Origin: Desulfobotulus alkaliphilus
GTDB taxonomy: Bacteria; Desulfobacterota; Desulfobacteria; Desulfobacterales; ASO4-4
Assembly (NCBI RefSeq): GCF_007830435.1
Contig: NZ_VLLC01000020.1
Span: forward strand, 1 to 64,000
Direction: 5' to 3'
DNA: 64,000 nt
Positions 1-64,000 of this stretch are shown here, piece by piece. The notes beneath the pieces are model-generated. The model worked only from the letters and a program-made list of their open reading frames with translations, searched no databases and was not told the origin of the DNA. Each line of letters starts with the position of its first letter. Positions within the stretch are counted from its first letter, which is position 1. A program made the position numbers and the translations under genes.

Positions 1-67
1 TGCAGATTTAAAAGAGGCGGGCCAAAAATGTAGAAAATCTTGCATTGAAAAAATAAGGAGCAGATCA

Positions 68-277
68 ATGAGAACTTTTACAGCCGTGATAGAAAAATGT
101 CCTGACACAGGTCTTTTTGTTGGTTTTGTTCCGGGTTTCCCTGGAGCACATACCCAGGCTGCAAGCCTTGATGAAATGAAGGATAATCTCAAGGAAGTTG
201 TAGAAATGCTTTTGGAAGATGGAGAGCCAAAGCTTGAATCCGAACTTATTGGAACACAAACCGTTATGGTGGCATGA
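68..277 (+). CDS. hicB: HicB-family antitoxin
   Basis: This 69-residue protein has the compact HicB fold pattern: an N-terminal strand MRTFTAVIEK, a Gly-rich turn GLFVGFVPGFPGAHT and a helix with DEMKDNLKEVVEMLLED. In this family the protein neutralises the HicA mRNA interferase by direct binding. No C-terminal DNA-binding segment is visible, so it is a minimal HicB, and autorepression would need another partner. A good ribosome site (AAGGAG at 55-60) precedes the ATG. The stop overlaps the start of the downstream hicA by four bases (ATGA), which indicates translational coupling. Antitoxin-first order is a known alternative arrangement. Confidence 0.85.
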   Translation: MRTFTAVIEKCPDTGLFVGFVPGFPGAHTQAASLDEMKDNLKEVVEMLLEDGEPKLESELIGTQTVMVA

Positions 278-504
278 TTATGGGAACATGCCCTGTACTG
301 AAGCCAAAAGAAGTTGTAGCAATTCTCCAGCAACTTGGATTTCAAGAAATACGCCAGAGAGGTTCACACAAACAGTTTCGACATTCCGATGGTCGTAGAA
401 CCACTGTGCCATTCCATAGTGGACGGGATATATCACCAATCTTACTCCGTCAGATTTCTTAAGATATCGAGATCAAACTTGAAGATCTATTGCAGCAGCG
501 CTAA
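274..504 (+). pseudogene. hicA: HicA-family toxin with an in-frame stop near its C-terminus
   Basis: The reading frame starts with MIMGTCPVLKPKEVV and contains the HicA core: LQQLGFQEIRQRGSHKQF with the catalytic-type His of GSHKQF, then TTVPFHSGRDISPILLRQIS. HicA proteins bind and cut mRNA when free of HicB. A TAA at 460-462 ends translation after 62 residues. The same frame then continues with DIEIKLEDLLQQR to a second TAA at 502-504, which is exactly the expected C-terminal helix. The stop therefore replaces what was probably AAA (Lys). The truncated product keeps the dsRNA-binding-like core but loses about 14 residues, so residual activity cannot be excluded. The start overlaps hicB by four bases. 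Confidence 0.75.
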
Positions 505-603
505 CCACCACAGCTTTAAATGGAAGGAAGGCCATGCCTGCGAAATTGAAATCACCGATTACCATTGATGTCGGCCGTCGTTTGCCTCAAAACCGCCCAC
601 CGA

Positions 604-798
604 AGCCGCCTTTATGATGTTTCGTGGTTCATGCGGATGCTCAATGAATCCATCGCAAGAAAAGCCAATCAGGAGGAAGGCATTTCCGGCAGGTTCTGGG
701 AGGGACGTTTCAAAAGTCAGGCCCTTCTCGATGAAAAGGCCATGGCCTATGTGGGGCCCAACCCTGTCCGTGCAGGTATGGCCGAAACCTTTGAAACA
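604..798 (+). pseudogene. Remnant of a REP-associated (Y1-type) transposase
   Basis: About 65 codons match the C-terminal half of the Y1/RAYT-like transposase family: LYDVSWFMRMLNESIARKAN, SGRFWEGRFKSQALLDE, then NPVRAGMAET. The usual LLDEAALLACMAYVDLNPVRAG segment has lost about six residues and reads LLDEKAMAYVGPNPVRAG. The N-terminal part with the HUH catalytic motif and the Tyr are absent. The remnant runs directly into the 3' end of the opposite-strand diguanylate cyclase gene. It is no longer functional. Its interest is that REP palindromes with a GTAG signature, the usual substrate of such enzymes, occur at four places in this window. Confidence 0.75.
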
Positions 799-3357
799 TC
801 AGAATTTTTGAGCGAAAAAGGACGCCCGGTCCCTCCCACTGGCCTTGGAGTGGTACATGGCCCTGTCTGCCCGCTTGCACAGGGTGATAAGATCCCTGCC
901 ATGCTCGGGATAAAGAGCAATGCCGATGCTGGCTGAAATACGGAGTTCATGTCCTTCAATACAAAATGTCCTTCTCAGCTCCCTGCAGATATTAGCCCCG
1001 ATCCGGGCTGCGTCCTCTCTGGAGGCTATCTTGCGCAGAAGGATGACAAACTCATCGCCACCGATCCGGGCTGCCGTGTCCGAAGCCCGGATGAGTTTTT
1101 CCATCCTCCGGGCGGCCTCCTGAAGCAGAAGGTCGCCCACCCGATGCCCCAGCGTATCGTTCACGGGTTTGAATCTGTCCAGATCAATGAACAAAAGGGC
1201 AAAGGTATCCTTCTCCCGCTCCCCCTGAATCAGGGCCTGCTCCACACGGTCCTCAAAAAGCGTCCGATTTGGAAGCCCCGTCAGGGGATCATGCAGAGCC
1301 ATGTGGGTAATACGTTCTTCCGCGTCTTTCCAGTCCTGAATATCTGCGAAATATCCATGCCAGAGAATAGCCCCGTCATCCTGCAACTCCGGTACGGACT
1401 GCCCGGAAAACCAGCGGTACGCTCCATTTGCCCTGCGTACACGAAACTCATTCTGCCACAGACTGAGGTTGGCTGCTGAATCCAGAATGCTTTCCATAAG
1501 GGATCCCAGATCATCAGGGTGCATGGCATTAAAGGCTGGGGAGGCGTCCTCCATCAGCTCTTCGGGATGAACCCCGAAAATTTCCTGCACTCTCTCGCTG
1601 GCATAGGGAAAATGATAACTGCCATCGGGCCGTATTCTGAACTGGTAAATGGCACCGGGAATGTTGGCAGCCACCTTGTTCAGCATGGCCAGGGCCGTTT
1701 CCCTGGATTCTGCCGCATACTTTATATCGGTGATATCCCTTGCAATGCCATGGATACCTGCAATATGGCCTTCCCCGTCAAAAAATGGCGAGGCATTGGA
1801 TGTATGCCAGCGCCAGCCACCGTCCCTGTGGGTCACACGATAGGATATGCCCCCCTGTTTTTTGCGGGTATCATAAATCAGATCCAGAAATGCATATCCT
1901 GCGGCAAGGTCATCGGGATGCATGAAGGCGGTAAAAGACTGGCCCCTGACATGGGAAACATCGTGGCCAAGTATTTCCGTCCAGTTGGGAGAAACATAGG
2001 TCAGCACGCCATCCATATCCATGCTGAAAATAATATCATTGGCGTTTTCCACCATTGCCCGGAAGGTTTCTTCACTGATCCTCAGTTTTTCTTCCAGCTC
2101 CTTCCGCTCCGTCACATCAAAGACGGTTCCTGCACTGGAAATCATGCCTCTGTACAACAGAGTGCCAAGGCTTAACTCAACCCAGCGGACCCCACCATCC
2201 TTTCTCAGTATTTTCATTTCATACCGGGAGTGTACATCCTTTCCCTCCAGCCGTTCCATGGTCATCTGGACGGCCACTTCCCGATGGTCCGGATGCACAA
2301 AAAAAGAAACCTCATGGGCAAGGAGTTCCTCTTCATTGTAGCCAAGGATATGGCCCATGGCAGCATTCACCAGCACAAAGTGCCGGTTCTGAAGCACATA
2401 AATGCCTGCGGTCGCATGATCCGCCAGCGTCCGGAATCGTGCTTCACTTTCCTTCAGGGCACGGGTTCCTGCTCCCAGCTCAGCCAGAAGCCGCCTGCGC
2501 TGTACCCTGAGGGCCAGCAGATAGGCCCCGCCTCCGGCAAAGACCAAAAAAAGCAGGCCCGCTCCCAGTACAGGCAGCAGCCATCCGGGCAGGACCTCCA
2601 CCCTTTCGCTGCGCATCCAGCGCTGGCTGATCCGCTGAAGTTCCTCATCTCCGAAAATGGAAAGGGCCACATCAATGCTGTCCTGCAGGTCACGGCTTCC
2701 CGGAGGCAGGCCCGCTGCCAGATACCGGGTATAAAGAAGCGTCACAGCATAAAACTGACCGGGCTCTCCATATCGGTCCAAAAGATACATGCCTGTGGGA
2801 TAATCCGCCACAAAAAGCTGAACCTCTCCATGAAGTGCCGCCTGCACCATCAACTGGTTATTGAGAAAAGGACGGAGCGTCAGGTCGGGATACGCAAGCC
2901 GCATAAACTCCTGTTCATAACTTCCGAGGGTCACACCCACTTCCGCACCGTCTGGAATCTCCAGCCTCAGGGGAATCAATTCCGAAGCGGCAAAGGCGTA
3001 GGTGTGAACCCCCATAATTTCAGCTGAAAAATCCATGAACTCCGATCTTTCAGGTGAAGGGACCAGTCCTCCATGGACATGGGCACGACCATCCTTTACG
3101 GCTTCGATGCTTTCTGCCCAGTCCGTGAGAAAAAAACGGACATCCATTCCCATGATACGGGTGATCTCCTGCCAGAGCTCTATCAGCATTCCTGCAGGAC
3201 GCCCCCCATCGTCAAGGAATGAAAAGGGCGGCCAGGCATGATCCAGGGAAACCACCAGAGTTTCCCTCACAGGCTCCCTCTGCCCATGGGATAAAACCGG
3301 CAGGGAGCACAGCAGCATCAGCATAAAAAATGTCTTTATTTTCCCACAAAAGGACAT
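799..3357 (-). CDS. Membrane diguanylate cyclase: periplasmic SBP domain, three PAS, GGDEF
   Basis: The 852-residue protein begins with a signal peptide (MSFCGKIKTFFMLMLLCSLP). Next comes a family-3 solute-binding domain (about 35-255) of the type that binds amino acids, then one membrane helix (about 265-295). Three PAS domains follow (about 310-430, 435-555 and 570-690), and the protein ends in a GGDEF domain. The catalytic motif RIGGDEF lies near residue 766. The inhibitory I-site RASD sits five residues before it, so an active, feedback-controlled cyclic-di-GMP synthase is expected. The frame is open upstream to 3453, but the ATG at 3357 is chosen because it begins a proper signal peptide. 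The 3' end touches the transposase remnant. The ligand is unknown. Confidence 0.88.
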   Translation of the reverse strand: MSFCGKIKTFFMLMLLCSLPVLSHGQREPVRETLVVSLDHAWPPFSFLDDGGRPAGMLIELWQEITRIMGMDVRFFLTDWAESIEAVKDGRAHVHGGLVPSPERSEFMDFSAEIMGVHTYAFAASELIPLRLEIPDGAEVGVTLGSYEQEFMRLAYPDLTLRPFLNNQLMVQAALHGEVQLFVADYPTGMYLLDRYGEPGQFYAVTLLYTRYLAAGLPPGSRDLQDSIDVALSIFGDEELQRISQRWMRSERVEVLPGWLLPVLGAGLLFLVFAGGGAYLLALRVQRRRLLAELGAGTRALKESEARFRTLADHATAGIYVLQNRHFVLVNAAMGHILGYNEEELLAHEVSFFVHPDHREVAVQMTMERLEGKDVHSRYEMKILRKDGGVRWVELSLGTLLYRGMISSAGTVFDVTERKELEEKLRISEETFRAMVENANDIIFSMDMDGVLTYVSPNWTEILGHDVSHVRGQSFTAFMHPDDLAAGYAFLDLIYDTRKKQGGISYRVTHRDGGWRWHTSNASPFFDGEGHIAGIHGIARDITDIKYAAESRETALAMLNKVAANIPGAIYQFRIRPDGSYHFPYASERVQEIFGVHPEELMEDASPAFNAMHPDDLGSLMESILDSAANLSLWQNEFRVRRANGAYRWFSGQSVPELQDDGAILWHGYFADIQDWKDAEERITHMALHDPLTGLPNRTLFEDRVEQALIQGEREKDTFALLFIDLDRFKPVNDTLGHRVGDLLLQEAARRMEKLIRASDTAARIGGDEFVILLRKIASREDAARIGANICRELRRTFCIEGHELRISASIGIALYPEHGRDLITLCKRADRAMYHSKASGRDRASFFAQKF

Positions 3358-3482
3358 AGACAACTCGCTGAAATTGAAAATATTATAACATCTTATCCCT
3401 GCCTGATTCTGGCCGTCCTCCCGCCATGTTCTTCCCGGCACCACGACCATCAAGGTGTAACAATAAGGTCTTCCGTCAGCAA

Positions 3483-5330
3483 TCAGAGCCTAAGCTCCGT
3501 TTTACCCATCTTTTCCTTGAGAAAGGGAACATAGGCCATGTCTGTCTTTAAGATATGGGTATTAAGCCAGTCTTTGAGAAAATCCATGAGATCCATGGTG
3601 ACCGTCGCCTTTCCGCTCTCAAAATCCTTCTGAATTCCCACAACCCTTGCCACAAGATCCCTGTGAACCTTACTGTGGGACCGGCTTTCCGGGTATCCGT
3701 ATCGGGCAAAAAGCTCTTCCTCATAGGCAAAATGGGTTACGGTGTAGTCCGCAAGCTGCTTAAGAATGCCTCCCAGCTCAGCGGCCCCCTTTTGAAGCCG
3801 CATGGCCTTGTGAAGCAGGTTGATCAGGCGCACAAGTTCTCTGTGCTGGTCATCAATGGTCTTGATGGATGTGGCAAGGCGTGAACGCCATGGCATCAGC
3901 TCCGGTATGTCCGACGCCTTCAGTCCGGAGTGAAGACCTCCGGCCTTCTCTTTATTGGATACCCTGAAAACGGCGATCATTTCCCTGAGATTTGAAGCCA
4001 GAAGATCCAGATCCTTTGCGCTGATGCTCATATGGCTGGACCGGCCGGACATTTCTGCGGCCACCGTATCCACGGTTGCAATGTCCCTTGCAATTTCCGA
4101 TGCCACAAGGGAGCTCTGGGCAACATTCTCATTCACTTCCCGGATACCGATGGAAGCCTGATCAATGTTTTCAGCCACCTCCGATGCCCTTGATGACTGC
4201 TCATCCACAGAAAGAACAATCTCGTGGACTATCTGATCCACCTGGGAAATCACCTGAGAGATGGTTCCTACCTCCTCTACGGTCTCACGGGTGGATGACT
4301 GGATGCCCCCTATCTTCCCACGGATAATGCGGGTGGCATCCGCCGTCTGATCCGCCAGCTTCTTGATTTCTCCGGCAACAACGGCAAAGCCCTTGCCGTA
4401 TTCGCCAGCACGCGCCGCCTCTATGGTGGCATTGAGGGCCAGAAGATTGGTCTGCTCCGCAATTTCCGTTATCAGCTCCGTTACATTGCCAATTTCCTGA
4501 GCCGCTGCACCCAGCGTGCCGACCTTATCGGAAACCACATCCACCTGATTTCTGGCCTGGGTCGATATTTCAAGGGCTTCCCTGCAGTTCCCCGCCACTC
4601 CTGAAATATTGACCTGCATCTGGGCAGCGGCTTCTGCCACCATGGCAATATTGGTGGAAGCTTCCTCGCTGGCCGCAGCAACCGTATGCATACTGGTGTT
4701 CATCTCTTCCGCTGCCGCCGCCACGGAATTGGAACGGCGGTGCAGGTCCGATGCCTCCCCCTCCATTTCAGCAGACACCATGGCAACCTCGGAGGATGCA
4801 GCAGCAATACTCTGGGTTTTTCCTCCAACACTCATGATGATCTCATCGAGGGTGGCCACAAAAAGATCAAACCCCGCCGCAAGGCTGCCGATTTCATCCT
4901 CTCTCACAAGCCCCATTCGAACGGTGAGATCCCGCTCTTTTCCTTTGATGGCCTTGCGAAGGCTGGCATTCAGTTCTCTGACGGGTGTAAGAAAAATACG
5001 ATTGAAAAGAAAGCCCATGGCAAGCATGACAAAGAGCAGGCTGGCTGCAGCAGCAAGAACCATCCGGCCCAGCATCCCGTGGGAAAGGGTATGGGGAATG
5101 GCACGGATATCCTTCTGAAGCCCTTCCAGTACGGCTCTGGTATCCGCATTCACAGAAACGGAATCCATGGCCTGAACCTGCGCTGCCATGGCTTCGGCAA
5201 TGCGGGTGCTGTCATGGATCTGGACACTGCGAAAGGCCCACAGCATAAAAATCAGGGCCAGAATCACCACCAGCAGGAGCGATCCTGCAATTTTAACATC
5301 CAGACTTTTTTTAACCAGCGATGCAACCAT
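3483..5330 (-). CDS. Methyl-accepting chemotaxis protein fused to bacteriohemerythrin
   Basis: The 615-residue chemoreceptor starts [20 protein letters not shown] and has two membrane helices (about 12-30 and 95-120) around a very short periplasmic loop. A HAMP-like linker and the signalling domain follow, with the hairpin tip [22 protein letters not shown] split over the conserved E/T/N positions. The last 130 residues form a hemerythrin domain with the iron ligands in order: DDQHRE, HFAYEEE, HSKVHRD and [10 protein letters not shown]. Hemerythrin tails bind O2 through a di-iron centre, so oxygen-avoidance signalling to CheA/CheW is the likely role. The start at 5330 is preferred over upstream 5393 because of a GAGGCGGG ribosome site and because a TATAAT box lies inside the longer frame. 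Confidence 0.9.
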
Positions 5331-5354
5331 GAACACCCGCCTCAGACATGAAGG

Positions 5355-5360
5355 ATTATA
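5355..5360 (-). promoter_or_regulatory. Putative -10 box for the hemerythrin chemoreceptor
   Basis: On the minus strand a perfect TATAAT lies 25-30 bases before the chosen start of the chemoreceptor. No good -35 match is found at 16-18 bp. A sigma-28-type box was looked for and not found. Confidence 0.35.
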
Positions 5361-5421
5361 CAAGAACAGAACCGCCATCGGTCCCTTTGCCAAATATCCA
5401 TCCTTAAAATAGGGGAACGGA

Positions 5422-6426
5422 TCATTTTATGCCCATGAGAATACCTGATTCTGTGGGGCCTTTATAGGGCAGGCGACGGATCTCAGAAGCCCCTGCGTTT
5501 TCAAGCATCTCCCGGATTTCTGACTCGGAATAGGATTGTCCGCCATCCGTTGCCACCAGCATATTGATACTGAAAAGAGCTGCAAAAAGCGGGGCTGTGC
5601 GCAGATCTTCAAGGATGAAATCATGGATGAAAATGCGGCCTCCGGGTTTTAAAGCTGACATGGCCTTTACAACAAGCCTTTGGGCATCCCCGGGATTCTC
5701 CCCATGGAGAATGTGGGAAATCCATACGGCATCAAAGGCTCCCGGTTCCGCCACACTGTCCGTGTGAAAATTGAAATCCGTAAAGGCCATGCGCCCTTCA
5801 AGGCCATAGCGGGCAATGGTTTTCTCCGCAAAGGGTCTTGTGGTGGGCAGATCATAGACATCTGCCGTCAGATCTTTGTTTTCCAAACAAAAATGGATGG
5901 CAAAGGTGCCCGGCCCTCCGCCAAAATCCAGAAGGCGGCGGCATCCGGAAAGATCAAGGGCCTTTGCAACGCCCGGTGCGGTGGCAGAAGCGATGTTGAA
6001 CATCCCCATGAGAAAACTTTCCCGCTCCGCTTCTTCCGTAACACCGTCAAGGCTGCTGTCAACGGGTTTTCCCGAAAGAACCGACTCGGACATGCGGTTC
6101 CAGGAATCCATGAGAAAGTGGTGGTGCAGAATCATGTAACCCACATAGGCGGGGGCGTCCTTCACCAGAAAGGCCTCCGCAGCCGGGGTGTTGGCATAAA
6201 GGCTGTCTTTTTTCTCAAGAAGCTCCATGGCAGAAAGGGCATCCAGCAGGGCCACAACTCCCCTGAGATCCCCCTTCATGGCATGGCAGAGATCTCTGGC
6301 ACTTGCAGGGCCTTTGGAAAGAAGGGTAAAAATTTCCAGCTTCACCCCCGTATGCAGGGTGCAGACCTGCCAGTAGGAGCCCGAAAGGCGCAGAAGACTG
6401 CCGGGATTCCAGGAAGATTCCGTCAT
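5422..6426 (-). CDS. SAM-dependent O-methyltransferase with dimerisation domain
   Basis: The 334-residue protein has the two-part architecture of small-molecule O-methyltransferases. An N-terminal winged-helix dimerisation domain (about 10-100, with [12 protein letters not shown] and [15 protein letters not shown]) is followed by a Rossmann domain. The SAM-binding loop is [15 protein letters not shown] near residue 165, the acidic ribose contact is in VYDLPTT, and the family motif [16 protein letters not shown] is present. Related enzymes methylate hydroxyls of secondary metabolites or intermediates of tetrapyrrole and quinone type. The substrate here cannot be told. AGGAG precedes the ATG at a good distance. 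The neighbours give no pathway hint. Confidence 0.82.
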
Positions 6427-6572
6427 GATGATTCTCCTTTCTCAATCATTTGATTTGATTAGCAATTATTCAGCACAATTTCTTTCGAACTGCCAATGCT
6501 GTCATTGCAGCAGCTTCGTACTGCTGCAAGGCTCCGAGGCTATTTGAAAATGACATTGCAATCGTTTCGGAT

Positions 6573-6642
6573 TCCGGCACTCAAGCCATAAACCCAGAGC
6601 CTGCGATGAAAAAAATGGGCTTTTGCAAGCTTGAGTGCCGGA
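6573..6642. repeat. Nested 70-bp inverted-repeat insert, first copy
   Basis: Bounded by TCCGGCACTCAAGC and the exact inverse GCTTGAGTGCCGGA (14 bp). It replaces about 18 bases of the core that are present in copies C and D. Confidence 0.7.
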
Positions 6643-6777
6643 GTGCTTATAAAAGCGGCAAACTGTCTGAGCCGCCACAAAGGCAGCGTACTCAGGCCTG
6701 CCATGGTAATCAAAAAGCTTATCCTGCCTGTGGCGGGGAGGTTTTGCCGCTTCCGCACAGGGCAAGAAGCTCCCGAA

Positions 6778-6847
6778 TCCGGCACTCAAGATCCATAGGC
6801 ATTTTTGCTCCCGTAAAGGGCTTGAGTTTTTCAGCTTGAGTGCCGGA
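6778..6847. repeat. Nested 70-bp inverted-repeat insert, second copy
   Basis: Same terminal sequence as the insert at 6573-6642 (TCCGGCACTCAAG and its inverse). It replaces the four bases TAAG found at this place in copies B, C and D. The interior differs from the first insert, so only the ends are conserved. Confidence 0.7.
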
Positions 6848-6964
6848 TTGCGTCACGGGCAAATAGCCTGGAGCCTGTGCATCTGTCTTGCAGGTATGAT
6901 ATGAAAAAGTGTGCTGAACAGTTACAAACCATTGAAATTAAATGGCCATATTTTACGATTGTGG

Positions 6965-7045
6965 CGGGCACCCGTAAAGGGTGCCCCTGCAAAACAGGGG
7001 CCGTAAAAACCATTCGTAGGGGCAGGCCTTCAGGCCTGCCCCTAT
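6965..7045. repeat. REPIN: inverted pair of REP palindromes
   Basis: The left palindrome is GGGCACCC-gtaaa-GGGTGCCC at 6966-6986. The right palindrome is GTAG followed by an 11-bp perfect stem GGGGCAGGCCT/AGGCCTGCCCC at 7019-7042. The GTAG tetranucleotide before a GC-rich hairpin is the signature of RAYT-mobilised REP sequences. It lies just past the 3' end of selO and could also stop transcription or protect the mRNA end. Confidence 0.7.
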
Positions 7046-7067
7046 CAGATACTTCGCCCACATCGCC

Positions 7068-8537
7068 TCAGGTTCCGCAAAAAGTCCGGTGTACAAGCTC
7101 ATGGGGCTGCGGTGGTTCAGCATACTTTTCAAAACCCGGCTGAAGATCAAAGGGCCGGGACAGCACGGAGAGCAGGGTTTCAAAGGGCTGGAAGTCACCC
7201 CTGTCCTCTGCGGCCCGGATAACTTCCTCCACCCTGTGGTTCCGGGGAATGAAAAGAGGATTCACCTTCCGCATGGCTGCGGCACGCTGAACGCCATCAC
7301 CGTCTTCGGCATCCAGACGATGCAGCCAGTCCCCCAGCCATGGGCCGCAGGCCTCAGGCTCCCTGAAAAGGGCCGTGAACCCGGATACCCTTGCAGGGTC
7401 TTCTGCAATATCGCAGAGCTTACGGAAACTTAAGGTGAAATCGGCTCCATTGGCATGCATCAGCTTTAATAAAGACTGAATCCGCCCTTCATCCCCTTCC
7501 ATGTTTTTTAAAAATCCAAGCTTTTGACCCATACCTGAAAGCCAGTGCCGCTGGAAGGCATCGGGAAAGGCCCCGAGAACGGCATTGGCTGCCTCCAGTT
7601 CTTCATCGGAAAAAAGGGGCAGAAGACTTTCCGCAAAGCGCCGCAGATTCCAGTGGGCCATCTGCGGCTGCCGTGCATAGGCGTATCTTCCTGCCTGATC
7701 AATGGAGCTGAAAACCTTCATGGGATCATAGGCATCCATAAAAGCGCAGGGACCAAAATCAATGGTTTCTCCGGAAAGGGCACAATTATCCGTGTTCATC
7801 ACCCCGTGGATGAACCCCACCTGCATCCATGCTGCCACAAGGCTGGCCTGCTGCTCCATCACAGCCCGCAGCAGACCGACAGGTCCTTCCTTTTCCATCG
7901 TCATCTCCGGAAAATGACGGTTCATTGTATACTCCGCCAGAATCCGAAGGGCTTTGTGATCCTGTTTTGCCGCAAAAAATTCAAAGGTTCCCACACGGAT
8001 ATGGCTCAAGCCCACACGGGTCAGCACAGCACCGGGAAATCTTTTTTCCCGAAGCACCTCTTCTCCGGTCAGTACCACGGCCAGAGAGCGGGTGGCAGGA
8101 ATACCTAAGGCATGCATGGCCTCCCCAAGAATATACTCCCGCAGCACAGGTCCCAGAGCGGCCCTGCCATCTCCATTGCGTGAAAAGGGGGTTGGGCCGG
8201 AACCCTTCAGCTGGATATCCCGGCGCAATCCGTTTTTGTCCACAATCTCTCCCAGCAGAATGGCCCGGCCATCCCCAAGCTGAGGCACAAAATGACCGAA
8301 CTGGTGTCCTGCATAGGCCATGGCCAGAGGCTCAGCTCCTTCAGATACCCGATTGCCCGAAAGAATTTCTCCCCAGACTTGAGGAAAAAACATCTCCCAG
8401 TATAGCCCCAGATTCTCCAGAAGTTCCCGGTTTATTTTCACAAGCAAAGGTTTTTTCACCGGCACAGGGTGCTGGAAAGCATAAAAACGGGAAGGCAGAC
8501 GGGCATAGCTGTTGTCAAAGGGAATGGCTGAATCCAT
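7068..8537 (-). CDS. selO: Protein adenylyltransferase SelO (YdiU family)
   Basis: The 489-residue protein is a pseudokinase-fold AMP transferase. Recognisable family motifs are YAGHQFGHFVPQLGDGRA, then GSGPTPFSRNGDGRAAL (nucleotide loop) and HGVMNTDNCALSGETIDFGP, which holds the metal-binding Asn and Asp. SelO transfers AMP from ATP to Ser/Thr/Tyr of target proteins and has been linked to redox control. The C-terminus ends in FCGT, with Cys in the region where eukaryotic members carry selenocysteine. CAGGAG precedes the ATG. Length is normal for bacterial members. It is followed by the nitronate monooxygenase-like gene upstream on the same strand, with a 42-base gap. Confidence 0.92.
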   Translation of the reverse strand: MDSAIPFDNSYARLPSRFYAFQHPVPVKKPLLVKINRELLENLGLYWEMFFPQVWGEILSGNRVSEGAEPLAMAYAGHQFGHFVPQLGDGRAILLGEIVDKNGLRRDIQLKGSGPTPFSRNGDGRAALGPVLREYILGEAMHALGIPATRSLAVVLTGEEVLREKRFPGAVLTRVGLSHIRVGTFEFFAAKQDHKALRILAEYTMNRHFPEMTMEKEGPVGLLRAVMEQQASLVAAWMQVGFIHGVMNTDNCALSGETIDFGPCAFMDAYDPMKVFSSIDQAGRYAYARQPQMAHWNLRRFAESLLPLFSDEELEAANAVLGAFPDAFQRHWLSGMGQKLGFLKNMEGDEGRIQSLLKLMHANGADFTLSFRKLCDIAEDPARVSGFTALFREPEACGPWLGDWLHRLDAEDGDGVQRAAAMRKVNPLFIPRNHRVEEVIRAAEDRGDFQPFETLLSVLSRPFDLQPGFEKYAEPPQPHELVHRTFCGT

Positions 8538-8579
8538 GGGAAAGCTCCTGAGCCTCTGTAAGTCCGTGAAACTGCAATT

Positions 8580-9551
8580 TCAGGAAAGAAAGGAGGCAAG
8601 GCGTTCTCTGATGATCCTTTCAGCATCTTCCACAATGCGGCGGATCAACGCCTCCACAGAAGGCACATCGCGGATCAGTCCAGCCACAGGGCTTGCCCCC
8701 CAGACACCGCCGTTGACATCCCCGTCCTTCAGGGCCTGTTCTCCCCTTTTGCCTGCAACAAGGGGGGCCAGCTCATCGATGGTTACACCGCCCCGCTTTT
8801 CCAGCGCCACAATCTCATCGGCAAGGGTATTTTTATAAATCCTTGCCGTATTGTGCAGGGTTCTGAAAATCAGTGCGGTCTGCCGTTCATCGGCATCCAC
8901 AAGGGCCTTTTTGATATTGGCGTGCACAGGTGCTTCCTTGGTTGCCACAAAGCGGGTGCCCATATTGATCCCGTCTGCGCCCAGTGCCAGTGCTGCCGCC
9001 AGTCCCCGGCCATCGGCAAATCCGCCGGAGGCAAGGATGGGAATATCAAGGCTGTCTGCGGCCAGAGGCAGGAGGATCAGGCCCGGAATATCATCTTCTC
9101 CGGGATGCCCTGCGCACTCGAACCCATCCACGCTGACAATATCACAGCCGATTTTCTGCGCCTTCAGGGCATGGCGTACGGAAGTGCATTTGTGGATCAC
9201 CGTGATTCCAGCCTCTTTAAACAAAGGCAGAAACTCTTCCGGGCTTCTGCCTGCGGTTTCCACAATTTTTACCCCCTTTTCCACGATCATGCGGGCATAA
9301 TCCATATAAGGTACGGGCTTGAGGGTAGGCAGAAGGGTGAGATTCACGCCGACGGGCTGATCCGTGAGGGAAAAAAGCCTGTCGATCTCATGGCCAAGGG
9401 CCTCAGGGTCAGGATAAATCAATGCCGTCAAAAGACCAAGGCCACCGGCATTGGATACCGCCGATGCAAGGTCTGCCGTTCCCACCCACTGCATGCCACC
9501 CTGAACAATGGGATGGCGGATACCCAGTTTTTCCGTAATCCGTGTTTTCAT
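8580..9551 (-). CDS. Nitronate monooxygenase / 2-nitropropane dioxygenase-like flavoprotein
   Basis: The 323-residue TIM-barrel FMN protein opens with RHPIVQGGMQWVGTADLASAVSNAGGLG. It has the phosphate-binding segment ILASGGFADGRGLAAALALGADGINMGTRF and the conserved ECAGHPGEDD loop with the catalytic-type His. Members oxidise nitronates, or act as FabK-type enoyl-ACP reductases. FabK normally sits with fatty-acid genes, which are absent here, so the nitronate monooxygenase-like name is kept as a family call only. GGAG precedes the ATG. It probably shares a transcript with selO. Confidence 0.85.
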   Translation of the reverse strand: MKTRITEKLGIRHPIVQGGMQWVGTADLASAVSNAGGLGLLTALIYPDPEALGHEIDRLFSLTDQPVGVNLTLLPTLKPVPYMDYARMIVEKGVKIVETAGRSPEEFLPLFKEAGITVIHKCTSVRHALKAQKIGCDIVSVDGFECAGHPGEDDIPGLILLPLAADSLDIPILASGGFADGRGLAAALALGADGINMGTRFVATKEAPVHANIKKALVDADERQTALIFRTLHNTARIYKNTLADEIVALEKRGGVTIDELAPLVAGKRGEQALKDGDVNGGVWGASPVAGLIRDVPSVEALIRRIVEDAERIIRERLASFLS

Positions 9552-9669
9552 ATTTTTTCTCCGTGAAGGGTTTCGGGGTATTTAAAAAAATCATACAGAA
9601 AAGAAGCTGCAAGCACAAAGGCTGAAACCTCAACTTACTTCCCCTGCGAAGGCACTGCAAGGCTATGGA

Positions 9670-10554
9670 TCAAAAAAGCCTTTTTCCCGCCTCCTGCACC
9701 AGTACATCCGTAAAGTCTTTAAGCAGGGAGGACCCGATATCCCAGCAGTGCCAGAAAAGGGGAACGTCCATGGGCATATCCGGAACCAGCTCCACAAGGG
9801 AGCCGGAATTGAGAAAACTGCGGCTCTGGAGATCCGGCACCATGCCGCAGCCAAGGCCCAAAAGGATAAAGTTCAGAAAACTTGTGGCGGAAGGAATATA
9901 ATGTACCGGAGGATTAAGAGATAAACCTGTTACCTGATTAAAAAAGCGATCCTGCAGGCGGTCTTTCCGGTTGAAAATCAGCACGGGTGCTTCAAGATCC
10001 CGCAGCCCCTCCAGCCCCGACGGCAGCCAGCGATCCATGTAGGCCGGTGATGCCAGCATCCGGTAACGCATACTGCCAAGGAGGTGGATGCGGCATCCCT
10101 GAACGGCCCTGTCCCTGCTTGTAATGCATCCCATGACCTCCCCGTCCTGAAGCAGACGATGGGTGACATCCTGATCATCCGTCCTGAGATCCAGCAGGAT
10201 CATGCGGGAAAGCAGAAATTCCTGCACCGCCTCAGGAAACCATGTGACAAGGCTGTCTGCATTGAGGCCCACCGTCAGACTGCGGTAGGCCCCCGGCCCT
10301 TCAGGCAGCAGGGCATCTTCCAGATCCGCCTCCAGAGAAGCCACCTGCCGGTAATGTTTCAGAAGCCGTACCCCCGGCTCCGTTGCCCGGGGCGGGCTGC
10401 TCCTTACCAGCAGCACCTGACCCGTCTGGCTTTCAAGCAGTTTAATCCGCTGGGATACCGCTGACTGGGTGATGTGCAGCGTCTGCGCCGCCCTTTCAAA
10501 CCCGCCCTCTTCCACCACGGATGCCAGTGCTTCCAGCAGTTTATAATCCAGCAT
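9670..10554 (-). CDS. argP: LysR-type regulator, ArgP (IciA)-like
   Basis: The 294-residue protein starts MLDYKLLEALASVVEEGG. The helix-turn-helix FERAAQTLHITQSAVSQRIKLLE follows, then the effector domain with TVGLNADSLVTWFPEAVQEF, which is characteristic of ArgP. ArgP senses lysine and arginine and in enterobacteria activates argO. The frame is open far upstream across the exporter gene, but the start at 10554 has AAAGGGAG before it and gives the normal LysR length. It is divergently transcribed from an ArgO/LysE-type exporter across a 231-bp spacer, which matches the classical regulator-target layout. Confidence 0.88.
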   Translation of the reverse strand: MLDYKLLEALASVVEEGGFERAAQTLHITQSAVSQRIKLLESQTGQVLLVRSSPPRATEPGVRLLKHYRQVASLEADLEDALLPEGPGAYRSLTVGLNADSLVTWFPEAVQEFLLSRMILLDLRTDDQDVTHRLLQDGEVMGCITSRDRAVQGCRIHLLGSMRYRMLASPAYMDRWLPSGLEGLRDLEAPVLIFNRKDRLQDRFFNQVTGLSLNPPVHYIPSATSFLNFILLGLGCGMVPDLQSRSFLNSGSLVELVPDMPMDVPLFWHCWDIGSSLLKDFTDVLVQEAGKRLF

Positions 10555-10785
10555 ATCCGACACTCCCTTTTTGCTCACCCTTCTTCTTGCAAAGCTCTTT
10601 GGTACTACCCATAACATATACTTATGAATCATGAAAATAATGAATTTTCCTTTTAGACCCTTTGGCGTTAAGGATGAAAAAAAGGGCCGCCACAGCCCCC
10701 ATGCCTTTGAAAATATCCGTTCCGGACAAACACGGTAAAAATAATCTCCGCCCCGGAAAAATAGAGAACCTGAAAGGAAAGAACC
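10555..10785. promoter_or_regulatory. Divergent control region between argP-like and argO-like genes
   Basis: This 231-bp spacer must contain both promoters and the ArgP operator. An AT-rich stretch around 10615-10660 with overlapping TATGAATCATGAAAAT sequence is the likeliest binding area. No box could be fixed with confidence. Confidence 0.4.
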
Positions 10786-11403
10786 ATGCTGACCCCTGCT
10801 TTTTACGGATTTTCCGTATGCCTTGGACTGATCATTGCCATTGGTGCCCAGAATGCCTTTGTGCTGAGCAATGGCATCAGAAATAACCGGCCCCTTCTCA
10901 TTGCCCTGACCTGCATTGTCTGCGACAGCCTTCTCATCGGCATTGGTGTCGCAGGGCTGGGAAGTCTCCTTGTCTCTAAACCGGATTTTGTCCGCTGGGC
11001 CACATGGGGTGGGGCTGCCTTTCTCATGGTCTACGGGTTCAGGGCCTTCTGCTCTTCCATCAAAGGGGGAGGCACGCTGGAAACCGAAAACAGCGGGAGC
11101 ATTACGGCATCTTCCCTGATCCTCGCCACCCTTGGGGTGACTTTCCTCAATCCCCATACCTATCTGGATACCATTGTGCTGATGGGTGGGCTTTCGGCCC
11201 CGTACATGGGGACAGAAAGACTGGGATTCTGGCTGGGTGCGGTGACGGCATCCACGGTCTGGTTCATCACTCTGGCCTTTGGGGCCCGCAGGCTGGCCCC
11301 ATTTTTCAAAAAAGCCGCTGCATGGCGCATGCTGGATGCGGGGGTCTGTGTCATCATGTGGGGGATTGCTGCTGCTCTGGTGCAGCAGGCGCGCACCCTT
11401 TAA
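10786..11403 (+). CDS. argO: LysE/ArgO-type amino-acid exporter
   Basis: The 205-residue inner-membrane protein has about six hydrophobic helices. The LysE-family signature GLIIAIGAQNAFVLSNGIR sits in the first helix region, and the second half-repeat has LGVTFLNPHTYLDTIVLMGG. Members export basic amino acids such as arginine, lysine or canavanine. The ATG is preceded by GAAAGGAAAG. The divergent ArgP-like regulator supports the ArgO assignment, with excess lysine or arginine as the expected trigger. The 11404-11636 spacer to the convergent kinase gene holds a 10-bp palindrome AGCGTACGCT near 11534 and no clear terminator. Confidence 0.88.
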   Translation: MLTPAFYGFSVCLGLIIAIGAQNAFVLSNGIRNNRPLLIALTCIVCDSLLIGIGVAGLGSLLVSKPDFVRWATWGGAAFLMVYGFRAFCSSIKGGGTLETENSGSITASSLILATLGVTFLNPHTYLDTIVLMGGLSAPYMGTERLGFWLGAVTASTVWFITLAFGARRLAPFFKKAAAWRMLDAGVCVIMWGIAAALVQQARTL

Positions 11404-11636
11404 AAAAACGGATCTTTCAGCCCCAGGCCTGACAATGCCTGTTGAAGCCGCTTCTACTATTACAGTGACCTATGCTGCACATCGTACGCCTGAAATTTTC
11501 AAATGTTTCAAGGCTGACCGTTTGGAGTATAAATAGCGTACGCTTTACCGGACTTTCAGGTTAATATCAAAGCCCAGTGGCCGGAACTTGCGGTATTCTC
11601 CCATGTGGTCTATACAAAGGTGGGGTTTTCGGTTTT

Positions 11637-13985
11637 TCAATCTGTAACTACCACAATGGGAAACCCCTGTATCCCACCGGGCAACTTGAAGGGCAGCACA
11701 AAATGGACAAGGGTGCCTGCATCGGGTCTGCTGTCTATGTTGATATTTCCATCCATAAGGTCCACAAGCCGTTTGACAATGGCAAGTCCAAGCCCGGCAC
11801 CTTCGTATTGGCGGGCAGAAGATCCGTCCACCTGAGTAAAGGGTTTGAAAAGGTCTTTCAGGCGATGTACAGGAATACCGATTCCCGTATCGGAAATGGA
11901 AAAAAGGATACGCAGATAGCCCGGCCTTTCCTGAGACAGGGGATGAACCTCCACCCGAATGGTCCCGCCTTGGGTAAACTTCGTGGCATTGCCTATGAGA
12001 TTGAAGAGGATCTGCCTTAACCTGCCAGCATCACCCATAAGATTTTCTGGTATGGAATCATCGGTCAGGCAGCTTAAAACCGTGTTGTTTCTGGCGGCGT
12101 GATCATAAAAAATCTCACACAGGGAATCGCAGACCTCTTTCAGATTAAAAGCCTGCTCCTGAATCTCCATCTTTCCGGCTTCGATCTTGGAAATATCAAT
12201 AATATCATTTAATAAACGACCCAATCGTTCCGCAGAACCAATGGCCAGTGAAATGCACTGTTTTTGATCTTCATTCAGAGGATCTTCCTTCAAAAGCTGC
12301 ATCATACCCAGAATGCCGTTGAGGGGGGTGCGGATTTCATGGCTGATGTTTGCCATGAATTCGGATTTGGCCTGACTTGCGGCTTCGGCCTCTGATTTGG
12401 CTTCCAGCAGGGCTTCTTCTACAAGCTTTCTCTCGCTGATATCCCTGACAATGGCAAGAATTCTTGGAATCCCGGCAATAAAAACAGGCTTTAAAATATT
12501 TTCTGTATAAAAAAGCTCCCCGCTTTTCTTTCTGCATAGCCATTCAAAAACAACGGCTTCACCCTTTGCCGCTCTTCTCATCAATTTTTCTGAATATTCA
12601 TTGGTATAAGGCTCTACAGGCGCAGACAATTTCGCCACAGACAGTTCCGAAAGCTCGTTTCTTGTATAACCATACTTTAACAACATGGATTCATTCACAT
12701 CCAGAATCGCTCCCGTATCAATGTCATGGATAAACAATGCATCCGGGATATTGTTAAATATTTCCCTGTATGTTCTTTCAGAGAGCAGAAGATTTTCCTC
12801 TGCCTGCCTTCTTTCGGTAATATCCCTGAACTCAACGGTTCTTACTGTTTTTCCTTTGTAGGGGACATTTCTTGCCTCAAGCCTGATGGGAAAGGACTCG
12901 CCATTTTTACGCAGGCCATTGGCCTCGTAGGGCTTTTCATAGCCCGCAATGATTTTACCCATCACCATGTCCCTGTGTTCCGGAGCAATGAGCAAAAGAC
13001 CGTCCATCCCCGCAAGTTCATCCAAAGCATATCCCGTCATGTCCGAAAGGCCCTGATTGCAGTCCAGAATGATGCCTTTGTCATGGATTGCAATGCCCCC
13101 GAAGGATGCATTGTGCAGGGCCTTAAAACGTTCTGTGCTTTCGACAAGCTCCTTCTCTATTTTTTTACGTTCGCTAATATCCCTGAAGATACCCGTAATG
13201 CAGGGTCTTCCATCAATATCCAGTACAATACCCGTTCTGATTTCCACAGGAATACTGCGCCCGTCTGCATGGCGTAATAAGATTTCAAACAGCTTACCTG
13301 CTTTGGTAAATTTTACTGCTTCCTGAAATTTTTCCTTGATATATTCTTCAAATTCTGCGGGGTGAAGCTGACTGAGATGCATGGCAAGGAGTTCATCCCG
13401 CGTTCTGCCCGTAAGGGACAATGCCGCAGGATTGGCATCCATGAGCATGCCAGTTTCCATATCCGCAAGGAAAACAGCATCCGCCATGCCATAAAAAAGG
13501 GTACGAAAACGCTGCTCGCTTTTAATCAAAGCCTCGGATATCTCATGTTTTTCCATGCTGTATCCCAGTCTGCGGGCGCAAAGGATGAGAAGATTTATTT
13601 CCTCTTCCAAAAAAGGGCCCTCATCCCTGAGCGGACGTTTTTCCAGATAAAACACCTCAACACGGCCTTCACTCTGCCCATTCACCCTGATTTCAGCAGA
13701 AATCCCCCAGTCCGTTTTGCTAAAATTATCTGTCTGAAAAGACTGCCCCCTGAAATGAATGCGGACACAGGTAATTTCAGGATAAAAGAAGGCATGGGCC
13801 AATGCCTCCAGTGAAGCACGAAAGATTTGTCCCGGATCTTTGCCCCTTTCCACGGCATCGGAAATTTTCTGAAGGCAGTTCAGTTCCTTGACACGCTCCC
13901 GCAGTGCCTCTTCCGCAGAAAGCCCTTTGCTGCACAAAAATGCCGTTTCAGGATGCCCTGCATCCCCTGTCTTTTCTTCGTCCAT
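11637..13985 (-). CDS. Soluble sensor histidine kinase with three PAS domains
   Basis: The 782-residue protein has no membrane helix. The N-terminal part (about 25-155) resembles a GAF-like sensor region. Three PAS domains follow (about 165-280, 285-405 and 410-530), each ended by a PAC motif such as FRDISERKKIE. The dimerisation domain carries the phospho-acceptor His549 in ANISHEIRTPLNG. The ATPase has its N-box at LRQILFNLIGNATKF and G-boxes DTGIGIP and GAGLGLAIV. There is no receiver domain, so phosphate must pass to a separate receiver or HPt. It is the only kinase of the island on the minus strand, convergent with argO. A TATAAA box lies at 14026-14031, about 40 bases before the start. 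Confidence 0.9.
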   Translation of the reverse strand: MDEEKTGDAGHPETAFLCSKGLSAEEALRERVKELNCLQKISDAVERGKDPGQIFRASLEALAHAFFYPEITCVRIHFRGQSFQTDNFSKTDWGISAEIRVNGQSEGRVEVFYLEKRPLRDEGPFLEEEINLLILCARRLGYSMEKHEISEALIKSEQRFRTLFYGMADAVFLADMETGMLMDANPAALSLTGRTRDELLAMHLSQLHPAEFEEYIKEKFQEAVKFTKAGKLFEILLRHADGRSIPVEIRTGIVLDIDGRPCITGIFRDISERKKIEKELVESTERFKALHNASFGGIAIHDKGIILDCNQGLSDMTGYALDELAGMDGLLLIAPEHRDMVMGKIIAGYEKPYEANGLRKNGESFPIRLEARNVPYKGKTVRTVEFRDITERRQAEENLLLSERTYREIFNNIPDALFIHDIDTGAILDVNESMLLKYGYTRNELSELSVAKLSAPVEPYTNEYSEKLMRRAAKGEAVVFEWLCRKKSGELFYTENILKPVFIAGIPRILAIVRDISERKLVEEALLEAKSEAEAASQAKSEFMANISHEIRTPLNGILGMMQLLKEDPLNEDQKQCISLAIGSAERLGRLLNDIIDISKIEAGKMEIQEQAFNLKEVCDSLCEIFYDHAARNNTVLSCLTDDSIPENLMGDAGRLRQILFNLIGNATKFTQGGTIRVEVHPLSQERPGYLRILFSISDTGIGIPVHRLKDLFKPFTQVDGSSARQYEGAGLGLAIVKRLVDLMDGNINIDSRPDAGTLVHFVLPFKLPGGIQGFPIVVVTD

Positions 13986-14097
13986 GTCCCAGATCCTTAT
14001 CTGTCACATTTTCTGGATTTCCTGATTTATACTCCAGTTGCCCATCTGTGAAACATCTGAAAATTGGATTGTTATTCTGATTTATTTAATGAGGCCC

Positions 14098-14228
14098 TCA
14101 CCCGGTATAGATACAGGCCCTGTCCCTGCCAAGGGCCTTGGCCTTATAAATGGCTTTGTCGGCTTTTCTGGATAAAACCATAAGGCTGTCTCCATGTTCC
14201 GGATATACGGCCATACCCAGGAAAAAAC
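14098..14228 (-). pseudogene. C-terminal stump of a GGDEF-domain gene
   Basis: Reading on the minus strand from 14228 gives FLGMAVYPEHGDSLMVLSRK, then ADKAIYKAKALGRDRACIYTG and a stop at 14098. This is the usual last 40 residues of a GGDEF domain. The rest of the domain is missing: the frame ends exactly where the inverted-repeat element E begins at 14229. Nothing similar resumes on the other side. The gene was probably cut by insertion of, or recombination at, the element. Confidence 0.7.
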
Positions 14229-14412
14229 GTAACTATTCAGCATTGGTTCACACACAAGGGCAGGCACAGGGGCCTGCCCCTACAATAACACAAAACCTGA
14301 ATTAATCATGGGTTTTGTGTAGGGGCACCCCCCCGTGGTTGCCCAAAACCAGGGCTGGCACAGGGGCCTGCCCCTGCACCAGAGGGAAATGGGGAATTTG
14401 CTGAATAATTAC
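14229..14412. mobile_element. Short element E with the MITE ends, filled with REP palindromes
   Basis: The ends GTAACTATTCAGCA and TGCTGAATAATTAC match those of copies A-D. The inside is not the usual core. It holds three GC-rich palindromes: GGGCAGGCACAGGGGCCTGCC followed by CTAC, then GTAGGGGCACCC paired with GGTTGCCC, then a further GGGGCCTGCCCCTGC unit. The CTAC...GTAG order makes the first two a REPIN. No target duplication flanks it. 14413-14560 holds no gene. Confidence 0.65.
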
Positions 14413-14560
14413 CTTAGTATTTGCAAAAGCACATTTTTTCCCCTATTCTCATTGGCATCCATCGTTTTTTACCTTAAGATACCGTCAGGGTTTTCTTTCA
14501 AGCTCCCTGTTTTTTTCAGCCAGACAAGCCAGCTTCCATCCAGATCAACGGGACACCGCC

Positions 14561-17500
14561 ATGCCGAAAAAACCTGAAAAACCCCAAAAGGCTCGCCGCT
14601 ACCCTCCCCTTACAGGGCAGTCACGGGAAGGTCAGCCCCCTGTGAATAGGGATGGGCGGTATAAAGATGCCGCCCGCCGCATCCCAAAGGTCGCCCCTGA
14701 AGACGTGGAAAATCTCTCTCAGGAGGAAGTGCTGCGCCTGCTTCAGGAAGTGCTCATCTATCAGACAGAACTTGAGATGCAAAACGAGGAGCTTCTTGCC
14801 GCGCAGGAAGAAATTGAAAAAAACCGGCGGCGCTACTTCAGCCTCTATGACCTTGCGCCGGTGGGCTACTGCACCCTCAGCGAAAAGGGTCTCATTTCCG
14901 AAGCCAACCTCACCCTCTGCCATATGCTGGGTGTCAGCCGGTCTGACCTTTTAAAAAAACCCCTGATCCGTTTTATTCCGGAAAGAGACTACCCCATCTT
15001 CCATAACATGCTAAAAAAAATGGAAAACGGCCAGAGCCATCAGGAATGCGAGCTGCGCATGGCAAGGCCGGATGGCTCATGGTTTCAGTCAAGGATGGAA
15101 ACAAGCCATGCGCCGGAAAACAAGGAAAAAAATACCCTGCGCATTACCATCAGCGACATCTCCGAATCCAGAGAGCTGGAAAGCAGAATCCGGGAAAGGG
15201 AGGAAATTTTCCGCAGCAGTTTTGAAGACAGCTCTGCCGTCAAACTGCACATTGATCCCGCAACGGGCAGCATCATCAATGCCAATAAGGCAGCCGCCAC
15301 CTTTTACGGCTGGTCCAGAAGCACCCTGCAGACAATGCGCATTCAGGACATCACCCTGCTGGACCAGCCCTTTGCCCGGGAAAGCCTGACCCTTGCAAAA
15401 AACCAGCCCAAGTCACGGCTTTTTTTCCGCCACCGCCTCAGCGACGGCAGCATCCGGGACATGGAGATTTTCAGCAGCCCCCTTACCGTCAATGGCAAAG
15501 AGATCATTCACGCCATCCTCCATGACATCACAGAACAGAAAGAAGCGGAAGAGAAGCTTCGCCAGAGTGAAGAGCTTTACAGAAATCTTTTTGAAACCAT
15601 GGGTCAGGGGGTTGTGTATCAGGATGCCTCCGGCCATATCACCAGTTGCAATCCTGCTGCCATGCAGATACTGGGCCTCAGCCTTGAACAGATGCAGGGC
15701 CGCAGTTCCCTTGATCCCCGCTGGTGCGCCACACGGGAGGACGGATCGGATTTTCCCGGAGAAGAACATCCGGCCATGCTTGCCCTGAAAACGGGAAAAC
15801 CCGTGCGCAGTGTGCTCATGGGGGTTTTTCATCCGGGAAAAAATGAAAAAAGATGGATTCTCATTGATGCCATTCCCAAGTTCCATGACAAGGCTGAACA
15901 GCCCTATGGTGCCTTCACAACCTTCACGGATATCACGGAAAACATCCGGGCAAAGGAAAAAATCGAAGAATACGCCAGACAGATGGCTGAAAAAAACAGG
16001 GAGCTGGATGAGGCCCTGAACAGGGCAGAACAGGCTACCCGTGTAAAGGGCGAGTTTCTGGCCAACATGAGCCATGAAATCCGCACGCCCATCAACGGGG
16101 TCATGGGCATGACGGATCTGCTTCTGGATACGGAGCTTAACCCTGACCAGCGGCGTTTTGCGGAAACCATTAAAAACAGCAGCCGGATTCTCCTCTATCT
16201 CATCAACGATATTCTGGATTTTTCCAAGATTGAGGCAGGCGAACTCCGCATCCAGCCCCTTGCCTTTGACATCCACCGGCACATGGACGATTTTGCAGCA
16301 ACCATGGAAATTCAGGCCCGCCAGAAAGGCCTTGCATTCACCTGTAAGATGGATGAAACCATACCGCAAACACTTTATGGAGACCCGGAAAGGCTGCGGC
16401 AGATCCTCAACAACCTTACGGGCAATGCCATGAAGTTCACGGAGGAAGGTTCCGTTGACATCAAAGTAAACCTTCTCAATGATTCCAGTCATTCCCCCGG
16501 AAAAGAACGGGCCTCCAGCGAAAAAAACACGGATATCTGCCTGCTTTTTTCAATCTCCGATACGGGTATCGGCATTCCCGAAGACAGAACCCATCTGCTT
16601 TTTAAACGGTTTTCCCAGATGGAAACAGCCACCAACCGTCGCTTTGGCGGCACCGGGCTTGGCCTTGCCATCTCCAGCCAGCTCGTTACCCTGCTGGGCG
16701 GAGAAATCGGCGTGAACACCCAAAGGGAAAGGGGCGTTGAATTCTGGTTTACGGCAAGATTCCCCATGGACATATCCCATGCAGAAAAAGAGACGGACAA
16801 GAAAGAAAAAGGGCTGCCTCAGCCCAATGGCAATCCAACCTTTGCCGGACTGCCCCGTTTTACCGGCCATATTCTCCTTGCGGAAGACAATGCCACCAAT
16901 CAGGCCGTGGCCACAGGCATTCTCAAAAAAATGGGGCTTAGGCCTGAGGTGGCGGATAACGGCTTTAAAGCCCTGGAACTTTTGCAGCACACAGCCTATG
17001 ACCTGATTCTCATGGATGTGAACATGCCGGAAATGGATGGCATCGAAACCACCATCCGAATACGTCAGATGGAAATGGAAGCGTCTCTGGAAAGGGGCGG
17101 AAAAACCTGTAGCGGGGTTCCCATTATCGCCATGACCGCCGCAGCCATGGAAAAGGACAGAATACGCTGTATGGAAGCAGGTATGAACGATTATCTCAGC
17201 AAACCCGTCAACCCCCATGAACTGGCGGAGGTTCTTGGAAAATGGCTTCCCCTTCACCCTGCGGATGCGGACGAAAGGATTCTGCCCCATAGGGAGGGGA
17301 AAAAGCCCCTTCCGGCCTTTGACAGGGAAGAACTCCTTGGCAGGGCCATGGACGATGAAGAGCTTGTGAAAAAAATACTGGAGGCGGTACAGGAAAACCT
17401 TCCCTTAAGGGTAAAACGGATCAGGGAGGCCCTGATGGCCGGGGATTATTCTGCCATCCTTGCGGAGGCCCACGCCCTCCATGGCATGGCCCTGAATGCA

Positions 17501-17641
17501 GCCTGTCCGGGTATTGCAAGGATCGCCCGCAGCATGGAAACGGGTGCTGAGGGTCATCAGAATCTTGAAGAGCTGAGATTGATGATGGTTCGTCTGGACG
17601 ATGAGGTCAGACGCTTTGGGGAGGCAATTCATGGACTTTGA
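14561..17641 (+). CDS. Hybrid histidine kinase: PAS domains, kinase, receiver, HPt
   Basis: The 1026-residue protein has no membrane helix. A coiled segment with [19 protein letters not shown]-like sequence (about 60-85) precedes three PAS domains (about 90-210, 215-330 and 335-465). The phospho-acceptor is His505 in [13 protein letters not shown]. The ATPase has [15 protein letters not shown] and GTGLGLAIS. The receiver domain (about 770-890) has Asp819 in [13 protein letters not shown]-terminal HPt domain has His971 in the motif AHALHG. All four phosphorelay steps are thus in one chain. It ends 11 bases inside the next gene, the REC-GGDEF-EAL protein, which makes that protein the obvious final receiver. 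Confidence 0.92.
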
Positions 17642-19937
17642 ATACGGAGAAAAAAAACCAGATACGGATGGGACTGCTGCTCCGAAGATTCTCATTGTGG
17701 ATGATGAAGAAGTCAACAGGGTCATCCTTGACATCCTTCTCAGTAAAAAAAACTTCATCACCCTTTCCGCCGCATCCGGTGAGGAATGCATACAGAAGGC
17801 GGAAGAAGAGGCTCCGGATCTTATTCTTCTGGATATCATGATGCCTGTGATGGACGGCTTCAGAACCTGCGAAATTCTCAAAGCCAATCCCCGCACAAGG
17901 GAGATTCCCGTTATCTTTCTTTCCACACTTGCGGACAGCAGAAACAAAGCCACGGGTATTGAGATCGGAGGCGTCGATTACCTGAGCAAACCCTTTGACG
18001 GGGCCGAACTCATGGCAAGGCTCCGCCTTCATCTGACCCTCCGGAGCCAGAAAAAACAGCTCCGGAGACATACGGAAATTCTGGAAGAAACCGTAAGGGA
18101 GCGCACCCGTGAACTGAGCCGGGCGGAAAGGGCTTTGCGCCACAGCTATGAACAGCAGGGAATCCTCAACCACCTTCTCCAGCTTTCCCTTAAAGATCAG
18201 TCCCTTGAAGAAATTCTCCAGCAATGTCTTGAAAGCATACTGAAAATATCATGGCTCAGGCTCCAGCACAGGGGCTGTATTTTTCTGGCCGGACGAAGGG
18301 ATGGCACCCTTCAGCGGGTGGCCCATCAACCCTGCAGCGATGCCATCCGGGCGGCCCTTTCCGAAAAGACAGGTATCGGAATCTCCCTGTGCCCCCAAAA
18401 GGCATGCATTGCAGATATCCATGCCTCCAGTGACTTTCCATCAGATCTGACGCAGCACCAGATGCATATCCTTGTACCCGTCTGGTCCAGATCCCGGCCC
18501 CTGGCCCTGCTCTGCCTGCATCTGGAAAACACACAAGCCCTTTCCCCGGAAAAAAAAAATTTCCTCACATCCATTGCCGGTACCCTCATGCAGATCATCC
18601 TCCACAGACAGGCAGAAGAACAGGCCCGCCACAACCTGCTGCACGATTCCCTCACGGGGCTGCCCAACCGCACCTTCCTGATCCAGAGACTGAAAACAGA
18701 AAGCCTCGCAGCAAAGGAAACTCCGGAATCCTGCTTTGGCCTTGCCCTGCTGAGCCTTGACCATTTCAGAAACTTCAACGAAAGTTTTGGTTTCTCTCTG
18801 GGTGACGGCATCATTCACGCCACGGCTGAAAAACTTCTGGAAGAAAAAGGTTCGGATTATGAAGTCTGGCACCTTGGGGCAGACACCTTTGCCCTTTTGT
18901 TCAGCAGGCTGAAAAACCGGGAAACAGCCATCCGGAGCACAGAAAAAATACTGGAAGGCATACGAATACCTTTTTCCGTCAAAGGCCACCTGCTCCATCT
19001 TACAGCCAGTGCGGGCATTGCCTTTTCCGATTTTTCATATAAAAAAAGTTCCGAAATTCTGAGGGATGCGGATACGGCCATTCATCAGGCAAGGATTCTG
19101 GGCAGGGACAGGCTGATGGTGTTTACGCCCAAAATGCATGAAAAGGCCAGAGGTGCCATGGAAACCCTCATGGATCTGCGTCAGGCCATGGAAAAGGATG
19201 AGCTTATTCTTTTCTATCAGCCCATCATCCATGTTGACAGCGGCAAAGTCACAGGCGTTGAAGCCCTGATCCGCTGGAAACATCCCCACCGTGGCATGGT
19301 CAGCCCTGCGGAGTTCATCCCCATTGCCGAAGAAACGGGGCTGATACTCTCCATGGGAAAATGGATACTGAAAAAAGCCTGCACGGATATCAAGGCTTTC
19401 AATGCCCTTTACCCAAACAATCCCCTTACCCTAAGTGTCAATCTTTCTTCAAAGGAATTTGCCAACACAACACTTTTTGAACAGATCCGGCAGACCCTCA
19501 CAGAAACCGGCTTTCCACCGGAACGGCTGAAACTGGAAATAACGGAAAGTGTGGTCATGGGCAATGCCGAAGCCGCTGTCATCACCCTGAGCAAACTCAA
19601 AGAAATCAATGTCCGCATCTCCATTGATGACTTTGGTACGGGATATTCCTCCCTTTCCTATCTGCACCGCTTCCCCGCAGACAGTCTCAAAATCGACCGT
19701 TCCTTTATCCGCCGCATGCATCTGGGGGGAGAAAACATGGAAATTGTCCGTACCATTGTGACGCTGGGCAAGGCCCTTCACATGGAAATCACCGCCGAAG
19801 GCGTGGAAACCGCAGAAGAGCTTGCCATGGTAAAAGAGCTGGACTGCCCCTGCGTACAGGGCTTCTATTTTGCCAGACCCATGCCTTTGGAAGAGCTGAA
19901 AACGTCCCGCTTTTTTCATCCCCTGCTTAAAGGGTGA
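17631..19937 (+). CDS. Response regulator with GAF, degenerate GGDEF and EAL: c-di-GMP phosphodiesterase
   Basis: The 768-residue protein has a receiver domain (about 18-140, acceptor Asp68 in LLDIMMPVMDG), a coiled helix and a GAF-like domain (about 185-335). A GGDEF domain follows whose active-site motif has decayed to LGADTF near 18878-18892. The EAL domain is intact: EALIRW at residue 544, NLSSKEF, LEITESV, IDDFGTGYSSL and a QGFYFARP end. The expected activity is hydrolysis of c-di-GMP to pGpG, with the dead GGDEF acting as a GTP-sensing or scaffold domain. The start at 17631 has GGGGAGG at the right distance; a longer frame from 17601 is less likely. It overlaps the hybrid kinase by 11 bases. 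Confidence 0.9.
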   Translation: MDFEYGEKKPDTDGTAAPKILIVDDEEVNRVILDILLSKKNFITLSAASGEECIQKAEEEAPDLILLDIMMPVMDGFRTCEILKANPRTREIPVIFLSTLADSRNKATGIEIGGVDYLSKPFDGAELMARLRLHLTLRSQKKQLRRHTEILEETVRERTRELSRAERALRHSYEQQGILNHLLQLSLKDQSLEEILQQCLESILKISWLRLQHRGCIFLAGRRDGTLQRVAHQPCSDAIRAALSEKTGIGISLCPQKACIADIHASSDFPSDLTQHQMHILVPVWSRSRPLALLCLHLENTQALSPEKKNFLTSIAGTLMQIILHRQAEEQARHNLLHDSLTGLPNRTFLIQRLKTESLAAKETPESCFGLALLSLDHFRNFNESFGFSLGDGIIHATAEKLLEEKGSDYEVWHLGADTFALLFSRLKNRETAIRSTEKILEGIRIPFSVKGHLLHLTASAGIAFSDFSYKKSSEILRDADTAIHQARILGRDRLMVFTPKMHEKARGAMETLMDLRQAMEKDELILFYQPIIHVDSGKVTGVEALIRWKHPHRGMVSPAEFIPIAEETGLILSMGKWILKKACTDIKAFNALYPNNPLTLSVNLSSKEFANTTLFEQIRQTLTETGFPPERLKLEITESVVMGNAEAAVITLSKLKEINVRISIDDFGTGYSSLSYLHRFPADSLKIDRSFIRRMHLGGENMEIVRTIVTLGKALHMEITAEGVETAEELAMVKELDCPCVQGFYFARPMPLEELKTSRFFHPLLKG

Positions 19938-20103
19938 CGAGCGTTTACGTAAAAAACCAGAAACAGACAAAGCCTTTACATACTGCCCCTGAAGACGGAC
20001 CCATTCAAAAAAACTGTTCTTTGCCCTGCAAAGCCTGTTATAAACAAATACACCCTCTACACCCCCTATCTTTGTTTTTCCAAACCCTAAGGAGAACAAG
20101 CAC

Positions 20104-22128
20104 ATGACAGACAAGGGATGGACCATAGGAAAAAAGCTCATTGTATCCTTTATCGGTGTTGCCATCATTACCCTTCTTGTGGGTATTGTGGGCTTTTACG
20201 GAGCAGATCAGGGTGAAAAATCCATCACCGAAATCGGTGCGGTGAGACTTCCCTCCGTAGACAGCCTCCTGCTCATGGAAAGTAACCTGCAACTGGCCCG
20301 GGGCAGCGTTCGAACCCTTGCCATTCCCGGCCTTTCCATGGAACAGCGCCAGCGCCAGTATGAGGCATTTTCAAGGGCAAGGGCCGCATACCGGGAAGCC
20401 GTCAATATTTATGAACCCCTTCCCCAGACCACAGAAGAAGCACGGCTCTGGAACGAATTCACCACAGCCATTGCCGCCCTTGCCAGAGAAAATGACCGGA
20501 CCCTTGAAATGGCCAGAGCCATTGATGCCAATGGCATTGCCGATCCCATGGCCCTGTCCCGCCGCATTGAGCAGTTTACCAAAGACCATTATATGGTTGT
20601 GGATCAGGTGAGAACCCTCATTGAAAACCCTGAAACACGGTTTGAAGGGGGAGAAAGCCACACCGCCTGCAATGCGGGCCGTTTTTTCCCCACCTTCCAG
20701 ACGGACAACCGTCAGCTTCAGGCAGCTCTCCGTGAATTTGACACCCCCCATCGCCGTTTCCATGAAGCTGTGGCACGCATCAAGGAAGCGGTGGCTTCAG
20801 GCAGAACCGATTCCGCACGGCAGATTTTCAGGGGCGAACTGGAACCTGCCATGGATGGCGTTTTCAGAAGTTTTGCGGCCATGCAGGCCATCGCCGATGA
20901 GTCAGTGAATCTCTTTGAAGCCATGAAGGAGCAGGCCCTTGTGGTTACGGCGGCAAGGGAAAGGGCTGCCCTTGGCGTTCTGGCCCAGATTGTGGACATC
21001 AACAGAGAAATTGCCCGTGCGGAAACGGAAAATGCTCAAAGGCAGGCTGTATTCATAGAGATTCTGGTTATGGTGGTATCCATCATGGGTGTGATCCTTG
21101 CCCTTGCTCTGGGTCTTCTCATCACCCGCAGCATCAACACCAACCTAAGCCGTATCATTGCAGGGCTGAACGAAGGTTCTGATCAGGTGGCTTCGGCTTC
21201 GGGTCAGGTATCTTCCGCCAGCATTTCCCTTGCCGAAGGTGCCAGCGAGCAGGCCGCATCCATAGAAGAAACCTCTTCTTCCATGGAAGAAATGTCTTCC
21301 ATGATCAAACAGAATGCGGACAATGCCGGGGAAGCCAACGCCCTCATGGGACAGACAAGGGAGGTGGTAAACACCGCCACTGCCTCCATGGCCGAGCTTA
21401 CCGGCTCCATGACAGACATTTCCAAGGCCAGCGATGAAACCTCAAAAATCATAAAAACCATAGACGAGATCGCCTTCCAGACCAACCTGCTGGCCCTCAA
21501 TGCCGCCGTTGAGGCGGCCCGTGCCGGGGAAGCAGGAGCCGGTTTTGCCGTGGTTGCCGATGAGGTGAGAAACCTTGCCATGCGGGCTGCGGAAGCGGCA
21601 AAAAATACCGCAGAACTCATTGAAGGAACGGTAAAAAAGGTACAGCAGGGAAGCGAGCTTGTCAGCCGCACAAACAGCGCCTTCAGCGAGGTGGCTTCCA
21701 GCAACATCCAGGTGGGTCAGCTTGTGGCGGAAATTGCCGCTGCCTCCAAGGAGCAGGCGCAGGGCATAGAGCAGATCAACAGAGCCGTTGCGGAAATGGA
21801 CAAGGTGGTACAGCAGAATGCGGCCAATGCCGAAGAATCCGCTTCCGCATCCGAAGAAATGAATGCACAGGCCGAACAGATGAAATCCATGGTTCAGGAA
21901 CTGGTGGCCATGGTGGGGGGGGCTGCTGCCAGTGCCAGAAGACATGCCTATACCACGGCCCATTACAGGGAAGAAAACCAGAACCGTCCGGCCCCTGCAA
22001 GGGCGCAGGCTCCGGCAAGGCAAAATCCGGACAGAAACCTGAAACGCCCACCCCAGACCAAGGGCAAAGAAATCAGCCCCAGGCAGGTCATCCCCATGGA
22101 TGATGACGATGATTTCACAAGGTTCTGA
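20104..22128 (+). CDS. Methyl-accepting chemotaxis protein with periplasmic CZB-like zinc site
   Basis: The 674-residue receptor has membrane helices near 12-32 and 320-345 around a large helical periplasmic domain. In that domain [17 protein letters not shown] and [10 protein letters not shown] give the spaced His-Cys-His-His set of a CZB zinc-binding bundle. This is a resemblance by eye. The cytoplasmic part has the signalling tip [20 protein letters not shown] and the methylation helices. The last residues are a linker of Pro/Arg/Gln and an acidic tail DDDDDFTRF, which may tether CheR or CheB. TAAGGAG precedes the ATG. The neighbours are kinases and a c-di-GMP phosphodiesterase. Confidence 0.88.
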
Positions 22129-22171
22129 GCATTTTCTGTCTGTCTTCGCTATGGCTGGATACACGAAAGAC

Positions 22172-22206
22172 GGTCTTCCCTGACTCCCCTGCCGGAAAGG
22201 AAGACC
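22172..22206. promoter_or_regulatory. 8-bp inverted repeat in the leader of the next kinase
   Basis: GGTCTTCC at 22172-22179 pairs with GGAAGACC at 22199-22206 across a 19-base loop. There is no U-run behind it, so it is more likely an mRNA hairpin or operator than a terminator. Confidence 0.3.
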
Positions 22207-22231
22207 ATTAGTTCCTCACCGGGAGAAAAAG

Positions 22232-24274
22232 ATGAACACCAAGAATAATAATCCCGAAAACCCCCATACAGAGCCGGATGTTTCAGAGCTGAAAAAGAAA
22301 ATTGCGGCCCTCAGGGAACATCTGCAGGGACAGGCCAAAAAAATTGCAAAAATGTATCAGGATAAGGCCCATCTCATTGCCCTCATCGAACATGCGCCGG
22401 ATATCATCATGCGTTTTGATAAAGATGGCAGACACCTTTTTGTCAACCGGGCCATTGAAAAGGTGGTGCCCATAGCTGCGGGGGATTATATCGGCAAAAC
22501 CCACAGGGAGCTGGGATTTCCCGAAGCAACCTGCTCTTTCTGGGAGTACAACTTAAAAAAAATCTTTATTACGGGTGAACTGAAAGAAAAGGAAACCCCC
22601 TATGCGGGCATCTACGGCTTAAGAATTTTCAACTGGCGTCTTATTCCCGAATACGGCCACTCCGGCAAAGTTCACAGCATCCTCTGCATGGCAAGGGACG
22701 TGACAGAGCAGCGCCTTGCGGAGCAAAGCTACACAAAGCTTTTTGACACCATGCCCTATGGCTTTGCCCTGCATGAAATGATTTTTGATGAAAGGGGAAA
22801 GGCCCTTGACTATCGTTTTTTAAGCGTCAATCCGGCCTTTGAAAGGCTGACGGGCCTGAAGGCCGATGACATTCTTGGCAGGCGGGTGCTGGAAGTGCTG
22901 CCAGAAACGGAAAAACAATGGATAGACCGCTACGCAGAAGTGGCAGCCGGAGCGCCACCCATCCACTTTGATTCCTTTTCAAAGGCACTGGATAAACATT
23001 TTGAGGTTACAGCCTATGGCTCCGGTCCGGGTCAGTTTGCCACCCTATTCCACGATGTCACAGAACGAAGGAATACGGAAAAGGAGAAGGAAAAACTGCA
23101 AAGCATGCTGGCCCAGTCCGACAAGCTCAATGCGGTGGGCCGCCTTGCAGGAGGTGTGGCCCATGACTTCAACAACAAGCTCAGTGTCATCACAGGGTAT
23201 GCGGAATTTGCCCTGGACAGAACCCCTCCTTCCCATGAACTCCATGCCGACCTGCAGGAAATCATCAAAGCCGCCCGCAGTGCCACGGAACTGACCCGCC
23301 AGCTCCTCACCTTTGCGCGCAGGGAAAGGACCAACCCGCCGAAAATCATTGATGTCAACGATATCATCCCATCCATGCTGAACATGCTGGGAAGACTGCT
23401 CGGAGAAAACATCGACGTCAACTGGCAACCGGGAAAAAATATCTGGGCTTTGCACATGGACCCTTCCCAGCTGGATCAGATTATTATCAACCTCTGCGTC
23501 AATGCAAGGGATGCCATAGGAAGAAAAAACGGGCGCATCACCATTGAAACCCGGAACACCAGCCTGAAATATCCTTCGGAAACGGCAGAATCTGATATTT
23601 TCCCCGGAGACTATGTCAGTATCAGCATAGCGGACAATGGCTGCGGCATGGACAGGGAAACCATGGCACAGATCTTTGAACCCTTTTTCACCACAAAAAA
23701 AGAGGGGGAAGGAACGGGGCTGGGCCTTGCAACGGTTTATGGTATTGTGCGACAGAACAAGGGCATCATACGGGTGTACAGTGAACAGGACATGGGAACG
23801 GCTTTCACTGTTTTTCTGCCAAGATACACCAGCCAGCAAGCCGAAGCCGAAACAACACCTTCCATGGAAAAGGAAAAAAGGGGGAAAGAAACCCTGCTTC
23901 TGGTGGAAGACGATCCGGGTCTTCTGGCCCTGAATCAGGCCATGCTGGAACGTCTGGGGTATCAGGTACTGCCCGCAGCCCTGCCCGAAGAGGCCCTGAA
24001 CATTGCCGATTCCTTTAAAGAAGACATCGCCCTGCTGCTCACGGATGTGGTCATGCCGGGGATGAGTGGTCCTGCACTCTCAAAAATTCTTACGGAGCGT
24101 TTTCCGGACCTTAAAAGCCTTTTCATGTCAGGCTACTCCCAAAATATGCTCCGGGAGCAGGGATTTGCCACGGAGAATGTGGATCATTTTATCCAAAAAC
24201 CCTTTTCCTTTAAGGAGCTCAGCCTTAAGGTCCGGCAGATTCTGGATATGGAAGGAAGTGCTCAAGATGGATAA
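22232..24274 (+). CDS. Hybrid histidine kinase: two PAS, kinase, receiver
   Basis: The 680-residue cytoplasmic protein starts with a coiled helix. A PAS domain follows with APDIIMRFDKDGRHLFVNR, GKTHRELGFPE and RLIPEYG, and then a second PAS (about 165-280). The acceptor is His311 in GGVAHDFNNKLSVITGYAEF, a kinase subclass usually paired with a C-terminal receiver. The ATPase has INLCVNARDAI and GTGLGLATVYGI. The receiver carries Asp605 in LLTDVVMPGMSG. GGGAG precedes the ATG. The stop overlaps the following HPt gene by eight bases, so kinase, HPt and the next response regulator form one coupled set of three. The first PAS closely resembles that of the kinase at 25559. Confidence 0.9.
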   Translation: MNTKNNNPENPHTEPDVSELKKKIAALREHLQGQAKKIAKMYQDKAHLIALIEHAPDIIMRFDKDGRHLFVNRAIEKVVPIAAGDYIGKTHRELGFPEATCSFWEYNLKKIFITGELKEKETPYAGIYGLRIFNWRLIPEYGHSGKVHSILCMARDVTEQRLAEQSYTKLFDTMPYGFALHEMIFDERGKALDYRFLSVNPAFERLTGLKADDILGRRVLEVLPETEKQWIDRYAEVAAGAPPIHFDSFSKALDKHFEVTAYGSGPGQFATLFHDVTERRNTEKEKEKLQSMLAQSDKLNAVGRLAGGVAHDFNNKLSVITGYAEFALDRTPPSHELHADLQEIIKAARSATELTRQLLTFARRERTNPPKIIDVNDIIPSMLNMLGRLLGENIDVNWQPGKNIWALHMDPSQLDQIIINLCVNARDAIGRKNGRITIETRNTSLKYPSETAESDIFPGDYVSISIADNGCGMDRETMAQIFEPFFTTKKEGEGTGLGLATVYGIVRQNKGIIRVYSEQDMGTAFTVFLPRYTSQQAEAETTPSMEKEKRGKETLLLVEDDPGLLALNQAMLERLGYQVLPAALPEEALNIADSFKEDIALLLTDVVMPGMSGPALSKILTERFPDLKSLFMSGYSQNMLREQGFATENVDHFIQKPFSFKELSLKVRQILDMEGSAQDG

Positions 24275-24647
24275 AACCTCACAGAATAAATATTTTTCCT
24301 CTGTTTTTGACAAGAAAACCATGATGAACCGTTTTATGAATGATGCGGAAATAGCCTGCGGCGTTGTAAGGGTTTTCCTTACGGATACCCCAAGGCAGCT
24401 TTCCCTGCTTCAGGATGCCCTGAAAGACAAAGATCTTGAAACAGCCACGAGAATTGCCCACAGCATCAAGGGAGCCGCCATGAATGTGGGAGGCTTAAGC
24501 CTCGCAAAACTCGCCGCAGCCATGGAAAAGGATGGCCATGAAAAACACATCCCTGCCATGGAAGAAAAACTGGGGCAGATGAAAAAAAATTGCCATGATC
24601 TCATAGGAATTTTACAAGAAACCTTCCATATAAAGGATATTCCATGA
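24267..24647 (+). CDS. Stand-alone HPt phosphotransfer protein
   Basis: The 126-residue helical protein has the HPt motif ATRIAHSIKGAAMNVG with acceptor His65. It then has the usual second half with LAKLAAAMEKDG and a C-terminal helix LGQMKKNCHDLIGIL. HPt proteins shuttle phosphate between a hybrid kinase receiver and a final response regulator. The ATG at 24267 lies inside the end of the upstream kinase, with GGAAGG in front. The stop overlaps the next gene by four bases. Three hybrid kinases of the island have no HPt of their own, so this may serve more than the adjacent one. Confidence 0.88.
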   Translation: MDKTSQNKYFSSVFDKKTMMNRFMNDAEIACGVVRVFLTDTPRQLSLLQDALKDKDLETATRIAHSIKGAAMNVGGLSLAKLAAAMEKDGHEKHIPAMEEKLGQMKKNCHDLIGILQETFHIKDIP

Positions 24648-25270
24648 AGATACAGGACCACAGCATCCTCGTGGCTGAAGATGATCTGACTTCCCGCACG
24701 GCTTTGCAGCTCACCCTTAAAAAATGGGGCTATGCCCCCCTCATTGCTGAAGACGGAGAGGCTGCATGGGAAATTCTGCAGGATGAAACCCCTCCCCGCC
24801 TGCTGATTCTGGACTGGATGATGCCAAGGCTCCATGGCATTGACCTCTTGCGCCGCATCCGTTCCAATAAACTGGAATCTTCCTTTTATATTATCATGCT
24901 GACCACAAGGGACAGCACCGAAGATATCATTGAGGGCCTTGATGCCGGAGCCGATGATTACCTCACCAAACCCTTCAATCCCGGCGAACTGCGGGCACGG
25001 GTCAATGTGGGCTTCCGGGTTCTGGGCCTGCAGGCCACCCTTGAAAAAAGAATTCGGGAACTGCAGAAAGCCGTAGAACACATTCAGACCCTGCAGGGCA
25101 TTCTTCCCATCTGCTCCTTTTGCAAAAAAATACGCAATGACACGGGCTACTGGGATCAGGTGGAATCCTATATAGCCAAGCACTCGGGTACCCGCTTCAG
25201 CCATGGCATCTGTCCGGACTGCCTTGAAAGACATTACCCGGATTTTGCCGATGAGGTGCGGGGCCAATGA
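24644..25270 (+). CDS. Response regulator with C-terminal zinc-ribbon-like output
   Basis: The 208-residue protein has a receiver domain (about 6-125) with acceptor Asp57 in LLILDWMMPRLHG, the Thr of MLTTRDS and Lys of LTKPFNPGEL. A helix (about 128-145) leads to a small Cys-rich tail with ICSFCKKIRNDTGYW, QVESYIAKHS, then FSHGICPDCLERHYP. The CxxC...CxxC spacing suggests a bound zinc. The same tail is common behind receiver and PAS domains in Deltaproteobacteria, but its function is not known to me. It is the last gene of the coupled kinase-HPt-regulator set. 25271-25558 holds no recognised gene or terminator. Confidence 0.85.
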   Translation: MKIQDHSILVAEDDLTSRTALQLTLKKWGYAPLIAEDGEAAWEILQDETPPRLLILDWMMPRLHGIDLLRRIRSNKLESSFYIIMLTTRDSTEDIIEGLDAGADDYLTKPFNPGELRARVNVGFRVLGLQATLEKRIRELQKAVEHIQTLQGILPICSFCKKIRNDTGYWDQVESYIAKHSGTRFSHGICPDCLERHYPDFADEVRGQ

Positions 25271-25558
25271 GGTACGGGAATGATAGATTGCGGCATCCTG
25301 TGAAACGGGTTGTCGTTTTACCTTGTTTGGTCAGAGAGAGATGTGATATGGGTATGAAACATAATAACGCCAGAGGAATAGGGTTCTGCAACTTTTAAAG
25401 AACCTCCTTTTGCGTATCCTGTTCGCTTCTGGGTCAATGCACAAGTTACTCCATGACAAGACGCCTGAATAAAACGTTTTTTGCTACTGAATATACGGTC
25501 AACTGCTTTGCAGGTGCTCATATATCCGAACCCCCTCTCAGATACCGCTGTGGAGAAT

Positions 25559-27055
25559 ATGATGCCCGTGCTTTCCAACCACCCAAAAATCATGATCGTG
25601 GACGATACCCCGGCCAACCTCAATCTTCTGCAGGAAATTCTTCAGGCAGAAAACTACCATATTATGGCCTTTCCGAGGGGTTCAATGGCCCTTTCCGCTG
25701 CCGTAAAAAACCCTCCTGACATGATCCTTCTGGACATCCGCATGCCGGAAATGGATGGCTTTGAAGTCTGCCGCCGTCTTAAGGAAACGCCTTCCCTGAA
25801 AGATATCCCCGTTATTTTCATCAGTGCCCTCAGTGATACGGAAGACAAGCTCAAGGCCTTTTCCGCAGGGGGAGTGGATTATGTGACCAAACCCTTTCAT
25901 CCCGAAGAAATCCATGCCCGCATCAAAACCCACCTGCACCTGCAAAGGCTTTTGCGGGAGAGTGAGCAGAGACAGGAAGTGCTCATCGGAGAGCTGCCGG
26001 ATATTGTCATCCGCTTTGACAAAGAGGCCCGCCACCTTTTCGTATCCGGGAATATCCATGAACTCTACGGACAGGATGCAAAGGCATACAGGGGAAAAAC
26101 CCACAGGGAACTCTTTTTTCCGGAAGAAATCTGTGAATTCTGGGAAGATGCCGTAAACAAAGTTTTTGATACGGCTGAAACCCATGAAACGGAAAAGACC
26201 TTTACGGGAAAAGGCCCTGCTGCCATCCACAACCTGAGACTGATTCCCGAATATGACGTTAACGGAAAAATCCAGTCCGCCCTTGCCATCAGCAGGGACA
26301 TCACAGCCTCGAAAATGGCGGAAAAAGCCCTGCTTCAGGCAAAGGAAGCCGCAGAAGCAGCCAACCTTGTCAAGTCGGAATTTCTGGCCAATATGAGCCA
26401 TGAGCTGAGAACCCCCTTAAATGGCATTCTCGGCGTCATGCACCTGCTGCAGGGCACAGATCTTGAGCCGGACGATGCGGAAATTCTGAACCTTGGCATC
26501 CATTCCGCCCAGAGGCTGACCCATCTCCTTACGGACATCATGGACTTTTCAGCCATGGATGCAAAGAGGGTCAGGCCCTCAAAGGAAAGCTTTGAGCCGG
26601 AACAGGTCTGCAAAACCCTCGAAGGACTTTTCAGCCTTACGGCCCTGGAGAAAAAAATCCACCTTGACATTGCCATGGATCCGGCCACACCTTCCCTTCT
26701 GGTGGGAGACGGTCCCCGCCTCCGCCAGATTCTCGGCAATGCCTTTAAATTTACAAAAAACGGAAGCATCCGGCTGGAAATTCTTCCCCTGTCCCCCTTA
26801 CAAAATGAAAAAGCCCATATTCTGTTTATTCTTTCCGATACAGGTATCGGCATCAGCCGGGATCTGATGGATCAGATATGGGAACCCTTCAGGCAGGCCG
26901 ACGGCTCTTCCACACGAAGCCATGAGGGAGCTGGGCTGGGTCTTGCCCTGATCCGGAGGCTTGTTCTGATGCTGGGCGGCACCCTGTGCATGGACAGTCT
27001 TCCCGGAAAGGGTACGGAAGTTTTCCTGCTTCTGCCCTTTGACCGCAGCCATTAA
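25559..27055 (+). CDS. Receiver-PAS-histidine kinase with shortened N-box
   Basis: The 498-residue protein has its receiver first (Asp59 in LLDIRMPEMDG). One PAS domain follows, with LPDIVIRFDKEARHLFVSG, GKTHRELFFPEE and RLIPEYD. The kinase core has His281 in SHELRTPLNGILG. The ATPase carries DTGIGIS and GAGLGLALI, but the N-box reads LRQILGNAFKF. Relative to the neighbouring kinases (LRQILxNLxGNAxKF) four residues are missing, including the first conserved Asn. The Asn before Ala remains. Activity may be weakened or lost. The start at 25559 (ATGATG after GGAGAAT) is chosen over an unsupported start at 25481. It stands alone with 50 bases to the next gene. Confidence 0.87.
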   Translation: MMPVLSNHPKIMIVDDTPANLNLLQEILQAENYHIMAFPRGSMALSAAVKNPPDMILLDIRMPEMDGFEVCRRLKETPSLKDIPVIFISALSDTEDKLKAFSAGGVDYVTKPFHPEEIHARIKTHLHLQRLLRESEQRQEVLIGELPDIVIRFDKEARHLFVSGNIHELYGQDAKAYRGKTHRELFFPEEICEFWEDAVNKVFDTAETHETEKTFTGKGPAAIHNLRLIPEYDVNGKIQSALAISRDITASKMAEKALLQAKEAAEAANLVKSEFLANMSHELRTPLNGILGVMHLLQGTDLEPDDAEILNLGIHSAQRLTHLLTDIMDFSAMDAKRVRPSKESFEPEQVCKTLEGLFSLTALEKKIHLDIAMDPATPSLLVGDGPRLRQILGNAFKFTKNGSIRLEILPLSPLQNEKAHILFILSDTGIGISRDLMDQIWEPFRQADGSSTRSHEGAGLGLALIRRLVLMLGGTLCMDSLPGKGTEVFLLLPFDRSH

Positions 27056-27106
27056 AAAAGCCTGATATCACGACACGGGCAAAAAAGAGTATTTGCGGAG
27101 GGATAT

Positions 27107-28297
27107 ATGAAAAAAATCCCATGGCTTGTATTCATTCTGGCCTTCTGTTTTTATAGCACCAGCCTGAGGGCAGCCCCTCCTCCCCTCATCATCGGTGTGG
27201 ATGTGGATATGGGTGCGGCATCGGCCATGGCGGGAAACAGCATTTACCGGGGAGCCATGCTGGCCGTATCGGAAATCAACGAAAAAGGAGGCCTGCTGGG
27301 CCAGCCCCTTCACCTGAAGGTGCTGGATCACAGGGGCAACCCCGCCCGGGCCCTGAACAATATGCAGACCTTTGCGGAAACACCCGGCCTGCTGGCAGTG
27401 ATTGGCGGAAAACAGACCCCTGTCATTCAGGCGGTTTTACCCCTCATCCATCGGGAAAAAATCATTTTTCTCATTCCATGGGCTGCGGGAACCCACCTTG
27501 TGGACAACGGATATACCCCCAACCATGTATTCCGCGTGTCTGTCCGTGACGAAGACGCAGCCGGTTTTATGGCTGACACCCTTATTCGGGCCGGCTATGA
27601 AAAACCGGGCATTCTGCTGGAAAGAACCGCATGGGGAAAATCCAATGAAAGATCCATTCTAAAGGCCCTGTCCGAAAAAAACATCCATGGGGCAGGGATA
27701 TACTGGTTTCACTGGGGTGTCTCCGACCTGAGCCCCCAGCTACTTCACCTGCAAAAAAACGGAGCAGACAGCCTGATTCTCGTATCCCAGCCCAGAGAAG
27801 GAAAAACCCTTCTCAGGTCCATGGTAGCGCTGCCTGAAAACCAGCGTATCCCCATCCTTTCCCACTGGGGCATTGCAAGCGGGGATTTCCCTGCTCTGGC
27901 CGGAGATCTGATCCAGAAAACAGAGCTTTTTTTTCTCCAGACCTTCTCCTTTCTTGATCCGCCTTTTCCTGACCGGGCTGACCACCTTTTCCGTTTATAC
28001 AAAATGCACTTTCCGGAAACCCAAAAACCGGAAGAAATTCCCGCACCCGCAGGCCTTGTCCATAGCTATGACCTTGTGCATCTGCTGGCAAAGGCCGTGG
28101 CAAAAGCAAAAACCAGCGAAAGGGAAAAAATCCGGGATGCACTGGAAAATATCGACTTCCATGGGGGCATCATGAAAAACTACAGGCCTCCATTTACCCC
28201 CTCACGCCACGATGCCCTTGGCCCGGAAGACTTCCGCATTGCCTGCTTCACCGAAAAAGGCAGCATCATTCCCTGCACCATGATAAAAAAACCCTGA
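27107..28297 (+). CDS. Periplasmic branched-chain-amino-acid-type binding protein
   Basis: The 396-residue protein has a signal peptide (MKKIPWLVFILAFCFYSTSLRA) and the two-lobed Peripla_BP_6 fold. It shows IIGVDVDMGAASAMAGN, IYRGAMLAVSEINEKGGLLGQ, the ligand-loop segment LAVIGGKQTPVIQAVLPLI and LFRLYKMHFPE. Relatives bind Leu/Ile/Val, amides or aromatic acids for ABC import. No permease or ATPase gene lies nearby. Instead the next gene is a membrane hybrid kinase only 51 bases on, so this protein may present ligand to the kinase. GGAGGG precedes the ATG. Confidence 0.85.
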   Translation: MKKIPWLVFILAFCFYSTSLRAAPPPLIIGVDVDMGAASAMAGNSIYRGAMLAVSEINEKGGLLGQPLHLKVLDHRGNPARALNNMQTFAETPGLLAVIGGKQTPVIQAVLPLIHREKIIFLIPWAAGTHLVDNGYTPNHVFRVSVRDEDAAGFMADTLIRAGYEKPGILLERTAWGKSNERSILKALSEKNIHGAGIYWFHWGVSDLSPQLLHLQKNGADSLILVSQPREGKTLLRSMVALPENQRIPILSHWGIASGDFPALAGDLIQKTELFFLQTFSFLDPPFPDRADHLFRLYKMHFPETQKPEEIPAPAGLVHSYDLVHLLAKAVAKAKTSEREKIRDALENIDFHGGIMKNYRPPFTPSRHDALGPEDFRIACFTEKGSIIPCTMIKKP

Positions 28298-28348
28298 TCA
28301 TCGGAGACTGCTGCTGTCCGGCCCCTGGCCCTTAACAGGAGTACCAAC

Positions 28349-31237
28349 TTGAAAATATTGAGAAACCTCAGGCCCAATCCCGGCTTTGCCTCTTATATTC
28401 TCTGCAGGGTCATTCCCCCTACCCTCATCATCATGCTCCTTGCCAGCCTGACAGGCCTCTGGATGGCAAGGTCTGCCATCCTTTCTTCGGTGCATACCCG
28501 CCTTGAGGCAACGGCAGATACCCAGCAAATGCAGATCGAAGACCGTATCCATTCCTTAAAAAACCAGCTTATCCATCTGGCAGCCAATGATCTCATCATC
28601 AATGGCCTGATCCACACCATAGACAGGGAAATTTATCTCCCCCTCTTCTTTCAGTCCCTGAGCCTTACCGGCTCCCCATGGGAACGCATCGCACTTGTGG
28701 ATTACATGGGAGAGGAAATCATAGCCAGTCAGCCCCAGAGCTCTGTCCCGCCTGCCCTGCCTGCCCCATCCATGATTCAGGAACTTGCAGGCAACAACTC
28801 CCTTCTCCATCTTTCTGCCGGTGGCCTCCACATGGCCGTTCCCATCCTCGTGCATGGGTTTCAGGAGGGGGCCCTTACCCTCTTTCTGCCCCTTGATGAC
28901 ATCCCCAGACTCAAGGAAATGGACAGGTCGGATATGGACATGGTCTTTTTAAACGGAGACAATGAAGTCATCATAGCCAATGCCAGCTATCGCCAGCGTT
29001 TTGGCCTTCGTATGCCGAAAGATACCAGCGACTGGATTTCCATGAGCCGCGAGATTGAAGGCCTGCCCGGCGTCACCCTTGTTCTGGGAATGGATTCTGC
29101 CATTGTTCTCAGTCCCGTAAAAAAAATGGCCTTTTATATGATGCTCACCACAGGAATCAGCATTCTCGCCCTCATTGCCTCCGTGATCACAGGAGCCCGC
29201 CTCGCCGTCAAAAGTGTAAAAAAGCTGAGCATGGCCATGGGAAAGATTGCCAGTCACAAGGATCTGAGCCACCGCATCCGGCTGGACCTGCCTCTGGAAC
29301 TGCAGCAGCTTGCCCGTGCCTTCAATCAGACCATGGAAACCCTTCAGGATACCACCGCATCCAAGGAAGCCCTTGAGCAGAGCCGGGAGCGCTTTGATCT
29401 GGCCGTGAGAGGCTCCAACGACGGCATCTGGGACTGGGATCTGAAAAACAATACCCTCTTTCTTTCTCCTAAATGGAAGGAGCAACTGGGCTACGGAGAC
29501 GGGGAACTAAAAAATCACATTGATACCTTTAAAGACCTGCTCCATCCCGAAGACAGGGAATGGGTGCTTGAACGCACGGAACTCTTCATTACGGGCACCA
29601 TTTCACACCATGAGCTGGAATTCCGCATGCTGCATAAAAGCGGCACCCACCGCTGGATTCTTGCCAGAGGTGCGGCCCTGCGGGATGCATCGGGTACACC
29701 CTACAGGCTTGCGGGCTCCCATACGGATGTCACCCAGCGCAAAGAAACGGAAATCCGCCTCACCGAATCCAGGGATGCCCTGAAAGAAAGCAACCAGTCT
29801 CTGGAAGAAGCCCTTGCCATTGCCGAAGAAATGGCCCAGAAAGCCCGGCAGGCCAACATTGCCAAAAGCCGTTTTCTTGCCAACATGAGCCATGAAATCC
29901 GCACACCCATGAATGCCATCCTTGGATTTTCCCATATACTGGCAAGGGATGCCGAACTCTCCCCCCGCCAGACGGAACATCTGAACACCATCATCCGGAG
30001 CGGACGTCACCTGCTCCAGCTCATCAACGATATTCTGGACATGTCCAAAATCGAAGCCGGGCAAAGCACCCTGACCCTGTCGGACTTTTCCCCGGAAGAC
30101 CTCATCGGTGATCTGGAAATCATTTTCCGCAGCCGCGCCATGGAAAAGGGTTTGCAGTTTCTCCTTGAAAAAAGCACCGACCTTCCAGCCTATGTCCATG
30201 GGGATGAAACCAAGCTGCGCCAGATGCTTCTCAATCTTCTGGGCAATGCCGTAAAATTCACGCAGACGGGTGGTGTCACCCTCAGGGTGCGTGCAGACCA
30301 ATACGGAGAAGACGCAGGTAAAAAACTTTTTCTTCTGATTTTTGAAGTGGCGGATTCCGGTCCGGGGATTCCTGAAAAAGAAAAAGAGCATATTTTTGAA
30401 CCTTTCCTGCAGGCAGAGGAAGGCATCAGGGCCGGTGGCACAGGCCTTGGCCTTGCCATCAGCCGTAATTTTGCGGAAATGATGAACGGCAGCCTGAGCT
30501 TCACCAGCCTGAGGAACTTTGGCAGCTGTTTTCGCCTTGAAATTCCCCTGCCTGCCATGGATCACCCTGTACAGCCAGAGGCTTACGTCCTGTCACCGGT
30601 CATGACCCTTGCACCGGGCAGTGCGCCCGTGCGCATTCTTGTGGCAGATGATGCAGAGGACAACCGTGCTCTGGTCGCTGCCCTGCTCCAGCCCATGGGC
30701 TTTGAGATCCGTGAGGCGGAAAACGGCAGGCAGGCCATTGATATTTTTGAATCATGGTTCCCCCACGCCATCCTCATGGACATGCGCATGCCCGTTATGG
30801 ACGGGTATGAAGCCATCCGCCATATCAAATCCGGCAGCCGCCCCTCTTTTATCCTTGCCCTGACAGCCACAGCCTTTGAGGATGAACGGAAAACAGTGAT
30901 GGATACGGGGGTGGACGCCTACCTGAGAAAACCCTTTCAGCCCCAGGAACTTTTTAATCTTCTGGCGATCCATCTCGGAATAGAGTATAGTTTTCAAGAT
31001 GTCAGCCCGGAAAAACCCCAAGCATCTCCGCCCGTTTCAAAACGTCTGCCCCCCTGCCGTGACGTCCTTTCTGCGGAAGAACAAAAACAGATGCTTGAAG
31101 CCGTCACAGAGGGAGATATCAAAAACATCCTTGAACTCATTGAAAACCTGAGACAAAGAAATGCTGTTGCTGCTGGCATCCTTCAGGAAATGGCCAGAAC
31201 CTATGCCTATGATAAAATACTGGCATGGCTTGGCTGA
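28349..31237 (+). CDS. Membrane hybrid histidine kinase with periplasmic sensor, HAMP, PAS and receiver
   Basis: The 962-residue protein starts at a TTG with AGGAG seven bases upstream; no ATG fits. Membrane helices at about 20-42 and 263-285 enclose a periplasmic sensor of about 220 residues that resembles a Cache fold. A HAMP domain, one PAS of PAC-rich type (DGIWDWDLKNNTLFLSPKW, about 355-475) and a coiled coil follow. The acceptor is His515 in SHEIRTPMNAILG, with ATPase motifs LRQMLLNLLGNAVKF and GTGLGLAIS. The receiver has Asp811 in LMDMRMPVMDG. The C-terminal 70 residues are helical but lack an HPt histidine. It directly follows the orphan binding protein and precedes the FIST gene by 19 bases. 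Confidence 0.9.
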   Translation: MKILRNLRPNPGFASYILCRVIPPTLIIMLLASLTGLWMARSAILSSVHTRLEATADTQQMQIEDRIHSLKNQLIHLAANDLIINGLIHTIDREIYLPLFFQSLSLTGSPWERIALVDYMGEEIIASQPQSSVPPALPAPSMIQELAGNNSLLHLSAGGLHMAVPILVHGFQEGALTLFLPLDDIPRLKEMDRSDMDMVFLNGDNEVIIANASYRQRFGLRMPKDTSDWISMSREIEGLPGVTLVLGMDSAIVLSPVKKMAFYMMLTTGISILALIASVITGARLAVKSVKKLSMAMGKIASHKDLSHRIRLDLPLELQQLARAFNQTMETLQDTTASKEALEQSRERFDLAVRGSNDGIWDWDLKNNTLFLSPKWKEQLGYGDGELKNHIDTFKDLLHPEDREWVLERTELFITGTISHHELEFRMLHKSGTHRWILARGAALRDASGTPYRLAGSHTDVTQRKETEIRLTESRDALKESNQSLEEALAIAEEMAQKARQANIAKSRFLANMSHEIRTPMNAILGFSHILARDAELSPRQTEHLNTIIRSGRHLLQLINDILDMSKIEAGQSTLTLSDFSPEDLIGDLEIIFRSRAMEKGLQFLLEKSTDLPAYVHGDETKLRQMLLNLLGNAVKFTQTGGVTLRVRADQYGEDAGKKLFLLIFEVADSGPGIPEKEKEHIFEPFLQAEEGIRAGGTGLGLAISRNFAEMMNGSLSFTSLRNFGSCFRLEIPLPAMDHPVQPEAYVLSPVMTLAPGSAPVRILVADDAEDNRALVAALLQPMGFEIREAENGRQAIDIFESWFPHAILMDMRMPVMDGYEAIRHIKSGSRPSFILALTATAFEDERKTVMDTGVDAYLRKPFQPQELFNLLAIHLGIEYSFQDVSPEKPQASPPVSKRLPPCRDVLSAEEQKQMLEAVTEGDIKNILELIENLRQRNAVAAGILQEMARTYAYDKILAWLG

Positions 31238-31256
31238 AAACAAGGAGAAAAGCCCC

Positions 31257-32387
31257 ATGATCATTGCGCTCTGCAGGGATGGAAAATCCCATAAGGCTGA
31301 AAAACTGGCAAAATCCATGGCTTCGGACCCTCGGGTCAAAGCCCTTCTCATCCTTGCCTGCGATGCCAATGGATGGAAAAAGGAAGAGGTGGACCCCTGG
31401 CTGACGGATCTTGGAAAACCGGTATTTGGCGGCATTTTTCCCCAGATCATTGCAGAGGGAAAAAACCTTGAAAAGGGGACCCTTATCGCAGGGCTTTCCC
31501 ACCCGGCAGAGCCCTTTGTACTCAAGGGCATCAGCCGCCCCGGTACAAACCTTGAAGACGAGCTGGAAAGCCTTCTGGAAGGAAGGGACTTTTCCGACAG
31601 CACCCTCTTTGTCTTTGTGGACGGTATGGCCCGCCGCATTGGCCAGCTCGTTGAAGGGCTGTTCAACACCCTTGGCCTTGCCCCCAGATACATCGGTGGC
31701 GGCGCAGGCTCCCTGAGTTTTAACCGGAAACCCTGCATCATTAGCGCCGAAGGCCTGCTCACGGATGCCGTTGTTCTGGCCCATTCAAAGGTTGCAAGCG
31801 GCATTGGCGTGGCCCACGGATGGCATCCCATATCCGAAGCCATTAAAGTCACAGAAGCCTCCCATAACCGCATTCTTTCCCTGAACTGGCAGCCCGCCTT
31901 TCAGGTGTACCGCAGTATCATCGAAAAACACGGGAATGTTTCCTTTGATAAGGCAGATTTTTTTGATATTGCAAAGGCCTATCCTCTGGGCATTGCCCGC
32001 ATGGATGCGGAAATGGTGGTACGGGACCCCATATTCACGGAGTATGATGCCCTGATCTGTGTGGGGGAAGTGCCGGAGGGCAGCTACATTCATGTTCTCA
32101 GCGGAGATATGGACTCCCTCATCAAGGGTGCCCTTGAAGCCAGAGAGGCCGCCATGGCAGGCTATCAGGGCCGGGAAAAAAATCCCGTCCTCTTTTTTAT
32201 GGACTGCATCTCACGGGTTCTTTTCATGGGCCCTGATTTTCAAAAGGAAATTGCCGCAGTGGAGCAGGGCACCTTTACCTTCGGTGCCTTAAGCCTTGGA
32301 GAAATTGCCAACACAGGGGAGGCTTTTCTGGAGTTCTACAACAAAACCGCCGTGGCGGGTTTCATGGGAGATGCCTATGAACCTTGA
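31257..32387 (+). CDS. FIST-domain signal protein
   Basis: The 376-residue soluble protein has the FIST_N then FIST_C layout: an N-terminal half with KALLILACDANGW, LIAGLSHPAEPF and RYIGGGAGSLSF, and a C-terminal half with VLFFMDCISRVLFMG and FGALSLGEIANTGEAFLEFYNKTAVAGFM. FIST proteins are sensory modules of signal transduction, proposed to bind small ligands such as amino acids, and usually lie beside kinases or chemoreceptors. AAGGAG precedes the ATG at 31257. The stop overlaps the start of the next hybrid kinase by 11 bases, so the two are almost certainly made together and probably act together. Confidence 0.88.
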   Translation: MIIALCRDGKSHKAEKLAKSMASDPRVKALLILACDANGWKKEEVDPWLTDLGKPVFGGIFPQIIAEGKNLEKGTLIAGLSHPAEPFVLKGISRPGTNLEDELESLLEGRDFSDSTLFVFVDGMARRIGQLVEGLFNTLGLAPRYIGGGAGSLSFNRKPCIISAEGLLTDAVVLAHSKVASGIGVAHGWHPISEAIKVTEASHNRILSLNWQPAFQVYRSIIEKHGNVSFDKADFFDIAKAYPLGIARMDAEMVVRDPIFTEYDALICVGEVPEGSYIHVLSGDMDSLIKGALEAREAAMAGYQGREKNPVLFFMDCISRVLFMGPDFQKEIAAVEQGTFTFGALSLGEIANTGEAFLEFYNKTAVAGFMGDAYEP

Positions 32388-35220
32388 CATGTACAAGGAT
32401 GCTTTGCTTGAAATCGCCTTCTCCATCAGCGGTGAGTTCAACTTAAAAAAACTGCTGCAGAACACCCTGCCCATTTTTCTCCGTAAACTCAACTGCACCC
32501 TTGCTGCCGTGGTACAAAAAAACGGAAAAAACCTTTATACCGAGCATATTCTTCCCAAAGCCATGGCGGACCACCCGGATTACCTTGGCCCCATGGAAGA
32601 ACTCAGCCTTGCGCTGGAAAGCGATTCCGGTCTTTTATGGTACCCCATGGACCATGGCAGCTATCACTATTATGCCTTTCCCATGGAAGACTTCGGCTTT
32701 CTTCTTCTGGCCAGAGCCAGACCCTTTGACAGCTATTTTCTCAAAGAAATGCCTCCCCTCACCCGCATGCTGGCCAGAACCTGCCTTGCCTGTGCAGCCA
32801 TTGAAAAAAGAAAAGAGAGTGAAGCCCTGCTTCTGGAACAAAAGGCCCACTTTGAATCCATCTTCACCAATACCAACGATGCCATGGTTTACTTTGACAC
32901 CGAACACAGGCTCTTCAATGTGAATGAACGCTTCACCCGGATGTTCGGTTATACGCTGGAGGAAGTCCGGGGAAAAAACGTCAATACCATTGTGGATCCC
33001 CGTAAGCTGCAGAAGGAATACGGCTCCCCCAGAATCCTTGCCGGAGAAACCATAGAGATGGAGGCCATCCGCTATGCAAAAAACGGCAATGGCATTGAGG
33101 TGCTGCTCAAGGGCGGACCTGTTCTCATCCATGGGGCCATTGCCGGAGGCTATGCCATTTATTCGGATATTTCCGAAAGAAAAAAAAATGAGCGTCAGCT
33201 CCTTGAATCCAACCTGCTTTTGGAAAAATCCATTGACAGGGCCAACAAGCTTGCCAGACAGGCAGAAATGGCCAACATTGCCAAAAGTGCCTTTCTGGCC
33301 AACATGAGCCACGAAATCCGCACCCCCATGAACGCCATCATGGGCCTTACGGAACTGTGCATGGCAGAACCCCTGACGGAAAAGCAGCAGGGCTACCTTT
33401 CAAAGGTATCCTTAGCCAGCCGGTCCCTTCTGGGAATCATCAATGATATCCTTGATTTTTCCAAAATTGAAGCGGGCAGACTCAGCATGGAGTCCATCCC
33501 CTTTGTTCTCGATGATGTGCTGCATCAGAGCTGGAATCTGGTGGCGCACAGGGCAAGGCAGAAAAAACTGGAACTTCTCTGTTACAGAGATCCTGCCATA
33601 CCGGAACAGCTTCTGGGAGATCCCTTACGTCTGGGACAGGTACTGACCAACCTTCTGGGCAATGCCGTTAAATTCACCGAAACCGGCAGTGTGCTGCTGG
33701 CCGTGACCCTGATCCGTCAGGAAAAAAAATCCTTTACCCTTGAGTTCAGAATCAAGGATACGGGTGTGGGTATCAGCGAGGATGAAAAAAAACGCCTTTT
33801 CCAGCCCTTCTCCCAGGCAGACAGTTCCACCACCCGCAAATTCGGCGGCACAGGTCTGGGACTGACCATCTCACGGCAGCTTGTGGAACTCATGGGCGGA
33901 GAAATCCGTCTGGAAAGCGCCCCCCGGAAGGGTTCCTCCTTTATTTTCACATCCTCCTTTCAGGCAGACCATCCCATTAAAGAAACCGGCCATGACCTGC
34001 CCGAAGCCCTCCGGTCCATGCGCATACTGGTACTGGGCAGCCATGGGGAGACAGGAAAAGTTCTTAAGGCTTACCTGAAGGCCTTTTCCCTTGAAACACA
34101 CCTTGCTGACAATACAGAGGATGCCTGCAAGGTGCCGGGGGATGCCCTGCCCCCCTTTGACATTATTTTCTGGGACACAGGAAGATCCGGCCCTGAAGAT
34201 ACTGAAACCTTCCTGCAGCGCCTTGAAAAATCAGAAAGCGCAAAAAAACCAGCCATCATTCTGGTATCCGAAGAGGGGGAGGATCATGCCGCCAGCCTGA
34301 AACACAGGGAATATGCCACAGCCATTCTTACCACCCCCTTCACGCCCTCCCTTGTGATGAAGGCCCTGCTGAACAGTATTAAGAAAAAGGAAGGCAGAGC
34401 CCCCGTAAAGCAGCGGCATCAGCTCAGCAACGGCAGATCCCTTCAACCCCTGCATGGCAAACGTGTTCTGCTGGTGGAAGACCACGAAATCAACCGGCTT
34501 GTGGCGGCAGAACTGCTGAAACAGGTGGGCATAGAAACGGAGATGGCCTTCAACGGAAAGGAAGCCATCCACGCACTGGATCTCAACCCCTGTGATTACT
34601 ACGACTGTGTGCTCATGGATATTCAGATGCCTGTGATGGACGGATATGAGGCAACCCGGCAGATCCGTAAAAATGACGATTTCAGGGATCTTCCCATACT
34701 GGCCATGACGGCCAATGCCATGGAAGAAGACCGTAAAAAAACCCTGGAATGCGGGATGCAGGGCCATGTTGCCAAACCCATAATACCGGAAGAGCTTTTT
34801 GCAAAACTTCTGGAATGCTGTTGCGACAAAACCGCTTCCGGGATTGCCTGCCACCGGGAAAGGGAGTGCCTCCTGACAGAGGAAAAAACGGGCAGAAACG
34901 ATTACAAGCCAAAAAAATCATCCGGTCATGATGAAGATCAGAAAACAAAGGGGCAGCACCCGGAAATAAACTGCCGGGAACTGCCCCCCATAAAAACGGA
35001 AACCGATCCTGAATTTCTTGAACATATCAACAATCTGAATGAGCTGCTTCTCCAGTATGACAACAGGGCGGAAGAACTCATCAACGCCCTTCTTGACAGC
35101 GGACTGCATCCTTCAGATGCAGGAATTTTGAATCTCATAAAAAAAAGAATCTGGACCTACGATTTTGAAGGGGCCCTCTGCCTGCTGCAACCCTTTATGC
35201 AGCCCGTTGACAAAGAATGA
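32377..35220 (+). CDS. Hybrid histidine kinase with one PAS and two receivers, one degenerate
   Basis: The 947-residue cytoplasmic protein has an N-terminal region of about 150 residues without a recognised domain. A PAS domain (about 165-275) and a coiled coil follow. The kinase has His312 in SHEIRTPMNAIMG and ATPase motifs GQVLTNLLGNAVKF and GTGLGLTIS. A first receiver-like domain (about 550-670) lacks the N-terminal acidic pair and the C-terminal Lys and looks dead. The second receiver is canonical, with Asp748 in VLMDIQMPVMDG. The tail is helical without an HPt histidine. The start at 32377 has GGGAG six bases away and overlaps the FIST gene, which points to FIST as its ligand sensor. Confidence 0.88.
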   Translation: MNLDMYKDALLEIAFSISGEFNLKKLLQNTLPIFLRKLNCTLAAVVQKNGKNLYTEHILPKAMADHPDYLGPMEELSLALESDSGLLWYPMDHGSYHYYAFPMEDFGFLLLARARPFDSYFLKEMPPLTRMLARTCLACAAIEKRKESEALLLEQKAHFESIFTNTNDAMVYFDTEHRLFNVNERFTRMFGYTLEEVRGKNVNTIVDPRKLQKEYGSPRILAGETIEMEAIRYAKNGNGIEVLLKGGPVLIHGAIAGGYAIYSDISERKKNERQLLESNLLLEKSIDRANKLARQAEMANIAKSAFLANMSHEIRTPMNAIMGLTELCMAEPLTEKQQGYLSKVSLASRSLLGIINDILDFSKIEAGRLSMESIPFVLDDVLHQSWNLVAHRARQKKLELLCYRDPAIPEQLLGDPLRLGQVLTNLLGNAVKFTETGSVLLAVTLIRQEKKSFTLEFRIKDTGVGISEDEKKRLFQPFSQADSSTTRKFGGTGLGLTISRQLVELMGGEIRLESAPRKGSSFIFTSSFQADHPIKETGHDLPEALRSMRILVLGSHGETGKVLKAYLKAFSLETHLADNTEDACKVPGDALPPFDIIFWDTGRSGPEDTETFLQRLEKSESAKKPAIILVSEEGEDHAASLKHREYATAILTTPFTPSLVMKALLNSIKKKEGRAPVKQRHQLSNGRSLQPLHGKRVLLVEDHEINRLVAAELLKQVGIETEMAFNGKEAIHALDLNPCDYYDCVLMDIQMPVMDGYEATRQIRKNDDFRDLPILAMTANAMEEDRKKTLECGMQGHVAKPIIPEELFAKLLECCCDKTASGIACHRERECLLTEEKTGRNDYKPKKSSGHDEDQKTKGQHPEINCRELPPIKTETDPEFLEHINNLNELLLQYDNRAEELINALLDSGLHPSDAGILNLIKKRIWTYDFEGALCLLQPFMQPVDKE

Positions 35221-35223
35221 AAA

Positions 35224-35805
35224 TCACTGATCCTGCTTTGAAAAAACTGCAAGATAAAGCAGCTCTCCCACAGGCCGGGTCTCCTGAAGGCTAAAGCCAA
35301 AGGGCCTGACCATTTCCGTCAGTTCTTCGGGGGAAAGGCGTATGTGCTCCGGAGGACCGGGAGGGCCAGCCACCTTCTCAAACTCCACAACGGCCAGTCT
35401 GCCACCGGGTTTAAGGGTTCTTGCAAGGGCCTGCAGCATGCCTTCTGCCTTACCCTCAAGGGCCAGATCATGGAGAACCGTTGCGGCCAGACAGATATCC
35501 ACGCTTTCCGGTGCCAGGGTGGTTCCCTGGGAGAGATCCGCCACAAGGGCCTGAATGTGGGTGAAACCGGCATCCTCAATCCGTTTTCTTAAATCAAAAA
35601 TACCCTTTTCCCATAAATCAACGGCATAAATGCGGCTGTGCAACCCTGTCCAGCGGGCCAGTGCCAGGGTATAGTTTCCTGCACCGCAGGCCGCATCCAG
35701 AATGACAAGACCCTCAAGGGGTCCGAGGGCATCCTTCAGGCGCTGTCTGTCCAGCAGTTCAAAGCTGGATTTACCCGCAGCAATGGGTTCTTCATTCATG
35801 GTCAT
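35224..35805 (-). CDS. Class I SAM-dependent methyltransferase
   Basis: The 193-residue protein begins MTMNEEPIAAGKSSFELLD, a start typical of small methyltransferases with a following Rossmann domain. The SAM loop is LDAACGAGNYTLALAR. The acidic residue after strand 2 is in IYAVDLWEKG, and motif LKPGGRLAVVEFEKV is present. The Cys-rich loop and short length fit UbiE-like or arsenite-type relatives, but the substrate is not evident. AAGGAG-like sequence precedes the ATG. Its stop is only three bases from the stop of the convergent hybrid kinase. The next gene on the same strand is the small membrane protein 12 bases upstream. Confidence 0.8.
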   Translation of the reverse strand: MTMNEEPIAAGKSSFELLDRQRLKDALGPLEGLVILDAACGAGNYTLALARWTGLHSRIYAVDLWEKGIFDLRKRIEDAGFTHIQALVADLSQGTTLAPESVDICLAATVLHDLALEGKAEGMLQALARTLKPGGRLAVVEFEKVAGPPGPPEHIRLSPEELTEMVRPFGFSLQETRPVGELLYLAVFSKQDQ

Positions 35806-35817
35806 CTCCTTTTAGCC

Positions 35818-36207
35818 CTAATCCCAGGGGCCTCGCCGCTGGGTATTCACCACAATGATGCGGCCGTTTTCAAAACGGAAACCCGTCAGGGCCACATTGA
35901 TCAGAGAAATCACAAGGGAAGCGAAAAAAGCCGTCCAGAAGCCGGACACATCAAAGCCCCTGACCAGAGCCGCCGTGATCTGTAAGAGAAAAGCGTTGAT
36001 AACAAAGGCAAAAAAACCCAAAGACAAAAGGGTGACCGGCAGGGTAAGGAGCAGCAGCAAGGGCCGGATGAAAGTATTTAAAACCCCAAGAATGGCTGCT
36101 GCGGCAATGGCGGTTCCCACACTGGCCACCTCAATTCCCTGAAAAAGCATCCCCGCCACCAGAATGGAAACCGTAAGAATCAGCCAACGAACTGCAATAT
36201 GTTCCAT
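35818..36207 (-). CDS. Small four-helix membrane protein of the phage-holin-like YvlD family
   Basis: The protein of about 129 residues starts MEHIAVRWLILTVSILVAG. It has four hydrophobic helices, with ILGVLNTFIRPLLLLLTLPVTLLSLG between helices 2 and 3, the hallmark of the PF04020 (YvlD, holin-like superfamily) group. The biochemical role is unknown; some members respond to cell-envelope stress. The start at 36207 with AAAGG in front is preferred over a frame extension to 36249. It probably shares a transcript with the methyltransferase downstream. The 36250-36378 spacer shows no element. Confidence 0.8.
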   Translation of the reverse strand: MEHIAVRWLILTVSILVAGMLFQGIEVASVGTAIAAAAILGVLNTFIRPLLLLLTLPVTLLSLGFFAFVINAFLLQITAALVRGFDVSGFWTAFFASLVISLINVALTGFRFENGRIIVVNTQRRGPWD

Positions 36208-36378
36208 GATTTCTGCCTTTATCCTGTGATAAGCGAACTTCCGGGTCACTTAACAACTTACTCTGTGACAAAAAAACCGCACCGCATCCTGATATGAGTA
36301 TTCAAATACAAAGACGGTTCGTCCCCGACCTACAGGATTCACCGATGTTTTTTAAGCTAAGCATAAAAAATTCACGAT

Positions 36379-36804
36379 TCAAATTTTTTTTTTACGCAGA
36401 CCCATAATTTTCAATCTGCGCCTCTGCTGAAATTCATAGCGCTGGGCCGCCAGCACAAAACGGTGCAGGATTTCCTCCTCCTTTTCCATGATATCCGGAA
36501 AGGAACAGTGACACTGCCCGTCGGAAGTTCGCCCCAGCACCTCTGCCATGGGCATCAGATCAAGGGGAACTTCGGGCGTATGGCTGATCATATGAACAAT
36601 GAAACGGTCTCCCGGCCTTAAATCCGGATGGTTAAAGCTGCACCCGCCCGCACTGATATCCGATGCCAGACGGTTCTCTGCCTCTCCCCCCACCCGGACA
36701 TACACCCGTACACTGTCTTGCGGCGCATACCGGAAACTCCGCCTCCTGTCCTTCAGGGCCTTGTCCAGCCATGAAAAAAAATTATTTTTGTTTTTCGAGA
36801 ACAA
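36379..36804 (-). CDS. PilZ-domain c-di-GMP receptor behind motB
   Basis: The protein of about 141 residues carries both c-di-GMP contacts of PilZ: RRRSFR (RxxxR) near residue 22 and DISAGG (D/NxSxxG) near residue 50. The most convincing start is a TTG at 36804, because GGAGGG lies six bases before it, inside the last codons of motB. A GTG at 36828 has no ribosome site. Either way the gene overlaps the motB end, so it is translated with the stator genes. PilZ proteins such as YcgR slow the flagellar motor when c-di-GMP rises, and a motor-brake role is inferred. The C-terminus is basic (RRRLKIMGLRKKK). Confidence 0.8.
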   Translation of the reverse strand: MFSKNKNNFFSWLDKALKDRRRSFRYAPQDSVRVYVRVGGEAENRLASDISAGGCSFNHPDLRPGDRFIVHMISHTPEVPLDLMPMAEVLGRTSDGQCHCSFPDIMEKEEEILHRFVLAAQRYEFQQRRRLKIMGLRKKKI

Positions 36805-37507
36805 ACTCCACCCTCCTGTTGATCGCACGGTTCTCGGGAGAATTGTTCGGCCTTAAGGGTAAAAGGGAACCGTATCCCGTTGCGGTGAGCCTGAAGGGAG
36901 AAATCCCCTTGTCTATGAGATATTTCAACACCGTTGTAGCCCTGAAGGCGGACAATTCCCAATTGGAAGGAAAACGTAAGGTAGCAATGGGCACATCATC
37001 GGTATGGCCTCTGATATTGATGTTATATTCGGGATAGGCTTTGAAAATATGCACAATCTGCTCAAGGATGGGGTCTGCCTGGGATGTGAGCTGTTCACTG
37101 CCGGATTCAAAAAGAATGGTACCCCGGATGCGCACAATAATTTTATTATTGAGAATCTGTACGGTAATATGATCCCCCACATTCCTTTCGGCAATGAAGG
37201 CGTTAATATCTTCCACCATGGCTTCTTCTCTGGAGCGGTGACCGAAAATTTCCTCCACGGTCAGCTCCTTCCGGCTCAGCTCCGGCACCTCCATCACTTC
37301 AATGACACCAAGGGTGGTCATGTCCTGACCAAGGCTGATGCGTATGGATTCAAAGGCCTGTTTGAAGCGCTCCATGTTCAGGCTGGAGATGGAGTAAAGA
37401 AGAACAAAAAAAACCAGAAGAAGGGTCACAAGGTCCGCATAGGTAACAATCCAGCCCGGCCCGTCATCTTCATCCATAAAGTCGTCTTTTCCGCGGCTGT
37501 TTTTCAT
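36782..37507 (-). CDS. motB: Flagellar stator protein MotB
   Basis: The 241-residue inner-membrane protein has one N-terminal helix with the proton-carrying Asp in WIVTYADLVTLLLVFFVLLY. An OmpA-like peptidoglycan-binding domain follows, with NINIRGHTDDVPI, NWELSAFRATTVLKYL and NRRVEFVLEK. It anchors the stator to the wall and with MotA drives flagellar rotation. It overlaps motA by four bases, and its 3' end contains the ribosome site for the PilZ gene. Length is slightly short for MotB but complete. Confidence 0.92.
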   Translation of the reverse strand: MKNSRGKDDFMDEDDGPGWIVTYADLVTLLLVFFVLLYSISSLNMERFKQAFESIRISLGQDMTTLGVIEVMEVPELSRKELTVEEIFGHRSREEAMVEDINAFIAERNVGDHITVQILNNKIIVRIRGTILFESGSEQLTSQADPILEQIVHIFKAYPEYNINIRGHTDDVPIATLRFPSNWELSAFRATTVLKYLIDKGISPFRLTATGYGSLLPLRPNNSPENRAINRRVEFVLEKQK

Positions 37508-38286
37508 GCCGCCCCCTGACGCACATCCATTTTTTCCAAGGGAAGACGGTCCCTTAAGGGAATAAAGGATGAAAGTGCTTCATAAATCATCAGGGGATTG
37601 CTCCCCTTCATGACGGCAATGGAGCCTTCCAGCATGATTTCCAGCTGCATGACCTCAGAAATGGTCCTTGTTTTCAGCTTTCCTGCAATGGGCAGAAAAA
37701 TCATGGTGGACAGAAGGGAGCCATAAAAGGTTGTAAGGAGGGCAACGGCCATGGCAGGTCCTATGGCAGAAGGGTCCGCCAGCTTGGACAGCATCTGCAC
37801 AAGACCGATAAGGGTTCCCAGCATGCCAAAGGCAGGGGCATAGGCCCCCATTTTTTTGAATACATCCTGCACGGCAAAATGACGCATTTTCAAAGAATCG
37901 ATTTCCGTTCTTAAGGCTGCCCGGACCTCTTCCTCCTGGGAGCCATCGGCAATGAGACCGCAGGCTTTTTTCAAAAAATCCGAATCCGGTTCCAGATTGG
38001 CCAGTTCCAGAAGTCCCTTTTTACGTCCTACATTACAGATACGGATCATGGTTTCAACGGCTGCATTGGGGTCTTCACGATCCTTTGTAAAAGCAAAGGC
38101 CGCTGCACGGAAAGCGGCAGCCACCTCACGGAAGGTAAAGGTTAAAAGGGTGGCGGCCATGGTTCCTCCCAGAACGATCATCATGCCGGGTACATTGACA
38201 AAGCTGCGGATATCTCCTGCAAGGAAAATGGCACTTATTATCAGGGAGATGCCAGAAAAAATACCAATGAGGGATGCAAAGTCCAT
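37504..38286 (-). CDS. motA: Flagellar stator protein MotA
   Basis: The 260-residue protein has four membrane helices. MotA signatures are VNVPGMMIVLGGTMAATLLTF, the cytoplasmic loop with GRKKGLLELAN, and the pore helices KMGAYAPAFGMLGTLIGLVQML and ALLTTFYGSLLSTMIFLPIAGKL with the conserved Pro and Gly. It forms the ion channel of the stator with MotB. AAGGAG precedes the ATG. It is the first gene of a motA-motB-PilZ unit. Confidence 0.93.
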   Translation of the reverse strand: MDFASLIGIFSGISLIISAIFLAGDIRSFVNVPGMMIVLGGTMAATLLTFTFREVAAAFRAAAFAFTKDREDPNAAVETMIRICNVGRKKGLLELANLEPDSDFLKKACGLIADGSQEEEVRAALRTEIDSLKMRHFAVQDVFKKMGAYAPAFGMLGTLIGLVQMLSKLADPSAIGPAMAVALLTTFYGSLLSTMIFLPIAGKLKTRTISEVMQLEIMLEGSIAVMKGSNPLMIYEALSSFIPLRDRLPLEKMDVRQGAA

Positions 38287-38387
38287 GGGGGACTCCTTAA
38301 TGGATGTTCCGGAAAGCAGGGGTAGGATCGCTGTGGGGCTGCATCATCTGAAAAAAACCCCGATTAAGATAAAGCTCTCTTTCTATC

Positions 38388-38416
38388 TGGGTAGCACAGG
38401 GCCCTTTCAAGGTCAA
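38388..38416 (-). promoter_or_regulatory. Putative promoter of motA-motB-PilZ
   Basis: On the minus strand TTGACC (38416-38411) is followed after 17 bases by TACCCA (38393-38388). The -35 is close to consensus and the -10 is weak. It lies about 100 bases before motA. No sigma-28 pattern was found in the same region. Confidence 0.3.
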
Positions 38417-38474
38417 TAAAGACCCGAAGCTCCAGATACAAGACGACCAGACACCCTTAAAAAAGGCAGATCTT

Positions 38475-38836
38475 CTCCCGTAGTAATTATTCAGCACCGT
38501 TTTTCAAGTACCAGACCTGCAAGACAGATGCACAGGCCCCGGCTATTTGCCCGTGACGCAATCTTATTCGGGAGCTTCTTGCCCTGTGCGGAAGCGGCAA
38601 AAACTCCCCGCCACAGGCAGGATAAGCTTTTTGATTACCATAGCAGGCCTTGGTACGCTGCCTTTGTGGCGGCTCAGACAGTTTGCCGCTTCTTTCGCAC
38701 AGGCCTGCAAAGCTCTGATCCGAAACGATTGCAATGTCACTTGCAAATAGCCAAGGTGCCTTGCAACAGTACGAAGCTGCTGCAACTACAGCATTGGCAG
38801 TTTGGAATAAACTGTGCTGAACAGTTACCTCCCGTA
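38475..38836. mobile_element. MITE-like element, copy B, with 8-bp target duplication
   Basis: The element spans 38483-38828 with ends GTAATTATTCAGCACC and TGTGCTGAACAGTTAC, and lies reversed relative to copies A, C and D. It is flanked by the exact 8-bp repeat CTCCCGTA at 38475-38482 and 38829-38836, which proves movement by transposition. The 5'-GTAA ends and 8-bp duplication fit the IS66 family, so a non-autonomous IS66 derivative is the best guess. No transposase frame is inside. Confidence 0.8.
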
Positions 38837-38995
38837 AAAATATCTCCGTCACCCCACATGGCAGATGCCAGACCATGGAAAGGCTTTCAATCATTTTAAA
38901 AAGATACAAAAAAAGAACGCCCATGAAAAAATTTTCAAGTTTTCCGGTGCCATGAAGATTGACTTGACCGGGTGGAGCTGCTAGTTTTACCGTTT

Positions 38996-40984
38996 ATGGA
39001 ACCAGGAAAAATTGTCAAATATATCGACCAACAGAAAATTATCACCGCCGTTGTCACAGAAAACAAAAAGCAGAGACTCCGGCTTCTCACTGAAACCAAC
39101 CGGGAAGTCAATTTATCGGCCAACCGGCTATCCCATATATCCGAAAGTCAACTGGACCTTGGCATCCCCCGGGATCATCAGGTCCGGACACTCAAGGAAA
39201 CGGCAGAACGCCGCAGACTACTGTCCGCATCCATGGATCTCCATGAGCTATGGGAAGTTGTCCATGAAGAAGCGGACTGGCAGGACACGGAAACCATCGC
39301 CTCCCTCTGCTTTCCCGATGGCAGTGATGCCGATGCCCAGTCTGCCGTTATCCGCACCATGTTCACGGACCGACTCTACTTTAAATTCGGCACCAGCCGT
39401 TTTTTTCCCCACAGCCCCGAACAGGTGGAGCAGCTCAGAAAACAGCAACAGGAAGCGGAACGCCGCCGACGTGTCATCGAAGACGGCATTGTCTGGCTGA
39501 AAAAAAATCTGGACAATCCAGCCCCTGAACTTCCCGATGAACTCCGTCCCGTTGCCGCACTTCTGCAGGACTATATCATTTTCGGGGATGAAGCTTCCGG
39601 CATGGAAACCACCCGCCAGATCCTCTCCGGCATCGGAGGAGACCCCGGAGAAAAACTTTTTTCTCTTTTTGTACGTCTCGGACTCTGGGAGCAGGATGAA
39701 AACCTTCTTTTGAAGAAGTTCGACGTTCCTACGGAGTTCGACACGAAAACCATGGAAGCCGTTTCCCTTCTCAGGGAAAATCCCGTGGATTTTACAAACG
39801 ATCCCAGACGCCGGGATCTCACAGGCCTGCGCCTGATGACCATCGACGGCCCATCCACCCTTGACTATGATGATGCCATCAGCATTGAAGCTTCCGGAGA
39901 TTACCACATTGTGGGCGTTCATATCATTGACGTGGCCCACTTTGTCACCCAGGACAGCCCTCTGGATGTCTGTGCCCTTGAAAGGGGCAGCTCCATTTAT
40001 CTGCCCGATGCCCGTTTCTCCATGCTGCCTCCGGCCATGTCCGAGGATCTCTGCAGCCTCAAAGGCGGAGAGCTGAGGCCTGCCATCAGTGTCCTCATGC
40101 GCATTGCAGACTATGCACGGGTGATCGACTATGAAATTGTGCCCAGTGTCATCCGTGTTGCGGAGCAGCTGACCTACAGTGATGCCAACCGCATGATCGA
40201 AGAAGATACGGATATTGCCAACCTTGACCGCATTGCCAGAAATTTCAGATCCCAGAGAATCATGGCCGGTGCCGTACAGATTTCCCTGCCCGAGGTGAAT
40301 ATCCGTGTGGATGAGGACAGCGGAGAAATACTGATCTCCAAAATCGACAGGGAAAGCTCCAGCCGTATGCTGGTGGCGGAAATGATGATCATGGGTAACG
40401 CCATGATGGCGGATTTTCTGAAAAAAAATGAAATGCCCGCGGTATTCCGGTCCCAGCCGGAACCCAAAAACCGGCTTTACAAAGGAGATGAGGGCAGCCT
40501 GTTTCAGAATCTCATGCAGCGCAGACATTTAAACCGGGTGGTCCTCACCCCCGTACCCGAGCCCCATTCCGGTATCGGCTTTCCCTGCTATGTCACAGCC
40601 ACATCGCCCATCCGCAAGTACTGGGATCTTTCCACCCAGCGCCAGCTCAAGGCCATTCTGGGCATGGAAAAAGCCGCTGGCAAAGATGAAATCCAGAACC
40701 TTTTTGCCCGCCTTGAGCAACCCATGGCCTCCGTAGGCCGGGTGCAGTTTTTCAGAAAAAGATACTGGCTCTTCAAATACCTTGAAGGTCGCATCGGTCA
40801 GCGGGAAAGGGCTCTGGTTCTGGAAGAACGCCGCAACCAGTATCAGGTGCTGCTCATGGATTATATGCTGGAATGGATGCTGCCCGTATCCTCGGGAATC
40901 CAGCTCAAGCCGGAAAGCGAAATCGAGGTGGTGATTCAGCAGGCCAGTGCCAGACGGGATCAGCTTTCCCTGTATCTGGCCTGA
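38996..40984 (+). CDS. RNase II/R-family exoribonuclease (RNB domain)
   Basis: The protein of about 662 residues opens MEPGKIVKYIDQQKI with a small beta domain. The central RNB catalytic domain (about 265-560) has the acidic motif LMTIDGPSTLDYDDAIS with the metal-binding Asp residues. It also has VHIIDVAHFV, SIYLPDARFSMLP, LVAEMMIMGN and the closing YVTATSPIRKYWDL. RNB enzymes degrade RNA from 3' to 5'. No clear C-terminal S1 domain is seen, as in the stand-alone subgroup of this family. A longer GTG start at 38972 is possible; neither start has a strong ribosome site. The next gene follows after 25 bases. Confidence 0.87.
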   Translation: MEPGKIVKYIDQQKIITAVVTENKKQRLRLLTETNREVNLSANRLSHISESQLDLGIPRDHQVRTLKETAERRRLLSASMDLHELWEVVHEEADWQDTETIASLCFPDGSDADAQSAVIRTMFTDRLYFKFGTSRFFPHSPEQVEQLRKQQQEAERRRRVIEDGIVWLKKNLDNPAPELPDELRPVAALLQDYIIFGDEASGMETTRQILSGIGGDPGEKLFSLFVRLGLWEQDENLLLKKFDVPTEFDTKTMEAVSLLRENPVDFTNDPRRRDLTGLRLMTIDGPSTLDYDDAISIEASGDYHIVGVHIIDVAHFVTQDSPLDVCALERGSSIYLPDARFSMLPPAMSEDLCSLKGGELRPAISVLMRIADYARVIDYEIVPSVIRVAEQLTYSDANRMIEEDTDIANLDRIARNFRSQRIMAGAVQISLPEVNIRVDEDSGEILISKIDRESSSRMLVAEMMIMGNAMMADFLKKNEMPAVFRSQPEPKNRLYKGDEGSLFQNLMQRRHLNRVVLTPVPEPHSGIGFPCYVTATSPIRKYWDLSTQRQLKAILGMEKAAGKDEIQNLFARLEQPMASVGRVQFFRKRYWLFKYLEGRIGQRERALVLEERRNQYQVLLMDYMLEWMLPVSSGIQLKPESEIEVVIQQASARRDQLSLYLA

Positions 40985-41009
40985 AAATCTCAGGATACAG
41001 GATGAAACC

Positions 41010-41660
41010 ATGCAAAAAACGGAAAACTGGCGTCATCAGGCAACGGCCTTCCTTGCCCGGTGCCGGGCACAGATGTGGGGCAGGCACAAGGAAAGGCCCT
41101 TAGAGTGGCTTTTCAGAGCTGGTTTTTCCGTATCCTTTGCCCAAGACCACTTTCTGGGCTGGAACTTCCGGCCCATGTACCGCAACGCCGCCCTCTGGCT
41201 GGGACCGGAGCGGGAAGGTGAAAAATACTATCTTCCCGAAGGTCTGCTGCTTCCATGGATTCAGAATGAAACCCTGCTCCGTCTCTCCATCCTTGATCCC
41301 GAAGGTCACCTCCACATCCTTGAAGGCAGCAGCACGGAAGCCATCACCGCCGGTGAAGGCCCGTGCCTCTTCATTACAGGCAATGACGGGGATGCCTTCC
41401 GGCTGATGCAGGAAAGCAAAAAGGGAACGGCCATTATGGCTGCTCCCCTCCTGTTTTCCACAGAACTCCCCGATCTTGATGCCTTTGGCAGGATTCGCCT
41501 TGTTGCTCCGCCTGTCCCTGAAACCATGCAGCTTCTGGAAGATCTCAGGGAAAGGGGCCGCATGGCAGAGCTTTTCCGGATTCCGGAAAAAGGCCTTGTG
41601 GCAGGCCTGCTCTGCGGCGACCTGAGCCCGGCGGATATCACCGCCATGATCCGCTTTTAA
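41010..41660 (+). CDS. Uncharacterised protein with weak primase/Toprim-region resemblance
   Basis: The 216-residue protein is not firmly recognised. WLFRAGFSVSFAQDHFLGWNF, then YYLPEGLLLPWI and LLRLSILDPEGHLHILEGSS, resembles by eye the stretch before the Toprim domain of phage-type DNA primases (LGWN, LPxGLVIP, GSS motifs). A Toprim-like continuation GPCLFITGNDGDAFRLMQ follows, but the expected catalytic Glu is replaced. It has no zinc-binding or helicase part. It lies 25 bases after the RNB gene, so a role in nucleic-acid metabolism is plausible. The ATG at 41010 follows AGGATG. Confidence 0.55.
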   Translation: MQKTENWRHQATAFLARCRAQMWGRHKERPLEWLFRAGFSVSFAQDHFLGWNFRPMYRNAALWLGPEREGEKYYLPEGLLLPWIQNETLLRLSILDPEGHLHILEGSSTEAITAGEGPCLFITGNDGDAFRLMQESKKGTAIMAAPLLFSTELPDLDAFGRIRLVAPPVPETMQLLEDLRERGRMAELFRIPEKGLVAGLLCGDLSPADITAMIRF

Positions 41661-42661
41661 AAAAAGGCAGCAGGCCCCGAAGGAGGCAGAAATTCCACTT
41701 CCACCCGCCGGTTGCTGCGTCTTCCCTCAGGTGTTTCATTGGAGGCAACGGGCCGTGTATCTCCGTAACCTGCGGCTTCCAGCCTGTAGGCTTCTATCCC
41801 CCCCTGCTGCACAAGGTAGTTTCTGACACTTGCCGCCCTTTTTCTGCTTAAATTCATATTGTATGCCGCCTGCCCCGTGGAATCCGTATGACCTCCAAGG
41901 CGGAACCGGGTACCGGCAAGCCGGGAATCCCTGAGGGCTGCGGCCAGACGATCCAGCTCCATCCTTGAAGCAGGCGTCAGTTTGTCGGAATTGACGGCAA
42001 AATGAATGTCAAAGCTTAAGCGTCCTGCTTTATCTCCTGCCTGAACCATGGCCACCAGCAGGCTCGTAAGGGCCTCTACGGAATGTCCTGTCCCCGTAAG
42101 GGGAGCACCCACCAGTACCCTTTCTTCTTCAATGGGTTCTTTCTTTTTCTCCCTCTGCACAAAGTGGATTTCCCGTACCTGATCCATGGGCAGATAATCC
42201 TTCCGCCACCGGCCTTCATAGGCCACATACTTTTCAATGCTCAGCTCAGCCGCAGGGAACTCATCCCCCACATGGCGTACCAGAGCTGCCCTTTCCACCT
42301 CAAAGGGCTCCCCCTTTCTGGGGGTGATCCGCATGGACAGAACACCGTAGGGAGGACCGGGAATACTGATGAATTCAACCCTTGAAAAAATCCTTCGGGC
42401 TTCTTCCACAGGTACAAAGAAACGTTCACCATTTCTGGTGAAACGAAAGGCAGCGATGTTCAGATCCCTGAGACGCCGGGAAGCATCATGGAGGACCATG
42501 CCTTCATCCGTATATTCCGTTGCGGTATCAAAAACCAGAGACCGGACACGGTTGCCATCCCGCAAAACGACAATGGTGTTCAAGGCTTCTGCGAACACCA
42601 GACTGCCCCAGAAAAAGGCCAGACACCCTGCTGCCAGTAACAGAAAATATTTTTTTCTCAT
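41657..42661 (-). CDS. Secreted OmpA-family protein
   Basis: The 334-residue protein has a signal peptide (MRKKYFLLLAAGCLAFFWGSLVFA). A unique N-terminal region (about 28-200) contains beta-rich pairs such as TIVVLRDGNRVRSLVF. The C-terminal OmpA domain has IHFAVNSDKLTPASRMELDRLA, RLGGHTDSTGQAAYNMNLSRKRA and YGDTRPVASNETPEGRRSNRRVEV, so it binds peptidoglycan in the periplasm. The Cys at residue 13 is within the hydrophobic core, not at a convincing lipobox. It is convergent with the preceding gene, with stops overlapping by four bases. Confidence 0.87.
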   Translation of the reverse strand: MRKKYFLLLAAGCLAFFWGSLVFAEALNTIVVLRDGNRVRSLVFDTATEYTDEGMVLHDASRRLRDLNIAAFRFTRNGERFFVPVEEARRIFSRVEFISIPGPPYGVLSMRITPRKGEPFEVERAALVRHVGDEFPAAELSIEKYVAYEGRWRKDYLPMDQVREIHFVQREKKKEPIEEERVLVGAPLTGTGHSVEALTSLLVAMVQAGDKAGRLSFDIHFAVNSDKLTPASRMELDRLAAALRDSRLAGTRFRLGGHTDSTGQAAYNMNLSRKRAASVRNYLVQQGGIEAYRLEAAGYGDTRPVASNETPEGRRSNRRVEVEFLPPSGPAAFF

Positions 42662-42764
42662 CAGATTCCTCCGCTAGCAGGCCATGAAGGCCTCTCTGTT
42701 AAAAGGCTTTTTACCCTTTATCGGCAAAGGAGGCTGAACATTTAATCGAAGGCCGCCTTTTTTT

Positions 42765-43315
42765 GATATTGTTCAGCACAATTTATTTCTGATTACAACT
42801 GTCTTTTAGTCATACGAACCTTAATCATAGAAATTATATGACCAGATTTTACGCATGTTAGCGGGCACCCGTAAAGGGTGCCCCTACACAAAACAGGGCC
42901 GTAAAAACCATTCGTAGGGGCAGGCCTTGCGCCTGCCCGTATTCAAGCTTGCACCATGGATCTGGCAACAACCGGACCAGCAAACTGTGGCTGAGTCAGG
43001 AAGGCTGTAATTTTAACAGCCCCGTACCGTTGCAAGGCACCCTTGCTGTTTGCAAGTGACATTGCAATCGTTTCGGATCAAAGCTTTGCAGGCCTGTGCG
43101 AAAGAAGCGGCAAACTGTCTGAGCCGACACAAAGGCAGCGTGTCTAAGCCTGCTATGGTAATACAAAAGCTTATCCTGCCTGTGGCGGCGAGTTTTTGCC
43201 GCTTCCGCACAGGGCAAAAAGCTTCCGAATAAGATTGCGTCACGGGCAAACAGCTTGGGTGCCTGTGCATTTGACCGACAGCTATGGTCGTTAGAAAATT
43301 GTGCTGAACACTTTC
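42765..43315. mobile_element. MITE-like element, copy C, interrupted by a 157-bp REPIN repeat
   Basis: The inner ends are perfect inverted repeats: GTTCAGCACAATT at left and AATTGTGCTGAAC at right. Outer bases are degenerate (GATATT and CACTTTC). T-runs of seven or eight bases flank both sides and may be the target duplication. The shared hairpin core starts again near 43015. Between left end and core lies the 157-bp repeat 42844-43000. The right end abuts the purB stop codon. Confidence 0.65.
42844..43000. repeat. 157-bp composite repeat with REPIN, copy 1
   Basis: It runs from AGATTTTACGCATGTTAGC to CTGTGGCTGAGTCAGG. Inside is a REPIN: GGGCACCC/GGGTGCCC followed by CTAC at 42863-42887, then GTAG before GGGCAGGC/GCCTGCCC at 42914-42938. 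The same 157 bp occurs in reverse at 47266-47422. Confidence 0.75.
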
Positions 43316-43321
43316 TTTTTT

Positions 43322-44689
43322 TTAAGGATACTCTGCAAAATAATGATCCACCAGAGCAGCAGCCAGCCCTGTATAATCCGCAGGAGTGAGCTTGCGCATC
43401 CCATCCTTTGCCTGCTGGGGCACCTTTTCCAGGGAATCAATCAGGCGGGTAAAATCTTCAAGGCCCGTCTTTCTTCCCCTTGTCAGTTCTTTAAGCTTCT
43501 CATAGGGATTGTCTTCGCCATACACCCGCATTACCGTCTGAATCGGCTCCGCCAGCAGCTCCGGGTTGGCAGCCAGATCCGCCGCCAGCCGTTCCTCATC
43601 CAGAGCCACCTTGCCCAAGCCTTTCAGGGTGTTTCTGCAGCCGATGGACATATAGCCAAAAAGTGCGCCCATATTTCTCAGCACCGTGGAATCCGTCAGA
43701 TCCCGCTGAAAACGACTCTGGAGCAGCTTGAAGGCCATGTGCTCCATCAGGGCCACGGCCAGCCCCAGATTGCCTTCCCCATTCTCAAAATCAATGGGGT
43801 TTACCTTGTGGGGCATGGTAGATGAGCCCACCTCCCCTTCCTTCAGACGCTGACGGAAATACCCAAGACTGATGTAGCCCCACATGTCACGGTCCAGATC
43901 CATGAGCACACCGGCCATGCGCACCATGGTATGGAGAACCTGAGCGATGCTGTGGTTGGGATTGATCTGGGTGGAATACATGACGGGCATCACTCCGAGA
44001 TAATCGGACAAAAATATTTTTGAGGCGGCAATCCAGTCCACTTCAGGAAAAGCCGCCATATGGGCATTGAAGTTGCCCGTGGCGCCGTTCATTTTGGCTC
44101 CGATGGATATACTGGCAAGGCTTTCCATTTCCTGACGGAGACGCCATGCAAAATTCACCATTTCTTTTCCCATGGTGGTGGGTGTGGCGGGCTGACCATG
44201 GGTACGGCTCATCATGGCGGCACTCCGGCCACTTCTGGCAAGGGCTTCCAGGGATTCCAGCACCTCCTGCACCCGTGCCATGATGAAATCCCTGCCCTTC
44301 TGGAGCATCAGCGCATAGGCCGTGTTATTGATGTCATCGGAGGTACAGGCAAAGTGGGTCCATTCCCGGACCTTCTCCAGCCCCAGCGCATCAAGCTTTT
44401 CCTTGATATAATACTCCACCGCCTTGACATCGTGGTTGGTGGTCTTTTCTATGGCTTTTACCTTCAGGGCCTCCTCTGGCCCGAAATCCTTTGCTATGGC
44501 ATCAATGCGGTCCAGATCCTCAGCTGCAATCTCCACCACCTTCAGATGCTCCACAAGAAAACGAAGCCAGCGCAGCTCCACAATCAGCCTGTGGCGGATC
44601 AGCCCGTATTCTGAAAAAATATCCCGAAGATCTTCCGTCAGTCTCCGGTAACGGCCATCCAGCACACTCAACGCACAAATCTGTTCCAT
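43322..44689 (-). CDS. purB: Adenylosuccinate lyase
   Basis: The 455-residue enzyme of the fumarase/aspartase superfamily splits adenylosuccinate to AMP and fumarate, and SAICAR to AICAR, in purine synthesis. Family marks in order are ALSVLDGRYRRLTEDL at the start, EKTTNHDVKAVEYYI, FACTSDDINNTAYAL, SRTHGQPATPTTMGKE with the catalytic His, and the signature GSSTMPHKVNPIDFEN with the catalytic Ser loop. This is the PurB subtype of about 455 residues also found in E. coli. Copy C of the repeat element touches its stop codon. No other purine gene is nearby. Confidence 0.96.
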   Translation of the reverse strand: MEQICALSVLDGRYRRLTEDLRDIFSEYGLIRHRLIVELRWLRFLVEHLKVVEIAAEDLDRIDAIAKDFGPEEALKVKAIEKTTNHDVKAVEYYIKEKLDALGLEKVREWTHFACTSDDINNTAYALMLQKGRDFIMARVQEVLESLEALARSGRSAAMMSRTHGQPATPTTMGKEMVNFAWRLRQEMESLASISIGAKMNGATGNFNAHMAAFPEVDWIAASKIFLSDYLGVMPVMYSTQINPNHSIAQVLHTMVRMAGVLMDLDRDMWGYISLGYFRQRLKEGEVGSSTMPHKVNPIDFENGEGNLGLAVALMEHMAFKLLQSRFQRDLTDSTVLRNMGALFGYMSIGCRNTLKGLGKVALDEERLAADLAANPELLAEPIQTVMRVYGEDNPYEKLKELTRGRKTGLEDFTRLIDSLEKVPQQAKDGMRKLTPADYTGLAAALVDHYFAEYP

Positions 44690-44716
44690 TTCAGTTCCTT
44701 ATCCGTTTTTTTTAAT

Positions 44717-45313
44717 TCAGCAGACATCCGGCAGCAAAAGCGCCTCTGCAATGGTCATTCGCTCAGGTAAATCCATCCCGCTTTCCCTGATGAACATGCC
44801 CTGTACAGCCACAAGCATGCGATTCAAAGGTTCCAGTGCGATGGACATGGGCAGGGCTTTTTCAAGCACACCGGAAAAATTTAAGGGACAGCAATCCAAA
44901 AAAGCCTCTTCTTCCTCCTGAATCAGCAGGGGATACCCATGGGTCCGGCAGATGACAGGCCTTGCTTCATACAAGCCGCAAAGGCCTCCGTGCAAAAGGG
45001 GACAGGGATCTTCCGGACCGGCCTTTTCAGCCCGCATGCGGATTGAAGCCTTCTCCTCCTCACCAAGGACAGCCAGTGCTTTCGCCATGGAAAAGGCCTC
45101 CACGGCAAAAACAGAAATATGCCTGCAACAGGCATCACACCCCTTACGGCAGACCATATGAGACCCAGCCTGCATACGGATTTCTTCCAGCCTCTGATCC
45201 ACCCGCTGTATCAAAGCCCTGTAGTTAAAAAAAAGATCTTCCGGCAAAAGTTCCTCCCGCCTTTCGTTCAGGTACAACAGCCAGCGCAGCAGCATGGGCG
45301 GGCTGTTTGACAT
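44717..45313 (-). CDS. YkgJ-family CxxCxxCC protein
   Basis: The protein of about 198 residues has the metal-chelating cluster CRKGCDACCRHISVFAVEA near residue 55. It then has CPLLHGGLCGLYEARPVICRTHGYPL and a later DCCPLNF. This is the PF03692 pattern of eight conserved Cys thought to bind iron or zinc. The role of the family is not known. The start is uncertain: the ATG at 45313 is chosen over 45430 because the added N-terminus is not family-like, but neither has a strong ribosome site. It lies 27 bases before purB on the same strand. Confidence 0.8.
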   Translation of the reverse strand: MSNSPPMLLRWLLYLNERREELLPEDLFFNYRALIQRVDQRLEEIRMQAGSHMVCRKGCDACCRHISVFAVEAFSMAKALAVLGEEEKASIRMRAEKAGPEDPCPLLHGGLCGLYEARPVICRTHGYPLLIQEEEEAFLDCCPLNFSGVLEKALPMSIALEPLNRMLVAVQGMFIRESGMDLPERMTIAEALLLPDVC

Positions 45314-45510
45314 GCAAAACAGGTTGACAATAGCACAGCAATGGGGCAGCGTGAATATTATCATTAATTTTGGGCATGAAAAACTCCGGGCCTTAACAGA
45401 AAACACCATGGCCAGACTGGCAGATGGCACACAGACTCCCTGATGCCATAAAAAATAAGTTCAGAGGTAACTCACAATTTTCCTTTGACAAATCGAAAAC
45501 TCTCAATCAG

Positions 45511-45565
45511 GTGCATAGACAAGCGAGCCATTTGTTCGTGACGCAATCTTATTCGCTCCTGAAGC
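45511..45565. repeat. Decayed fragment of the MITE-like element
   Basis: The stretch TTCGTGACGCAATCTTATTC with TGCATAGACAAGCGAGCCATTTG before it matches the sub-terminal part of copy B (GCCCGTGACGCAATCTTATTC). Both ends are missing. It lies in the 181-bp spacer before the FAD dehydrogenase. Confidence 0.6.
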
Positions 45566-45611
45566 CGGCACAAAGGACAGCAACCCATACACCTTACCAA
45601 GGAAAATCTTC

Positions 45612-47237
45612 ATGTTTGCCCCTGCTCCCTCCTACCATTCAGACGTGCTCATTGTTGGCGGCGGTATCGCCGGACTGGTAACGGCCCTGAAACTTCTGGA
45701 CAGCGGCCTTTCCATGATCCTGCTGGACAGGGACAGGGAGGACAGGCTGGGGGGACTTGCAAAGGAATCCTTCGGCGGAATCTGTGCTGTGGGTACAGAC
45801 CTGCAAAAGCGTATGGGCATACCGGATTCTCCTGAAACCGCATGGGAAGACTGGAAGCGGGTGGCCCGTTTCACGAATAAAGACAGATGGTCCAAAGCCT
45901 GGGCCAGAGCCTATGTGGAGCATTCTGAAAAAGAGGTCTATACCTTCCTCACGGAGCTGGGTATCCGCTTCCTTCCCGTGGTCAACTGGCCGGAGAGGGG
46001 CATGCTGCAACCGGCCAACTCCCTTCCCAGATGGCACATAGCCTGGGGAACGGGTCACCGCATCATTGCGTGCCTTTTAAAAGCCATCCATGACCACCCC
46101 AGGCGCAGCAGACTGAGCTTCCGCTTCGGCCACTGCGTTAGCCAACTCACCACCCATCAGGATAAGGTCTGCGGCTGCACCGGTACCATGGAAGGCACAG
46201 GCCGCCCCTTTGAGGCCCATGCGGACAGGGTAGTTCTCTGCGCAGGCGGCATCTGCGGCGGAGATCTTTCCCGTGTACGCAGGCACTGGCCCGGCCATCT
46301 GGACAAAATCCCCTCCCGCCTTCTCAACGGCAGTCACCGCTTTGCAGACGGCCTGATCCACGATGCAGCAGCAGCCATCGGCGGCAGGCTGGATCATCTG
46401 GACCGGCAGTGGCACTATGCAGCAGGCATCCCCTATCCGAAAAGCCCCATGGAAAATCAGGGCCTAAGCCTTGTTCCGCCAAGGTCTGCTCTCTGGCTCA
46501 ATGCAAAGGGCGAGCGCATCGGTCCCCTGCCCCTGATGGGATACACGGATACTGGCTACATCGTAGAGCGTCTTTGCCGGGAGGAAGAACCCTTTTCATG
46601 GCTGCTTTTGAACCGGAAAATTGCCCTGAGGGAAATGGCCGTATCCGGTTGTGACTACATGACAGCCTTCCGCCACAGAAAATTTTTAAAGATGATCCGG
46701 GAGCTTCTTTTAGGTAACAGGGAGCTTACCGACCGCCTGATCCGGGAATCCGATGATATTCTTACAGCAGCCACCCTCATGGAACTTGGCCGGAAAATGC
46801 AGGAAAAGACGCCGGAAGTACCCCTCAACATGAAAGCCATGGAAAAGGCGGTCAGGGCCTATGACCGTCAGATTGAATGGGGTCCCTCCTTTTTTACCGA
46901 TGATCAGCTCAGGCGCATCGCCATCACCCGCAAATACCGGGGAGACCGGCTGCGCACCTGCAAATTTCAGCAGATTCTCGATCCTTCCGCAGGCCCCCTC
47001 ATGGCCATCCGCACCTTTATCCTTACCAGAAAATCCCTTGGCGGCATACGGACAGACCTGAAAAGCCGGGTACTCAACGGACAGGACAGCCCCATCCCCG
47101 GCCTCTTTGCCGCAGGTGAAACCGCAGGCTTTGGCGGCGGCAACATGCACGGGAAAGGGGCACTGGAAGGCACCTTTCTGGGAGGCGCCATCCTGACGGC
47201 TCACCATGCGGCGGGAAGTATCTGCAAAGGCGAATAA
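45612..47237 (+). CDS. FAD-binding dehydrogenase of the fumarate reductase/ketosteroid dehydrogenase class
   Basis: The 541-residue flavoprotein has the N-terminal dinucleotide fold DVLIVGGGIAGLVTALKLLDSG. RLGGLAKESFGGI is the FAD loop, and the C-terminal FAD contact is IPGLFAAGETAGFGGGNMHGKGALEGTFLGG. The overall layout fits the COG3573-type dehydrogenases, which act on carbon-carbon bonds next to a carbonyl. The substrate is not evident and no electron-transfer partner lies beside it. AAGG precedes the ATG. It stands alone between a repeat fragment and the second composite repeat. Confidence 0.85.
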   Translation: MFAPAPSYHSDVLIVGGGIAGLVTALKLLDSGLSMILLDRDREDRLGGLAKESFGGICAVGTDLQKRMGIPDSPETAWEDWKRVARFTNKDRWSKAWARAYVEHSEKEVYTFLTELGIRFLPVVNWPERGMLQPANSLPRWHIAWGTGHRIIACLLKAIHDHPRRSRLSFRFGHCVSQLTTHQDKVCGCTGTMEGTGRPFEAHADRVVLCAGGICGGDLSRVRRHWPGHLDKIPSRLLNGSHRFADGLIHDAAAAIGGRLDHLDRQWHYAAGIPYPKSPMENQGLSLVPPRSALWLNAKGERIGPLPLMGYTDTGYIVERLCREEEPFSWLLLNRKIALREMAVSGCDYMTAFRHRKFLKMIRELLLGNRELTDRLIRESDDILTAATLMELGRKMQEKTPEVPLNMKAMEKAVRAYDRQIEWGPSFFTDDQLRRIAITRKYRGDRLRTCKFQQILDPSAGPLMAIRTFILTRKSLGGIRTDLKSRVLNGQDSPIPGLFAAGETAGFGGGNMHGKGALEGTFLGGAILTAHHAAGSICKGE

Positions 47238-47265
47238 GTTTTTTTTAAAAAATCTGATTACTACT

Positions 47266-47422
47266 CTGACTCAGCCACAGCTTGCAGGTCAGGTTGTTGC
47301 CAGGCCTATGGTGTGGGCTTTAATACGGGCAGGCGCAAGGCCTGCCCCTACGAATGGTTTTTACGACCCTGTTTTGTGTAGGGGCACCCTTTACGGGTGC
47401 TAAGCTAACATGCGTAAAATCT
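47266..47422. repeat. 157-bp composite repeat with REPIN, copy 2 (inverted)
   Basis: It is the reverse of the repeat at 42844-43000, from CTGACTCAGCCACAG to GCTAACATGCGTAAAATCT. The REPIN reads GGGCAGGC/GCCTGCCC then CTAC, and GTAG before GGGCACCC at 47327-47400. The last palindrome arm has a mutated end. It lies directly outside copy D. Confidence 0.75.
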
Positions 47423-47424
47423 TG

Positions 47425-47771
47425 GTAATTATTCAGCACAATTTATTTCGAACTGCCAATGCTGTAATTGCAGCAGCTTCGTACTGTTGCAAGGCTCCAT
47501 GGCTATTTGCAAGTGACATTGCAATCGTTTCGGACCAGAGCTTTGAAGGCCTGTGCGAAAGAAGCGGCAAACTGTCTGAGCCGCCACAAAGGCAGCGTAC
47601 CAAAGCCTGCCATGGTAATCAAAAAGCTTATCCTGCCTGTGGCGGGGAGTTTTTGCCGCTTCCGCACAGGGCAAGAAGCTCCCGAATAAGATTGCGTCAC
47701 GGGCAAATAGCCTGGGGCCTGTGCATCTGCCTTGCAGGTATGGTACCTGGAAAACGGTGCTGATCAGTTAC
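47425..47771. mobile_element. MITE-like element, copy D
   Basis: The ends are GTAATTATTCAGCACA and CGGTGCTGATCAGTTAC. The 347-bp length and full core match copy B (reversed). The two halves pair over most of the element: GGCTATTTGCAAGTGAC with GTCACGGGCAAATAGCC, and GCGGCAAACT with AGTTTTTGCCGC. The flanks AAATCTTG and AATAAACT do not match, so the site has been rearranged after insertion. Confidence 0.75.
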
Positions 47772-47796
47772 AATAAACTTTTTTAAAAAATCCCTC

Positions 47797-49494
47797 TCAG
47801 ATATCCAGCCTCCCCGCCATATTCAGACGCTCATCCAGAACCGCCCTCAGGTCTGCCATACCCCCCAGCTGATTCTCCAGCTCACGGATCTTTTTATCTG
47901 TCATGGCATGGACTTCTTCATGGAGACGGGCACGCAGGGTTTCCGTTGCTTCTCTGGCGGCTCTGGTAACGGCTCCCCGCACCACCGCATCCAGACTGGA
48001 TGAAAGCCTTATTTCAGGTCTTTCCAGTGTTCCTCCGAGCCTGCCTTCCACGCTAATGCGCTTGACATCCTTCAGGCCCGATGCCACAGCCGCCCTTACC
48101 CTGTCTCCGGAATCGGGCATCTCAAAACGCACACCGTCAAGGTCAAGGGCTATTTTTCCCTGCAAATCCCTTCCTCTGCTGAGAATATCCAGCGTCAGAT
48201 CTGCCCTTTCAGCATTCAGGGCAAGATCCCCGCTGCCCATGGTGTCAGGATGCCATCCGCTGACCCCTGCCTTCATATGATCACTCGGCGCTTTTGGATT
48301 CACACGGTTAAAAACAAGCTCCAGATCAACGCTTTCAAGATCTGAAAGACTGTCTCCCCTGAAACGGATTTCCATGGGACTTCCCACCAGAGGCTGCCGG
48401 TTCGTTGCATTGCGGAGAGTCCCCTTGAGATTCCCGGCCGGTATTTCAAGGGAAAGGCCTGCACTGCGGATAAGAAAATCCGGCCGCTCCGGGATTTCTG
48501 CAAACAGGATATCCACGCCTTCACTGCGCAGTGCTTTTTCAGGCTCTGGTTTCTTCTCCCTTTCACGAATCCTTTCCAGCAAAGGCTCTGCCCTGCGGTA
48601 CAGGGCAAGCCCTTTACGCAGACGGCCCTCCCATTCAGGGCCAAGGAGAATGCCCGTGATATTGCCCAGGCCCTCATCGGAAATCCCGTATTTTTCCACA
48701 AGCTGATTCACATCCTCTGCGGCCATGCTGCCAAGGGAAGCCATCCGCCTGCGCAGGTCAGCAAGGCTCTCTTCCATTTCCTGCCGCGTATTCCTGAGGG
48801 CCAGAATGTCTTTTTGTACATCGTCCCTGATCTGCTGCAGCTCCCTTGCTCCCGTAAGTACACCGCTCAGTCCGCTGCCCCTTTTAAGATTGTCAATGCG
48901 TGCCCTGTAGGCTGCCAGATCATCCATATCCGGCAGATTTCTGAGTCTTTCATCAAAGCTTTCATATTCCTCGCTTAAGGCCTTTTTCAGTTTTTCCGCC
49001 TCTTCCAGCGACCCAAGGGAAGCCCTGTCCAGAATGGTTTTCACATCGGGAATTTCCATGGATGGCACGGGGATACGGTCCATGGCCCCTGAGGCAGGCC
49101 TTTCTTCCTTCTCCACCGGCTTTCTCTCGGGCAGAGCGCCGGATACCCTGCGGGGCGTTCCCAGCCGGATACCCTCCACGCGCATTTCCGTCACTTCTAT
49201 CTTACGGAGCATGAGTGCCTTTGTATCCATACGCATACGGATGCTTTCCATCTCCACGGCATTGGTCATGGGTGCATCCGGGTCCGTCACCCGGATACCG
49301 GAAAGGCTGAGTCCCAGAGGAAAAAGACCGGGCCTTGCACCGGCCACATCCACCTTTGCCCCCACCATCCGCGTACCTGCCACTTCAATGGCCTTTGCAA
49401 TGAAGGGACCGGATAAAAACATGAAACCAGCCACAAGAAGAGCAGTTATCACAATAAAAGCCGCAAGACCCGGCCAGCGAATCCACTTTGTCAT
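47797..49494 (-). CDS. TIGR03545-family membrane-anchored protein
   Basis: The 565-residue protein has one N-terminal membrane helix (FIVITALLVAGFMFLSGPFI) and a long periplasmic part. It begins with an AsmA-like stretch (AKVDVAGARPGLFPLGLSLSGIRVTD), has a coiled middle (about 150-330, rich in Glu, Leu and Arg) and a beta-rich end. The composition and the partnership with the next gene fit the paired families TIGR03545 and TIGR03546, conserved but without known function. AsmA-like folds suggest envelope lipid or protein handling. The ATG at 49494 has AGGGGG in front. A frame extension to 49566 is not supported. Confidence 0.75.
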   Translation of the reverse strand: MTKWIRWPGLAAFIVITALLVAGFMFLSGPFIAKAIEVAGTRMVGAKVDVAGARPGLFPLGLSLSGIRVTDPDAPMTNAVEMESIRMRMDTKALMLRKIEVTEMRVEGIRLGTPRRVSGALPERKPVEKEERPASGAMDRIPVPSMEIPDVKTILDRASLGSLEEAEKLKKALSEEYESFDERLRNLPDMDDLAAYRARIDNLKRGSGLSGVLTGARELQQIRDDVQKDILALRNTRQEMEESLADLRRRMASLGSMAAEDVNQLVEKYGISDEGLGNITGILLGPEWEGRLRKGLALYRRAEPLLERIREREKKPEPEKALRSEGVDILFAEIPERPDFLIRSAGLSLEIPAGNLKGTLRNATNRQPLVGSPMEIRFRGDSLSDLESVDLELVFNRVNPKAPSDHMKAGVSGWHPDTMGSGDLALNAERADLTLDILSRGRDLQGKIALDLDGVRFEMPDSGDRVRAAVASGLKDVKRISVEGRLGGTLERPEIRLSSSLDAVVRGAVTRAAREATETLRARLHEEVHAMTDKKIRELENQLGGMADLRAVLDERLNMAGRLDI

Positions 49495-49510
49495 TGTTTT
49501 TCCCCCTTTT

Positions 49511-50014
49511 TCAGCCAAGCGACTTATAGGCCATGAAGATTTTCGTTCCTTTAATAATCTGGGCAATGCGGGTCTTCTGAATCCAGCCCATAAACTGGCT
49601 GCGGTATTTTTTGATAAGGAACTGGAGCATAAAAAACAGAGGAATGAAAAGAAGAAGGGAGATCACAAAGCTTCCCATGAAAACCGTATTGTTAAAACGG
49701 ATCAGGCGCAGCACAGGCATGTTGTAAAGGCTGGTCCAGAACCCTTCGATGCCCGGATGGGAAAGCAGCCAGAAGCCTGCTCCATGGAAAAGGGGATCCA
49801 GAAGAAAGGCCAGCGCCGTAAAAAGCCCCCAGCCCAGAAAAAAAGCCGAGAGGTTCACCTTGAGCACCAGCACCAGAAACAGGAGGCAGAGGGTGAGGAG
49901 GCCAAAGAAGGGCGTAAACCCGGCCACCATGGAAAAACACAGGGCAAGACTGATCTGACCCGGTGACGCTTCCGAGTTCAGGATCTTTAAAAAAGAAGCA
50001 AGGGGTTTGATCAT
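49511..50014 (-). CDS. TIGR03546-family membrane protein
   Basis: The 167-residue protein starts MIKPLASFLKILNSEASPGQ, followed by ISLALCFSMVAGFTPFFGLL. It has about three to four hydrophobic helices and resembles the DUF2062 type. It invariably accompanies TIGR03545 proteins as far as I know, and here lies 16 bases upstream of one. The ATG at 50014 has AAAGGA before it; the longer frame to 50104 overlaps mscS and is rejected. Function unknown. Confidence 0.78.
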   Translation of the reverse strand: MIKPLASFLKILNSEASPGQISLALCFSMVAGFTPFFGLLTLCLLFLVLVLKVNLSAFFLGWGLFTALAFLLDPLFHGAGFWLLSHPGIEGFWTSLYNMPVLRLIRFNNTVFMGSFVISLLLFIPLFFMLQFLIKKYRSQFMGWIQKTRIAQIIKGTKIFMAYKSLG

Positions 50015-50088
50015 GGCATCCTTTCCTTTCAAACGGGTAAACAGAAGAGAATCAGACCGCACAGGGATTCTTCCATAAACATGAAAAT

Positions 50089-51183
50089 TCAGGACCGCAT
50101 CCATACATCCCTCTGGGGAAAGGGAATTTCAATTTCATGACGGTTCAGGGACTTATAAATTTCCATATACAGCTCATGGGAGACAAGGCCCCTTTGTTCC
50201 GGCTTTTCTATCCAGCAGAGCAGCTCAAAATTCAGACTGGAATCTCCGAAGCCCCGCATACGTACACGGGGCTCAGGGTCTCTGCACACGGAAAGATTCC
50301 CCTTTGCCACCTCCCCCAGCACAGCAGTCACCTGATCCACATCGGAACCATAGGCAACGCCTACCTTTATGCGGATACGGTACTTTACCCAGCGACCGCC
50401 GGACTCGTTCACGATCTTTGAATTGGCCATGAGGGAGTTGGGAATGATAACTTCCACATCATCTCTGGTCAGAAGGCGGGTGGAGCGGATTCCCACCTTG
50501 GTGACCTCTCCCCTTTCCTTGCCGTCCAGCACCACATAATCACCCATCTTGTAAGGTGCATCGGCGATAATAAAAAAACCGGCAAAGAGGTTGGCAAGGG
50601 TATCTCTGGCGGCAAAACCCACGGCAATACCTATAACACCCGCCGAAGCCAGCCAGGCCGTGGCATCTATATTCCAGACCTGAAGCAGGGCATAGGTGCC
50701 AATGGCAATGATGATCACCGTCATTATGAGATCAAAAAGGGGCAGGGTTCGTTCTTCCACAATGGCAAAGCGGTCCCGCACCCGGCCCAGCATCTCCAGA
50801 AAAACATGGCTGGCTTTCAGTGCGGTCCGGATCAGTTGAAGAATGAGAATACTGACCAGTATCCGGGTGGTGAGTGCGGTGGCAAATTCCCCCAGAGGCA
50901 GGGTGTGCAGGGCTGTGACAAGGCTGATGTACCCCACAAGGAGTGCCGCAACGCCAGCCCCCATGCGCACAAGCTGACCCATGGATTCAGAATCCGCCCG
51001 TTTTGTAATCTTCAGGCCCCAGAAAAGGATAAAGGCCCGCAGGAGAAAGGCCAGACCAAAACCAAGGCTGAGGATAACAAGCCCCAGAAGAAAGGGGTAG
51101 GTGGCCAGAAGATCCCAGCTCCCCTCCAGCCATGGGGGCAGCCATAGGGGTGTATCAATGGAAGCATCAGCGATCCCGTTCAT
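50089..51183 (-). CDS. mscS: MscS-type mechanosensitive channel
   Basis: The 364-residue inner-membrane protein has about four N-terminal helices. The MscS pore helix and beta domain carry WLASAGVIGIAVGFAARDTLANLFAGFFIIADAPYKMGDYV (the Gly/Ala-rich pore helix followed by the beta domain). The C-terminal alpha/beta part has DVEVIIPNSLMANSKIVN. It opens under membrane tension to release solutes during osmotic down-shock. The extra N-terminal helices compared with E. coli MscS are common. It lies just downstream of sbcC on the same strand with a 22-base gap. Confidence 0.92.
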   Translation of the reverse strand: MNGIADASIDTPLWLPPWLEGSWDLLATYPFLLGLVILSLGFGLAFLLRAFILFWGLKITKRADSESMGQLVRMGAGVAALLVGYISLVTALHTLPLGEFATALTTRILVSILILQLIRTALKASHVFLEMLGRVRDRFAIVEERTLPLFDLIMTVIIIAIGTYALLQVWNIDATAWLASAGVIGIAVGFAARDTLANLFAGFFIIADAPYKMGDYVVLDGKERGEVTKVGIRSTRLLTRDDVEVIIPNSLMANSKIVNESGGRWVKYRIRIKVGVAYGSDVDQVTAVLGEVAKGNLSVCRDPEPRVRMRGFGDSSLNFELLCWIEKPEQRGLVSHELYMEIYKSLNRHEIEIPFPQRDVWMRS

Positions 51184-51205
51184 GGGCTTATCCTTTCTTT
51201 TTTTA

Positions 51206-54200
51206 TCATTCAGGCTGCCCGCAGCCCGGTCCCTGAATCCTGCTTCTGCCGCCGGGACCGGGAATCACCTGTATGCGGCTGGCCATGCGTTCACGGATAC
51301 TGGAAACATGGGAAATGATACCAATGAGCCTGCCATCCTTATGAAGGGCGGACAGGGTTTCCAGGGCCATATCCAGCGCCTCCTCGTCCAGGGTTCCGAA
51401 ACCCTCGTCCAGAAAAAGGGAATCCACCCGTATATTTCTGCTGGACATACCGGAGAGCCCCAGAGCCAGTGCCAGACTGACAATGAACCGCTCTCCGCCG
51501 GAAAGATTCTTTGTGGACCGGATCTCCCCTGCCTGATAGCTGTCCACCACACAAAGCTCCAGAGGCGAAGCCACATTCCTTGTCAGAAGATAGCGATCCG
51601 TCATTTTTTCCAGTTGCCGGTTGGCATATCCCAGCATGTACTCAAAGGTGAGACCCTGGGCAAAATTACGGAATTTTTTCCCGTCTGCGGAACCGATCAG
51701 AACATGCAGATCACCCCAGCGGCTGCAGATTTTCTTCTGCAGCTCTTCGGCATCCTTTTCCCTCTGATAGGCCTCCTTCTGTTTTGCATGGTCGACGAGG
51801 CGCTGGCCAATGGCACCGGTTTCCTGCTGCAATCGGGTAAGATCCCCCTCCAGACGGGCAATCGCATCCTGAAGTTCCGGAGCAGGGGTCTCTGTCAGGG
51901 CTTTTTCCCGTTCCGCTTCAAGAAGGGCTGTCTTTTCCTTCCTGCGTAAAAGAAGCTCCGTTTCTTCCTTCTGAAGCTTTTCCGCCTCCTGCATCAGGCT
52001 TTTGCGTTCTTCTTCCCCAAGGCAGGCCCCCTGATAATCCTTTTCATCCTGAAAACCCGCATCCGGAAGCTTTGATACAAAATTTCCTTCTGCCTCTGCA
52101 AGGGGACCGGCCCTGAGCCTGCGGGCCTCCTCCAGATCAAAAAGCCGCTGCCGAAGCCCTTCCCGCTGCTGAAAAGCATCCTGCAGGGCCTTGCTCCTGT
52201 CCGCTTTATGTTTTTCTGCCTTCTCAATGCCTTTTAAAATCAATGCTTCCTCGGTATCCGGATTCCGGTCACCAAGGAGTTCCGAGCGTTTTCCGGAAAG
52301 GGCTTCCATCTCTTCTTTCAGGCGAAAAATAGTTTTCTCAGCTTCCTGCTTTTCCCCATCCAGCCGCAGCTTCTCTGCGGCATGGTGTTCCAGCCGCAGA
52401 TCAAGGGTCTGGATTTCTGCCATGAGGGTCTGCCTGTTTTTTTCCCGGGCCATCCACTCCCTTTTACGAAAAACAAGCTCCTGCCGCACCACTTCCAGAG
52501 ATGCCGCTTCCAGAGATGCCGCTTCCGGAGATGCCGCTTCCGGAGAAGAAATCCCATAAAGGGCAAGAACCCCTGCAAGGCCATCAGAGATTTCCCTGTA
52601 CCGGGTATTGATCTCCTGAAGCTCAGCCTGCAGGTGTTTCACCTCAGTCAGTGCGGCTTCCTTAAGATACTTTGCATCCCGCAGGCTGTCACGGCAGTCG
52701 GCTGTTGTCTTCAGCAGTTTTTCAGCATCCTTTTTATCTTTGAGGATTTCCTTTTCAAGGATCTCTGCGGCCCCTACCCTCTCCTGAACACTCTGCTGAA
52801 GCCCCCTGTTTTCCTCCCCCATAAGCGGCAGAACATTTTCCAGTTTTTCGGGAGATTCCTTCCATGCAAGGGCCTCCATGGCCCTTTGGATTTTTTGCTC
52901 CGTCAGCTCCTGATCCCCAAGGGTTTTTCTTTTTTTCAAAACAAGCTGTTCTTTATCCTTGCGCAGCTCAGCTTCCTTCACCCCAAGGGCCATCAGTCTT
53001 TTTTCTACAAGCTTCAAATCCTTACGCAGTTTTTTCAGCTCTTCTTCCGCCGCATCGGGCAGGGGAAGGTTTTCTTTAGCATAGGGATGCTCCACGGAAC
53101 CGCAAAGGGGACAGGGTTTACCGTCCTCAAGCCTTGTCCGGGCTTCCTCCATATCCTGAATTCTTCGCAGAAGAAGCAGCTGCGTTTCCAGCAGACCGGC
53201 TTCCCGCTCTAAAACGGCTTTTTCAGCCTCTGCCTTTTCCATGGAAAGGCCAAGTTCCTTTTCAGCCCTTAAGAGCCCTTCCTCCTGATGCTTTAAATCT
53301 AAAGATTCCTTTTTCAGGGCGGCGGCATCGCTAAAGGACTGGCCCAGGGCATCAAAAAACGCCTGCTTTTCCTTCAGCTCCCAGACCTGATCCCGCCATG
53401 CCCCCAGCTCCTTTTCCTGCAAAAGCTTTTCAAGCTCTGCCTGCTTTTCATCAAGAACGGCCTGCAATGCCAGCGCTTTAGCTTCGGCTTTTTCCAGATC
53501 CTTACTTTTTTTCACCCGGTCTTTTTCCGCAAGAGCTGCTTTCTTCTCCGCCTGATCCACAGCTTTCAAAACAGAAAGGGACTTCCCATGGATATCCTGC
53601 AGGGCATCCAGCCGGGCTTCAATGCCCGTAAGGTCCGTGACAAGGGAAGCATCCGCCGCCTGACGCTTCAGCCAGGCATCCGTCTCATCAAAAAGCCCTG
53701 CGGCCTTCAGCCGTTTTTTTTCATCCTTTTTCTGCTCACCAAGGCAGGCGGCCATTTTTTTTTCCAGCTCTTCCAACGACCTGAGTGCGGCTGTAAAGGG
53801 AGGCCTTTTTTCATCCATCCGGAGATCCAGCTCACGAACCCTGCGAAAAACGGGCTGCTGTTCTGCAAATGAGGTCCGGATCAATCCAAGGGCCTGCTCT
53901 GCCTCTTCCAGCATTTTTTCCGCATCCCTGCAGGCCTTCTCACACAAGGGCATTTCCCCCAGCCGCTGTGCCTGACTCTCCGCATCCCTCTGCTCTTCCC
54001 GCCTAAGGGATGTGAGGGCCGCATACATTCCGGAAAGCTCCAGTGCCAGCATAGCCCGCTTCAGCTTCTTTGCCTCCGGCTCAAAATCCTGCTGCCGGAC
54101 CTCAAGGGCTTCCTTTTCCCCTGCAATGCGAGTCAGTTCTTCTTCAAGAACTGAAAGGCCTTTCAGCCATGCAAAAGCTTCTGTCTTCAGCCTGAAAGCC

Positions 54201-54910
54201 GCCTTCAGATCCTTTTCCAGAAGAAGGTTTTCTTCACGCTTTTTCTCCTGTTCCTGCACCTCTTCACGGCTCATCAGCACAAGATTTTTTAAGCCTGCGG
54301 AAAGTTCTTCCAGCTTTTTTTTCTCCAGAGCCAGACGCCCATGCACCCGCATGGAAATCTCGCCATAAATTCCCGTTCCCGTAATCTGCTCCAGAATTGT
54401 GGAACGGTCATCGGAGCTGGCTTCCAGAAAGGCGGCAAAGGCACCCTGGGCCAGCATCATGGACCGGGTGAAGCGTTTAAAGTCCATGCCCGTGACTTCC
54501 TCCACCCGGAGGGGAACCTCACTCAGGCCCGTCATCACAGAATCGGGCAGATTTTCATCCACAAACTCATGCCTTGCATTCTGCAGTGCGCCATCATGTT
54601 TTCTGCGGGCACGGTGCTGGCTCCAGTGACAGCGGAAAGTCCCTGCTCCGGTTTCAAAGCGCACCTCCGCAGAACAGGTGCCGGTCTGACGGCTCATGAT
54701 TTCATTGGTACTTTTATTCACTTTTTCAAGGCGGGGCGTACAGCCGTAGAGGGCCAGACAGATGGCATCCAGAATGGTACTTTTCCCGGCACCTGTCGGG
54801 CCGGTGATGGCAAAAATACCATCCGCCACAAAGGAAGGATGGGTAAAGTCTATGGACCAGCGGCCCGTCAGGGAATTGAGATTTTCAAAGGAGACCGAAA
54901 GAATTTTCAC
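51206..54910 (-). CDS. sbcC: Exonuclease SbcCD subunit C (Rad50-like ATPase)
   Basis: The 1234-residue SMC-type ATPase has Walker A GPTGAGKST at about 37-45. Two long coiled coils follow, separated by a zinc hook CPLCGSVEHPY near residue 600. The signature NLSGGERFIVSLALALGLS and Walker B VDSLFLDEGFGTLD lie near the C-terminus. With SbcD it cuts hairpins and double-strand ends. The second coiled coil contains a tandem 15-base repeat (52497-52548) encoding repeated P/L-E-A-A-S. The GTG start at 54910 overlaps the sbcD stop by four bases. Confidence 0.95.
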   Translation of the reverse strand: MKILSVSFENLNSLTGRWSIDFTHPSFVADGIFAITGPTGAGKSTILDAICLALYGCTPRLEKVNKSTNEIMSRQTGTCSAEVRFETGAGTFRCHWSQHRARRKHDGALQNARHEFVDENLPDSVMTGLSEVPLRVEEVTGMDFKRFTRSMMLAQGAFAAFLEASSDDRSTILEQITGTGIYGEISMRVHGRLALEKKKLEELSAGLKNLVLMSREEVQEQEKKREENLLLEKDLKAAFRLKTEAFAWLKGLSVLEEELTRIAGEKEALEVRQQDFEPEAKKLKRAMLALELSGMYAALTSLRREEQRDAESQAQRLGEMPLCEKACRDAEKMLEEAEQALGLIRTSFAEQQPVFRRVRELDLRMDEKRPPFTAALRSLEELEKKMAACLGEQKKDEKKRLKAAGLFDETDAWLKRQAADASLVTDLTGIEARLDALQDIHGKSLSVLKAVDQAEKKAALAEKDRVKKSKDLEKAEAKALALQAVLDEKQAELEKLLQEKELGAWRDQVWELKEKQAFFDALGQSFSDAAALKKESLDLKHQEEGLLRAEKELGLSMEKAEAEKAVLEREAGLLETQLLLLRRIQDMEEARTRLEDGKPCPLCGSVEHPYAKENLPLPDAAEEELKKLRKDLKLVEKRLMALGVKEAELRKDKEQLVLKKRKTLGDQELTEQKIQRAMEALAWKESPEKLENVLPLMGEENRGLQQSVQERVGAAEILEKEILKDKKDAEKLLKTTADCRDSLRDAKYLKEAALTEVKHLQAELQEINTRYREISDGLAGVLALYGISSPEAASPEAASLEAASLEVVRQELVFRKREWMAREKNRQTLMAEIQTLDLRLEHHAAEKLRLDGEKQEAEKTIFRLKEEMEALSGKRSELLGDRNPDTEEALILKGIEKAEKHKADRSKALQDAFQQREGLRQRLFDLEEARRLRAGPLAEAEGNFVSKLPDAGFQDEKDYQGACLGEEERKSLMQEAEKLQKEETELLLRRKEKTALLEAEREKALTETPAPELQDAIARLEGDLTRLQQETGAIGQRLVDHAKQKEAYQREKDAEELQKKICSRWGDLHVLIGSADGKKFRNFAQGLTFEYMLGYANRQLEKMTDRYLLTRNVASPLELCVVDSYQAGEIRSTKNLSGGERFIVSLALALGLSGMSSRNIRVDSLFLDEGFGTLDEEALDMALETLSALHKDGRLIGIISHVSSIRERMASRIQVIPGPGGRSRIQGPGCGQPE

Positions 54911-56184
54911 GATACAGGCCTCCCCTCTTCTGCAAGGGCAAAAAGAATCTCCGAGAAGTCCTGCTGCAGGTCTGCCCGCTGATCCTCAGGAATCCCATGG
55001 GCCTCAAGGCAGCGGTCAAAAACCTCCTGCACATCAAGATCGGCAAGGGTTTCCTCTGCCCTTCCCTTCTCCAGAATCTGCTCTGAAATCTGCCTGTTTT
55101 TCACACATAAAATGGACATGGACGACCCTTTCACGGCTTCGTCCAGAGCTTGTCTGAGATCGCCCATGAGCTCTTTACCCGTATATAAAACTTCCAGCCA
55201 GGCATCGGAAGCACCAAGGGAGAGTTCTGCAATGCGGCCTGCAATCCCATCCCAGCCTCCCTGAATTCTTTCCAGCTTCTGAAAAACAGGCACGGGAACC
55301 AGAGAGAGGGCGGGACCAGAATCTCCAAAGGTGACAAGGCAGACACTTTTTTCCCTGCGGGTTTCTCCAAAACCCATGGCCAGAGGCGAGCCGCTGTATC
55401 GCACAAAATCCGATCCTCCCACCTTCTGCGCCGAATGCAGATGCCCCAGAGCCACATAATCCGCAGATTCCGGGAAAATGTCTGCGGATACATGGGCAAG
55501 GCTTCCCACATAGAGATCCCGCACGCCATCCCCTTCAACGCTCTTTCCTCCTGCGGCAAAAAGATGGCCCATCACAATGAGGGGAAAAGCCCTTTCAGGC
55601 TTCTGCGCCTCCGCTGCCAGTAAGCTGCGTTTTTTTTCCGCGAGAACAGACACTTCCGCATAGTGTTTCCGGATACCTGCAAGCAGGCTGGCCTGTTTAT
55701 CATCGGCACTTTCTCCGGCTTCGGAAACCCTCACATCCCTATCCTTAAGAAAGGGAACGGCACAGATGACAGCCGTATCCGGAAAAGCACTTTCCCCGTT
55801 TCCGTCATCCTTTTTTCCCGCATGAAGAATAAGAATTTCATCCTCAGGACTGCCCGTGACCTCCCCCACCACATGCACGTTCAGGGCATGGAGAATTTCA
55901 CGGGGAGCATTGAGAAAGGAGGCAGAATCATGGTTACCGCCCGTCACCACCACATGGCGGCAGCTTCCCTGTGCCATCTCACAGAGAAAACGGTAATACA
56001 GGGCCTGTGCCCGGTGGCTGGGGGTTCTGGTATCAAACACATCACCGCTGATGAGAAGAATATCCACGGCTTCTGCGTGAATAAGCTTGCCAAGCCACAA
56101 AAGAAAAGCCTCAAACTCTTCATAGCGCTGCTGATTGTAAAGGGTGCGGCCAAGGTGCCAGTCTGAGGTGTGTAAAATTTTCAC
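54907..56184 (-). CDS. sbcD: Exonuclease SbcCD subunit D (Mre11-like nuclease)
   Basis: The 425-residue metallophosphoesterase has the ordered di-manganese motifs ILHTSDWHLGRTL, LLISGDVFDTRTPS, VVTGGNHDSASF, VMGHLFAAGG and YVALGHLHSAQ. The start is a GTG at 56184 with AAGGA seven bases away; the frame open to 56304 adds a non-family N-terminus. It is the nuclease partner of SbcC, translationally coupled to it. Length is normal. Confidence 0.95.
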   Translation of the reverse strand: MKILHTSDWHLGRTLYNQQRYEEFEAFLLWLGKLIHAEAVDILLISGDVFDTRTPSHRAQALYYRFLCEMAQGSCRHVVVTGGNHDSASFLNAPREILHALNVHVVGEVTGSPEDEILILHAGKKDDGNGESAFPDTAVICAVPFLKDRDVRVSEAGESADDKQASLLAGIRKHYAEVSVLAEKKRSLLAAEAQKPERAFPLIVMGHLFAAGGKSVEGDGVRDLYVGSLAHVSADIFPESADYVALGHLHSAQKVGGSDFVRYSGSPLAMGFGETRREKSVCLVTFGDSGPALSLVPVPVFQKLERIQGGWDGIAGRIAELSLGASDAWLEVLYTGKELMGDLRQALDEAVKGSSMSILCVKNRQISEQILEKGRAEETLADLDVQEVFDRCLEAHGIPEDQRADLQQDFSEILFALAEEGRPVS

Positions 56185-56523
56185 GCATTGTCCTTTTCTT
56201 TTCTGATAAATCGCCATTTTTTCAAATGAAAGGGTGAGGCGTGAAATGGCGGAGTACGGATATACTAATGAGTTTATAACACACTCGACATTAAGCCAAA
56301 ACATACTGACTGCCTTTTGCTCTAAAAAAAACTGGCAAGAGCTGTTGGCTGGATATCGGAGATAAGGAAAAGGATCAGCATATAAACTGATTAGCCCGAT
56401 CCATTGACAAGCAACTCATTTTTTTAAAAAACTGCCTCAAAAAGAATAGCTGTGTCTAAAATTACCGAAGATAGATTAATTTTGAATCCTGCGCCTTATA
56501 TTTGAGACATATTGCTCATAAAA

Positions 56524-56600
56524 AGACTTTTTTGAAGCCTCACCGCCCTGTTGAGGGGTGCAAAAAGTCTCCCGAAACACCATAGGAGAGGTGTGGCTGA
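56524..56600. ncRNA. Structured intergenic segment of unknown class
   Basis: The 591-bp gap 56185-56775 has no gene. Within it AGACTTTTT (56524-56532) pairs perfectly with AAAAAGTCT (56562-56570). An inner stem CCTCA/TGAGG (56538-56542 with 56552-56556) sits between them, and a second hairpin ACACC...GGTGT follows near 56577-56595. It matches no riboswitch class I know. A weak promoter-like pair TTGACT/TATACT with a short 15-base spacer follows at 56623-56649, so the structure may end before the methionine aminopeptidase transcript begins. Confidence 0.3.
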
Positions 56601-56775
56601 ATGTGACGGAGGATTTGGGATGTTGACTTGGCTTACATTCTTTTATACTTTTCTTTTCTTTCAGGCCTTGCCTGAAAATTTACCATAGCAGCTTTTGGGT
56701 TCATCGGGAAAAGGAATGTCCTTTTTTACAAGATCCACAAGTGGCTGCCAGCAGGCATGAAAAGGAAGTCATCCA

Positions 56776-57681
56776 ATGCAGCTTTTGATGAAAATAGGAC
56801 GCAATGACCCCTGCCCCTGCGGGTCCGGGAAAAAATATAAAAAATGCTGCGCCAGCCGTAAAGAGCCCCTGAAGGTGGATTTGAATAAATATTACCAGCA
56901 GACCTATGGTATCCGCCTGAAAAGCAAAGAACAGATAGAGGGCATACGCAAGGCGGGTCAGCTTGTGATGGAAACCCATCAGATGGTGGCAGAGCATCTG
57001 AAACCCGGCATTACTACGGATGCTGTGAATGAACTGGTGCATCACCATACCCTTAAAAATGGCGGAATTCCTGCCCCCCTGAACTACAGAGGCTTTCCCA
57101 AAAGCGTCTGTGTTTCTCCCAATGAGGTGATCTGCCATGGTATTCCCGGAGACCGGGTGCTGATGGACGGGGACATTGTGAATGTGGATATCACCACCAT
57201 CCTTGACGGTTACTACGCCGATGCCAATTACACCTATTTTATAGGTACGCCTTCGCCTGAGGCAAAGCGTCTGGTGGCCGTCACCCTGGAAAGCCTGAGA
57301 AGGGGGCTTGCCATGGTCAAACCCGGCAATACCACAGGGGATATCGGATGGGCCATACAGCGTTATGCCGAAGGTGAGGGTTATTCCGTGGTCAGGGAGT
57401 TTGTGGGCCATGGCGTGGGGCTGGAATTTCACGAGGGTCCCCAGATTCTTCATTTCGGAAAAAAGGGAACCGGTGTACCTCTGGTTCCGGGTATGACCTT
57501 TACGGTGGAACCCATGATCAACCTTGGAAAAAAAGATCTGTATATCCTTGAGGATCAGTGGACGGCCGTGACCAGAGATGGCCGCCTTTCCGCCCAGTTT
57601 GAGCAGACCATTGTGGTGACCGAAGAGGGCTATGAAAGCCTGACACCCTTTTCTCTGGAAGGTTTTGTGCAGGCTGTCTGA
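56776..57681 (+). CDS. map: Methionine aminopeptidase with N-terminal SEC-C zinc motif
   Basis: The 301-residue enzyme removes the initiator Met from nascent proteins. The first 30 residues hold a SEC-C motif ([18 protein letters not shown]) that can bind zinc. The catalytic domain has the five metal ligands in order: Asp in VNVDITT, Asp in DANYTYF, His in VGHGVGLEF, Glu in TVEPMINLG and Glu in [13 protein letters not shown] precedes the ATG; the internal ATG at residue 5 is an alternative. The SEC-C extension probably docks the enzyme to SecA-like or ribosomal partners. Confidence 0.93.
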
Positions 57682-57711
57682 TGATTTTATGCTGCCATGC
57701 ACCTGTCATGG

Positions 57712-57745
57712 GGACAGCTTCCCTTTCAGGGCTGTTTTGCTTTGC
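57712..57745 (+). terminator. Possible terminator after map
   Basis: ACAG-CTT-CCC pairs imperfectly with GGG-CTGT around a TTTCA loop, followed by TTTTGCTTT. The stem has a three-base bulge, so strength is doubtful. Confidence 0.3.
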
Positions 57746-57796
57746 CGGGTAACATAGCTGCTTTGTCTTACTTTGAGAACAACCAAGGAGAAAAAA

Positions 57797-58297
57797 ATGG
57801 AACAATGTCCCTGCGGTTCTGGCCAGACCTTTGATGCCTGCTGCGATCCTTATATTTCAGGCTCCGCAAGCGCACCCACCGCAGAAGCCCTGATGCGCTC
57901 CCGCTATACGGCCTATGCCCGTGTTGCCATGGATTATATTTTTGAGACAACCCACCCGGATCAGCGGGGCGATTATGATGCCGATGGTGCCAAAGCCTGG
58001 GCAGAATCTTCCCAATGGCATGGCCTTGAAATTCTCGCCAAAGAAAAGGGGCTGGAAGGGGATGCGGAAGGCAACCTTGAGTTTGCGGCCCATTTTTCCC
58101 AGGATGGCAAGCGCTATGTCCACCATGAGCGGGCATTTTTCCGTAAGGGTGATGATGAAAAATGGTATTTTTACGACGGCCAGCCCGTTACGACGGAGAC
58201 GGTTCGCAGGGAAGGGCCCAAGGTAGGCCGCAATGATGCCTGCCCCTGTGGCTCCGGTAAAAAATACAAGAAGTGCTGCATAGATAATGCCGCATAA
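57797..58297 (+). CDS. YchJ-family protein with SEC-C motifs at both ends
   Basis: The 166-residue protein starts [20 protein letters not shown], a SEC-C zinc motif. The NTF2-like YchJ core follows, with [27 protein letters not shown] and the [22 protein letters not shown] segment. A second SEC-C motif closes it ([18 protein letters not shown]). AAGGAG precedes the ATG at 57797. The closing motif is nearly identical to that of the methionine aminopeptidase upstream. Cellular role unknown. The last 11 bases overlap the next gene. Confidence 0.87.
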
Positions 58298-59132
58298 TCA
58301 GGGGGCCGGGCTCAGCCTGGCCTTTTCTCCCTGCCCCAATGATACCTTTATCTTCGAGGCCCTGATCCATGGGCGTGTGCCTTGTCCCGGTTTTTCTCCG
58401 GAGGCCGTGCTTGCCGATGTGGAAACCCTGAACCTGTGGGCTTTTCAGAGGCTTTATCCCCTAAGCAAACTTTCCTTTGCCGCACTGGGACGGCTTCGGG
58501 ACAGCTATGCCCTGCTTCCTTCGGGTGCGGCTCTGGGGCGGGGCTGCGGTCCCCTGCTTGTGGCCCGAGAGCCCATGGACAGGCATCGGCTGCGGGGTTC
58601 GGTCATTGGGGTTCCGGGGATGGATACCACAGCCACCTTTCTTCTGCGTCTCTTTCTGGGAAAGGATCTGGATCTGCGGCCCATGCCCTTTGAAACCATT
58701 ATGCCTGCCCTGCGGGATGGACGGGTGGATGCCGGAGTCATTATCCATGAAGGCCGCTTTGTTTTCAAAGAATATGGCCTGATCTGTATTCAGGATCTGG
58801 GCGCTTTCTGGGAGGAGACCACGGGCTTTCCCATTCCTCTGGGGGGCATTGCCCTTAGAAGGGACATGCTTTCTTCGGCACAGATCCTGAGCCGAGCCAT
58901 CCGGGAAAGCATTCTCCATGCAAGGCGTTTTCCCGAAGGGGCCATGCCCTATATCCGCTCCCATGCCCAGGAGATGGCAGCCCATGTCATGGAAAGGCAT
59001 ATTGCCCTTTATGTGAATGATTTTTCCACAGATCTGGGAGAAGAGGGCAGGGAGGCCGTGGCGTTTTTTTTCCGCAAGGGAGAGGAACTGGGACTTTTTC
59101 CTGTATGTGAAAAGGATTTTATGGCCTGCTGA
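58287..59132 (+). CDS. mqnD: 1,4-dihydroxy-6-naphthoate synthase (menaquinone, futalosine route)
   Basis: The 281-residue protein has the periplasmic-binding-like fold of MqnA/MqnD. The opening [21 protein letters not shown] and [12 protein letters not shown] are MqnD features. [18 protein letters not shown] and the catalytic-type His in [10 protein letters not shown] are also present. MqnD converts cyclic dehypoxanthine futalosine to 1,4-dihydroxy-6-naphthoate. Other mqn genes are not in the window. It overlaps the YchJ gene by 11 bases. 59133-59337 holds only a 41-codon minus-strand frame without family likeness. Confidence 0.9.
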
Positions 59133-59337
59133 GGCTGCTCTAATGGCATCAGTTTGATCAACACCCCTCTTCTCTACGACGACTTAAAAGTTCTTCTTCG
59201 ATAAGATCTTTTGTGCAAAGAGAAGTCTGATCAGTAGTTCCAGCTTGATCTTTGAGCTCTTCATTGGTCTTTAAACTCTGCATAGGCCTATGCCAGATTC
59301 TCCCCAAGCCATGGGCTGATTTTTCCGCTGCGATGAC

Positions 59338-59804
59338 ATGGAAAAACCCTACGGCTGGTCATGGTCTGCGGATGCTGAACTTTTTGATATTCCGCAAATG
59401 GCCCCCCTGACGGCCTTTTCCTTCCGCATGATGGAAGAATTTCTTCTGTCTGCCTGCCGCCCGCATCCCTTAAGGCCTTAAAACCCAATTTCCGCCATGC
59501 CTCCAAAGTTTTAGAAAGCATCCATGCAGCTCAGCTGAAATCCTGGCCGGACAAGGTGAAAATCCTGAGCCGCTCCCAGCCCCTGACACCCCCCGGCATC
59601 GACAACGCCGTTCTGGATACGGTGTACGAATGCCTCATGGAGGGCAGAAAATTTTCTGCCTCCTACAGGCGCAGGGGCCAGAAAGATGCGGTTATTGATG
59701 TCATTCCAGCAAATTTTGAAAACATGCCCAAAGCCATGGCAAAAGTGCTGCCCCCCTTTTTTCCCGTTGGCAGTTGCACGGTGAATGTCTATTCAAAAGC
59801 CTGA
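59338..59804 (+). pseudogene. Broken WYL-domain regulator
   Basis: Two frames join to a WYL-regulator middle section. The first frame reads YGWSWSADAELFDIPQMAP, then LTAFSFRMMEEFLL, up to about 59457. After a frameshift it continues LPPASLKALKPNFRHASKVL, LKSWPDKVKILSRSQPLTPPG and VLDTVYECLMEGRKFSASYRR. The N-terminal helix-turn-helix is missing. The WYL strand region breaks off after VIDVIPANF into unrelated sequence with a stop at 59804. It is a dead gene lying between mqnD and the convergent recB. Confidence 0.7.
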
Positions 59805-59857
59805 TTTTGCAAGGGTTGCTGCCGAACAATCTTCTGCCCAGCTTCCTGGCAATATTC

Positions 59858-62800
59858 TCAACCAGCACTGTTCAGCAGTCCTTCCGCCAGCATCCACCCT
59901 GCCATTTCCCGGATTCTTTCCAAGGGCGGTTTTTCAAAGAAAAGCCCGCATCCCGGTGCATTTTCAGGGTTGACACCCCGCAGAAATACATAGGCCACCC
60001 CACCAAAATCCCGTTCATAATCATAGTCTTTGAGGCGAAAACTCAAATATCGGTCCAGTGCCAGAACATAGAGGTGATACTGAAGGGTATATAGATGAAG
60101 GGCCATTTCCCCTTTCAGATTTTCAGGGCTGTAGGCCCCGTAATCTGCCCCCAGATCATTGGATTTCCAGTCCAGCAGGTAATATTTACCCTGATGGCGG
60201 AACACAAGATCCATCACTCCCCTGAGATACCCGGAACTTCTTGAAAAATACAGTCTTTCAAGCTGGGGAGGCAGATGGTCACAGGCCCCCATGGTAATTT
60301 TCTTTACCCATTTTGAAATGGCATCGGATTCCAGAATGTTTAATGGATAATAAAAATCAAGCTCCCGGAGCTGATCCTTCAGCCCCACATCCTTCAGGCT
60401 GAAACCTTCTTCCCCGAAGGGCATGGCAAGCACCCTTTCCACCATCTCCAGAATGGCTGGCAGCCAGGCCTCGTCATATCCGAAAAGATAGAGACTTTTG
60501 CGGACCTGAGGTTCAAACTGCTGTGTGGCTTGGGTAAAGTCGATGTTTTCAAAAAGATGATGCATGAAGTTTCCGGGCCTTGCCCCTGCTGGGAAAGAAA
60601 AGATGTCACCGCCCGGATCTTCGCTTTTTCTGACAGGCCTTTCGCCACCATCCCTGTCCGCAGGGTTTTCCATGTATTTTCCCGCCACAAGAGAAGAAAA
60701 ACTTGTGATGCGGAAGGGATCGGCAGGCAGATGGGGCGGCGTGCAGCAGACAGGAGAATCTTTGCTTTCGTCCTGATGGGGGAGTTGAAGATGCTGGTCA
60801 TCGGGAAGGGAAAGACAGGCAAGGACACCTTCTTTTGACAGGGCTTCCATATCCTGCTTTACCTGACCGGCACCGGGAATGGCGTCCGCCTCATTGTGCA
60901 AAATCCAGTTACAGGCTCTGCCTTTGGTATTATTGATGGAACCCCAGACCGCATAAACCCTGTGCCGGGCACGGGTCAGGGCCACATAGAGAAGCCGGGC
61001 CTGCTCTGCCATGGCTTCTTTTCTTGTTAAATCCTCTTCACGAGCTTTGTCCGCCTTGCCACCAAAATCCACACAAAGCCGGTTTTCCAGCTCAGGATCG
61101 TGGAAGGCCATGATTTTTTCAGGGTTGCTCTGTCCTAAAACATCCGTAGCACTATGAATGAAGGGACAGAAAACAATGGGATATTCAAGGCCCTTGGAAC
61201 GGTGGACGGTAATCACCCGCACCCGCTGCCCGTCACTTTCAAGGCGCAAGGGAGCTTCCACACGACGGGGGAATGCGGGATTGCCCTGCCGCTCTAACCA
61301 GCGGTAAAGCACTTCCGGTCCCCGTTTTTCATCCACTTCAGCGGAATGGAGAATTTCTGCCAGATGAAGGAGGTTGGTCACCTGCCGCTCTCCGTCTCCT
61401 GTTCCCGCAGCCCGAACCAGCACCCCGCCCTTTTCGTAGAGGTGGGAAAGCATGGGAAAAACCCCTTTCTCCTGCCAGAGGTTCCTGCATTCCATAAAAA
61501 AAGAACTTTCACGGTTGAAAGCGGGTTCATCCCGATTCAGGGCATCAATGGCCTTCATGGAAAAACCCATGATGCCTGTGGCCAGAGCCCGCCTCACTTT
61601 GCCGCTGTTCCATGGATGGAGAATGGCGGCCAGCACGGGTAAAAGCTCTTTGGCTTCAGCACTGTCAAGCACATTGCCATCGGCATGGATAACCGCAGGA
61701 ATGCCTCTGTCCGCAAGGAAGTTTCTTGTCTGGAGGGCTTCCCGGTTACTGCGAACCAGAACGGCCATGTCGCCCGGCTCCACCCCCTTATCACCGATGC
61801 GGATATCCCCTTTTCTTCCACCAGAAAGGAGCCTTACGATTTCATCGGATACGGCTCCAAGGGCCATGGGAACAAGTTTACCCACTTTCATTTTGCTTTC
61901 TGACGATGCAAGCCAGAAGGTGAAGGGCGAGACATTGGCTGGATCGCTAAGGATTTCCCTTGTTTTGGGCGCGGCTTTCACCGGATGGAATTCCATCCCC
62001 TCCAGCACAAAGGCTTTTGGATTTTTTTGAAAAATCAGATTTACAGCCTCAATAAGCTCAGGATCGGAGCGCCAGTTGTAATCCAGCGTATAGCGATTGC
62101 TGCTCTTTTTTGCAGCATCGAGGTAGGCAAAAACATCGGCTCCCCTGAAAGCGTATATGGCCTGCTTGGGATCGCCGATGAGAAGAAGGGGCAGGCCCGC
62201 ACGGGCAAAGACGGCATCAAACACAGCATACTGCACGGGGTCTGTGTCCTGAAACTCATCAATGAGGGCAGCCCCGAAAAGCTCCCGAATACGAAGGCAC
62301 ATGCCGCCATCCCTGTCTTCAAGAACGGCATCCCTTAGCCTGAGAAGAAGATCATCAAAGGTGAGAACCCCAGCTTTTTCTTTAAGCTCGGACTCCCTTA
62401 AGCGTGCGGCCTGAACAAGATTTTTTATAAAAAGGGCGCGGTTTTTAGAATGAACTGAAGGGGCACTTTTTTTTAAAACTATCCAATAATCACAAAGATC
62501 AAAAAACTCATGTTCCGGGCTGGGTTGATTTTTTTTCGTTTCCTTCCTGATATTGGTCATCGTCAGTTTTTTTATGACTTTTTCAGGCAGAGAGCCATGG
62601 CCTGAAATCCAGTTGTCGAGATTCAATAAATCATCGTTAAGGCTATCCAGTTTGAATTTCTTTTGACTACGGCTTAAGGCCTTATCTTCACAAAGAAGGA
62701 TGCGCAGAGAGGCCCCCTCTTCACGCCATATTTTCTTTAGCCTGCTTTCAAGTTCCTGAAGTTCTCCATCAATATCCCTGAAACTTCCTTCAGGTAAAAG

Positions 62801-63388
62801 CTGTAAATCCGGTGCCCCGTAACGCCCGGCCATTTGCATGAGTCGCTCAGGTGTCAGATTCTCCAAAAGCCGGGCGGCTGTTTCCGGTTTCAGGGAAGCC
62901 ACATCCCTGCGCCAGACATCATCGGCTGCATTTTGCCGCAGAAGCCCTGCATCCGTAAGCAGTTCCGCATCAAAACGAAGACCGGATTCAAAGCGGTTTT
63001 CCCGAAGCATACGATAGCAAAAGGAATGGATGGTTCCGATGGCGGCCCGGTCAAAATTGCGGATGGCCGCAAGAATTCTGCGCCTTGCTTCCGGACTCTT
63101 GCCATGGCGTTTGGCCATTTCTCCGGAAAAAGCTTCTTCAAAAGACTTTTCTTCCAGAGCCGCAAGGGTATCCCCAAGCCTTGCATAGATCCGTTCCTTC
63201 AGCTCGCCGCTGGCCGCTTCCGTGAAAGTGACCACAAGAATGCGTTCTACGGGCAGGCCATGCTCAATGACAAGGCGCACAAAAAGACTGGCAATGGTGT
63301 GGGTTTTGCCCGTTCCTGCACTTGCCTCCATGAGCAGGGTGCCTTCAAGGGGGGTGTTCACTGGGTCAAAGGATGGCATGGGGGTCAT
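59858..63388 (-). CDS. recB: RecB-type helicase-nuclease
   Basis: The 1176-residue UvrD-class protein has Walker A ASAGTGKTHT at about 22-31, VVTFTEAASGELKERI (motif Ia), LIDEFQDTDPVQY (motif II), LIGDPKQAIYAFRG (motif III), TLDYNWRSDPELI (motif IV), VITVHRSKGLEYPIV (motif V) and LLYVALTRARHRVY (motif VI). The C-terminal nuclease domain has RGVMDLVF, LLDWKSND and QYHLYVLALDRYL. RecB processes double-strand breaks with RecC and RecD, which are not in the window. Its start overlaps the stop of the upstream DUF4276 gene by four bases. Confidence 0.92.
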   Translation of the reverse strand: MTPMPSFDPVNTPLEGTLLMEASAGTGKTHTIASLFVRLVIEHGLPVERILVVTFTEAASGELKERIYARLGDTLAALEEKSFEEAFSGEMAKRHGKSPEARRRILAAIRNFDRAAIGTIHSFCYRMLRENRFESGLRFDAELLTDAGLLRQNAADDVWRRDVASLKPETAARLLENLTPERLMQMAGRYGAPDLQLLPEGSFRDIDGELQELESRLKKIWREEGASLRILLCEDKALSRSQKKFKLDSLNDDLLNLDNWISGHGSLPEKVIKKLTMTNIRKETKKNQPSPEHEFFDLCDYWIVLKKSAPSVHSKNRALFIKNLVQAARLRESELKEKAGVLTFDDLLLRLRDAVLEDRDGGMCLRIRELFGAALIDEFQDTDPVQYAVFDAVFARAGLPLLLIGDPKQAIYAFRGADVFAYLDAAKKSSNRYTLDYNWRSDPELIEAVNLIFQKNPKAFVLEGMEFHPVKAAPKTREILSDPANVSPFTFWLASSESKMKVGKLVPMALGAVSDEIVRLLSGGRKGDIRIGDKGVEPGDMAVLVRSNREALQTRNFLADRGIPAVIHADGNVLDSAEAKELLPVLAAILHPWNSGKVRRALATGIMGFSMKAIDALNRDEPAFNRESSFFMECRNLWQEKGVFPMLSHLYEKGGVLVRAAGTGDGERQVTNLLHLAEILHSAEVDEKRGPEVLYRWLERQGNPAFPRRVEAPLRLESDGQRVRVITVHRSKGLEYPIVFCPFIHSATDVLGQSNPEKIMAFHDPELENRLCVDFGGKADKAREEDLTRKEAMAEQARLLYVALTRARHRVYAVWGSINNTKGRACNWILHNEADAIPGAGQVKQDMEALSKEGVLACLSLPDDQHLQLPHQDESKDSPVCCTPPHLPADPFRITSFSSLVAGKYMENPADRDGGERPVRKSEDPGGDIFSFPAGARPGNFMHHLFENIDFTQATQQFEPQVRKSLYLFGYDEAWLPAILEMVERVLAMPFGEEGFSLKDVGLKDQLRELDFYYPLNILESDAISKWVKKITMGACDHLPPQLERLYFSRSSGYLRGVMDLVFRHQGKYYLLDWKSNDLGADYGAYSPENLKGEMALHLYTLQYHLYVLALDRYLSFRLKDYDYERDFGGVAYVFLRGVNPENAPGCGLFFEKPPLERIREMAGWMLAEGLLNSAG

Positions 63389-64000
63389 GGTTTTGTCTTT
63401 CTCAATATATCAAGGAATCTTGAGGCCCATGGGGAGGCCTTTGCTATTGTGTTTGGATCAATCAGAGCAAGAATCTTGAAAGAATGCTCTCCCTTGCCGT
63501 ATTTTGATTTGGTTTTGCATTTTTTTGTTGCATCGGAAAGGGCTTGCAGAATTGTTTCAGGAGAGATGGATTCAATGGGCTTTTCTTCAGATGGCAAGGC
63601 TTTCGGGTTGAAACCCTGACCATAGAATTTCTGAAGAAAAACCCTGTCTGTTAAAAACCATGATTCCATACATTGAACCATGAGATGGCAATCCGTGTTT
63701 TTGGCTTTAACAGGTTTTTGCCACTGATCTTTTTTATTGGAATGAAGATGTGCCCAAGGTTCCCAGTTTTCAGGATGGCCTTTTTGGTGCTGGCTTGAGA
63801 CAGGCCCTTCGCTGTCCACAAGCAGCATGGCTTCTTCCCCCCTGTGTATAGCTGTTGTGAACGCATCCAGCGCATCTCTGCGGCTTCCGCAAGCGACTAT
63901 CCTCGGCATGGAGCCAGCCAGCCCCGCTTTTTTCAGGAAATCGGAAAATCCCTTTCTGCAGGCTGTACGCAGAAGGTTGGTGTCCCCTCCGCCTTCCACG
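63385..64000 (-). CDS. DUF4276 (Toprim-like) protein, 5' end beyond the window
   Basis: About 204 residues are seen; the gene runs off the right edge. It opens with EGGGDTNLLRTACRKGFSDFL, then MPRIVACGSRRDALDAF, MLLVDSEGPV, HLMVQCMESWFLTD and LIDPNTIAKASPWASRFL. These are the marks of the DUF4276 family (PF14103). The Glu of EGGGD and the acidic DSE are placed like Toprim metal ligands. In many genomes this family sits beside AAA-type ATPases of suspected defence function; whether one lies upstream cannot be seen. It overlaps recB by four bases, so it is coupled to it. The true start is probably a few residues before the edge. Confidence 0.78.
   Translation of the reverse strand, partial: VEGGGDTNLLRTACRKGFSDFLKKAGLAGSMPRIVACGSRRDALDAFTTAIHRGEEAMLLVDSEGPVSSQHQKGHPENWEPWAHLHSNKKDQWQKPVKAKNTDCHLMVQCMESWFLTDRVFLQKFYGQGFNPKALPSEEKPIESISPETILQALSDATKKCKTKSKYGKGEHSFKILALIDPNTIAKASPWASRFLDILRKTKP

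Follow-up and report, generated by a model that had tools for sequence, protein, structure and literature searches.

An OLD-like ATPase-Toprim dyad between recC and recB in two species of Desulfobotulus

In the draft genome of Desulfobotulus alkaliphilus (G000), a gene of the DUF4276 family that overlaps recB was found to form, with an ATPase gene, a dyad of the kind listed by PADLOC as HEC-01 (Hma-embedded candidate 01). Together with a small orphan open reading frame, ORF143, the dyad fills the gap from the recC stop codon to the recB start codon. Our favoured account, held with moderate confidence, is that an OLD-like defence dyad and ORF143 were inserted here once and that the dyad is likely to be a back-up effector. 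The dyad itself is an already known candidate; by our literature search, the new part is the embedding of an OLD-type dyad in recCB, which was not found in print.

Results

Gene order at the recCB locus

The window, the whole stretch of DNA that was analysed, comprises 64,000 bases and is identical to C21:1-64000, contig C21 being 72,083 bases long in a draft genome of 4.0 Mb and 95 contigs. Coordinates above 64000 are in contig C21 numbering and continue that of the window. The gene order on the minus strand is recC, ORF143, ATPase, DUF4276 and recB. The host gene of the insertion, recB (59858-63388, full length, 1176 aa), scored 852.7 bits against TIGR00609 (cut-off 696.05). The DUF4276 gene (208 aa) covers 63385-64000 of the window and starts with an ATG at contig position 64011. 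A GTG start at 63999 was an artefact of the window edge; the true ATG (MKLYVEGGG) is located 11 bases past the edge and two bases past the TAG of the ATPase gene, and an alternative ATG is present at 64050, within the ATPase gene. Beyond the edge follow the ATPase gene (64014-65177, 387 aa), ORF143 (65217-65648, 143 aa) and a full-length recC (65789-69028), which scored 836.5 bits against its equivalog model (cut-off 582.9). recD was found on a separate contig, C10, with 480.8 bits against an equivalog cut-off of 310.15; the genome holds recB, recC and recD equivalogs, each above its cut-off.

An earlier note on this DNA had described a coupling of DUF4276 to recB by an ATGA overlap. This was confirmed: the four bases at 63385-63388 contain the TGA of DUF4276 and the ATG of recB. 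The overlap is not a matter of chance, for the same junction recurs in another species of the genus. The end of recC at 65789-65792, on the far side of the insert, is ATGA too. It had also been noted that DUF4276 proteins are usually found with AAA ATPases, and that the gene past the edge could decide whether ATPase, Toprim-like effector and RecB form a new three-part system. An ATPase of the OLD/SMC type was indeed located immediately upstream of DUF4276, but an ordinary recC was there as well, with recD elsewhere in the genome.

Some neighbouring genes were recorded. Immediately upstream of recC, a PD-(D/E)XK_4 gene (69376-70590, minus strand; L003 9376-10590) had a weak match to the PADLOC candidate PDC-S26 (E 2.4e-13). 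From this gene to the end of C21, two small similar-looking genes and a transposase fragment were identified by reading. Downstream of recB, at a distance of 3.5 kb, two overlapping frames on the minus strand (window 51206-56304) were read by eye as SbcC and SbcD, which would place two systems for processing double-strand ends close together.

The DUF4276 protein

The DUF4276 protein matched PF14103 with an E-value of 2e-21 for the frame inside the window (77.5 bits, cut-off 30.2) and of 5e-22 in a further search, and it matched PADLOC HEC-01B (PDLC04201) with an E-value of 6e-77 over residues 1-202. No Pfam family other than PF14103 was matched up to E 0.1, and sequence comparison with solved structures gave no convincing match (best E 0.084). 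A structure model based on an alignment of 70 sequences had a mean pLDDT of 96.7 and a pTM of 0.91. Foldseek alone gave no match to the model at E 0.001 or below, the best being 6p74, OLD of Thermus scotoductus, with an E-value of 0.29. The 1000 best Foldseek chains were re-aligned; the top seven were then all Toprim entries of OLD, AriB and GajA, with Z-scores from 9.4 to 6.8 over 134-168 residues. OLD of Burkholderia and Xanthomonas gave 9.4, 8.9 and 8.8, Thermus OLD 8.5, AriB of the PARIS system 7.5 over 162 residues, and GajA of Gabija 7.3 and 6.8. The eighth entry was an archaeal protein of unknown function at 5.6, and the remainder did not exceed 3.8. The Toprim likeness suggested earlier was thus borne out by the fold comparison.

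The nuclease motif of Toprim domains consists of a Glu plus an acidic motif of the DxD type. In DUF4276 the Glu is present and the acidic motif has the form DxE instead of DxD. All three residues are conserved: E6 in 68 of the 70 rows of the alignment (the other two being gaps), D66 in all 70 and E68 in 69. As modelled, the protein folds like the Toprim domains of OLD nucleases and carries a conserved acidic triad; it is regarded as a putative nuclease.

The ATPase and ORF143

The ATPase matched AAA_21 (E 2e-39) and, over residues 1-387, PADLOC HEC-01A (PDLC04177; E 3.9e-181). Its Walker A, LSDGT and Walker B motifs are intact, and the corresponding alignment columns are conserved. The model of the ATPase (49 sequences, pLDDT 88.3) aligned with SMC/Rad50 heads and with the retron protein PtuA at Z-scores of 18-22. 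Given the Toprim fold of DUF4276 and the SMC/Rad50/PtuA-type fold of the ATPase, the two are a split OLD-type pair encoded by separate genes, as in PARIS.

Searches of Pfam, PADLOC and NCBIfam with ORF143 found nothing, and its PHROG matches were weak (E 0.029). Relatives were present in nine of 96 genomes of the order, including G000 and the second species, G002; the other seven were distant and found in different settings. ORF143 was rejected as a core third part, as its relatives elsewhere in the order stand apart from HEC-01.

Insertion between recC and recB

Two sister species were available for comparison. In G001, recC overlaps recB directly (TAATG), which makes this locus an empty site. 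In G002, the ATPase, DUF4276 and ORF143 are located between recC and recB at the same place as in G000, and in each of the two genomes 2,400 bases separate the stop of recC from the recB start codon. The insert is flanked by the same four bases, recC ending with and recB beginning with ATGA, and both genes are whole; it is now DUF4276, in the stead of recC, whose stop overlaps the recB start. The four-base borders are either a target duplication or a clean join. As the junction of G001 is TAATG and the ancestral junction is unseen, the two are not separable.

RecB and RecC of G000 and G002 are 84-86% identical, and those of either species are 76-78% identical to the proteins of G001. A single gain on the common branch of G000 and G002 is the simplest account of this relationship, and the identical borders and the recurrence of the arrangement in only one sister species also fit most simply with a single event. 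It would thus appear from these sequences that a known kind of dyad, with ORF143, was inserted once into recCB in the ancestor of the two species. That the arrangement is an artefact of assembly or binning, as might be feared in a draft genome of 95 contigs, is scarcely credible, considering that the same order and borders were found in a second genome (84-94% protein identity) and that a third has a clean empty site.

The ATPase tree grouped G000 and G002 with support of 100/100 on a branch of 0.56 within a mixed clade, and no donor of the dyad was singled out by it. There was no sign of a close phage-borne source either: relatives turned up once in a scan of a viral collection, in four phage records and in 240 plasmid records, always below 60% identity.

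Terminator and promoter signals were considered. A 14-pair hairpin between recC and the insert was favoured in G000 (z -2.86) and not in G002 (z -0.22), and no terminator is claimed. Promoter-like sites at the insert did not exceed the level of shuffled sequence.

Selection, composition and a broken copy

Nei-Gojobori counts on gene pairs from G000 and G002 gave dN/dS values of 0.087 for the ATPase, 0.146 for DUF4276, 0.39 for ORF143, 0.177 for recC and 0.122 for recB. Both dyad genes are under purifying selection between the two species. The dS values of the insert (0.15-0.37) were lower than those of recC (0.51) and recB (0.71), which could be due to transfer between the species after their split or to different codon use. 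The G+C content in G000 was 0.33 for ORF143, 0.47 for the dyad and 0.51 for recC and recB.

In G002 the DUF4276 gene (L040 9039-9665) has an in-frame TAA at the codon for Tyr171, a residue invariant in all 70 relatives, and the last 38 residues are lost. Judging from this reading frame, the recCB dyad of G002 is probably devoid of a working effector, with its ATPase intact. The internal TAA indicates that the dyad is not indispensable in G002.

Distribution of the dyad

A survey of 389 genomes of the order with HEC-01B gave 14 matches in 13 genomes. The neighbourhoods of 12 further loci were examined, and the gene adjoined recB in G000 and G002 only. A GTDB scan with the ATPase, which may omit G000 itself, returned 550 relatives, of which 80 loci were kept; 73 of these had both dyad genes by the blast criteria. 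Neither recB nor recC was found beside the dyad in any of the 80 (flanks of up to 8 kb, several of them ending at contig ends; blastp at 1e-5 and 1e-10). BREX core genes were found within 8 kb in at least 23 of the 80 loci and type I restriction genes in at least two, both counts being lower bounds obtained with reference proteins named by PADLOC or, for L073 and L202, by reading. Neighbouring genes on the same strand, 100 aa or longer and no more than 60 nt away, were present on both sides in 25 of the 73 loci, upstream only in 12, downstream only in five and on neither side in 31. In several BREX loci (L093, L095, L102, L130 and L133) the stop of DUF4276 and the gene that follows share four bases, as do DUF4276 and recB here. 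The dyad is normally solitary or located within BREX and similar operons.

PF14103, which detects DUF4276 of any kind, gave 83 matches in 59 of 395 genomes of the phylum. The positions of recB were compared in these 59 genomes, 43 of which had a recB match at E 1e-30. G000, the only one of the two species among the matches of this draw, was the only genome in which DUF4276 adjoined recB. The nearest other cases were an AddA-like gene in G641, about 5.5 kb off and on the opposite strand in a locus read as BREX-like, and a recB in G046 at 21 kb from DUF4276. The recurrence of DUF4276-recB pairs raised in the earlier note was therefore limited to one sister species, with identical borders, and no other genome of the order and phylum surveys had such a pair.

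Three further ATPase-DUF4276 pairs were found in G000, on contigs C8, C4 and C6 (L199, L200 and L201). They belong to other HEC-01 subfamilies and none is beside rec genes. The C4 pair is near an hsdM-like gene and, by reading, the C6 pair is near amino-acid biosynthesis genes.

About 60 bases covering the end of DUF4276 and the start of recB, with a likeness of 58 bp, match contig C49 of G000 at 85% (E 2e-9). The match, in the C49 region 15365-16083 (L004 about 3366-4084), is located directly before a gene called HmaB by PADLOC and has the same ATGA. The simplest reading of this one short match is that a HEC-01 pair may once have been present there, of which the tail alone is left. This HmaB was absent from G001 and G002, and is thus found in one of the three genomes of the genus. 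Upstream of the remnant, a toxin-antitoxin pair of ParDE/RelE-like type was identified by reading, as was a helicase beyond it. The HmaB gene runs into transposase-like sequence that also ends C21.

The recC-recB gap in other genera

Of 136 relatives, 122 had recC, 120 had recB and 117 had both. The two genes were on the same contig and strand, in the same order and within 10 kb in 61 cases, 33 of which were tight (at most 400 bases from match to match). Eighteen wider intervals were read, including one of 14 kb outside the 61; nine further wide gaps, seven of them with partial recC matches, were left out. None of the 18 contained the dyad. Their contents were FliK-like and FlhB-tail genes, a phosphoribosyltransferase, an FHA protein and patatin-like proteins, with one example of each type searched and the others assigned by reading. 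The FliK-like gene and the FlhB-tail gene form a recurrent pairing directly before recB in L205, L207, L209 and L210, all from other genera. The presence of unrelated genes in other genera indicates that the recC-recB gap is permissive. The dyad is the only defence-type content seen in the gap among the intervals read.

On a rival reading the dyad is a passenger, which came to rest at this permissive site because an insertion at a stop/start overlap leaves both genes whole, and it would work, if at all, with no link to RecBCD. We consider this explanation plausible, although we would not call it probable. It agrees with the unrelated genes in the same gap of other genera, and with E. coli, in which the gap is taken up by ptrA, a presumed horizontal acquisition that contains the ribosome-binding site of recB (PMC12342828). 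It agrees also with ORF143, which at 33% G+C came along and has no HEC-01 link elsewhere, and with the stop codon in the DUF4276 gene of G002. On the other hand, a defence dyad was found in only two of the 20 wider gaps read, those of G000 and G002, and purifying selection acts on both dyad genes.

Discussion

Comparison with known systems

Both genes of the dyad match full-length HEC-01 models, are two bases apart and have the order of that candidate, ATPase and then DUF4276. HEC-01 takes its name from the Hma locus; here the neighbours are recC and recB, and the dyad is embedded in no defence system.

In PARIS, the OLD-type ATPase (AriA) and the Toprim protein (AriB) are likewise encoded by separate genes, and the AriB Toprim was among the best fold matches. 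AriB belongs to family DUF4435. The effector here, of 208 aa, matches PF14103 alone in Pfam, and it has no known trigger.

Gabija and class 1 OLD resemble the locus in their Toprim and ATPase folds and by the SF1 helicase that adjoins them here. In Gabija and in OLD classes 1-3 the ATPase and the Toprim domain are in one polypeptide, as in GajA, whereas here they are encoded by two genes. A true three-part complex, in which HEC-01A and HEC-01B would use RecB or RecBC as a helicase as GajA uses GajB, is very unlikely in our judgement. The Gabija parts list (OLD-type ATPase, Toprim and UvrD-like helicase), the ATGA coupling and the fact that RecB also matches GajB models, though more weakly (97.3 bits at best), speak for it. 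However, with 852.7 bits against the recB equivalog model, RecB is an ordinary recB product well above the cut-off, and no recB or recC was found in the flanks of the 80 GTDB loci or by the three other copies in G000. The new obligate system of ATPase, Toprim and RecB envisaged in the earlier note is not upheld by these counts; ATPase and DUF4276 form a cassette that is also found with no rec genes beside it.

We know of no case of an OLD-, Gabija- or Ec48-type gene inside a recBCD operon. Likewise, no report of an OLD-type dyad in that position was found in titles and abstract openings of the open-licence literature, from which many journals are missing, and DUF4276 was not mentioned by name in that literature. 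Hma-embedded candidates are listed in archaeal and Pseudomonas surveys (PMC12988326, PMC10855318). The TOPRIM-linked OLD-ABC dyads described from BREX and related loci are of the same dyad type (PMC12839542); the host operon differs, being a core repair operon here. In E. coli, the order recC-ptrA-recB-recD likewise has a foreign gene between recC and recB, and translation of recB is apparently coupled to ptrA (PMC12342828), which encodes a periplasmic protease, as opposed to the defence dyad found here.

Possible function

ATPase-Toprim pairs are at work in PARIS, OLD and Gabija, and activation of AriB by AriA leads to cleavage of host tRNA (PMC12839542). OLD-Toprim dyads in BREX-like operons have been proposed to be back-up suicidal effectors (PMC12839542). 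By analogy, the ATGA coupling at recCB would tie production of the dyad to that of RecB, and the ATPase HEC-01A would keep the Toprim nuclease HEC-01B inactive until a phage trigger appears. Once released, the nuclease would halt the infected cell. At recCB the dyad would most likely serve as a back-up effector against phages that block RecBCD or other defences of the host. In favour of this account, the dyad is often packed closely into other operons, as the 25 of 73 loci with close same-strand genes on either side and the 23 of 80 with BREX core genes show. Against this preferred explanation stands the fact that the arrangement represents one event in one genus, with no independent recurrence found in the order, GTDB and phylum surveys. 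The broken DUF4276 gene of G002, the permissive nature of the site and the weak Foldseek result (best E 0.29) also count against it.

The clean insertion in two species suggests that the dyad may watch over RecBCD, and published work makes a functional link possible. Dependence on RecBCD has been published for Gabija and class 1 OLD (PMC12407980, PMC10568477): recBC mutants are killed by P2 Old (PMC10568477), and a recB mutant neither tolerates nor survives high expression of Gabija (PMC12407980). Inhibition of RecBCD activates OLD and retron Ec48 (PMC12904381), and Ec48 is not tolerated without recB (PMC9836394). Since a block of RecBCD is reported to bring OLD, Gabija and Ec48 into action, the most interesting reading is that HEC-01 is a guard in the operon of what it guards, sensing loss or block of RecBC. 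Translation of recB would depend on that of DUF4276, fixing the proportion of enzyme to guard; a phage that disables RecBCD would free the Toprim effector, and an unbalanced operon would be punished. We rate this reading as rather unlikely. The site of the dyad makes RecBCD attractive as the signal, but the dyad occurs elsewhere too, and a single insertion is weak evidence of function.

The back-up effector account remains our preference, and the genus offers natural material for its study: a control with an empty site (G001) and a version with a broken effector (G002) for an OLD-like dyad in recCB. If the dyad reads the state of RecBC, the locus would be a compact model in which to study how systems of this kind detect the state of a repair enzyme of the host, and the idea of defence genes embedded in defence operons would extend to a core repair operon.
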